Below are positions 1 to 34,791 of a stretch of DNA of 34,791 bases, in pieces. Numbering within the stretch: position 1 is the stretch's first letter; every line of letters starts with the position of its first letter. Below the pieces are notes generated by a model that was given only the letters and a program-made list of their open reading frames with translations, was not told the DNA's origin and ran no database searches. The translations under genes were made by a program, and so were the position numbers. Source of the DNA: Bacteroides sp. Lineage in GTDB: Bacteria; Bacteroidota; Bacteroidia; Bacteroidales; Muribaculaceae. The DNA lies in NCBI GenBank assembly GCA_014801785.1, contig JAAVDN010000015.1:17673-52463 (forward strand), read 5' to 3'.

Positions 1-533
1 TGGGCGTCAGCCAAAAGCTTGGCAGCCTCCTCCTCCTCGCGCGCACGCACACTGTAAGTCCCGAATTTATTGATTGACTGCGGTGTGAGTCCTAAATGAC
101 CCATGACCGGTATTCCGGCGGAAAGGATGCGGGACACAGACTCGGAAATCTCCTCTCCCCCCTCCATCTTCACGGCCTCGGCGTGGCTCTCCTTCATTAT
201 GCGTATAGCTGATGCGAGCGCCTCCTTGGAATTCCCCTGATAGGAACCGAACGGAAGATCGACGACCACCAAGGCCCTCCTGGTGCCCTTCATGACCGAT
301 TTGGCATGATAAATCATCTGGTCAAGGGTTATAGGGAGGGTAGTGACATTACCCGCCATTACATTGGAAGCGGAGTCGCCGACAAGAATAACATCCATTC
401 CCGCCTCATCGACGAGTTTGGCCGAAGAATAGTCGTAAGCTGTCAGCATGGCGATTTTCTCGCCACGGTTTTTCATCTGTATCAGGCGCTGGGTTGTGAC
501 CTTTCGCCCGTTATCGACTGTATTTGTAGACAT
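1..533 (-). CDS. panB: 3-methyl-2-oxobutanoate hydroxymethyltransferase, N-terminal part (cut by window edge)
   Basis: PanB transfers a hydroxymethyl group from methylenetetrahydrofolate to 2-oxoisovalerate, the first committed step of pantothenate synthesis in the cytoplasm. The frame reads [17 protein letters not shown] from the ATG at 533. It continues through family landmarks: [15 protein letters not shown], the metal-binding [24 protein letters not shown], and VKMEGGEE followed by [13 protein letters not shown]. About 177 residues are present and the C-terminal third lies beyond position 1. It starts 19 nt after the mrp stop, so it is probably the last or a late gene of a trmB-mrp-panB transcript. 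The identification is secure from motif order; only the C-terminus is unseen. Confidence 0.95.
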
Positions 534-552
534 TGGAATCGTTTTTTTAGTC

Positions 553-1686
553 TCAGTGAGTGCGGACAATTTCGGTTTCGGGAAGCTCCCTGTTGCGTCG
601 TTCGCAAGCCTCGACAACCTTGTCGGCAAGTTCCGAGAACGCCTCGGCCTCAGGGTTACGCGTTCCTGACATGGAATCGCCGATAAGCCCTAACGAACTG
701 GGGGCTCCGCTGTCTACAGACTCGCAGATATCGGCCACAAGCGGAATACGGGCCAGCAACGGCACTCCGGCCTCCTTGGCGAGACGCTCGCCACCATCGC
801 GTCCGAAGATATAGTATTTCTCATCGGGATGGGAGGCAGGAGTGAACCAGGCCATGTTCTCTATCAGGCCGAGAATAGGGACATTGATTTTCTCTCCCTG
901 GAACATCGCTATCCCCTTGCGGGCATCGGCGACGGCGACCTCCTGGGGGGTGGTGACGACAACGACTCCGTTGATGGCCAGAGTCTGGACAAGGGTCAGA
1001 TGAATGTCGCTCGTGCCAGGAGGCATATCGATAAGGAAATAATCCAGGTCTCCCCACCAAGCATCGGAGATAAGCTGACGAAGGGCATTGCTGGCCATTC
1101 CGCCGCGCCAGAGCACTGCCGCAGCCGGATCGACGACAAATCCTATCGAAAGCATTTTGACTCCATACTTCTCGACGGGCTCGATCCAGTCGCGACCCTC
1201 CTGATTGACCATATACAGCTGCTCCCCCTCGACACCGAACATACGAGGCATAGAGGGACCGAATATATCAGCGTCCAGAAGACCGACCTTATAACCCTTT
1301 GCCGCAAGAGCGACCGCGAGATTGGCAGAGACCGTAGACTTGCCGACACCTCCCTTTCCGGAACTGATTCCTATTATATTCTTTACATTCGGAAGAAGCT
1401 TCTCCGGCTCCTTGGGCTTCGCCTCCTGACGGTATTTGACCGCGATGCGATCCTTGACATCGATTTCCGCATCGGCATAGACGGGAAGGGCAGCCTCTGC
1501 CGCGCGTACAACGGATTTGATGAACGGATCCGTAGGTTTTTCGAATATAAGGGAGAACGACACCTTATTGCCATCGATACGGATATCATCCTCTACCATA
1601 CCCAGCTCGACGATATTCTTGCCGTTGCCGGGATACTTGACATTTTTCAGTGCCTCAAGAATGAGGTTCGGATATAACGTCGCCAT
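553..1686 (-). CDS. mrp: Mrp/ApbC-type P-loop ATPase, putative iron-sulfur carrier
   Basis: This is a cytoplasmic Mrp/NBP35-family ATPase that in other bacteria helps deliver Fe-S clusters. Residues 1-90 form a MIP18/DUF59 domain. The ParA/MinD-like ATPase domain starts with the deviant Walker [14 protein letters not shown] (residues 106-118) and continues with [16 protein letters not shown] and [15 protein letters not shown]. The length of 377 aa is normal for the two-domain form. Where many Mrp proteins have a CPxC cluster-binding motif after the ENM segment, this protein has [20 protein letters not shown] (277-296) with no cysteine. From memory this cysteine-free version is usual in Bacteroidetes. 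The gene follows trmB by 56 nt and precedes panB by 19 nt. Confidence 0.93.
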
Positions 1687-1742
1687 TATCTTTATTTGCT
1701 TTTCTCTTTCTGTCTTTCGTTTTGGTTATCCTTCGCCCCCTA

Positions 1743-2534
1743 TTATTCAACGTCCGGGAGGGAAGTATGTTCTATGCGGGCGCCACGAAGACGCTCATCG
1801 ACGAGGCCGCGCGGATAAGCGCGGTAATCATCGCGTTCGATATCATCCTCCTCCGGTTCCCGTAGAACTTCTTCTCCCAGACGGAAGGATATGAGCTTGA
1901 TTTTCTTTCCGCGCGCGAGCCACTGCTGTTCGTAATATGTCTTTATGGAGCTTTCCGGATCCGCCTGACCGCTTCCGTAAAGGTCATCGGTCTGACGCAA
2001 TATCTCCAGAGAGTTGAGTTCGGCCAGACGACGGGTATATTCATAGAGGAAGGGGGAATCAGTCTTGAGATTGACAATTCCGTCAGGACCCATTATACGG
2101 CGGTAGTTCTCCAGAAAACGTGTGGAGGTCAATCGCTTGCGTGTCTTCTTCATCTGCGGGTCCGGGAACGTTATCCATAGTTCCGAGACCTCGCCGGGAG
2201 CGAAGAAACGGTCGATGAGTTCTATGCTCGTGCGAAGGAACGCGGCGTTCGGAATCGAGCGCTCCTCGACCTGCGTCGCTCCGCTCCACATCCGGGCTCC
2301 CTTGATGTCGAGTCCGATATAGTTTCGCGTTGGATCGGACTCAGCCAGTCCGACAGTATATTCACCCTTGCCGCAGCCGAGTTCCAGGACGATCGGCGCG
2401 TCACGATGAAAAAAATCCCGGTTCCAGCTTCCCTGCATGGGGAAGCCGGACTCGGGTATCAGATGACGCGGATATTCGAAAACGCAGTCATACTGCTTCA
2501 TATCCGCAAATTTCTTCAATTTGTTTTTTCCCAT
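1743..2534 (-). CDS. trmB: tRNA (guanine-N7-)-methyltransferase
   Basis: TrmB methylates G46 in the variable loop of tRNA using S-adenosylmethionine. The SAM-binding motif I is ELGCGKGEY (51-59), followed by YIGLDIKGARMW. The TrmB-typical catalytic segment is ITFPDPQ (121-127), followed by KKTRKRL. The length of 263 aa is slightly above the usual 210-240; the extra residues form a charged acidic C-terminal tail that I do not assign to a domain. The start at 2534 (MGKNKLKKFADMK) matches the family N-terminus in Bacteroidales. It begins the minus-strand run leading into mrp and panB. No clear promoter was seen in the 124 nt upstream. Confidence 0.95.
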   Translation of the reverse strand: MGKNKLKKFADMKQYDCVFEYPRHLIPESGFPMQGSWNRDFFHRDAPIVLELGCGKGEYTVGLAESDPTRNYIGLDIKGARMWSGATQVEERSIPNAAFLRTSIELIDRFFAPGEVSELWITFPDPQMKKTRKRLTSTRFLENYRRIMGPDGIVNLKTDSPFLYEYTRRLAELNSLEILRQTDDLYGSGQADPESSIKTYYEQQWLARGKKIKLISFRLGEEVLREPEEDDIERDDYRAYPRGLVDERLRGARIEHTSLPDVE

Positions 2535-2658
2535 TGTTCCTATCGGAATTATTAGGTATTCTTCTGACCGAATGTTTTATGAAATAATCAGAAGAGACGT
2601 TTATAGCGGGATAGAGGTTATAGCATGAAAGGGAGATAGCGTCAGACCGGCTTCTGCT

Positions 2659-4068
2659 TCAGCGGACAAGAAGCTTTACGCTTCGGCGCGCGCCATCGCC
2701 ACTCTCTACTGTCACTACAGCCATCTTCGTCGGAAATTCACTCATGTCAACCGTATAATCGATTCCGGCATTGCGCGCGGTTGCCACGCGGACTCCATCC
2801 TGAGTGTAGAGATCGCAGAAAGCGATTCCGGCGGGAGCACTGACATTCAACACGCCTCCGCTGAGATTGATAGTGATATTTCCATCGGTTCCGACTTCGC
2901 GCACCCCGATATCATCAGTCCGCACATTGAAGAGACCCCACACCGGATGCTCTTTCCAAAGCGAAACACTCTCTTCCGTCACATGAAGACCCACTTTCGA
3001 GGGGTCAAGGCGGGAGAAAGCATTTTCAGCTACTTCCGGAATCCTGTCGCCGAGATCGGTGGCGCTGATAGCCTGCAGTTGTCCGGCGCCGGCGAAACTC
3101 GCGGCATCGATGAAGTTGATATCGGCTCCTAAGAAGAGAGTCCGCACTGCATTATTGGCAAACGAATATTCCCCCGCAGAAGAGGCTCCGGAAAGGAGTC
3201 CGGAGGGATCGGTCCCGGGAGTGTTGGCAAGGAAAAGGTCCGGAATAGCGGCCGGGGAGCCGCTGACACTCACCAGCGAAGGATTATCGGCAAGAAATCC
3301 CTCACCGTAGCCGGCTGTCGGACTGACCGTCACGCTTCTGAGGGTAGGGATTCCGGCAAGAGCATAAGCTCCCCCTTTTTCGAGGGCCGGCAGAGAGAGT
3401 TCCGTGACGGCGCTTCCCGCCAGTATCTCGCTGCCGATAACCTTTATTCCTGTCGGAAGTTCGACAGACGCGAGGGAGAAGCATCCCTTGAAGAGAGCAT
3501 CAGGAAGATCCGTCACCTTTGTATGCGACATGGAAAGGCTCTCAAGCGATGAGCATCCGGCCAGACTATACCGTCCCATACTCTCCAGACTCTCCGGAAG
3601 AAGGAGGGTCGTCAGGGAGCTGCAGTTGTTAAGGGCATAAGGCGCAAGCTGAGTTGTTCCCTCGGAAACAACAACTTCCTCCAGAGCGGCGGAACCGGCA
3701 CACAGCGCCTCCCCCATGCGGGTCACTCCCGCCGGAAGGTAGATACTCCGGAAATTACTCTGATAGAAGAGAGCCTCCGGAAGCTCGTCAGCGGCAAACC
3801 GCTCGCGTCCGGGGAAAGCCTCGACAGCACCGCTGTAAGCGACCACCCGCGATTCCTGAAGATTTAACTCCAGGACACTCGCCGGAAGGTTCCGCAGAGC
3901 AGCCAGGTCCCGGGCATCGATGTTACCGACCACCTTGAGATTGGTGACATCGTTCGAGAGAGTCGCTATATAATCGGCGAGTTCGCCGGGATTGACCTCT
4001 ACGCGGGCGCCCTGGATCAGTCCTGCGGCCGCCACGAGAAGAGGAGAGAATATCATCAGTCGTTTCAT
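2659..4068 (-). CDS. BspA-like leucine-rich-repeat surface protein with putative T9SS C-terminal signal
   Basis: This is a probable secreted or surface protein of 469 aa. It starts with a signal peptide (MKRLMIFSPLLVAAAGLIQG). The middle is an array of LRR_5/BspA-type repeats, visible as recurring segments such as LPESLESMGRYSLAGCSSL and LPTGIKVIGSEILAGSAV. The last ~75 residues look like a type IX secretion sorting domain (VLNVSAPAGIAFCDLYTQDG, ending VVTVESGDGARRSVKLLVR). BspA-family proteins in oral Bacteroidales bind host or bacterial surface ligands; the ligand here cannot be read from sequence. It lies 98 nt downstream of a PorZ-like gene, but it has its own good promoter just before its start codon, so it is probably transcribed separately. 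Confidence 0.8.
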   Translation of the reverse strand: MKRLMIFSPLLVAAAGLIQGARVEVNPGELADYIATLSNDVTNLKVVGNIDARDLAALRNLPASVLELNLQESRVVAYSGAVEAFPGRERFAADELPEALFYQSNFRSIYLPAGVTRMGEALCAGSAALEEVVVSEGTTQLAPYALNNCSSLTTLLLPESLESMGRYSLAGCSSLESLSMSHTKVTDLPDALFKGCFSLASVELPTGIKVIGSEILAGSAVTELSLPALEKGGAYALAGIPTLRSVTVSPTAGYGEGFLADNPSLVSVSGSPAAIPDLFLANTPGTDPSGLLSGASSAGEYSFANNAVRTLFLGADINFIDAASFAGAGQLQAISATDLGDRIPEVAENAFSRLDPSKVGLHVTEESVSLWKEHPVWGLFNVRTDDIGVREVGTDGNITINLSGGVLNVSAPAGIAFCDLYTQDGVRVATARNAGIDYTVDMSEFPTKMAVVTVESGDGARRSVKLLVR

Positions 4069-4072
4069 GATG

Positions 4073-4103
4073 CAAATTTAATATTTTTTGACTGACCGCC
4101 AAA
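4073..4103 (-). promoter_or_regulatory. Bacteroidetes sigma-ABfr-type promoter for the BspA-like gene
   Basis: On the minus strand there is a TTTG at 4103-4100, a 19-nt spacer, and TAAATTTG at 4080-4073. This matches the Bacteroidetes TTTG-N19-TAnnTTTG consensus in both elements. The -7 element ends only 4 nt before the ATG at 4068, so transcription should begin at or next to the start codon. The mRNA would then be leaderless or nearly so, unless translation begins at the Met at codon 5. Confidence 0.65.
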
Positions 4104-4166
4104 CGTTTCCGAACCTGTCCGCGAAGGAGAAAGCACACCGTGTCGGTCGGAAGCACATTCTATAAA

Positions 4167-6668
4167 TCAGTTGATGACAAGGATTTTAGTAGCCTTCGAC
4201 ATTGCGTCGTCATTGGGTCCTGTGGAGGCCAGGACGTAATATACGCCGCTGCCGACGCGCTTTCCGTGGATATTCGCCAGATCCCATGTCACCTGCCCGC
4301 TCGCCGCGAATCCTAATTCGCGGACAAGATGCCCCTTCGCATCCACTATCTTGACAATCGAATTGTCAACCAGACCGTCGATGGTCACATAGCCGAGATA
4401 ATCCGGCGTCACAGGATTGGGATATGCGCGGGCATAGTCGAAATCAGTGCCGTCTCCGACGGTGTAGGGACGGTATTCGGCAAGACCGTTGGAAGTCGAG
4501 ACCATCATGGTCGCCAGATCGGGAGAATAAGCGATCGCATAGACCTCGTCGGAGGGGAGTTCGGAGTTGGAGGTGTCGGCAGTGGTGATGACCTCCGAGC
4601 CGTCGGCGGCTACACATACCAGTCCGGCGCCGCGCGTCGCAAGCCATTTACGGTTGCGCGGATCTGTCACTATGTTGTTGATAGCCACTCCGTCAAGAAG
4701 ATAGTCGGCAAGGGAGGTGCCGTCATTACGCGCGATTTTGAAGCGGTTCACGGTATTGCCACCCGCCAGGAGAACACGTGGATTGACCGTAATGATTCCC
4801 GAATCGGTCGCTATCCATACCAACCCTGTCTGCGTATCCTCAATCATATCGAGGATTCCCCATCCGCCGAGGGCCTGCCCATCCTGATCCCGTGCCTGTT
4901 CGAGGGTGAAGGAGCGTTTCTGGTCATCCGAAGCGGTTGTCGGAGTTCCTTTGGTGTCGTAGACCATCAGTTCGGCGTTCGGAGCGCCGTCGGAGATGAG
5001 GAGTATCCCGGCGTTGGAGCCGCTGAGCGGCAACACGCGGGCGGAGGAGGAGGGAGACAGGGAGCCGAGGCTAAGGCGCGTCATGGCGCGGTATTGCGAG
5101 GCGTTGCGGCTTGCCAGACGTGCCTCCGGTGTCCAGACCCATAGTTCGCCGGCGGGATTCTGGTTGAAGTTCATGAAGACAGTCCAGAGGTTGCCGCTCT
5201 GGTCGAAAGCCGGTCTTGAGAAGGAACTGACTGCCGCCCAGTCCTGATTGACCTCATGAACCTTGACAAAACCGGGAAGCTGGTCCCAGGAGGCGTCAGG
5301 ACGAGAGAGATGCAGTATATCTGTCGGATCGTCGAGATTGACACGTAGCAACCCCGTCAGCAGCGAACCGAAATAGGCCATATTGGGAGCCATCGGGTCA
5401 ATGACAGGTCCCGAAGGATTGGAGAAGGCCGGTATCTGCTGCGGATTGCGGTCCGCGAATCCATATTGGGTCCACGAGCCATCCTTGAGTCCGGAAAGCT
5501 GGAGGGGATTGTGGAGGGCCTGGTTGGAGAAGGTCGGTCCCAGGTCATGGTTGGCCGCAAGAAATCCGTAGTTAGGGCTCCAGGCCAGGCTTGTCGACTG
5601 GAACGGGCGCGGCGCGTCAGGCATAGAAGGTTCTGAGAGGGTTGTCCATTCCGCCGGATTTCCGGGCTTTGACAATATGCGGTAATAATAACCGCTTCCC
5701 TCGGGAGCGAAAATGAACTTGAGATTTCCGTAGCTGGCAGCCTGATTGTTGGCGTCAGCAGCCTCGACGGAGGATAGTTCCAGAGTTCCATCCTCCTTGA
5801 GCTGTCCCATACGGTTGCCGAGCGCGACGATATATCCGTCGCGGTTGCGGCTGTGGAAGGCGCCGTAGCTGGAACGCAGTTCCTGCGGAGAGAGAGTCTC
5901 TCCCTTAAGGTCGAGTTTCCAGAGATAGTTCTGTTTATTGTTGAGGGTCAGCAGGCCGCAGGCCTCATCGCCGAGAGGGAGGAACTGATAGGGTTCCCCA
6001 TCGATTATCTCGCGGCGGTAGTCCTCAAGAGAGAGAGGAATATTGTCAGCGGGAGCGACCAGGATTTCCAGGCCGTCGGTGACCAGGAATTTGTCGCCGG
6101 CACGCGCAACGCTCTTGAGCGGAGTGCGGTAGAGGCGGGAATCGGCGACCTCCCCTTTGCTGTCGTTGATGCTTATGAACCCGAAGTTGGTAGCCAGATA
6201 GGCACGGTCGTTTTCGGGATCGAACGTTATGCTGTTTACCTTCTTGTCGGAAGCTCCGTTGAAGGAGCGCAGAGCCGGGATGTTGACAACCTCTCCGTTG
6301 TCGTAAAGGAGATCTATGCTGTAGTCCTCATGGACGAGGAGGAGATACTCCTTCTGAGGATTATATTCGGCGGCTGCTATCAGGTCGGAGCTCAATCCGG
6401 CCTGGCGTCCCAACGGACGGACCTCCCCCGAAACCTGATCGATGCTGAAGAGAAACGATATGTCGCGGTTATTATCCGGAATATCGGCGCGATAGACCTG
6501 CGGGCGGGCGAGGTAATAACTGAGTGTCGGCCCCTGAAAGACACGGGCCGGAAGAGGATTGAAGGTTGTATGGAACTGCCAGGTGCCGCTCGGACGCGCA
6601 CCCTGGGAGAAGGCTGCCGGCGAGATGGCGGCCATTGTCAGGACAATAGAAAAGATTTTTTTCAACAT
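4167..6668 (-). CDS. PorZ-like two-component-propeller protein with T9SS-type C-terminal domain
   Basis: A large secreted protein of 833 aa with a signal peptide (MLKKIFSIVLTMAAISPAAFSQ). The body shows repeated propeller blades with motifs such as NSITFDPENDRAYLATNFGF, GLVWIATDSGIITVNP and DPRNRKWLATRGAGLVCV, typical of two-component-regulator beta-propellers. The final ~85 residues begin with YARAYPNPVTPDYLG and end YYVLASTG...KATKILVIN, a standard type IX secretion sorting module. This architecture and length match PorZ of Porphyromonas gingivalis, a surface component of the T9SS attachment complex. The PorZ assignment rests on architecture, so another propeller-CTD protein is possible. 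It lies 37 nt after rdgB and upstream of a second T9SS-tagged protein. Confidence 0.72.
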   Translation of the reverse strand: MLKKIFSIVLTMAAISPAAFSQGARPSGTWQFHTTFNPLPARVFQGPTLSYYLARPQVYRADIPDNNRDISFLFSIDQVSGEVRPLGRQAGLSSDLIAAAEYNPQKEYLLLVHEDYSIDLLYDNGEVVNIPALRSFNGASDKKVNSITFDPENDRAYLATNFGFISINDSKGEVADSRLYRTPLKSVARAGDKFLVTDGLEILVAPADNIPLSLEDYRREIIDGEPYQFLPLGDEACGLLTLNNKQNYLWKLDLKGETLSPQELRSSYGAFHSRNRDGYIVALGNRMGQLKEDGTLELSSVEAADANNQAASYGNLKFIFAPEGSGYYYRILSKPGNPAEWTTLSEPSMPDAPRPFQSTSLAWSPNYGFLAANHDLGPTFSNQALHNPLQLSGLKDGSWTQYGFADRNPQQIPAFSNPSGPVIDPMAPNMAYFGSLLTGLLRVNLDDPTDILHLSRPDASWDQLPGFVKVHEVNQDWAAVSSFSRPAFDQSGNLWTVFMNFNQNPAGELWVWTPEARLASRNASQYRAMTRLSLGSLSPSSSARVLPLSGSNAGILLISDGAPNAELMVYDTKGTPTTASDDQKRSFTLEQARDQDGQALGGWGILDMIEDTQTGLVWIATDSGIITVNPRVLLAGGNTVNRFKIARNDGTSLADYLLDGVAINNIVTDPRNRKWLATRGAGLVCVAADGSEVITTADTSNSELPSDEVYAIAYSPDLATMMVSTSNGLAEYRPYTVGDGTDFDYARAYPNPVTPDYLGYVTIDGLVDNSIVKIVDAKGHLVRELGFAASGQVTWDLANIHGKRVGSGVYYVLASTGPNDDAMSKATKILVIN

Positions 6669-6705
6669 CAGTCGGTTATGGAGATGGTTGTGGTGGTGAT
6701 CAGGA

Positions 6706-7302
6706 TTAATTATCTGCGTCCGCAGTTTCCTCGGTCAGGAAGCGGGCGAACGCGCGGACGGCACGCCCGCGGTGGGAAATGGCGTTTTTAGCCTCGGGAC
6801 TCATCTCGGCGAAACTGACCCCTGTCTCTACAGGAACAAAGACCGGGTCATATCCGAAACCGTCGGTTCCGGCGGGAGTCCGCGCTATGGTTCCGTCAAC
6901 ACGTCCCGAAAAGGTATATTCCTTCCCGTCGAGACAGAGGGCGACAACGGTGGCGAAATGAGCCTCGCGGTCATCCTTCCCTTCCATTTCGGAAAGAAGT
7001 TTGCGGATATTGTCGGCCGGTGAGCAGTGAGGACCCGCATAACGGGCCGAATAGACTCCCGGCGCTCCGTCGAGAGCGTCTACCATCAGTCCTGTGTCAT
7101 CTGAGAAACAGTCATAGCCATAACGATCCCTGACCCAACGGGCCTTCTGAAGGGCGTTCCCTTCAAGTGTATCTGCCGTCTCGGGAATATCATCGTGGCA
7201 ATTTATGTCGCTGAGAGAGAGGATTTCGATGGAGTTGCCGAGAATCTCGCGCACTTCTGCGAGTTTATGAGGGTTATTGGTGGCGAAAACCAGTTTTTTC
7301 AT
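6706..7302 (-). CDS. rdgB: RdgB/HAM1 non-canonical purine NTP pyrophosphatase
   Basis: Hydrolyses dITP, ITP and XTP to monophosphates, keeping deaminated purines out of nucleic acids. The family motifs are all present: [12 protein letters not shown] at the N-terminus, [29 protein letters not shown] and [11 protein letters not shown] chose the ATG at 7302 ([10 protein letters not shown]) because it gives the normal 198-aa protein. The longer reading frame back to 7422 would add 40 residues that run through an intergenic hairpin and have no family support. It sits between leuS and the PorZ-like gene on the same strand. Confidence 0.94.
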
Positions 7303-7380
7303 AATAGAATCAACGATTTCATATAGTGTTTTATTGCCCCGCGGAGGGGATGAGGAGCGTATCATACTTTTTAACAGCGA

Positions 7381-7406
7381 CAGGCCGGAGTTTTCACTCC
7401 GGCCTG
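7381..7406. terminator. Perfect 10-bp hairpin between leuS and rdgB
   Basis: CAGGCCGGAG and CTCCGGCCTG form a perfect 10-bp stem with a 6-nt TTTTCA loop, 40 nt after the leuS stop. No U-run follows on either strand, so this is a terminator-like or mRNA-end hairpin rather than a classical intrinsic terminator. Similar U-less hairpins follow other minus-strand genes here (25023-25048 and 25883-25916). Confidence 0.5.
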
Positions 7407-7446
7407 CTATGACACCGTCCATGAATAATGGAACGGTAAGTCGTTC

Positions 7447-10209
7447 TCAGACAACGACGTTGACGATTCGGTTCGGGACGACAATCACCTTCTTCGGTTC
7501 CTTGCCATCAAGCCATTTGGCGGCAAGTTCGTGACCGAGGGCTATCGCGCGGACGCTCTCCTGATCGGAACCGGCGGGGACTTCCACTTTGAAGCGCACC
7601 TTACCGTTGAAGCTGACAGGATAGGTGACACTCTCCTCGACAAGGGCGCTCTCGTCATAAACGGGCCATTCGGAATCGACGACGCTTGTCTCATGTCCCA
7701 GTCGGTGCCACATCTCTTCGGCGATGTGAGGCGCGAACGGGGCCAGCAACCGGCCGACGACATCGAACGCCTTGCGGTTGGTCGTCTTGAGGCCGGTCAG
7801 TTCGTTGACCGCAATCATGAACGCGGCGACAGAGGTGTTGAAAGAGAAATTCTCGATATCCGAGGTCACCTTCTTCACCAGTTTGTTGACACTCTTGGCC
7901 TCCTCCTTGGTCAGGGGTTCATCCTTTGTCAGGTCAACCTTCTCGAAAAGGTTCCAGAGCTTGCGCAGGAAGCGGTTTACTCCATCGATGCCGTTCGTGT
8001 CCCAGGGTTTCGACTGCTCCACGGGTCCGAGGAACATCTCGTAGAGGCGGAGGGTGTCGGCTCCGTAACGCTCGACGATATCATCCGGGTTGACCACATT
8101 GAACATCGACTTCGACATCTTCTCGACAGCCCAGCCGCAGATATATTTCCCATCCTCAAGGATAAATTCGGCATCGGCGAACTCCGGGCGCCAGCGGCGG
8201 AAGGCCTCCGTGTCGAGACGGTCGTTTGAAACCATAGAGATATCGACTCTGATGGGTGTGACGTCATATTGATCCTTTAGTCCGTGGGAGACAAAGGTAT
8301 TGCTGTTCTTTATGCGGTAGACGAAGCTCGTGCGCCCCTGAATCATTCCCTGGTTGACGAGTTTGCGGAACGGCTCCTCCTCGACGACGAGTCCGAGATC
8401 ATAGAGGAATTTATTCCAGAAGCGGGAATAGATGAGATGGCCGGTCGCATGCTCGGCGCCTCCGACATAAAGGTCAACCTGACGCCAGTATGCGTTTGCC
8501 TCGGGGCTGACCAGCGCCTTGTCGTTGTGAGGATCCATATAGCGCAGGTAGTAGGCCGAAGATCCGGCGAATCCGGGCATGGTGCAGAGTTCCAGAGGAT
8601 AACCATCGGGAGAAACCCAGTTTGCGGCGCGTCCCAACGGAGGCTCGCCGTCAGAGGTCGGCAGATAGCTCGGAACTTCCGGCAACAGAAGAGGAAGTGC
8701 GTCTTCTTCAAGAAGATAGGGGACGCCGTCGCGATAGTAGACCGGGAATGGCTCTCCCCAGTAACGCTGACGCGAGAAGATGGCGTCGCGCAATCTGTAG
8801 TTGGTCTTGACCTTTCCTATACCTTTCTGACGGATGAATTCCTTTGTCTTGGCAATCGCCTCCTTGACCTCCAGACCATTCAGGTCCAGCTCCGGTCCCT
8901 TGGAATTGACCATCTTTCCCTCCTTGGCGTCGAAGCTCTCTTCGGAGACGTCCGCCCCCTCGATGAGAGGTATGATCGGAAGGTTGAATTTCTTGGCAAA
9001 GGCATAGTCACGCGAGTCATGGGCGGGGACGGCCATGATTGCGCCCGTTCCGTAGCCGGCAAGGACATAATCGCTTATCCATACCGGTATCGGTTCCCCT
9101 GTCAGAGGATTGATGGCATAGCTGCCGGAGAAGACCCCGGTAACCTTCTTGTCTATCTGGCGCTCGCGCTCCGTCTTGTGGCTCACCTCGGCACGGTAAG
9201 CTTTTACGGCCTCGGCCTGTTCAGGGGTGGTCAGCATATCGACGTATGCCGACTCGGGGGCGAGAACCATGAATGTCACGCCGAAGATTGTGTCGGCGCG
9301 GGTTGTGAATATTTCGAGTTCAAGATCGGAATCCTTTACCGGAAAGCGCATCTCGGCGCCTTCGCTGCGTCCGATCCAGTTCTTCTGAGTCTCTTTCAGC
9401 GAATCGCTCCATTCGACCTTATCCAGGCCGGAAAGGAGACGGGGAGCGTAGGCGGAGACGCGCAGACACCATTGACGCATCATCTTCTGCTCGACAGGAT
9501 ACCCTCCGCGGACACTGAGTCCTTCCGAGACCTCGTCGTTGGCGAGCACCGTCCCGAGAGCCTCACACCAGTTGACCATCGTCTCGGCCTGATAGGCCAT
9601 ACGCCAGTTCATCAGGGTCTCGCGGCGAGCCTTCTCATCCATAGCGTTCCAGTCGGCAGCTGTCAGTTCAAGTTCCTTTGAGCCGGCGGCGTGCAGACCG
9701 GAGGTGCCGTTCTTCTCCAGATGGGCGACCAATTCGGAAATCGGACGGGCCTGGGAGCGTTCCGTATCGTAATAATGATCGAACATCTGCATGAAGACCC
9801 ACTGCGTCCATTTGTAATACTCCGGGTCGCAGGTGCGGACCTCGCGGCTCCAGTCGAACGAGAAGCCGAGTTTGTCGAGCTGCCCGCGATAACGCGCGAT
9901 ATTCTCCATCGTCGTCTTCTCCGGATGCTGCCCTGTCTGGATGGCATACTGTTCGGCGGGTAGGCCGTAAGCGTCATAACCCATCGGATGCAGCACATTG
10001 AAGCCCTGCTGGCGCTTGTAACGCGCATAGATGTCGCTCGCGATATATCCCAGAGGATGGCCGACGTGCAGACCGGCTCCCGACGGATAGGGGAACATAT
10101 CCAGAACGTAGAACTTCTTCCTGGCCGCATCCTCGCGGACCTTATAAGTCTCGTTGTCGCGCCAGTAATCACGCCAGCGCTGTTCGATTTCCTTATGATT
10201 ATATTCCAT
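7447..10209 (-). CDS. leuS: Leucine-tRNA ligase
   Basis: Charges tRNA-Leu in the cytoplasm. The class I signature is [16 protein letters not shown], with the HIGH motif as HVGH at residues 48-51. The KMSKS loop is intact at 697-701 ([18 protein letters not shown]). An editing domain ([38 protein letters not shown]) lies between the two halves, and the C-terminus carries the anticodon-binding region. The length of 920 aa with start [16 protein letters not shown] is typical of Bacteroidales LeuRS. The opposite strand also holds a 465-codon open frame, which is a composition artefact. Confidence 0.98.
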
Positions 10210-10265
10210 GTTATTTGTTGTGTCCTTCTTTTGTATAATGGAAGATGATTCTCCCGCTCAATATA

Positions 10266-10949
10266 TCAATATGTGGTGTAAAGTTTCACTACGCTTATGA
10301 CGCGATAGAGACCATAGATGGAACTGGTCGGAATCGTCAGGGGGGGATATTTCGGATTGAGGCTGCGGGCCTCTATATATTCTTCACCCTGATCACTCGG
10401 ATAGACCTCCTTGACAAGAACGCCGTTTTCCGAATCTATCACCATCGGATTTCCCCAGGGAATGAAACTTTTCTCGTTGATACGCTTGATATAGAGAGTC
10501 ATCCCGTCATGAAATTTTGGCTCCATACTGTCGCCGGCAATGCGGATCGCAAGGTCTACATCCCTGACCGGAGAATGAATCATCTCGCAGTCGCGGGGCA
10601 TAACGGATTCCGACCATCCTTGAATATTACCGGCATAAGCCGAGACAGGAAGCAGTGGAACCTCGTATTCACTGTTTGATTCCACCTCCTCTGTTTCGGG
10701 GACTTCATCCTTCGGTATCTTCAGCATCTCCCCTTCTCCATATAGCAACCAGTCGCGGTTCAAATCCGGAAAAGCACGCATCAGACGATTGACCTTATCG
10801 GCAGACAACGACTTGCGCATAGCACCGACGTATGTCGGCGCTACTCCTAAAATACGTCCGAATTCACTTTGACTCAATCTCTTCTCACGTAAAAACATCA
10901 ATAACCGTCCCTTGACGGTTGAAGTATCTATCTTTGCCATTTTACTCAT
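10266..10949 (-). CDS. HTH and S24 (LexA/CI-type) self-cleaving transcriptional repressor
   Basis: A 227-aa DNA-binding protein. An N-terminal Cro/CI-like helix-turn-helix covers about residues 12-60 (LSQSEFGRILGVAPTYVGAM). A linker leads into an S24 peptidase domain with the nucleophile Ser141 in IAGDSMEP, the general-base Lys180 in GVLVKEVY, and a likely Ala106-Gly107 cleavage site in VSAYAGNIQG. In LexA and CI, RecA-stimulated self-cleavage at such a site relieves repression, so DNA damage is a plausible inducer here. Start choice is uncertain: 10949 (MSKMAK) or 10940 (MAKIDT); a longer frame to 10985 is less likely. It faces away from the three paralogous genes beginning at 11127 across a 177-nt intergenic region, the usual place for its operator. 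Confidence 0.85.
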   Translation of the reverse strand: MSKMAKIDTSTVKGRLLMFLREKRLSQSEFGRILGVAPTYVGAMRKSLSADKVNRLMRAFPDLNRDWLLYGEGEMLKIPKDEVPETEEVESNSEYEVPLLPVSAYAGNIQGWSESVMPRDCEMIHSPVRDVDLAIRIAGDSMEPKFHDGMTLYIKRINEKSFIPWGNPMVIDSENGVLVKEVYPSDQGEEYIEARSLNPKYPPLTIPTSSIYGLYRVISVVKLYTTY

Positions 10950-11042
10950 AATTCGGATTCTGCGAAGATGCCTGCATCTGTGCATAATGGGGTGTGATGT
11001 CAGGCAATCTAAGACAGGGTCTAAGCTGATAAATTCGCAAAA

Positions 11043-11095
11043 GCCGGATAAGGGTCCGGCAATAAGCCCTTTTTCTAATTTTGCTTACAAATCTA
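11043..11095. promoter_or_regulatory. Divergent control region: inverted repeat and facing -7 elements
   Basis: GCCGGA-TAAGGG-TCCGGC at 11043-11060 is a perfect 6-bp inverted repeat with a 6-nt centre, a candidate repressor operator. A plus-strand TAATTTTG (11076-11083) fits the TAnnTTTG -7 consensus and points toward the gene at 11127. A minus-strand TAGATTTG (11095-11088) points toward the repressor gene. Neither has a convincing upstream TTTG at 19-21 nt, so the promoter calls are tentative. Confidence 0.4.
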
Positions 11096-11126
11096 CAAAA
11101 CATTTTTAAATCCATCACTCTGTTCG

Positions 11127-11573
11127 ATGAAAAAAATAACCTTTTCTCTCGCAAGAGCGCAGGTTTTCAATGAAGTCGCGCTAAGCAGCGCTTATAGAAG
11201 CGCCAAAAATCTCCTGGAGGGACAGGATCCTGCGCGATGCGCAATGACGGAGGCTGATCGGCGCCTGGCCGACTCTCTGTTCGATCTTGCTCTCGGAAAT
11301 CTGCTCAACATCGTCCGTCCTTTCGTCAGGGATGTGGCTAACGTCGACGAAGCTCTATCCATCTCCTTCGAGATCTCCGCTGACTGGCCGGATCATCTCC
11401 GGCTCCAGATTTCAAAGGATCTGGCCGCATATTTCCGCCACGCTATCCTGGGTGAATGGCTCGCGTTGCTCAATGACGCCGACGCCAACTGCCAGAAACT
11501 GGAAGCGGCGACACGCGCCGACGCCATCGTCGAATCCCTTTATCTCCGTCCTCGACCATCCCGTCGTTCCTGA
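11127..11573 (+). CDS. Small protein of unknown function, paralogue 1 of 3
   Basis: I do not recognise this 148-aa protein. Its visible layout is a hydrophobic beta-like N-terminus (KKITFSLARAQVFNEV), a helical stretch rich in alternating charge (ADRRLADSLFDLALGNLL), a beta strand (ALSISFEIS), a second helix (KDLAAYFRHAILGEWLALL), then a short D/A-rich helix. The next two plus-strand genes repeat the same order, and helix 2 of the first two contains a shared EW (GEW, SEW). There is no signal peptide or membrane segment, so it is probably cytoplasmic or part of a particle. It is divergent from the S24-type repressor and is the first gene of a three-gene set. A leftover prophage or defence-type operon is possible; nothing in the sequence decides. 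Confidence 0.7.
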   Translation: MKKITFSLARAQVFNEVALSSAYRSAKNLLEGQDPARCAMTEADRRLADSLFDLALGNLLNIVRPFVRDVANVDEALSISFEISADWPDHLRLQISKDLAAYFRHAILGEWLALLNDADANCQKLEAATRADAIVESLYLRPRPSRRS

Positions 11574-11574
11574 T

Positions 11575-11597
11575 TTCTTAGAAACACATTCTGAGAA
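11575..11597 (+). repeat. Tandem TTCTnAGAA palindromes after paralogue 1
   Basis: TTCTTAGAA (11575-11583) and TTCTGAGAA (11589-11597) are 14 nt apart, each followed by ACACA. A third copy, TTCTTAGAA at 12653-12661, follows the third gene. The 13-bp string GATTTCTTAGAAA is identical at 11572-11584 and 12650-12662. They could be protein-binding sites or traces of the duplications that made the gene set. Confidence 0.5.
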
Positions 11598-11641
11598 ACA
11601 CACTCCTCTATTCACAAACCGAAAAATCAGTTTATACACAA

Positions 11642-12148
11642 ATGCAGAAAACCATTTCGATATCGATCTCCGAAATCGTCTACGATATCCAGAACAAGAC
11701 ATACCTTACCGGCAAATCACACGCTGACGGGGCCAATCACCGTCAGGTGGCACAGATGCAGGCAAACAACGATGATGACAATCTCAACCAGATTCTGCGC
11801 TCGATCCAGATGGCGGTAGCCAACATCCGGCAGGAGCTGGGGGAATGGATAACGGCCAATGTCGCTGACCTGAGCAACAAGGAGTTGCCTGACGCCTCGA
11901 AGGAGATTACGCTGACCGTCGAACTTCCCTCAAACTTCAATCAGACTATGGCACGCCCTCTGACAGACAGTATCCACTCATATATTGTGGCTTTCGCCGT
12001 CAGCGAATGGTTTGTCATAACAAATAAGGCTGATGCAGCTCAATATACCGAAATCGCCGCCGAGTCGCTCAAGATGGTGGCGCGCTCGCTGAGCCAGCGC
12101 GTACGCCCGACCCGAAAGATTGGAACCGGACAACCATCCATCGGATGA
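11642..12148 (+). CDS. Small protein of unknown function, paralogue 2 of 3
   Basis: A 168-aa protein with no recognised domain. It parallels its neighbours: a beta-like N-terminus (KTISISISEIVYDIQNKTYL), a helix (NLNQILRSIQMAVANIRQEL), a strand (ITLTVELPSNF), a helix (RPLTDSIHSYIVAFAVSEWF), then an A/D-rich helix (NKADAAQYTEIAAESLKMVA). The middle has an acidic NNDDDN stretch absent from the other two. The start at 11642 is 68 nt after the previous stop, and its end overlaps the next start by 4 nt (ATGA), so genes 2 and 3 are translationally coupled. No signal peptide or transmembrane helix is seen. Confidence 0.7.
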   Translation: MQKTISISISEIVYDIQNKTYLTGKSHADGANHRQVAQMQANNDDDNLNQILRSIQMAVANIRQELGEWITANVADLSNKELPDASKEITLTVELPSNFNQTMARPLTDSIHSYIVAFAVSEWFVITNKADAAQYTEIAAESLKMVARSLSQRVRPTRKIGTGQPSIG

Positions 12149-12627
12149 ATACGCATACGCTGACCTGGTATCGCGCCGAACTCGACTACGATATTGCCTC
12201 GGAAGCCTGGATTCTATATGACGCCAACCAGAATCTGGAACCTCACCTGCGGCATCAGATCGCCGACCTTACGACAGGCGAGAACCGAAACCGTATCTCC
12301 CGACTACTCGCCGAAGCTTTCGCAGAAGTTGTAAGGGTTATTGGAAAGAACGGCGCCACACGTCTGCGGCGGGAAGACTCTCTCCATGCGCCAAAGGGAT
12401 ACCGGCTTCGTTTGACGATTCCTGACCATGCCGTCATGCCTCTCGTCGAGCGTGTCCACGCCTTTTTAGTCGCCCGCGTTCTGGGGCGCGCCCTGATCAA
12501 TCTGCTCCCGACAGAGGCTGCCCGTTTTGCAAAAGAGGGGGACTCGCGCCTCGAAGCAATAGCGGCCGCCGCCCTCTCCTTTTCATTGCGGGGAGCAACC
12601 CTCCGTCGGCCCCTCTCCCCTTTCTGA
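12145..12627 (+). CDS. Small protein of unknown function, paralogue 3 of 3
   Basis: A 160-aa protein, the most divergent of the triplet. The shared layout is still visible: TLTWYRAELDYDIASEAWIL at the N-terminus, a helix (ENRNRISRLLAEAFAEVV), a strand (GYRLRLTIPDH), a helix (MPLVERVHAFLVARVLGRAL), and an alanine-rich helix (RLEAIAAAALS). It lacks the EW pair of the other two and is more basic overall. It overlaps gene 2 by 4 nt and is followed by a strong intrinsic terminator, so the three genes form one transcription unit. The function is unknown. The three related but non-identical products could be subunits of a hetero-oligomer; this is inference from the gene order only. Confidence 0.68.
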   Translation: MNTHTLTWYRAELDYDIASEAWILYDANQNLEPHLRHQIADLTTGENRNRISRLLAEAFAEVVRVIGKNGATRLRREDSLHAPKGYRLRLTIPDHAVMPLVERVHAFLVARVLGRALINLLPTEAARFAKEGDSRLEAIAAAALSFSLRGATLRRPLSPF

Positions 12628-12700
12628 ACCATCTCCCCGGCTCTTGTCGGATTTCTTAGAAAACGACAGGAGTGGAGAAAAACAAGATGACACCCCACAG

Positions 12701-12743
12701 AAAAGAAAAAAGACCGGCTTCTCAGCCAATCTTTTTTCTTTTT
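12701..12743 (+). terminator. Intrinsic terminator, bidirectional in form
   Basis: A 13-bp A/T stem (arms 12701-12713 and 12730-12742) encloses a GGCT/AGCC inner stem with a TCTC loop and a CC/AA bulge, and runs into T residues. The symmetric A- and T-runs let it serve the plus-strand triplet ending at 12627 and also aroB, which ends at 12900 on the minus strand. Confidence 0.8.
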
Positions 12744-12899
12744 TTCAATTAAACAACAATAACAACTAATTTCAGAACGCTGATTCTACAGCAGTCTAAA
12801 CTTATGAACTAACCTTTACATCATTATAACAACCCCGCCCCTGCTCAGTTCGCCCTTTCCGTTTTTTTAACGATGTTAAGCAAGACCCTCTCTAATATC

Positions 12900-13955
12900 T
12901 CAGAGAGCGGCCGTCAGGTCGCGATATATATCCAGAGCCGTGGCGACCTCCTCGCGCTCCAGCTCGCAATCAATCTCGAACCTTCCCGCCTCACGCAACA
13001 GTGTGAAGTTTATAAGACCTGACGTCGCGCGGTTCTTCTTGTCATGGGTCATTATATCCAGCAAGGGGTCGGTGTCCTTGCATCCGAGAGGGAGACGCGG
13101 AAACCACTCCTTGAGCATCTCGCTGTAAGGATAAAGCTCCGCCGAGGGGAAACCGAGAACGGTATGCGACAATATTATCTCGACCAGTAGCCCGTGGGCG
13201 ACCGCTATCCCGTGAGGCACTCCCTTTCCGCGCTCCATGAGCAGGCTCTCAATTGCGTGGCCGACCGTATGTCCGAAGTTCAACGCTTTCCTCTCCCCTT
13301 TTTCAAACGGGTCCCGCGCCACTATATCCTCCTTTATCCGAACGGTCTCCTCAACATCGCGCGAAAGTCTCTGCGGATTCTCAAGATATAATTCTATATC
13401 GCGTGTCAGCCGCGTGTAAAGATAGGGGGAAGCGATGAGTCCGCTCTTGAGCATCTCGCCGTAACCTGACAGAAGTTCCTCCCGGGGAAGGGTCAGCAGA
13501 GGGGCGGTGTCGGTGATTCTCTCTACTGCGGGATTGAACACTCCGGCCTCGTTTTTGAGTCCTCCGACATTGATTCCTCCCTTTCCTCCGATGGCGGCAT
13601 CGACCATCCCGAGAAGGGTAGTCGGAAGGTTGACGATTCTGCGCATTCCGCGTTTGAAGGTGCTCGCCGCGAAAAGCCCGAGATCCGTGACCATTCCTCC
13701 TCCGACATTGACCATCACGGAGCCGCGTGTAGCGCCGCTGCGCGACAACCATTCCCAGACCGAGGCGAGAGTCGAGATATCCTTCGACTCCTCCCCGGCC
13801 TCGACAACCATTCGTTTAGCTCCTCCCAGAATTGCCGATTCCTCCCAAAGGGGGGAGAGAGCCTTCTCTACATTCCTGTCGGTCAGGACAAAGACAGACT
13901 CCTCCCCGGCAAGCGTCTTGTCGGCAAGGGAGGATAGATTGCTGAACAGGCTCAT
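12900..13955 (-). CDS. aroB: 3-dehydroquinate synthase
   Basis: AroB converts DAHP to 3-dehydroquinate, step two of the shikimate pathway, using NAD and a divalent metal. Clear family landmarks are the nucleotide-binding VNVGGGMVTDLGLFAASTFKR, then NLPTTLLGMVDAAIGGKGGI, the metal-ligand segments LNFGHTVGHAIESL and GIAVAHGLLVE, and DKKNRATSGLINFTLL. At 351 aa it is near the usual 350-360. Its ATG overlaps the stop of the upstream HAD phosphatase gene by 4 nt, so the two are probably co-translated. Confidence 0.95.
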   Translation of the reverse strand: MSLFSNLSSLADKTLAGEESVFVLTDRNVEKALSPLWEESAILGGAKRMVVEAGEESKDISTLASVWEWLSRSGATRGSVMVNVGGGMVTDLGLFAASTFKRGMRRIVNLPTTLLGMVDAAIGGKGGINVGGLKNEAGVFNPAVERITDTAPLLTLPREELLSGYGEMLKSGLIASPYLYTRLTRDIELYLENPQRLSRDVEETVRIKEDIVARDPFEKGERKALNFGHTVGHAIESLLMERGKGVPHGIAVAHGLLVEIILSHTVLGFPSAELYPYSEMLKEWFPRLPLGCKDTDPLLDIMTHDKKNRATSGLINFTLLREAGRFEIDCELEREEVATALDIYRDLTAAL

Positions 13956-14629
13956 AGGGAAAGTTCCTCCAGCAATTTATCAACTGACTGAGCGAAATCC
14001 GTCATCGAAGGGTAGATACGGAACGCTCCCTCCTTCTCGAATTCCTCGCGCGGAATAGGTCCGGTAGTGACGGCGATTGTCCGGAGTCCGGCCGCGACCC
14101 CGGCCCTGACCCCGAGAGGAGCATTCTCTATGACTATCGTTTCCTCAGGAAGGGTCCCTGCCTTTGCCAATCCTTTGAGGTATGGCTCCGGATCCGGTTT
14201 TCCACGGGAGACATCAAGAGCTGTTACCCGTCTCTCCGGCGGGAATACCCCCGGATAATCCTCCTCCAGTCTGTCTATGAGCGACGACTGCGCCGAACCG
14301 GTGACAAGCACGCAGCGCACTCCGGCCTCCGTCAGTCTCCGTGTCATCTCACGCGCTCCGGGCATCATATCCTTCTTCCCCATCTCGATAAACAGACGCG
14401 CTTTGCGGTCATAGAGGCGACGTGCCTCTTCATCGTCGCAATGGCGCCCGTATTCGCGCATGAATATGAGGTCGATGGTGGCCTTCCCGGTCATCCCCTC
14501 GTAGAGATAGAACTCATCACGGCTGCACTCTATCCCTATCTCCCTCATCATCTGTTGCCAGGCGAGGGTATGGTATTTCATGGAGTCATACAGGACTCCA
14601 TCCATATCTATCAATGCTCCCTTTATCAT
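13952..14629 (-). CDS. HAD-superfamily phosphatase, beta-phosphoglucomutase-like
   Basis: A cytoplasmic 225-aa phosphohydrolase or mutase of HAD subfamily IA. Motif I is ALIDMDGVLYDS with nucleophile Asp8 and acid/base Asp10. A helical cap follows (FYLYEGMTGKATIDLIF). Motif II is LVTGSAQSS, motif III is the Lys in RGKPDPEPYLKG, and motif IV is IENAPLGVRAGVAAG. The substrate cannot be read from sequence; sugar phosphates are common for this subfamily. It overlaps aroB by 4 nt, but I see no known pathway link to shikimate synthesis. Confidence 0.88.
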   Translation of the reverse strand: MIKGALIDMDGVLYDSMKYHTLAWQQMMREIGIECSRDEFYLYEGMTGKATIDLIFMREYGRHCDDEEARRLYDRKARLFIEMGKKDMMPGAREMTRRLTEAGVRCVLVTGSAQSSLIDRLEEDYPGVFPPERRVTALDVSRGKPDPEPYLKGLAKAGTLPEETIVIENAPLGVRAGVAAGLRTIAVTTGPIPREEFEKEGAFRIYPSMTDFAQSVDKLLEELSL

Positions 14630-14659
14630 AAGTTTTCACATCACTATTTTGCCCGTTGC

Positions 14660-17600
14660 TTACAACGGTTTTCCCGAGGCGGCTTTCTTCATGAAGGCAT
14701 CACCATAGTGGCTGACTTCGCGAACGAAATTCCACCGGAAACTTTTCTCTATGTCCGAAGTAATCCTCCAGGCGCGCTCATCCTGCCAGTGGGCACCTCC
14801 GAAACGCAGGCGGGGATGATGAAAGTTCCCCTCTATATTGATACCGAACGGGATATGGAGCGGGGAATCCTCTATCCCGATATGATACATTATCTCCGCC
14901 CCGAAATTGTTGACTCCCATCATCATCAGCCGGTAATCGCGGAACTGGAATTCAAAGGGCTCCACCTCCAGGAGGTTGTCGAAGACACGGGCCTTCATAT
15001 CGACATCAGCTATCTCTATGGGTTCCTTATTGGTTATGAGCATCATCCGCGCTATTCTATGAATAAACGGATCCTGACGCAAGACCAATCCGCGTCCCCC
15101 GACATTGAGGTCGGCTGTCAGGGAGGGCATGTTGACCGTCATGTCAGGAAAGATATCGAGTCCGACCTTTCCCCCGACAGAGATATACCCGGTCAGATTC
15201 CGCAACTGCGGCATATCGGCCATCAGTTCCTTGAACGCGCCGTAAAATCCGGTCAGCTGCAGATTATCGATAGCCAGGTCTGCGGCGACCCGCAGTCCGA
15301 GGAGATCGGAGGAGCTGTAGGTCAATCCTAATTGGGCGGAAGCGAAATCGGTAGACATCCGGAGGTTCTCTACCTTGAGATTCCCTTCCGCGACGCCGAT
15401 TCTTCCGGAAGCATCCGTCAGTCGGAGATTGGCATAACGTATAGTATCGGCGGAAATGGATATTCCGGCCGTCAGATTTCGTGGAATCAGCCAGGCGGGG
15501 GTTTGGGTGGAGACTTCTCTCTTTTCCCTCTCTGAACGCGAGGAGCGGGAGGGCGCGTGACGGGTCGAACGGGTGCCGGCCGCCTCCTCGCAGGCTTTCG
15601 CTATGCCGTTTATATCTATCGTGCCGGCCGACAGACGCAGGGTCGCCTCTAATGGCGACGGGGTATCGAAACGGAAGAAACGTCGGAATCCTCCTGCAGA
15701 CCCTGACAGCATCGCGGAACTCTCTCCGCTGCGGAACCCGATACGCGAGATTTCCAGACGGTCGAAGTCTGTGCTGAGTTCGGCGTGACCGAAGATGAAG
15801 GGGTGGGGATAATCGCGTATATCCCATCGGGCCGACCCGACATTCAGGTCGGCATTCATGCGCCAGTTGGTCACGAAAGTGCGCATCGCCGGTGAATATC
15901 CGAGCAATGCGAGTGATGTGTGGGGTGTCCGTTCTAATGCCGACGAATCGCTCCACGCCGTGACGGGGGCTGCCTTCAAGGCGGTGCGTTCGGCTTGTGT
16001 GGAGCGGCGCAGGTTGATGCGTGTGTCGAGATTGTTTACCCCGACATGGTTACGGGGCTCGTCAAGACGGAATTCCGTCGCGTGCAACCGGCTCGTCAGG
16101 GTATCGAAACCGGCTTTACCGCTCAGCAATGCCATTGCCCCGTCAAGGGTGGCACCACGTAGACGCAGACGCGTCGAATCGCGACGCCAACGGAGATCGC
16201 CTATCGTTAGCGAGTAATCGGTCGGGCGGGTGAGGTGTGGTTCTCCACTCTTTATGTTCCCGGCGAGGCTGAACCGCATCGCGATATCAGACCCGGTAAG
16301 GGAGGAACGGCCGGGCTCCGTAGTCATGGCGATTTGCGGGAAACGGAGTTCTCCGTCGAGTCTGAGACTGTCGAGGGCGCGCGCCGTAAGATTGACTATC
16401 CGGAAATCGAGTTCCCCATCCCCTGCTACCGTCCCGCTGACCGAAGCATCCCTCAACCAGGGAAGATGGCGGCTCATCTCTTCAGCATCCCCCTTCATCT
16501 CCCAACGGCTGCTTACGACCGGAAGACCGAACAGATTGCTGACCATTCCGGAAATACGGGCCTCGGCTCCATCGCACTCCAGTTCAAACTCCGGCACCAC
16601 GACTCTCGATTCCTCAGGATGCGCCCCGTTGAAATCAAGGTCAGCGCTCAGCCCTATATGGGATAGGGAAAGACTTTCTCCATTGTCAAGACGATAATCT
16701 ATCGTTCCGTCGGCCACTCCGACAGCGACCTGCAGCGAAGGGAGTTCCGAAGAGCCGAGCATATAGGGAGCGCTCAGGCGCGCCTGCGCCTGCATTCTGA
16801 TATCGGTTGTCACCCCTGAGAAATGAGGGATGAAAGCGGCGGGAAGATAACTGAGGAGGCGTAGAAGATGAAATTGGTCTACCGAACAGCTGAAAGAGGA
16901 AAGCTCCGGGTTCTCCTCGCCGCGCAGGGAGAGGGAGACGCGGGCGTTGAGGTTCCCCAATGCCATACGGTAATCGCTCAGGCGGATGCGGAGGGGACGG
17001 TAACCTATTCCGACATCTCCGCCGAGTCTGACCGGAAATTCATGAAGCATATCTATATCCCCGGCCGAGAGGGAGAGAATACCTCCGAGCGTGAAGGCAT
17101 AGTCGGTCTCCCGCGAACCTGTTCCGTTGTGTTCCCTTTGTTTTTCGAGGCGCAGGTCTCGCAACGCTATCAAGGCGTCAAGCCCTGAGGGGAGCGAGAA
17201 ATAGCTGACGCGTCCCGAGTCGACGAGGGTGATGATGTTTGCCGTTATCTCGGGGATATGGGGAAGGCGTGAGGTTGTCTGAGGGAAGATGAGATAGTTG
17301 GCGACGCTGTCGGAGACCTGCACGAGGTTGAGGTCGAGATTCCCTATCCTGACATCCCGGAGGCGTATCTTCCCTTTAAGCAAGCCGGGAATATCCACAC
17401 CTCCGCGGAAGCTGCCGACTGTCAACAGCCGGGCCGGATCGGAGGGTAGAGAATCGAGTAGCTCCGGCGCGATGCCCTTGAGTGTGCGTGCCCGCAGTTC
17501 GATCGAATCGGCCTCAAGCCAGAGGCGGGGGAAGGTGGACCATAGGCTGAATCGCATATTGCTGACCTTGACATCGGCGTCAAGATATTCGCCTCCCTCG

Positions 17601-17785
17601 CGGCTGACGAGTTCGGAAAGACGCGCGGGGGTGAGCCATAATGTAGCGGCCGCCAGAAGTCCGATGACCAGAAGAACCAGAGAGCCGAGCGCGATACCGA
17701 CCCATCCGAGCGGCGTTATCCGTCGGCGTACGGTCTCTCGCCCTGTGGCAGTACCCTTTTCCTTTTGCTCTTTCTTCTGGTTCAT
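14660..17785 (-). CDS. AsmA-like membrane-anchored protein
   Basis: A 1041-aa protein with a basic cytoplasmic N-terminus, one transmembrane helix (about residues 28-51, GWVGIALGSLVLLVIGLLAA) and a very long periplasmic part. The segment after the helix (LSELVSREGGEYLDADVKVS, then FSLWSTFPRLWLEADSIELR) and the C-terminal part (LTADLNVGGRGLVLRQDPF) match the AsmA/DUF748 group. Relatives such as AsmA, TamB and YhdP are linked to outer-membrane biogenesis and lipid transport between membranes. Residues ~745-770 form an S/R-rich low-complexity insert (SRSSRSEREKRE). It follows a DUF5715-like lipoprotein by 90 nt on the same strand. Confidence 0.8.
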   Translation of the reverse strand: MNQKKEQKEKGTATGRETVRRRITPLGWVGIALGSLVLLVIGLLAAATLWLTPARLSELVSREGGEYLDADVKVSNMRFSLWSTFPRLWLEADSIELRARTLKGIAPELLDSLPSDPARLLTVGSFRGGVDIPGLLKGKIRLRDVRIGNLDLNLVQVSDSVANYLIFPQTTSRLPHIPEITANIITLVDSGRVSYFSLPSGLDALIALRDLRLEKQREHNGTGSRETDYAFTLGGILSLSAGDIDMLHEFPVRLGGDVGIGYRPLRIRLSDYRMALGNLNARVSLSLRGEENPELSSFSCSVDQFHLLRLLSYLPAAFIPHFSGVTTDIRMQAQARLSAPYMLGSSELPSLQVAVGVADGTIDYRLDNGESLSLSHIGLSADLDFNGAHPEESRVVVPEFELECDGAEARISGMVSNLFGLPVVSSRWEMKGDAEEMSRHLPWLRDASVSGTVAGDGELDFRIVNLTARALDSLRLDGELRFPQIAMTTEPGRSSLTGSDIAMRFSLAGNIKSGEPHLTRPTDYSLTIGDLRWRRDSTRLRLRGATLDGAMALLSGKAGFDTLTSRLHATEFRLDEPRNHVGVNNLDTRINLRRSTQAERTALKAAPVTAWSDSSALERTPHTSLALLGYSPAMRTFVTNWRMNADLNVGSARWDIRDYPHPFIFGHAELSTDFDRLEISRIGFRSGESSAMLSGSAGGFRRFFRFDTPSPLEATLRLSAGTIDINGIAKACEEAAGTRSTRHAPSRSSRSEREKREVSTQTPAWLIPRNLTAGISISADTIRYANLRLTDASGRIGVAEGNLKVENLRMSTDFASAQLGLTYSSSDLLGLRVAADLAIDNLQLTGFYGAFKELMADMPQLRNLTGYISVGGKVGLDIFPDMTVNMPSLTADLNVGGRGLVLRQDPFIHRIARMMLITNKEPIEIADVDMKARVFDNLLEVEPFEFQFRDYRLMMMGVNNFGAEIMYHIGIEDSPLHIPFGINIEGNFHHPRLRFGGAHWQDERAWRITSDIEKSFRWNFVREVSHYGDAFMKKAASGKPL

Positions 17786-17875
17786 AGCGGATTCGTGGAA
17801 TTTCCTATATAACGTTCCGCGCCCCTCCCGGGTTCCGGATTCCTCCCTCTGTTCTGCGGATACTCCTCATCCCGG

Positions 17876-18676
17876 TCAGCGGATAGCGGTTATATGGAAG
17901 CAGGGTGACTTTCTCTCATACTTTATCATGCAGCGTCCCTGACGTCGGAATTCATAGAGGACTTCAGCCAGCAGATTCTTCAGGTCCTCCTGGCGGAGAC
18001 GTTGCGTGGTGTCGATTTCCTGGAATTTGGCGTATGAGATGTCGAATGTCGTTCCATACTGATGGGTCGAGGAGTCGGTGGCGTTGGCATTGATGCGGCG
18101 TAAGGCGCGGACTGTGGCGGCGGTGCGCAAAAGGCTGGTGACCTTGATGCGGTAGCCTCGACCTCCGCGGGCGGCCAGCGAATCATTGAAGGCCTCCCCT
18201 ATCTCGTCGAGAAGAAGGGCCGCCTCGGGAACCAGGAAGGGAAGCGAGTGGGTCAGATCATCAACCTGGTAATGTTCGTTACTGACTATCTCGCAGATGG
18301 GACGGCGGGTATTGAAGGCCGACATATTGTCCTTTATAGGCTCTATGCCGAGGCGTCGGGCATGGACAAGCTGCGAGGCGTTGGAGTCATTGAATATCCG
18401 GGCAAGGGGGGCACCGAGCGAATTGATGTGAAGACGTCCGTTTCGGAGCTGCCGGACAGTGGGCGCGGCTTTTCCTCCCTCATCCTGCTCTCTGACCTCC
18501 TCCTGACGGGGGGAGGCTGAAACCTGCTCCTTATCAGAAATCGCCCCTTCGGAAGTTTCCCCTTTCCCGGAGCAGGCTCCGAGAAAGAGTGTCAGCATGA
18601 GGGCTATGCCCGATAAGGGTCTCCATAAGAAGGGGAGCCTTAATTTCGGCTCCCCGGTATATTTTTTTCGTATCAT
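17876..18676 (-). CDS. DUF5715-type lipoprotein with M15 peptidase-like motif
   Basis: A 266-aa predicted lipoprotein: the basic N-terminus and hydrophobic core end in the lipobox LFLGAC (Cys35). The C-terminal half (from RRPICEIVSNEHYQ) has TSLLRTAATVRALRR, SSTHQYGTTFDISYAKF and, at the very end, SPCFHITAIR. The spacing H-x6-D followed by a C-terminal His resembles the zinc ligands of VanY/M15 D,D-carboxypeptidases, so a murein-acting hydrolase is plausible; this is inference. DUF5715 is assigned from memory of Bacteroidales proteins. The start codon shares bases with the plus-strand start at 18675; no better start is available that keeps the basic part of the signal peptide. Confidence 0.7.
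   Translation of the reverse strand: MIRKKYTGEPKLRLPFLWRPLSGIALMLTLFLGACSGKGETSEGAISDKEQVSASPRQEEVREQDEGGKAAPTVRQLRNGRLHINSLGAPLARIFNDSNASQLVHARRLGIEPIKDNMSAFNTRRPICEIVSNEHYQVDDLTHSLPFLVPEAALLLDEIGEAFNDSLAARGGRGYRIKVTSLLRTAATVRALRRINANATDSSTHQYGTTFDISYAKFQEIDTTQRLRQEDLKNLLAEVLYEFRRQGRCMIKYERKSPCFHITAIR
18632..18668. terminator. Terminator-like hairpin within the DUF5715 5' end
   Basis: GGGGAGCC (18632-18639) and GGCTCCCC (18648-18655) form an 8-bp stem with an 8-nt loop, followed on the plus strand by TATATTTTTTT. It lies inside the first codons of the minus-strand lipoprotein gene and just before the plus-strand start at 18675. No plus-strand gene ends here, so as a terminator it would stop an antisense transcript. 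Confidence 0.4.
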
Positions 18677-18929
18677 GAATACAAACAGATCAGAAAATGT
18701 CCCATCACGAATGGGACCCGAAGCGCTTCAGACGCTTCTTGACAATTACTGGCTTTCGGGAGATTTCGAGCGGGATCTCTCCGAACTTCCCGCCGACAAG
18801 CGGTTGCCACTGATGGAGAAGTTCCTGGGTTATCTGCTGCCTAAGGCCGGGAAGAGTGTCGCGGCGCCGGAAGGGTTCTCCTTCGCCGCGCGTCTCAGAA
18901 ATCTGCCCGATGGCCCGGAGGGGGAATGA
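18675..18929 (+). CDS. Small conserved-looking hypothetical protein (84 aa)
   Basis: An 84-aa protein on the opposite strand to all its neighbours. After MNTNRSENVPSRMGPEALQ it has an acidic helical core (LLDNYWLSGDFERDLSELPA, then DKRLPLMEKFLGYLLPKAG). The pattern of an aromatic helix, FExDL, a DKRL helix and YLLPK resembles small Bacteroidales proteins I have seen without a function; I cannot name a family. I chose the ATG at 18675 because the longer frame from 18597 would run through the hairpin. Its start codon overlaps the divergent minus-strand start in the shared CATG, and its stop is 5 nt from the convergent tonB-like stop, so it fills the gap exactly. That tight packing supports a real gene. 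Confidence 0.6.
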   Translation: MNTNRSENVPSRMGPEALQTLLDNYWLSGDFERDLSELPADKRLPLMEKFLGYLLPKAGKSVAAPEGFSFAARLRNLPDGPEGE

Positions 18930-18934
18930 GATTT

Positions 18935-19288
18935 TTATTCCAGCACGAAAGGTATGCTGACATGCGCCGTCCCCCCGACCGGGGTGCCGTTCTCCTCGGC
19001 AGGTTTCCAGGCGGGCATATTCTTGACCAGGCGGATAGCCTCCTGTTCAAGGTCGTTGTCTACGAGTCGGTCAACCTTGATGGTGCCTATAGTGCCGTCG
19101 GGCTTGATGGCTATCGTCAGACTGATGACTCCTTCGATTCCATGTTCCTTCGCTGTCTGCGGATAACGCAGGTTCTCGGCGATATAGGCCTGCATGGCCT
19201 CATCTCCGCCGGGATAGGTGGGGGTGGAGGCGGCAAAGGCGGAGGCCGCCATCATGGCTCCGGCTATTGCAACGGTTAGTCTCTTCAT
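18935..19288 (-). CDS. TonB C-terminal-domain protein with signal peptide
   Basis: A 117-aa protein consisting of a signal peptide (MKRLTVAIAGAMMAASAFA) and a single TonB C-terminal domain (NLRYPQTAKEHGIEGVISLT, IAIKPDGTIGTIKV, EAIRLVKNMPAWKPAEENG, TAHVSIPFVLE). Full TonB proteins have an inner-membrane helix and a proline-rich spacer and energise outer-membrane receptors. Here the spacer is missing and the N-terminus looks cleavable, so the product is probably free in the periplasm. It may be a binding partner rather than a true energy transducer. It starts 24 nt after the phosphatase stop and is likely cotranscribed with it. Confidence 0.82.
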   Translation of the reverse strand: MKRLTVAIAGAMMAASAFAASTPTYPGGDEAMQAYIAENLRYPQTAKEHGIEGVISLTIAIKPDGTIGTIKVDRLVDNDLEQEAIRLVKNMPAWKPAEENGTPVGGTAHVSIPFVLE

Positions 19289-19312
19289 TTCTTATGGGAT
19301 GGGGGTGTGTGG

Positions 19313-19840
19313 TTATGTCAGTGCGTCCAAAAGTCCGGAACAACTGTCTTCGAGCAGATCGAGGACAAGCTCGAATCCTTCCGCTCCTTCATAATAGGGG
19401 TCCGGGACACTCTCCGCTCCTGCATGGTGACGGGCGAAATCGGTCATTCTGACAATCTTGCGCTCATCTTCGGGTGTGCGGGCGCGGTCAAGAAGTTCTT
19501 CGACATTGTTGTCATCCATGGCGACGACCATGTCGAACTCTCCGAAATCGTATGGACGCACCTGCCGGGCCCTGTGGGTCAGCTCCAGGCCACGCCGTGA
19601 GGCGTGGACGCGCATCCGTTTGTCAGGAAGGTCGCCGACATGCCACCCTCCGATTCCGGCCGAATCGATTTCAAATCGATTCGCGACTCCGCGCTCCGCG
19701 ACCAGAGCCTCCATGACTCCCTGGGCGGCCGGAGAGCGGCATATATTACCCAGGCACACGAACAGTATCTTTATTTTCTCTTTGCCTTTCAGTGAGTTAA
19801 TTAGTTCTATTGTTTTATGGTTTACTTTGTGGTTTACCAT
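19313..19840 (-). CDS. Low-molecular-weight protein tyrosine phosphatase; 5' end altered by insertion
   Basis: A cytoplasmic cysteine phosphatase of 175 aa. The P-loop is VCLGNICRSPAAQG with catalytic Cys29 and Arg35, and the general-acid loop is DPYYEGAEGFE near residue 150. Family members usually begin a few residues before ILFVCLGN. Here there are about 20 extra residues, MVNHKVNHKTIELINSLKGK, whose first part is encoded by the attachment-site repeat 19817-19837. No other ATG lies between the ATG at 19840 and the P-loop. A minus-strand -7 element at 19892-19885, inside the element, is placed to drive it. In many bacteria such phosphatases regulate exopolysaccharide tyrosine kinases; no kinase is in the window. 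Confidence 0.9.
   Translation of the reverse strand: MVNHKVNHKTIELINSLKGKEKIKILFVCLGNICRSPAAQGVMEALVAERGVANRFEIDSAGIGGWHVGDLPDKRMRVHASRRGLELTHRARQVRPYDFGEFDMVVAMDDNNVEELLDRARTPEDERKIVRMTDFARHHAGAESVPDPYYEGAEGFELVLDLLEDSCSGLLDALT
19817..19837. other. attL: left attachment repeat
   Basis: A 21-bp sequence that recurs at 24856-24876 in the same orientation with one mismatch (T at 19826, C at 24865). Each copy contains two GGTTTAC heptamers 12 bp apart. It lies in the first codons of the phosphatase gene and marks the left end of the integrated element. Confidence 0.75.
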
Positions 19841-19884
19841 TTTTATTCTTTACTTGATGAGGTTGAAAGCCTTATTAATGAGTG

Positions 19885-19892
19885 CAAAGTTA
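19885..19892 (-). promoter_or_regulatory. Outward-facing -7 element driving the phosphatase gene
   Basis: The minus strand reads TAACTTTG followed by CAC, a match to TAnnTTTG, about 45 nt upstream of the ATG at 19840. It lies inside the mobile element and points out of it. No good -33 TTTG is seen at the expected distance. Confidence 0.5.
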
Positions 19893-19956
19893 ATAAAATT
19901 AATCCGAAAATGCCGTATAGAGGGCTGACAAACACCGATATATCAAGAAAATTTCG

Positions 19957-19964
19957 TATCTTTG
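19957..19964 (+). promoter_or_regulatory. -7 element for the structured RNA
   Basis: TATCTTTG followed by CACCC matches the Bacteroidetes TAnnTTTG element and should start a plus-strand transcript near 19970. The -33 region is weak. Confidence 0.55.
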
Positions 19965-19969
19965 CACCC

Positions 19970-20197
19970 AAATAACTAAATAAAAACGCCTATGTAGCAT
20001 AGTCAGATAAAAGACATATAAAATAGAAAGCGTTAGCTTGTATTCTTGTTTCGGAAAAATCGGCAAAATTTTAATGAAGCAGTCAAGAGTAAAAGTTGAT
20101 GCCTACGGTATATCCGTGGGCTTTTACTCGTTATATGACTGCAAGGTGTTTGCCGATACCTCCGAGACGTAGACGAAGCAAAAAGTCCACGTTTTTT
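19970..20197 (+). ncRNA. Highly structured RNA of about 230 nt, family not identified
   Basis: Between a -7 element and a terminator lies a long nested hairpin. Five stems pair in strict order: GTTTCGG 20048-20054 with 20162-20168 (one G-U); ATCGGCAAA 20059-20067 with 20149-20157; GCAGTCA 20079-20085 with 20136-20142; GAGTAAAAG 20087-20095 with 20121-20129; and CCTACGG 20102-20108 with 20114-20120 (one G-U), closing on a TATAT loop. The 5' part has a CTATG/CATAG hairpin (19990-20002) and AACGC/GCGTT pairing (19985-19989 with 20030-20034). A terminal hairpin (CGTAGAC with GTCCACG) and T6 end it at about 20197. The rod with internal loops recalls 6S-type RNAs, but a leader controlling the lipoprotein gene 60 nt downstream is equally possible. 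I cannot assign an Rfam family. Confidence 0.65.
20168..20197 (+). terminator. Intrinsic terminator of the structured RNA
   Basis: CGT-A-GAC (20168-20174) pairs with GTC-C-ACG (20185-20191) around a GAAGCAAAAA loop and is followed immediately by TTTTTTATTTG. This separates the RNA from the lipoprotein gene, at least partly. Confidence 0.55.
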
Positions 20198-20259
20198 ATT
20201 TGTCTATACCTCAGCAAAAGGACTTAACAGAGTTAACAACAATCAAAATTACAAGAGCA

Positions 20260-21051
20260 ATGAAAAAATTAACTTATTTATTCGTAGCTTGTATGGTGTC
20301 TTTGGTTGTGGCAAGTTGCGGAGGTGGTTCTAATTCTTCCGAAGCAGATAGAATTGCTCAACTGGAAGATAGCATTGCAAAGCTGAATAGTAATGAGGTT
20401 AGCGATGGCAATGGTACAGATGGCAATAATTTCTCAACAACCTACAAGGCAATAGATAAGCATGGTACTACCTTTTATTTTGTACTAAACGAAGATAAAT
20501 CTGCAAAAGCCACTGCCAAAGGTATGAATGGAACAGTGTATGGTTCGTGGGAAGATTTATCTAATATCAATAGAGGTATCTGTATTGAATTAAGCGATTA
20601 TATCCCTAATATTTATTATGAAGCAGGTACCCAAGAATTTCACAGTGTGTATATAAAAGATGGGTGGTTATATGCCAAAGGTGATTATGCGAAAGCTAAC
20701 AACCCACAATGGAGAATTAAAATTGAAAAAACACAAGAAAAAGTAAAATTTCCAAATGCCACACCATCAAAACACACTTCTATTGAAGGATCATATAGAT
20801 GGCAAGGTTATTATAACGGACACTTAGTAGAATTTGCATTTCTGATTAAAGACGGAGAGGTTGTTACTGCTAATTGGAAAACAGGTGGTACTATGGGTAT
20901 GCTGTCTGGGAAAATTAACAATGGTGAGTTTTATGGAGAGACAACTTCCGTATCAGGGAATTGGGTTAAAATCGATCTACGAAGTGGTAAAGGCAAAATG
21001 GATTGGCTTGGTGAGGGTGAAAAAGATATAACCTTCACCAAAACAAATTGA
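20260..21051 (+). CDS. Lipoprotein of unknown function carried by the element
   Basis: A 263-aa predicted lipoprotein from the ATG at 20260 (MKKLTYLFVACMVSLVVASC, lipobox VVASC). A short helical or coiled segment follows (ADRIAQLEDSIAKLNS). The mature part is rich in beta strands and aromatics, with two similar halves that each contain a short Tyr/Trp-rich stretch (GSWEDLSNINRGICIELSDY; GSYRWQGYYNGHLVEFAFLI). I recognise no domain. The frame could extend back to 20200, but that region includes the end of the RNA terminator and has no signal-peptide logic. It is probably cargo displayed on a membrane surface. Codon use is A+T-rich like the rest of the element. Confidence 0.75.
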   Translation: MKKLTYLFVACMVSLVVASCGGGSNSSEADRIAQLEDSIAKLNSNEVSDGNGTDGNNFSTTYKAIDKHGTTFYFVLNEDKSAKATAKGMNGTVYGSWEDLSNINRGICIELSDYIPNIYYEAGTQEFHSVYIKDGWLYAKGDYAKANNPQWRIKIEKTQEKVKFPNATPSKHTSIEGSYRWQGYYNGHLVEFAFLIKDGEVVTANWKTGGTMGMLSGKINNGEFYGETTSVSGNWVKIDLRSGKGKMDWLGEGEKDITFTKTN

Positions 21052-21062
21052 CAGACCATCAA

Positions 21063-21704
21063 TTAACGATCTGCTTTAATCTCAAACTCAGCTTTTAACC
21101 GCTGAACTGTGCTGACAGAAACATCGCATAGTTTGGCGGTTTTTCTTATGCTGATGCCTTGTTTCAATAACTTAATTACTTGCTTGTATTCTTCGGATTT
21201 TTCTTCTTTTGACTTTGTAGAGCCTTCTTTTCTGCCGAGTTTACCGCCTTTGTCAATGTAGAGTTGACGGCCACTATTCAGACGAAATTTAATGTTTTCT
21301 CTTTCCAACTGAGCGCAGGTTGAGAGGGTGGCAATCATAACGGGGGCAAACATAGACGGCTTGCCTTCCTCGTCTAAAAGCGTGAATTGTTCCTTCTGCA
21401 TATAAAGGTTAATTCCTTCATCAACTAACATCTTCACGGTTTCAAGAACTTCAAAAGCGTTTCTTCCGAGTCGTGAAAGTTCTGACACCAAAAGCATATC
21501 AACCTTATTTGTCTTGCAGTAGTCAAGAGCCTCAACAAAGATGGGTCGCTCGTTATTTTTCTTTGCTCCACTAACCTTTTCTTCAAAAGTCTTTACGACT
21601 TCCATACCCTTATATTCGGCATACTTGTTGAGGTCGGCTATCTGGCGAGCTGTGTTCTGTCGGTCGGTGGTACTTGATACTCGTGCGTAAATTATTGCTT
21701 TCAT
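21063..21704 (-). CDS. Serine recombinase (resolvase/invertase family)
   Basis: A 213-aa site-specific recombinase of the small resolvase/invertase class. The catalytic domain starts MKAIIYARVSS with nucleophile Ser10 and Arg8. The active-site arginines lie in SELSRLGRN (Arg78, Arg81). The helix-E region (LERENIKFRLNSGRQ) leads to a C-terminal helix-turn-helix (SIRKTAKLCDVSVSTVQRL). I start at the ATG at 21704; a GTG at 21722 and an ATG at 21716 are in frame but lie at or before the predicted transcription start. It is convergent with the lipoprotein gene, 11 nt between stops. It may resolve multimers of the excised circle or invert a local segment; its site is not known. Confidence 0.9.
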   Translation of the reverse strand: MKAIIYARVSSTTDRQNTARQIADLNKYAEYKGMEVVKTFEEKVSGAKKNNERPIFVEALDYCKTNKVDMLLVSELSRLGRNAFEVLETVKMLVDEGINLYMQKEQFTLLDEEGKPSMFAPVMIATLSTCAQLERENIKFRLNSGRQLYIDKGGKLGRKEGSTKSKEEKSEEYKQVIKLLKQGISIRKTAKLCDVSVSTVQRLKAEFEIKADR

Positions 21705-21726
21705 CGTCTTTGTCATTTTCACAATA

Positions 21727-21758
21727 CAAAGGTAGTAAAAATATTTGATGTATGCAAA
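21727..21758 (-). promoter_or_regulatory. Promoter of the serine recombinase
   Basis: On the minus strand a TTTG is followed by a 20-nt spacer and TACCTTTG (21734-21727), a full match to the Bacteroidetes consensus. The start codon at 21704 lies 22 nt after the -7 element, giving a very short leader. Confidence 0.65.
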
Positions 21759-21788
21759 TAATTCTTTGATTAATTTGACTACATAATT

Positions 21789-21845
21789 TTGTATTCTGAG
21801 AAAGTGTTTGTAGATTTATTTGAATACACTTTCTAAAGAATACAA
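21789..21845. repeat. Long inverted repeat in the central intergenic region of the element
   Basis: The arms are TTGTATTCTgagAAAGTGT (21789-21807) and ACACTTTctaaAGAATACAA (21826-21845), paired except for a small internal loop, with an 18-nt A+T-rich centre. The arms lie between the divergent serine recombinase and the Rep side of the element. This is a candidate replication origin hairpin, recombinase site or operator. A plus-strand TAATTTTG at 21784-21791 touches the left arm. I see nothing else in 21846-22004. Confidence 0.6.
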
Positions 21846-22004
21846 TTTTGGAACAATAAATCTCTAACGTTCCGATATATAAAGAAAACATTAAGTAGGA
21901 AAATTTGCAGGATTCAATACCTCAACTTTTTAATCTTCAATAAATAAACTAACCTCGGATGTGATAAAACGATACTTATACAATTTCGCTAAAGCAATGA
22001 TAGA

Positions 22005-22172
22005 TTACTCAGCTGGTATCAATCGCCAATAATCTGTTAAAGCTTTACTGATTTTACGTTTGGCATCTTCGGTGTGGTGCTTGCCGTGCATGGGGTTCTT
22101 ACTACCTAATTTTGCCAACCTCATCTTAAACTTGGTGCTTTCCGATAATTTTCTTCTGATTCTTTTTGACAT
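22005..22172 (-). CDS. NUMOD3-type DNA-binding microprotein (55 aa)
   Basis: A 55-aa basic protein that runs MSKRIRRKLSESTKFKMRLA, then KLGSKNPMHGKHHTEDAKRK, then ISKALTDYWRLIPAE. The KNPMHGKHHTEDAKRKIS core is the NUMOD3 signature, a small DNA-binding motif normally found in the C-terminal part of GIY-YIG and HNH homing endonucleases. Here it stands alone with no nuclease domain. It may be an accessory DNA-binding factor such as an excisionase-like protein, or the remnant of a homing endonuclease. It lies between the inverted repeat and the divergent rep gene, 62 nt from the rep start. Confidence 0.7.
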   Translation of the reverse strand: MSKRIRRKLSESTKFKMRLAKLGSKNPMHGKHHTEDAKRKISKALTDYWRLIPAE

Positions 22173-22234
22173 ATTTTGAACTTTAATGATTTATTCGTAT
22201 ATTTATAAATAGTTCTTAACTCTGAAAAATTACA

Positions 22235-23107
22235 ATGGCTCAAAGACAATATCTATATCAAGTATCAATAGATGCTCTTGAAATAACATATACGACAACT
22301 GACGAAATGAAAGAATATCTATCGTCAGACGATGCGACATATTATTTTGGAGAAAATAAAGAGATTATTCTCAAACGGTCGGATTCTCGGTATTATAAAA
22401 ATGAGTTTACTATATGGTGTAAGGATTGGAACGAAAACAGAGGTAATTTCAAGAGAATAGTTGGATATATGCGTTTCGGCTCTTTTAATAAGAATCGGCA
22501 AAACGTGTATATAACTTATGAAAATGAGGCTCTTTATTCATGGCTGGTGGGGGCGCGGTATTATATTGAGGAGGCTTTGAATTTGGAATTTTTGCAGATT
22601 TCTAAATTTGATATTGCCGTGGATTTCAATTTCAACGTAGAAAAACACCTTATACGGCAATATAAAGATGATTCGTATGACCTTATTATAAATGGTAGGG
22701 TAGCCGACAATAAAGCGGTGTATGGGGTCGGATTCTTGTCTTGGTGGAATCCTCGGCATAGACTATTTGCTAATCCCCAAATGCTTGTCAAGAATGACAA
22801 AAGCACCTTGACAATGAAAACGTATAATAAGAAAAAGGAGATAGAGCAAGAGAGCAATAAGTATTATATTCAGGAGAAAACGGGATTTCACACGGTAATG
22901 TATAGGGTTGAAATAACGTGTAAAAATCACAAATTGTTAAAGAAAACCCTTGATGCGCTCGGTGTAAGTGATGAGTTTCTTTATGTTCATTTGGACGATG
23001 AGAATGTATTGTTAACCGTGTTTTCGCACCTACTTGATAGGGTCATACACCTACGCAAAAACCGAAAACCTATAAATATACTTGATGAGGCTCTTAAGGG
23101 CTTGTAG
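22235..23107 (+). CDS. Rep-like replication initiator (RstA/CRI/Rep_trans-like)
   Basis: A 290-aa protein resembling rolling-circle-type initiators of small plasmids and filamentous phages. Supporting segments are an N-terminal VSIDALEITY strand, VGYMRFGSFNKNRQNVYITY, the acidic strand ISKFDIAVDFNFNVEKHL (FDIAVD at 125-130), STLTMKTYNKKKE with a candidate catalytic Tyr, and VMYRVEITCKNHKLLKKTL. In the family, a tyrosine nicks one strand at the origin and the acidic residues bind metal. The exact catalytic tyrosine cannot be fixed from this one sequence. This suggests the excised element can replicate as a circle. Confidence 0.65.
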   Translation: MAQRQYLYQVSIDALEITYTTTDEMKEYLSSDDATYYFGENKEIILKRSDSRYYKNEFTIWCKDWNENRGNFKRIVGYMRFGSFNKNRQNVYITYENEALYSWLVGARYYIEEALNLEFLQISKFDIAVDFNFNVEKHLIRQYKDDSYDLIINGRVADNKAVYGVGFLSWWNPRHRLFANPQMLVKNDKSTLTMKTYNKKKEIEQESNKYYIQEKTGFHTVMYRVEITCKNHKLLKKTLDALGVSDEFLYVHLDDENVLLTVFSHLLDRVIHLRKNRKPINILDEALKGL

Positions 23108-23271
23108 ACTTATGTAATAAGTTTGGAGATGGCGTATTTTGGGGCTATTGGTTAATAGGCCGAAAATGCAAAAATGTAAAATTTTTGACACGGCTAACGG
23201 ATAGTTCGTTAAAGGTCAATTTGAGATTAATCTATCTGAAACAGAGGATACCTTGAGCCGAGTTAAATAAA

Positions 23272-24846
23272 TTAATTTTCCGATTTCCACTTCAGATAAG
23301 CCTCGTATCTTTCTAACCCTTCCGTATCGCCCTTTGCCTTTAATGCTTCTCGGATTTCGTCTTGATGTTTTTCTTCTTCCTTTGCCGATATTTCCTTGAA
23401 TATATCTTGACCGATAATTAACGACTTATTGTTAGCCTCAACAATGTTAATCGTATCAAATTCTTTGAGGTAAGTTTGAATCTCGGACGGATTGCGCCCC
23501 ATATTCTGAGCGATGAGGCCGATGGGGACGTTAGCGTGATATAACTGACTTGCATAACTATGACGTGCCGAATAAAATGTAATCGGTGGCATGCCTAACC
23601 GTTTGGCGATACGTTTGAGATTTACGTTGACTAAATAATTCATGTAGGTCATACGGCAAAATTTCACCTCTGCCGAATCGTTCTGATGGTCAAAAATTGG
23701 AAACAAATAACGCTCTAAATCGTAATCATCTAATTGGTCGTAATCGTCAAAGTAACTTCCAAACGGATTGAGGTAGGGCATCATATTAGCGGTTTCAACG
23801 ACGATCCGTGTGTGGTGGTGCGTCTTGGCTCGGTAGGTGCTGATGTCGTAATGTAGGATGGTGCGCTTATGCTTTTCGGCATAGTCAACACCGTGTAATG
23901 CTGAATCTCGCTGATATTTTTCGTTATCAACTACTTCAACTAAATGTAAATCTTTTAATTTCAAATTGGCAATATCTACTAACGCTAAACCTTGAAACAA
24001 ATAACTTGTAAGATATAACGCAAGTGAAAATTGCTCTGCGTTTATCGGTGTGAGTTTGTTCTGACCTTTCAATTTAAACTTTTGATTAACCCAATATTGC
24101 TTGAGGTCGTGTTCTCCATAGACGTTATTATCTTCTATACCTAACATACCATAACGCTGATAATAATACCTCATCAACTTGGTAATCTCGTCAATGGTTA
24201 AGGCTCGTTTCCGTGTTTGAGTATTTAACTTTTTACTAAATGTAAAGTTTGAAAATGGGGTTTCCTTAATGTAATCTTGCCTCTTGGCATAGTTGATAAT
24301 AGCCTTAAAACAATCAAAAAATTTTCTGATGGAATTATCAGAGTAGTGGCATCGTAAGTGTTCTTCAAATTCAGATAGCCAACTTGGAGTTATTTCAAAT
24401 AACTCTAAATCAATATTATTTGTATATTTTTTAATACGGTTAAGCAACGTGCGATATCCGACAGCATTATTATGACTTTGTTTTTCCTCCTTGAAAAAAG
24501 TAATACGTTCTTCAAAAAGGGAATATAAAGTTATTTGAGTGGGGGCTGATTTGGTGAGGTGTTTAACGATGGTGGCAGCTGTGTAATCGTCTTTACCTTC
24601 TAACGATAAAACATAATCGTTTGCCTTTGTCAGTTCTCGGGTTATAATGGTGTTGAGGCTACTTGCACGACTTCCTTTAACCTTGTTTTTATCCTTGTTC
24701 CACTCGGATGGTTTGCATGAGATGCCGATACTCTTATAGGTGCGTTTACCGTTATAACACACTCGCAACATTATAGGGTGTTCACCGTTGGCAAGCGTCT
24801 TGCTTGTATATAATATTGGTGTAATGGTCGGTAGGTTGCGTTTCAT
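23272..24846 (-). CDS. int: Tyrosine recombinase (integrase) of the element, box I arginine replaced
   Basis: A 524-aa integrase with the Bacteroidales layout: an N-terminal arm-binding domain (residues 1-100), a SAM-like core-binding domain (105-205) and a catalytic domain (215-480). Catalytic residues seen are the beta-hairpin Lys341 (YRAKTHHHTR), box II Arg428 (ITFYSARHSYAS), Arg451 where His is usual (NMGRNPSEIQ), and nucleophile Tyr459 (IQTYLKEF). At box I, where Bacteroidales enzymes usually read CRGM or TRGM, it has SYLFQGLALVDIANL, so Gln285 replaces arginine. I start at the ATG at 24846 (MKRNLPTITP); the frame upstream runs through the att repeat. A -7 element at 24921-24914 outside the repeat is placed to drive it. 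Confidence 0.92.
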   Translation of the reverse strand: MKRNLPTITPILYTSKTLANGEHPIMLRVCYNGKRTYKSIGISCKPSEWNKDKNKVKGSRASSLNTIITRELTKANDYVLSLEGKDDYTAATIVKHLTKSAPTQITLYSLFEERITFFKEEKQSHNNAVGYRTLLNRIKKYTNNIDLELFEITPSWLSEFEEHLRCHYSDNSIRKFFDCFKAIINYAKRQDYIKETPFSNFTFSKKLNTQTRKRALTIDEITKLMRYYYQRYGMLGIEDNNVYGEHDLKQYWVNQKFKLKGQNKLTPINAEQFSLALYLTSYLFQGLALVDIANLKLKDLHLVEVVDNEKYQRDSALHGVDYAEKHKRTILHYDISTYRAKTHHHTRIVVETANMMPYLNPFGSYFDDYDQLDDYDLERYLFPIFDHQNDSAEVKFCRMTYMNYLVNVNLKRIAKRLGMPPITFYSARHSYASQLYHANVPIGLIAQNMGRNPSEIQTYLKEFDTINIVEANNKSLIIGQDIFKEISAKEEEKHQDEIREALKAKGDTEGLERYEAYLKWKSEN

Positions 24847-24855
24847 ATCTTGCAA

Positions 24856-24876
24856 ATGGTTTACCTTGTGGTTTAC
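24856..24876. other. attR: right attachment repeat
   Basis: Right copy of the 21-bp repeat (20/21 identity with 19817-19837). It contains GGTTTAC twice, and a third GGTTTAC lies just outside at 24903-24909. The copy is 10 nt upstream of the integrase start codon. Confidence 0.75.
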
Positions 24877-24913
24877 ATAAATTGAAATAAAACCTATGAT
24901 TCGGTTTACAATG

Positions 24914-24921
24914 CAAAGATA
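24914..24921 (-). promoter_or_regulatory. Host-side -7 element now reading into the integrase
   Basis: The minus strand reads TATCTTTG followed by CATTG, a strong TAnnTTTG match. It lies outside attR, so before insertion it would have read into the phosphatase gene and it now reads into int. No good -33 TTTG is seen. Confidence 0.5.
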
Positions 24922-24926
24922 CAAAA

Positions 24927-24955
24927 TAATCCTAACACTATGAGTATTAGGATTA
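24927..24955 (-). terminator. Intrinsic terminator of the lipoprotein operon
   Basis: TAATCCTAA (24927-24935) and TTAGGATTA (24947-24955) pair perfectly, with an inner ACT/AGT stem and an ATG loop. On the minus strand the hairpin is followed by TTTTGTATC, so it fits as terminator for the genes ending at 25068. Confidence 0.6.
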
Positions 24956-25022
24956 AATTATTTATAAAATATTTTCTATTCGTTGCCCAGGCAGACAAAG
25001 AGAATCCGGATCTTTTCCTTCT

Positions 25023-25048
25023 CCTTCAGCTCCGAGGCGAGCTGAAGG
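25023..25048. terminator. Perfect 10-bp hairpin after the FKBP_N-like gene
   Basis: CCTTCAGCTC and GAGCTGAAGG pair perfectly around a CGAGGC loop, 19 nt after the stop at 25068. No U-run follows. It forms a pair with the U-containing terminator at 24927-24955 further downstream. Confidence 0.5.
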
Positions 25049-25067
25049 GAATGTTCGCGCTCAGGCT

Positions 25068-25652
25068 TCATTCGGGTTTACCCGATTTGGCGGCGTCGAG
25101 TTCAGGCTCCGCAGCGACACTGTCGGTTGTCTCAGGGGCGCTCTCCTGCTTTGGCTCGGGGGCCGGGATGACACGTTCCTGCTTGATGGCGTTTTCCAGG
25201 GAGATCATCAGACGATGGTATTCGACCTGAAGTTCCGTCTTGGTCTTATCGTCGAGTTTCCCCCCTTCGATAGCTTTGGTCAGGCTGTTGACGACCGTCT
25301 GGGGAGAGACATTGACCTTATAGCGCTTGTTGAACTCCTTGAGCGTCATGGCCAGCTGGATTCCCTGCATGATGCCGTCGTTATATGTCTGCTGGTCGGT
25401 GACCATTGTCATTCCCTGCTTGAAGCCGAGGATAAATTCCTTCTGGGCGTCGGGGCGCTGATAGTTGGTGTCGCGCTCGACGACAGCGAAATACTGGTCG
25501 CCGATAAGGCGTCCGAAATCGACGGCAAGCGAGTCGGCCTGCGCCTGGCGGGCGGCGTCGGCTTCATTGGTGGGGGCGGTGCTGTTGTTTGTGCAGGAAG
25601 CGAGCATCACTGCCGCGAGCCCGGCTCCCATAAAGATTTTTGTCAGTTTCAT
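25068..25652 (-). CDS. Lipoprotein with FKBP N-terminal-type domain only
   Basis: A 194-aa lipoprotein (MKLTKIFMGAGLAAVMLASC). The mature part has the features of the FKBP_N dimerisation domain found in Mip/FklB proteins: SLAVDFGRLIGDQYF, FILGFKQGMTMV, and YNDGIMQGIQLAMTLKEFNK followed by a long charged helix. The FKBP catalytic domain is absent; instead it ends in a P/E/A-rich tail. It may dimerise with or scaffold the true FKBP isomerases encoded just upstream. Its start overlaps the stop of the preceding small lipoprotein by 4 nt. The FKBP_N assignment is by eye. Confidence 0.7.
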   Translation of the reverse strand: MKLTKIFMGAGLAAVMLASCTNNSTAPTNEADAARQAQADSLAVDFGRLIGDQYFAVVERDTNYQRPDAQKEFILGFKQGMTMVTDQQTYNDGIMQGIQLAMTLKEFNKRYKVNVSPQTVVNSLTKAIEGGKLDDKTKTELQVEYHRLMISLENAIKQERVIPAPEPKQESAPETTDSVAAEPELDAAKSGKPE

Positions 25653-25852
25653 ACGTTTTCGTTTTCAGTGGTGGGGGTATCCCCCTCTCCGGAGGGGAGG
25701 GACTGCGCCGGAAGAGTATCCGGAAGTTCTTCCCCGGCAGGGGCTACTATGACCTCGACGGTGTCTCCGTTAGGCTCGACTGTGTCGGTCGTGCGTCCCT
25801 TGCAGGAGACAAGAAGGGTCAAACCCACTGCAAAAATAATCATTTTTTTCAT
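25649..25852 (-). CDS. Small lipoprotein of unknown function (67 aa)
   Basis: A 67-aa predicted lipoprotein with lipobox LLVSC (Cys17) and a short acidic, T/P-rich disordered mature part (TVEPNGDTVEVIVAPAGEEL). It overlaps the downstream FKBP_N-like lipoprotein by 4 nt (ATGA), so the two are translationally coupled. No domain is recognised. Confidence 0.7.
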   Translation of the reverse strand: MKKMIIFAVGLTLLVSCKGRTTDTVEPNGDTVEVIVAPAGEELPDTLPAQSLPSGEGDTPTTENENV

Positions 25853-25882
25853 ATTTTCCTCTATTTGTATTTGTCCATTATC

Positions 25883-25916
25883 ATAAGAGCGGAGGCGACA
25901 TCGCCTCCGCTCTTAT
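25883..25916. terminator. Perfect 16-bp hairpin between FKBP lipoprotein and small lipoprotein
   Basis: ATAAGAGCGGAGGCGA (25883-25898) and its exact complement (25901-25916) flank a 2-nt CA centre. This is a very stable hairpin 11 nt after the FKBP stop. It probably ends or stabilises the upstream mRNA; no U-run follows on the minus strand. Confidence 0.65.
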
Positions 25917-25927
25917 CTCTTATTTAA

Positions 25928-26590
25928 TTATTTCTGGGGATTGACCTTGATAAGCTCGACCTCGAAGATGAGAGGGGCGTTGGGGGGGATGGGACCTCCG
26001 GGAGTCCCGGTCTCGCCGTATGCGATCGAGGCGGGGAGGTAGAAGACATTCTTCCCTCCCTCCTTCATCAGCTGCAGACCTTCGGTCCAACCTGCTATGA
26101 CGCGGTTGAGCGGGAAACTGATGGGCTCGCCGCGCTCTACACTCGAATCGAAGACAGTGCCGTCAAGCAGACGACCGGTGTAGTGGACAAGAACGACATC
26201 AGTAGGTCCGGAGGGCTTCTTTCCGGTTCCTTCCTCGACGACGACATATTTCAGGCCGGAATTGGTCTGGGCATACTTCTCGGCGCTGGCTTTATCGGCT
26301 TTGTTGCCGGCTTTGGCGAAGAAGGCTGCGTCGTATGCCGACATTTTCTTTCCGGCGACCTTATCGGCCAGTTCGTCACTCTTGCGCTCTATCTCGTCGG
26401 CCACTCCCTCGGCGGCGTCAGAAGCTGACGAAGCGAGGCTGTCGACCGTTTCCACAAGGTCGGTCATGGCGTCAAGGGTCGCGGTGCTGTCGGCCTTGTC
26501 ACTGTTCTTTCCGCCGCAGGCCGTCAACGACGAAAAGGCTGCGGCTGCCGCTATCGCGGCGGCCACGGCCATAATATTCTTCTTTTTCAT
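25928..26590 (-). CDS. FKBP-type peptidyl-prolyl isomerase, lipoprotein
   Basis: A 220-aa lipoprotein (lipobox SSLTAC, Cys25) with an acidic, alanine-rich spacer of about 80 residues (VETVDSLASSASDAAEGVAD) and a C-terminal FKBP domain. Active-site features are VVLVHYTGRLLDGTVFDSS, FPLNRVIAGWTEGLQLMKEG, FYLPASIAYGETG and PLIFEVELIKV. It should catalyse proline isomerisation in folding proteins at the outer-membrane or periplasmic face. It lies 42 nt after the FklB-like gene and is probably in the same transcript. Confidence 0.92.
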   Translation of the reverse strand: MKKKNIMAVAAAIAAAAAFSSLTACGGKNSDKADSTATLDAMTDLVETVDSLASSASDAAEGVADEIERKSDELADKVAGKKMSAYDAAFFAKAGNKADKASAEKYAQTNSGLKYVVVEEGTGKKPSGPTDVVLVHYTGRLLDGTVFDSSVERGEPISFPLNRVIAGWTEGLQLMKEGGKNVFYLPASIAYGETGTPGGPIPPNAPLIFEVELIKVNPQK

Positions 26591-26632
26591 TCTTTTTCTT
26601 TCGACGTCATCTTAGGTAAGATGAGCGTTCGA

Positions 26633-27226
26633 TCACGCTTTCTTGTTGACCTTGATCAGCTCTACCTCGAAAATAAGAGTCGAGTGGGGCGGAATGGCGT
26701 TGGGCACCCCCTGAGGACCGTAAGCAAGATCGGACGGGATGAAGAACTCGTATTTAGCTCCCTCCTTCATCAGCTGAACACCTTCGGTCCAGCCGGGAAT
26801 GACGCGGTTGAGGGGGAAGGTAGCGGGTTCGCCACGGTTGATGCTCGAATCGAAGACGGTGCCGTCGATGAGTTTGCCCGTATAGTGGACAGTCACTTCA
26901 TCCTCGGCCGAGGGCTGTGCGCCCTCTCCCTCTTTGACAACGACATACTGAAGGCCGCTCTCGGTAGTCTTGACTTCGGCGCGCTCCTTGTTCTTAGCCA
27001 GGAATTCTTCGCCGGCCTTGCGGGCCTCAGCCTCCATCTTGCGCTGGAGTTCGCCGAGATACTCGTTGATGAGCTGGTGGGCCTCCTCCTCGGGAATTTC
27101 GGGGGTACCGCCGTCAAACGCTACTTTCACACCATCCTTGAAACTGTCATACTGGAGTTCTTTGACTCCCATTGCCTGGAGCTGCTTGCCCATGACAAGA
27201 CCCCATGCGTAACTGAGTTTATCCAT
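26633..27226 (-). CDS. FKBP-type peptidyl-prolyl isomerase, FklB-like
   Basis: A 197-aa isomerase with an FKBP_N domain (LSYAWGLVMGKQLQAMG; a long charged helix QRKMEAEARKAGEEFLAKNK) and a C-terminal FKBP domain (VTVHYTGKLIDGTVFDSSIN, RVIPGWTEGVQLMKEGAKYE, PSDLAYGPQG, LIFEVELIKV). I start at the ATG at 27226 (MDKLSYAWGL), the form usual in Bacteroidales. The longer frame to 27310 adds 28 residues without a signal peptide. It is probably cytoplasmic, as no export signal is seen. It heads the FKBP cluster. Confidence 0.92.
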   Translation of the reverse strand: MDKLSYAWGLVMGKQLQAMGVKELQYDSFKDGVKVAFDGGTPEIPEEEAHQLINEYLGELQRKMEAEARKAGEEFLAKNKERAEVKTTESGLQYVVVKEGEGAQPSAEDEVTVHYTGKLIDGTVFDSSINRGEPATFPLNRVIPGWTEGVQLMKEGAKYEFFIPSDLAYGPQGVPNAIPPHSTLIFEVELIKVNKKA

Positions 27227-27415
27227 AATTCTACTTGAATCTTTTTCTCTATTTAAGGTTATACTTGAATTTTGTTTGTGAAGTTGTATCAACTTCTTCC
27301 CTCTACCCACATAAATCTAACGCTCGCAACCCCTCTAAAGTTTTTCGATCTTTCCCCTGCCGGTGCAAGATTCCCCTGCCGGCGTAATATAGGTAAAGGG
27401 GGATAGCAATATGCC

Positions 27416-28285
27416 TCATTGAAAATCTTCCAGGCGTCCGCGCTCAAAGGCATCGATGAAGCTGCCGGGGGTGGCGTTGACTATGCGGGCGCCGAGGGTG
27501 GCGGCGTAGTCGCGGATATCGAAATAGCTGCGAAAGGCGATGGCGAGTGATTGATAGATGTCGTGAAGGTGATAACCGGCATATTCGCGGGCCACGCGCT
27601 CCTGTTCGTCGGGATGCTCCTTATAGAAGTGGGGCTGTACGGAGATGACCCGGTTCATATCATCAACCCAGAGTGTCCGGCTCCAGCTGTGGTCGGCGCC
27701 TACAATGCGTATGTCGCGGTATCCTTCGCGCAGGGCGATCATCAGGGAGGGTATGAGGACATTGCGGGGACGCGGCATCCCGAGCCCGCGGCGAAAGAGC
27801 CAGTGGCGGAGCCTCCGGCCCCCCTCGACCGGGGTCATGTTGAAATAGCGGACGCGTATTTGGGGATGCGTGCCGAGCAGACGCAACGTCTCCAGACGGC
27901 GCTGAGCCGGAACATGCAGCGTCAGCGGCCAGTCTACCTGTCCTAACCGACGCCATAGACGGGCGACATTCTCGTCAGTAGCCGACCCTATGAAGAAATG
28001 TGGGTCCGCAAGCACGAGCTGCCCGGGACGGAAGTCAAAGAACTCATCCGAATTGGGTGCGAAGTTGACCGCCAGAAGATCCGATTGTTTCAGTATCTTG
28101 CGTCCGTAGTCGAGGGCCTCCCGCAGGGATGGGCCGTTTCCCATGATGACAAGGGGTTTATCCTTGGGTTCTCCGGCGGCGCTCGGCTTTCCCGACATGA
28201 GCATGACCTTCCCCAACGAGGCTATCCCCTCTCCTATCCTCCGGCACCACCCGGCTCCTTTCTCCGCTTTTTTTGCTATTCCCAT
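27416..28285 (-). CDS. DUF115/MptE-like protein, putative surface-glycan enzyme
   Basis: A 289-aa protein with the Rossmann-like motif VIMGNGPSLREALDYGRKIL, then LLAVNFAPNSDEFFDFRPGQ, LVLADPHFF, a P-rich middle, and IPSLMIALREGYRDIRIVGA followed by DHSWSRTLWVDD. This arrangement matches the DUF115 group that occurs with capsule and lipooligosaccharide genes in several bacteria. The biochemical activity of this group is not settled. It has no signal peptide or membrane helix. Its direct neighbours give no glycan context. Confidence 0.6.
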   Translation of the reverse strand: MGIAKKAEKGAGWCRRIGEGIASLGKVMLMSGKPSAAGEPKDKPLVIMGNGPSLREALDYGRKILKQSDLLAVNFAPNSDEFFDFRPGQLVLADPHFFIGSATDENVARLWRRLGQVDWPLTLHVPAQRRLETLRLLGTHPQIRVRYFNMTPVEGGRRLRHWLFRRGLGMPRPRNVLIPSLMIALREGYRDIRIVGADHSWSRTLWVDDMNRVISVQPHFYKEHPDEQERVAREYAGYHLHDIYQSLAIAFRSYFDIRDYAATLGARIVNATPGSFIDAFERGRLEDFQ

Positions 28286-28324
28286 AATCTTCTGTCTGTT
28301 GTCTGTTTTGTCTCGTAAGCGACC

Positions 28325-30340
28325 TCAGGTCAGTCCCTGCGCTCGCTTGCGGGCAGCCTCTTTCTTCTTTCTGCTCTCGACGGGATCGAACGGGTTTGCC
28401 GTCGGGTCGAATATATCCTCTTCTTCCTCGACTGCATCCGCCGGCCCTGCGGCTCCGCGATCCTTGGGCTTGTTCTTCCGGATGGCGGACGCCTTCTGAA
28501 GATCGACGGGAGTCTCGAAGATACTCCAGGTCTGGTCTATATCCCAGTTCTTCTTGATGTTCAGACGACCGGGATAATAGTAGGCTTCTTCCGGCATGAG
28601 TCCCGAAGAGGGATCTCCGGTGTCATACTCGCCGTTGCCGTTATAGTCGAGATAGAGGCGGGCGTAATAGACTCCGGGGTCAAGAAAACGAAATTCACAC
28701 TTCCCGTTCTCGACAATCCCCTTGCGGACGGGGAGATCGGATCCGTTAAGGAGCTCGACGACACCTCTCTCACCGGGTTCGAGCCCGCGGATATCGAACA
28801 TCAGCGTCGCGTAGTCCTCCTCCGACTTTGTGGAGAACTCGCGCGATATACTCTTCATGACATGGCCATATATTCCTTCCGCCGACGCCGAGTCGGCGAG
28901 GAGACGATAGGTAGTTGAATAATCCCAGGGATAGTCTATCCTGAAACGTCGCGGCAGCAATGAGTCGGGACGCGACAGGGTCATCTCGTGGCGGGATGGA
29001 ATCCAGAGTGTATCCTTCTTCTCCTCCAGACGGAAAGAGGCTGTGTCGAGACGGGCCGTAGGGGTAGCGAAATCAAACAGCAACGGTTTCCAGACCTCCT
29101 GCTGCGAGCCTGAGAGAAATTCGATGTTCAACGAAGGGGTCTCCTGTTTCCTTTCCTTCTCCTCTTCATCTTTCTTTCCTTTCCGGGGCTTGGTGGCACG
29201 AGGCCTGTTTGTGACGAAATCGAGAATATCGCTACCCATGACGAGAGTTCCTGTGGAGTCGGGACGAAGGAACCGGGTTTCCAGCGAGAGGGTATCTATA
29301 CGGACCATATCCTCCGGAAGCCAGTATGTCAGGGTGTCGTTGGTCGCCGAGCGTTCCGAGATTAGACGGTCGGCGATGTCGGGAAAGAGGTGGGAGATGA
29401 ATGTCGGCAATGAGTCGGAAGGGGCGTTGAACCGTAGATACAGGCGTGTCGAGTCGCGGCGTGCATATTCGGCGAGATATTGCGGTCGGCGCTGCGTGTT
29501 GAAGCTGCGCAACAGCAGGTCGTTGGGAAGGAAGAGGGTGCGCTCGCGCTCTGTTATCGTATCGACGGCACCCGTCTTTAGATTGAGGATGGTGTCGGTG
29601 ACGGTGATGCGTTCCGCTGTGGGGCGCACGGTATAGGGGAGGAAGGCGAGATCCTCCTCCGGATTGGCATATTTCTTGTCGTTGTCGAGATCCTTGAGGG
29701 CATAGACGTGGTATTCGCCATCAGCCAAACCACCGATGGTGAAGCGTCCCCGGTCATCGGTCTGGGCAACGCGCTCGAAGGGGAGGGTCGAGAATGCTGT
29801 GTCGGATAGGTTGCTGTAGACTCCGACAAGTATATTCTGCTGCGGCTCCAGGTCGCGGGCGCCGAGAACCATTCCCGAGATTTCGAGGGTGTCCAGGACT
29901 GCGCCTGTGGAGAAGGTATAGTAGAAGTTGCTGAGCTTGTTTCCTTCGTTGTTATCCTCTATGGCGTCAGCGAAATCGACTGTGTAGGTGGTGTTGGGGG
30001 CCAAGGTGTCCTGAAATTCGATGGTCACGCGTCGCCCGGAACTGCTGACGCGAGGCACCGACGCACTGACAGGCGAGATCATGACCTTCGAGAAGGCATC
30101 CTTGACATTCACTATCTCGTTAAATTCAAGAACTGCACGTCGCAAGGTGCGGCTGACCTCCGTCGAACCCTGTGGAGGATTGGCACGAAGGAAGCGGGGC
30201 GGATCTTCATCGCGAGCGCCCCCCGACGGATTACCGATCGAGGCACACCCCCATAAAGCCGCCGTCAGCAATACGATCGCCACCAGCCGCATCAAACACC
30301 GGATCCCCCCGCCTCTGACTTTATCTCGTTTCATTCCCAT
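28325..30340 (-). CDS. Ig-like-domain (Big_5) lipoprotein
   Basis: A predicted lipoprotein of about 670 aa. From MGMKRDKVRGG it has a basic N-terminus and a hydrophobic core ending in the lipobox AALWGC. An SbsA/Big_5 Ig-like domain follows (RANPPQGSTEVSRTLRRAVL, EFNEIVNVKDAF, VTIEFQDTLAPNTTYTVDFA, then YYTFSTG). A second part resembles a carboxypeptidase-regulatory or SdrD-type fold (FTIGGLADGEYHVYALKDLD; YYARLYLDYNGNGEYDTGDP). The C-terminus is charged (ESRKKKEAARKRAQ). Several in-frame starts exist (30373, 30340, 30334); 30340 or 30334 give a normal lipoprotein signal. Such proteins are common in Bacteroidales and their role is unknown. It follows no close upstream gene. Confidence 0.75.
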   Translation of the reverse strand: MGMKRDKVRGGGIRCLMRLVAIVLLTAALWGCASIGNPSGGARDEDPPRFLRANPPQGSTEVSRTLRRAVLEFNEIVNVKDAFSKVMISPVSASVPRVSSSGRRVTIEFQDTLAPNTTYTVDFADAIEDNNEGNKLSNFYYTFSTGAVLDTLEISGMVLGARDLEPQQNILVGVYSNLSDTAFSTLPFERVAQTDDRGRFTIGGLADGEYHVYALKDLDNDKKYANPEEDLAFLPYTVRPTAERITVTDTILNLKTGAVDTITERERTLFLPNDLLLRSFNTQRRPQYLAEYARRDSTRLYLRFNAPSDSLPTFISHLFPDIADRLISERSATNDTLTYWLPEDMVRIDTLSLETRFLRPDSTGTLVMGSDILDFVTNRPRATKPRKGKKDEEEKERKQETPSLNIEFLSGSQQEVWKPLLFDFATPTARLDTASFRLEEKKDTLWIPSRHEMTLSRPDSLLPRRFRIDYPWDYSTTYRLLADSASAEGIYGHVMKSISREFSTKSEEDYATLMFDIRGLEPGERGVVELLNGSDLPVRKGIVENGKCEFRFLDPGVYYARLYLDYNGNGEYDTGDPSSGLMPEEAYYYPGRLNIKKNWDIDQTWSIFETPVDLQKASAIRKNKPKDRGAAGPADAVEEEEDIFDPTANPFDPVESRKKKEAARKRAQGLT

Positions 30341-30530
30341 TGAATTATCACTCTCCTTCCCTTTGAGTTTCACCCGGCAAAACTGACAGCAGGCTTGATT
30401 TTATACAGCTTCACCGGTTCCAAAACGCAAAGATAACACCAAACCCACGAACTTCACCCATTCAGCGACAAAAAAGAGAACAACACCTCCCCGGAACCTT
30501 AATACCCCCATTAATACATAAAACTAAAAT

Positions 30531-30648
30531 CAGCAAGAAGAACTATTAAACCAGGAAGAAGAACTATAAACCAGGAAGAAATATGAAATCAGGAAGAAGA
30601 ACTATAAACCAGGAAGAACTATGAAATCAGGAAGAAGAATTATTAAAT
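30531..30648. repeat. Minisatellite: six imperfect 18-21 bp copies
   Basis: The unit is CAGGAAGAAGAACTATAAAC with variants, in six consecutive copies of 21, 20, 18, 20, 18 and 21 bp. The 20+18 pair is itself duplicated (30552-30589 and 30590-30627, differing at about one base), so the array has a 38-bp higher-order unit. It lies in the region 30341-30870, which has no other gene I can support. Confidence 0.8.
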
Positions 30649-30817
30649 CAGGATTGGACAGAGCGGATGTTCTTAGTCTACTTTATTTTATCGAAAATTT
30701 ACTGCTCATATCTTATTCATCATTATTTACGAAACCTAATTGTTCTGAAACCAAATTATTTAAGAAACCCTATTTCTTCTCATAATCCCTCCCCCAATTC
30801 CCCATCTCCGTCAGTGC

Positions 30818-30837
30818 ATAAGCCGCTTGCGGCTTAT
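30818..30837. terminator. Perfect 9-bp hairpin downstream of the microprotein gene
   Basis: ATAAGCCGC and GCGGCTTAT are perfect complements around TT. It lies 34 nt beyond the stop at 30871 and fits the end of the minus-strand export operon. No U-run is seen. Confidence 0.4.
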
Positions 30838-30870
30838 CCCCCTCCCAGGCTCACTCCCCCCTTTCCCAAC

Positions 30871-31008
30871 TCAAAACCTCCCCTTCATTCGCTCGATCAT
30901 GCCGAAGACAATCAGAAGCAAGACCGCAGTAACCACAATCGCTATCACTGTCCCCCAGCGAACCCAGAAGGCCGGCCGTCCTCCTTCCCCCTCTGACCTT
31001 TCCTTCAT
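30871..31008 (-). CDS. Single-transmembrane microprotein (45 aa)
   Basis: A 45-aa reading frame: a charged N-terminus MKERSEGEGGRPAFWVRWG, a strongly hydrophobic helix (TVIAIVVTAVLLLIVFGM), and a basic tail (IERMKGRF). The order of charged head, one membrane span and basic tail is that of a small inner-membrane protein. It lies 102 nt downstream of the C39 ABC transporter on the same strand, so it may be part of that operon. It has a GG pair at residues 9-10, but a 10-residue leader would be too short for a normal double-glycine substrate. Opposite-strand frames in this region lack such features. Confidence 0.5.
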   Translation of the reverse strand: MKERSEGEGGRPAFWVRWGTVIAIVVTAVLLLIVFGMIERMKGRF

Positions 31009-31020
31009 CCTCTTATTTCA

Positions 31021-31052
31021 ATTAATTCCAATTTCAATTAATTCCAATTTCA
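31021..31052. repeat. 16-bp tandem repeat upstream of the microprotein gene
   Basis: ATTAATTCCAATTTCA occurs twice in a row (31021-31036, 31037-31052), with partial copies on both sides. It ends 13 nt before the minus-strand start at 31008, so it would be the leader or spacer between the ABC transporter and the microprotein. Confidence 0.7.
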
Positions 31053-31109
31053 ACTAATTCCTTTAGCAACCGCTCCCGATTTCGCCGGAGGTCATAATCA
31101 CAGGCGACC

Positions 31110-33362
31110 TCACTCCCCCAATTCAAGCTGATTCCTGACCAGGCGGTGGTAATGGCCGCGGAGGGCCAGAAGCTCCTCGTGACTACCGCGCTCAACGATC
31201 CGCCCTTTGTCAAGGACGATGATGCAGTCTGCCCGCCTCACCGTCGAGAGTCTGTGGGCCGAGATGATGACGGTTCGACCGGCATAGAAGCGGTCAAGCC
31301 GCTCCGTGATCTCCGCCTCCGTCGTGGTGTCAAGCGAATTGGTCGCCTCATCCAAAAAGATATAGGAGGGATCGCGGTAGACAGCCCGCGCTATCAGCAC
31401 CCGCTGTTTCTGTCCCTGGCTCAATCCGTGACCGGTATCTCCAATCCGCGTGTCAAGACCCATCGGGAGACGCTCGACAAGCTCGCTCAGCGATGCCGTC
31501 CGTGCAGCCGCCATCACTCGCTCATCATCCGGTTTCCCATCGCCACAGGCAATGTTGCGACGCAGAGTCTCTCCGAAAATCACGCCGTTCTGCATCACAC
31601 ATCCGCACTGCCGACGCCAACGACGTTTCGACATTCCGCTCAGATCCTCCCCTCCTATTCTGATCTCTCCGCTGTCGGGGGTATAATAACCTAACAGGAG
31701 CTTTACAAGTGTCGTCTTGCCGCTCCCCGAAGTCCCGACTATCGCCGTGACGCTCCCGGCCGGAATACGGAGGCTCACATTCTCAAGAGCCGGTGCTTTG
31801 TCATAGCGGTTGTAGCGGAACGTGACGTCCCGAACCTCTATGTCGCGGGCCGCGACGGGTCCGCTCTCCTCAGTTGTGGCCGGTGTGTCAGTTGTGGTTG
31901 ATGCGTCTGTTGTGGCCGGCGCGTCTTCATCACAATCCTCGGGAGCCCTGTGCCGGATATCGGAGATACGGTTGACCGACAGCACAAGATCCTGAAGTCC
32001 GTAGATTGCTCCCATTATCTGGCTGACGGGAGAGGTGAGCTGACCGGCCACGAACTGGATGGCCATCATGTCGCCCAACGTATTGCCCCCCTCGATGACC
32101 GACGCCGCCGCCATGACCGTGACCAGCAGGTTGCGGAACTCCCCGATGAACAGCGCTCCGCTCTCCTGACTCTGGCTCAGGCGCAGACTCTTGGACTGAA
32201 GAGCGAAGAGGCGGCGCTGCATATCCTCCCACTCCCGGCGCTTGCGCTCCTCGCAATCCTGTAGCTTGATTTCGGGAACCGAACTCAGCAGGTTGTAGAC
32301 AATCGTCTGGCTCCCGGACTGAAGCTCGAAAAGTTCCGTGTCAAGAAGACGGCGTCGATGGAGATAAAGAAGCGTCCACGCGCAATAGAGGGCGCTCAAG
32401 CCGATATAGACGCCGAAGATCGGGGGAGAGAGATAGAACAGCACTCCGCTCATGATCAGGAAGGTCAGAAGAGAGAAGAGGGTCGACGGCGCCTGTGTCG
32501 TCAGAAAGCCCTGTATGCGGCTGTGGTCGGCGACCCGTTGCGTCAGGTCGCCGATCTGACGGGTGTCGAAAAAGCGCATCGGAAGACGAAGAAGGCGCGA
32601 GAAGAAGTCGCTGACCATCACCAGGTTGAACTGCAGAGAGATATGCAGCGTTATCCATCGCCTTATGAACCCTACCGCCGCCTTGCCGCAGACTATGACC
32701 GTCTCTCCTATCAGGATAAGCCATATCAGGCTCAGGCTCCGGTTGTTTATCCCGACATCGACGATATCGCGGAGCAGAAAGGGCAGCAGAAGGTCGAGGA
32801 GGGTTCCGAAGAGGAGTCCCGCCAGTAGCTGAAGCCACAACGAGCGGTACTCCCGCAGTGAGGGACCCCAGGAGCGGAAAAATTCCCGCACACCGCGCCC
32901 CTCCCCCCTCTCCGGGCCAGACGCGTATTCATCGCCGTCAGGCTGGAAGAGCATCGCTATACCGAGACGCCCGTCATAACACCAGTTCTCCTCCATCTCG
33001 GCACGGTTGCAGGTGTAGCGACCCTTCGCCGGGTCAGCGATATGGTAACGCTCCCCGTTTTTCGAGATCCGGTAAAGGACGACATAGTGGTTCTGACGCC
33101 AATGAAGCAACGCGGGAAGGGGACACTCCCCCAACCGCTCCACCGCCAGACGACCGGCCTCGGCATGAAGCCCAAGTGTCTCGGCGGCGATGCGGATGGT
33201 GTTGAGCGACACCCCGAGCTTGCTCGGAGGGCAGAGTTCCTCTATGCGCTCCATCCCGGCCGTGATCCCGAAATGACGGCAGATCATCCACAGGCAGGAG
33301 GCCCCGCACTGCATCAGATCGCGCTGACGGAAGAACGGAAAGGGTCTCAACAGTCTCTTCAT
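31110..33362 (-). CDS. C39 peptidase-containing ABC transporter (peptide exporter)
   Basis: A 750-aa inner-membrane exporter that cleaves leader peptides, usually after a double glycine, and exports the peptide. The N-terminal C39 peptidase has Gln13, Cys19 (QRDLMQCGASCLWM), His92 (QNHYVVLY) and Asp110 (HIADPAKG), a complete triad. About six membrane helices follow (LWLQLLAGLLFGTLLDLLLP; LIWLILIGETVIVCGKAAVG). The ATPase domain has Walker A VGTSGSGKTT (542-551), the signature LSQGQKQRVLIARAV and Walker B YIFLDEATNSLD. Between the membrane and ATPase domains is a T/A-rich linker (APATTDASTTTDTPATTEES) not usual for the family. It starts 25 nt after the outer-membrane gene stop. No substrate peptide or HlyD adaptor is visible in the window. 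Confidence 0.93.
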   Translation of the reverse strand: MKRLLRPFPFFRQRDLMQCGASCLWMICRHFGITAGMERIEELCPPSKLGVSLNTIRIAAETLGLHAEAGRLAVERLGECPLPALLHWRQNHYVVLYRISKNGERYHIADPAKGRYTCNRAEMEENWCYDGRLGIAMLFQPDGDEYASGPERGEGRGVREFFRSWGPSLREYRSLWLQLLAGLLFGTLLDLLLPFLLRDIVDVGINNRSLSLIWLILIGETVIVCGKAAVGFIRRWITLHISLQFNLVMVSDFFSRLLRLPMRFFDTRQIGDLTQRVADHSRIQGFLTTQAPSTLFSLLTFLIMSGVLFYLSPPIFGVYIGLSALYCAWTLLYLHRRRLLDTELFELQSGSQTIVYNLLSSVPEIKLQDCEERKRREWEDMQRRLFALQSKSLRLSQSQESGALFIGEFRNLLVTVMAAASVIEGGNTLGDMMAIQFVAGQLTSPVSQIMGAIYGLQDLVLSVNRISDIRHRAPEDCDEDAPATTDASTTTDTPATTEESGPVAARDIEVRDVTFRYNRYDKAPALENVSLRIPAGSVTAIVGTSGSGKTTLVKLLLGYYTPDSGEIRIGGEDLSGMSKRRWRRQCGCVMQNGVIFGETLRRNIACGDGKPDDERVMAAARTASLSELVERLPMGLDTRIGDTGHGLSQGQKQRVLIARAVYRDPSYIFLDEATNSLDTTTEAEITERLDRFYAGRTVIISAHRLSTVRRADCIIVLDKGRIVERGSHEELLALRGHYHRLVRNQLELGE

Positions 33363-33387
33363 GGATCTTGTTAAAATTTCAGGCAGG

Positions 33388-34791
33388 TCAATGCAGTATC
33401 GCGGAGGTTGCCTGTTCGGGAGCGTTCAGGTCCGTTTTCTGCTCGACTTTCTTGCCGTAGGAGATGGACCAGGCGGCCGAAATCTGTATCCTGCAATGAC
33501 AAACATAGTTATAGCCGGTCGACGTGGAGTTGTAGACCGGGGATTCTATCCATGATTTCGTATACTCCCAGCTGTCCGAGAACGGATTGAGTACCGCGAC
33601 TCTCAGGTTCCAGTCACCGTTTCCCCAACCTGCCAATAAATAGTATATCGGCCGCGTGTTCGTCCAGCCTGTGTCGGTAAGTCTTTTACTTTCGCTTTCG
33701 TAGCTCCCCGCGACATAAAAGTTGCCGTGGAACCAGGTGATGTTGGCCGAATAATTCAAAGCGTTCATGCTCCTTTTCGTCGTAGTGTGGCGGTCGGCGT
33801 ATTCTCCGCCGACGCGCACAGTGCCTGTCAGGGAGTTCGACAGGAAACGTCCGCTCAGGCTCACTCCGTAGTTCAGCCTGTCGAAATGCGGCATGTTGGC
33901 GTAGCCGCGCAATATGATCTCACGACCGTCATACGAGCTCCTTTCGTAGCTTTCGGTAATGATGTTGCTGAGCCGGTTGTAACCCACGTTGGCCGACATC
34001 GAGAATGTTTCCGAGAAGAATTGCGTCCAGGTGCCTCCGACATCGTTGTAGCGGCTGTCTTTGAGGTAGGGGTTTCCCGTTATCGCGAAAAGGGGGTTCT
34101 GAAGGAAGATGTCCTGGGTAAGCTGGCTCATCGACGGGTTCCCGAAATATAGATTGGAAGAGAGCTGCAGCCGGGTACGCTGCGTCGGATTGTATCCTAA
34201 GACAACCATATAATGAGTGCTCAGCTCGTTGAAGCGTTCCCTTCCGTTGGTCTCGCTCCGGCCCCAGTTACCCTGCAGGTACACATAGCTCCAGAACTTG
34301 CCGAACCGGAGGTTGCCTGACAGGGACAGCACGGCGTGGGTATAGTGGTTATGGATGTCTGTGGCCGAACTGCCGACATATTCGATGGCGTCGTCGGTGT
34401 GACGTCCCCAGAAACCTACATCCAGCATCTGCTGTCCGAACTGCCGGGACAGGAACGCGCGCAGATCGTAATCCAGGCTCTTCTCCCGTGCGTCGTTCAC
34501 TATATGATAGTCCAGTCCTGTCGTGCTGTAGTCGGAACTGATATGGCCGTAGCTGAAGGTGGGTCGGACGGTCAGCATGTATCTGTGCGGAAGACTCCAG
34601 CGGTATTCGCCGTTCCATCTTAGCGTTAGATTCCGGTTCCGGGTATCCGTTTCCTCCCAGTCGCTGTCCACTACATCCGGGGTATAGGTCGTCACGCTTT
34701 TCTGTTTTACAGGCCTGTTCTGAAACGAAAAGCCTACGGTGTTGGCGATGACGCTGTTCTCCCCCTGGTAGGTAGCTTTCAAACTGGCGTA
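33388..34791 (-). CDS. Outer-membrane beta-barrel protein, C-terminal part (cut by window edge)
   Basis: About 468 residues of a TonB-dependent-receptor-like barrel (OMP_b-brl_3 type). It is open at the right edge, so the N-terminal plug and carboxypeptidase-like domains lie beyond the window. Alternating aromatic strands are seen throughout: LTLRWNGEYRWSLPHRYMLT, GDWNLRVAVLNPFSDSWEYT, and YNYVCHCRIQISAAWSISYG near the end. The final GKKVEQKTDLN is typical of barrels placed next to peptidase-ABC exporters in Bacteroidales. The TTG at 34782 is an internal codon, not a start. With the ABC transporter 25 nt downstream it probably forms a peptide export or uptake unit spanning both membranes. Confidence 0.85.
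   Translation of the reverse strand, partial: YASLKATYQGENSVIANTVGFSFQNRPVKQKSVTTYTPDVVDSDWEETDTRNRNLTLRWNGEYRWSLPHRYMLTVRPTFSYGHISSDYSTTGLDYHIVNDAREKSLDYDLRAFLSRQFGQQMLDVGFWGRHTDDAIEYVGSSATDIHNHYTHAVLSLSGNLRFGKFWSYVYLQGNWGRSETNGRERFNELSTHYMVVLGYNPTQRTRLQLSSNLYFGNPSMSQLTQDIFLQNPLFAITGNPYLKDSRYNDVGGTWTQFFSETFSMSANVGYNRLSNIITESYERSSYDGREIILRGYANMPHFDRLNYGVSLSGRFLSNSLTGTVRVGGEYADRHTTTKRSMNALNYSANITWFHGNFYVAGSYESESKRLTDTGWTNTRPIYYLLAGWGNGDWNLRVAVLNPFSDSWEYTKSWIESPVYNSTSTGYNYVCHCRIQISAAWSISYGKKVEQKTDLNAPEQATSAILH

Follow-up and report, generated by a model that had tools for sequence, protein, structure and literature searches.

A widespread, apparently undescribed leader RNA of Bacteroidota with a switch-like architecture

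A stretch of 34,791 nucleotides from a Bacteroides sp. genome of the Muribaculaceae (contig JAAVDN010000015.1 of assembly GCA_014801785.1; the window, below) carries, inside a small mobile element, a segment whose transcript could fold into a long nested rod. Is this segment an RNA gene in its own right, or the 5' end of a longer message, and what would such a fold be for? An earlier note on the letters of the window had allowed either a free-standing RNA gene or a strong leader and had likened the rod to 6S RNA. From comparisons of sequence we conclude that the fold is real and belongs to a widespread, apparently undescribed leader RNA with a switch-like architecture; both the structure and the leader role are well supported. 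Positions are those of the window; the RNA with its strands, the promoter element, the minimal ORF and the downstream gene all lie on its forward strand.

The rod at 20048..20168 is made of five arm pairs, which nest just where the earlier note had placed them: P3 (20048-20055/20161-20168), P4 (20060-20067/20149-20156), P5 (20079-20085/20136-20142), P6 (20087-20095/20121-20129) and P7 (20101-20108/20114-20121). P3 and P7 contain one G-U pair each, and the earlier note had likewise seen two arm pairs that keep pairing through G-U. The segment 19970-20200 folds at -68.9 kcal/mol, compared with -42.8 +/- 3.9 for shuffled versions (z -6.7), and none of 200 shuffles folded as well. Below the rod, by eye, close homologues share a possible P0, with the 5' strand AGAC at 20012..20015 and a candidate partner at 20202-20205. 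A 5' hairpin at 20028..20039 (AAGC-GUUA-GCUU), also assessed by eye and kept as sequence in the alignments, would be an alternative to the basal stem P1 and exclusive with it.

Searching 393 genomes of the order by blastn with 323 bases matched 58 of them, its own included, some in the promoter or leader part only. We read 30 loci and aligned 27 of their RNAs with MAFFT (alignment A1), omitting L012 (a copy of L011), L018 (its RNA cut short) and L027 (a match in the promoter region only). This plain alignment has 26 consensus pairs, 16 of them compensatory, already including pairs in P3, P4 and P7. A covariance model of homologues, which the earlier note had proposed as a check, was built from nine of these RNAs (R1; the window copy was not among the nine). 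R1 recovered the window copy as a structured core at 20020..20195 with 87 bits (E 4.4e-18), and recovered the RNA in other Bacteroidota genomes. Across 75 aligned RNAs, 90.6% of cells pair and two-sided changes occur in 44 of 58 model pairs; compensatory changes, which the earlier note had made the touchstone of its stems, are found in all five. The covariation score of 0.508, from an alignment that was itself fitted to the model, compares with 0.183 after shuffling and at most 0.070 when the partner is slid by 1-3 columns. Internal-loop bases are kept on either side of P4 (GAAA/ACC and AAUUUU/GGG), and the P4 and P5 stems are highly variable across homologues.

The RNA is common and often multi-copy. 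R1 matches in 123 of 149 genomes of the family, 76 of 198 of the order and 19 of 198 in a sample of the phylum, counting its own genome each time, in scans that applied strict filters and scored only 14-19 candidates per genome; with 150 candidates scored, a genome holds up to 21 copies. Carriers include Paraprevotella clara, an Alistipes, Prevotella disiens and Sunxiuqinia. Scanning the species genomes with a DNA pattern gave at least 120 stretches; 80 of them (L130-L209) went into the model search together with L250, and L210-L249 were left out. These 81 loci yielded 75 matches in 74 loci, and none in L145, L146, L160, L161, L176, L183 or L192. Among the 80 records listed, L134, L146 and L183 bear non-Bacteroidota labels and L171 is an unlabelled uncultured bacterium. 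Of the former three, R1 recovers the RNA in L134 alone, which may be a binning error. DNA similarity gave no match in 72,556 plasmid and 50,697 phage records, and a pattern scan matched one viral contig.

For the counts that follow we used three sets of loci, given below in this order: 83 loci (without L001 and L039, which are window copies, and without L012, L018, L027, L049 and L056); 40 hold-out loci, drawn from the upper part of the family-scan list at places without a locus, some in genomes used before, and therefore new loci rather than a random sample; and 75 named loci, five of which were dropped as duplicates from the promoter, pseudoknot and ORF counts and kept in the signal-peptide count.

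Is the RNA followed by a gene of its own? In the window, the TAnnTTTG element that the earlier note had seen before the RNA is present at 19957-19964 (TATCTTTG), matching the Bacteroidota-type promoter, and in 142 of 190 loci the 100 nt ahead of the RNA contain the motif (63/82, 36/40 and 43/68; 48 lack it in the interval tested), whereas a control interval has it in 11 of 186. Past the RNA, the next 93 nt contain it in only 11 of 191 loci (5/83, 1/40 and 5/68). A same-strand ORF of at least 80 aa, no shorter than any opposite one, starts within 320 nt of the RNA in 151 of 177 loci. Of the remainder, 20 have no ORF of at least 80 aa starting within that distance, in some cases owing to a shorter ORF or to a first ATG within the RNA, and six have a longer opposite ORF. 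With a promoter motif upstream, a same-strand gene downstream and rarely a motif between them, the RNA is quite probably a cis-acting 5' leader.

The genes behind it tend to encode exported proteins. A simple, home-made predictor, with a few misses visible by eye, assigned signal peptides to 133 of 177 downstream ORFs (58/75, 30/40 and 45/62; 44 without one); among control ORFs of the window and the named loci it did so for 86 of 357. By this count's method 14 of 198 loci lacked a 60-aa ORF within 300 nt, and seven were too short to test. The proteins are otherwise unrelated: among the 124 of 172 downstream proteins scanned, we found 72 Pfam families, led by the TonB-dependent receptor plug and CarbopepD_reg_2 (six each) and Por secretion tails (five), and no single functional class emerged. 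Small HTH proteins, HlyD-like and LytTR-like proteins and two ECF sigma factors are among those lacking a signal peptide, some of these labels being presumptive. Similar small proteins with a WLA...V...S/TN... core, which we take to be HTH-like, stand behind the RNA in the unrelated genomes of L002, L150, L198 and L124. In the window, the downstream gene at 20260..21051 encodes a putative lipoprotein of 263 aa (MKKLTYLFVACMVSLVVASCGG...), without a match in Pfam or NCBIfam.

Where the RNA ends bears directly on whether it stands alone. The earlier note had closed it with a hairpin followed by T6. Both are present, but the hairpin (CGU-GAC/GUC-ACG) is weak, at -4.4 kcal/mol for 20168-20200 alone, and by eye is not kept across the family. 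A longer version within 20160-20200, which pairs into the U-run, reaches -9.3 kcal/mol, and a terminator-pattern scan lists only P7. In the family model, the U-run itself (20192-20197) is the 3' side of P1. Just before it, AAGUCC at 20183-20188 can form a pseudoknot with GGACUU at 20220..20225. Pairing between the strand just before the U-run and a strand 12-36 nt past the model match occurs in 128 of 193 loci and is lacking in 65. By set the counts are 58/83, 26/40 and 44/70, compared with means of 29.8, 10.9 and 31.5 (maxima 38, 17 and 39) in permutations that retain the shared ancestry of the loci; other downstream intervals give such pairing in ~7-20%. The two strands vary together, as AAGUCC/GGACUU, CUGUCCC/GGGACGG, GAGCCC/GGGCUC and AACCCG/UGGGUU. 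Because the U-run serves as a P1 strand and a kept partner strand is found downstream of it, 20197 is unlikely to be the sole or final 3' end, and the functional RNA probably reaches at least 20225. We therefore rejected a simple terminator at T6 as the fixed end of the RNA, its local hairpin being weak and the pseudoknot partner lying past it. Of the two possibilities first raised, a leader with its own promoter is supported; a free-standing RNA gene, given the partner strand past the U-run, is less likely.

The same 3' region could take part in a further helix. Strand H (CGUGGGCUUUU, 20115..20125), on the 3' side of P7 and beyond, is complementary to strand T (AAAAGUCCACG, 20181..20191), so that T may partner H, P1 or the downstream pseudoknot strand. 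In the consensus, the apical 3' strand H (GCGUGGGCU) likewise has its complement in T (AGUCCCACGC), the strand immediately before the U-run. We compared 136 distinct H/T pairs, taken from 158 rows. The pairing threshold was reached by 128 of them, and by 15.8 when the letters of T were shuffled. Permuted pairs reach it as well (mean 120, maximum 125 of 136), since H and T are both highly conserved; only the mean score separates clearly, at 20.57 for own pairs and above all 300 permutations (mean 19.19, maximum 19.65), which again retain shared ancestry. Two-sided changes are found in L045, L047, L050, L052 and L060. H also pairs within P7 in 135 of the 136, and the two helices are thus mutually exclusive. 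In this sense the RNA is built like a switch, with kept, covarying and mutually exclusive helices, one of which adjoins the U-run.

On the strength of these features, we somewhat favour an undescribed, multi-copy family of cis-acting 5' leaders of Bacteroidota with an attenuator-like, two-state design; the two-state mechanism taken by itself we consider plausible, if slightly short of probable. Transcription would start a few nucleotides past the TAnnTTTG element, at ~19971, and run into the putative lipoprotein gene of the integrated element. In state A, the long rod P2-P7 would be closed by P1, with strand T held by P1 and by the pseudoknot with the downstream GGACUU, and the mRNA would be continued and expressed. 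In state B, the apical strand H would leave P7 and pair with T, giving a long-loop helix directly before U6, a terminator-like tail, and this would then stop transcription or block expression. The kept loop bases around P4 are a likely candidate site for binding a signal, either a protein or a small molecule. The weakest link of this switching model is energetic. For the window copy, the one copy folded in this way and with pseudoknots and co-transcriptional folding outside the calculation, the free fold has -79.7 kcal/mol and the fold with H:T forced has -68.7, so that state B, weaker by 11 kcal/mol, would need a trigger or kinetic trapping. The H:T loop of that copy, 55 nt, is also long for an intrinsic terminator. 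The covarying strands predict exact compensatory pairs.

What might such a leader read? Between promoter and RNA, ~27 nt before the core, the window copy has a minimal ORF, AUG-UAG, at 19992..19997 within a GCCUAUG box. A GCC[TAC]ATG box occupies this place in 66 of 193 loci, 22-53 nt past the promoter motif (in the 45 with a motif) and 24-57 nt ahead of the RNA. Its stop follows after no codon in 31, one in 24, two in nine and four in two, closing every one of the 66 within zero to four codons; among 397 background upstream ATGs, 12.8% meet a stop within two. Of ten hold-out boxes, eight were closed within two codons and all ten within four. In 32 of the 35 boxes that have sense codons, no out-of-frame stop triplet comes before the in-frame one; together with the varying codons, this fits translation of an ORF whose peptide is irrelevant. 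As a genome-wide motif, GCCTATGTAR had 29 matches in four genomes against 20 for the reversed pattern, not clearly above this control.

Among loci lacking the box, five of the 193 have GGAGG and the rest have neither; by eye, boxless loci show GGAGG, a hairpin, or a promoter that immediately precedes the RNA. These alternatives suggest that the minimal ORF is an add-on of one subfamily. A Shine-Dalgarno-like GGAGG box replaces the AUG-stop in L018, L020, L025, L028 and L030, where no obvious start codon is seen. L036, L041 and L043 have more GCCUAUG boxes ~100-300 nt past the RNA that stop within a few codons, with the next gene far away, and one further box in L041 stays open longer.

In the subfamily of the window copy, a ribosome parked on the AUG-stop would probably bias the choice between states by blocking P0/P1. 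We offer ribosome sensing through the minimal ORF only tentatively. With hardly any coding sequence, the ribosome would sense the capacity for initiation, release or recycling, and not an amino acid. Start-stop ORFs of this kind would make it possible to test a bacterial ribosome sensor that has next to no reading frame. Plant NIP5;1 is said to have a start-stop upstream ORF in its leader; such eukaryotic ORFs likewise place a stop directly after the AUG, whereas here the setting is bacterial and includes a large conserved RNA fold. In bacteria, the leader of vmlR reportedly carries a short upstream ORF. Attenuator leaders with a short ORF, vmlR of B. subtilis being an attenuator example in the available text of PMC9226507, similarly have a promoter, a short ORF, exclusive helices and a U-run ahead of the gene. 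Unlike them, the present RNA occurs phylum-wide ahead of unrelated genes, and its ORF, an AUG-stop or one to four codons, cannot usefully read an amino acid. A still broader proposal, that the RNAs form one Bacteroidota-wide switch class in which unrelated, mostly exported proteins answer to one common signal and a large subfamily is ribosome-read through an ORF of zero to four codons, is speculative and in our judgement doubtful. If the leader reading is true, the RNA could define a surface- and secreted-protein regulon of gut and environmental Bacteroidota under one common signal.

A leader need not attenuate, however. It is possible, though we would not count on it, that this one acts only on translation or on the stability or location of the mRNA, as a 5' shield or an export-targeting tag, and that H:T is a tertiary, folding or dimer contact. 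Such a device would suit the association with exported genes and the minimal ORF, as well as the strongly favoured fold without H:T. It would also suit the place of the pseudoknot's 3' strand, which by eye is found close ahead of the start codon in many members, often as a hairpin loop. What it leaves unexplained is the strand complementary to H directly before a kept U-run, for which a device acting on translation alone has no use.

We consider it unlikely that the RNA is instead a small RNA of its own, with its 3' end at the U-run and targets in trans, other mRNAs or a protein, and with the neighbouring gene separate or reached by read-through. Its own promoter motif and strong fold would fit, as would a U-run behind both the weak local hairpin and H:T and the up to 26 of 177 loci without a fitting same-strand ORF nearby. 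Against this stand the pseudoknot partner kept past the U-run, the close same-strand ORFs, mostly with predicted signal peptides, in the other 151, and the scarcity of promoter motifs past the RNA. The GibS and FopS sRNAs of Bacteroides are among the closest known systems. In the available text of PMC11697453, FopS has 14 members in B. thetaiotaomicron with canonical promoters, and GibS and FopS are partners of RbpB. Both they and the present RNA are multi-copy Bacteroidota families with canonical promoters. However, FopS is described there as trans-acting, with a single-stranded 5' stretch and a terminator hairpin, whereas this RNA is a long rod with a pseudoknot, mostly ahead of exported-protein genes. 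The GibS model (RF04182) gave 16.1 bits at 19900-20300 (E 8.5), far from its gathering score of 115.

We also considered whether the fold might matter as DNA. The window copy lies in an integrated element of ~5.3 kb, at approximately 19746-25029, bounded by att-like 47-bp repeats (19746-19792 and 24983-25029) that align with each other and both fall in phosphatase coding sequence. Its insertion point is around the VCLGN codons of a low-molecular-weight protein-tyrosine phosphatase gene. The phosphatase frame on the left is complete, with another N-terminus that probably comes from the element, and on the right is the displaced start of the gene, the old N-terminus, ending ...EKIRILFVCLGNE. Besides the putative lipoprotein, the element encodes a tyrosine integrase, a serine recombinase and a 290-aa ORF (22235-23107). 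This ORF has no match in Pfam or NCBIfam and weak ones only in PHROG; our guess from its place is a replication protein. The leader and ~39 first codons of the lipoprotein gene are kept in L069, L136 and L068, to 20375, with similarity resuming at 21084; L081 keeps only the leader, to 20267, and resumes at 21075. Between these kept flanks, the cargo differs. If the leader reading holds, the RNA would be a ready-made leader for the cargo of mobile elements.

That relatives of the element keep the leader, and some the gene start, with an otherwise different cargo gene could also mark a DNA hairpin, a recombination or replication site at which cargo is exchanged. This is very unlikely, given that a U-G pair in P7 is kept in 65 of 75 aligned RNAs, with G-U pairs elsewhere, that the order is promoter, mini-ORF, RNA and gene, and that the RNA is common without the element. 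Relatives of its integrase (E <= 1e-60) occur in four of the 149 family genomes, its own included, as against 123 with the RNA. Unusual cargo on a small element, as the earlier note put it, thus describes the window copy and not the family.

Least credible of all is a 6S-type role, suggested by the long rod with internal loops, in which the RNA would resemble an open promoter and be bound by RNA polymerase: 6S RNA is rod-shaped with a conserved open bubble, whereas the present RNA matches neither 6S nor 6S-Flavo up to E 10, has variable P4 and P5 and a downstream pseudoknot, and stands in up to 21 copies per genome ahead of different genes. The rod is what it shares with 6S RNA (RF00013) and 6S-Flavo (RF01685); its copy number, variable stems, leader position and lack of a model match all differ. 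In its own genome, a 76%-complete assembly, we found neither RF00013, whose model detected only 5 of 14 controls, nor RF01685, whose model detected no control.

Other known families fared no better. Against Rfam 15 (4227 families), the window RNA had no match at gathering score, including the 6S/SsrS and Bacteroidales-1 families that the earlier note had singled out. Twenty homologue loci gave four matches up to E 1, all below gathering score and outside the RNA. Matches at 19900-20300 to GibS, snoR103 and mir-1993 (up to E 10; E 2.9-8.5) were rejected, as was, after search, identity as a tRNA or tmRNA. Bacteroidales-1, Flavo-1 and GUCCY-hairpin are given as structured RNA motifs of Bacteroidales or Bacteroidetes in the available text of PMC2864571; the first two are in Rfam and do not match this RNA, and GUCCY-hairpin, without an Rfam entry in that paper's table, lies outside the Rfam comparison. 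The available text of PMC8040213, PMC9723704, PMC11697453, PMC2864571 and PMC10994844 does not describe the RNA, nor did titles and abstract beginnings in the open-access literature, supplements excluded. PMC8040213 has thousands of unnamed candidates, any of which may coincide in part with this RNA.

Finally, L131, L134, L138, L140, L175, L177 and L190 have, past the RNA, another long hairpin-like repeat (GGTAAAGACAAC ... GTTGTCTTTACC, varying slightly). These are mostly termite-gut Dysgonamonadaceae MAGs, L134 being labelled Heliobacteriaceae, and the repeat stands ahead of an exported-protein gene or close to a contig end.
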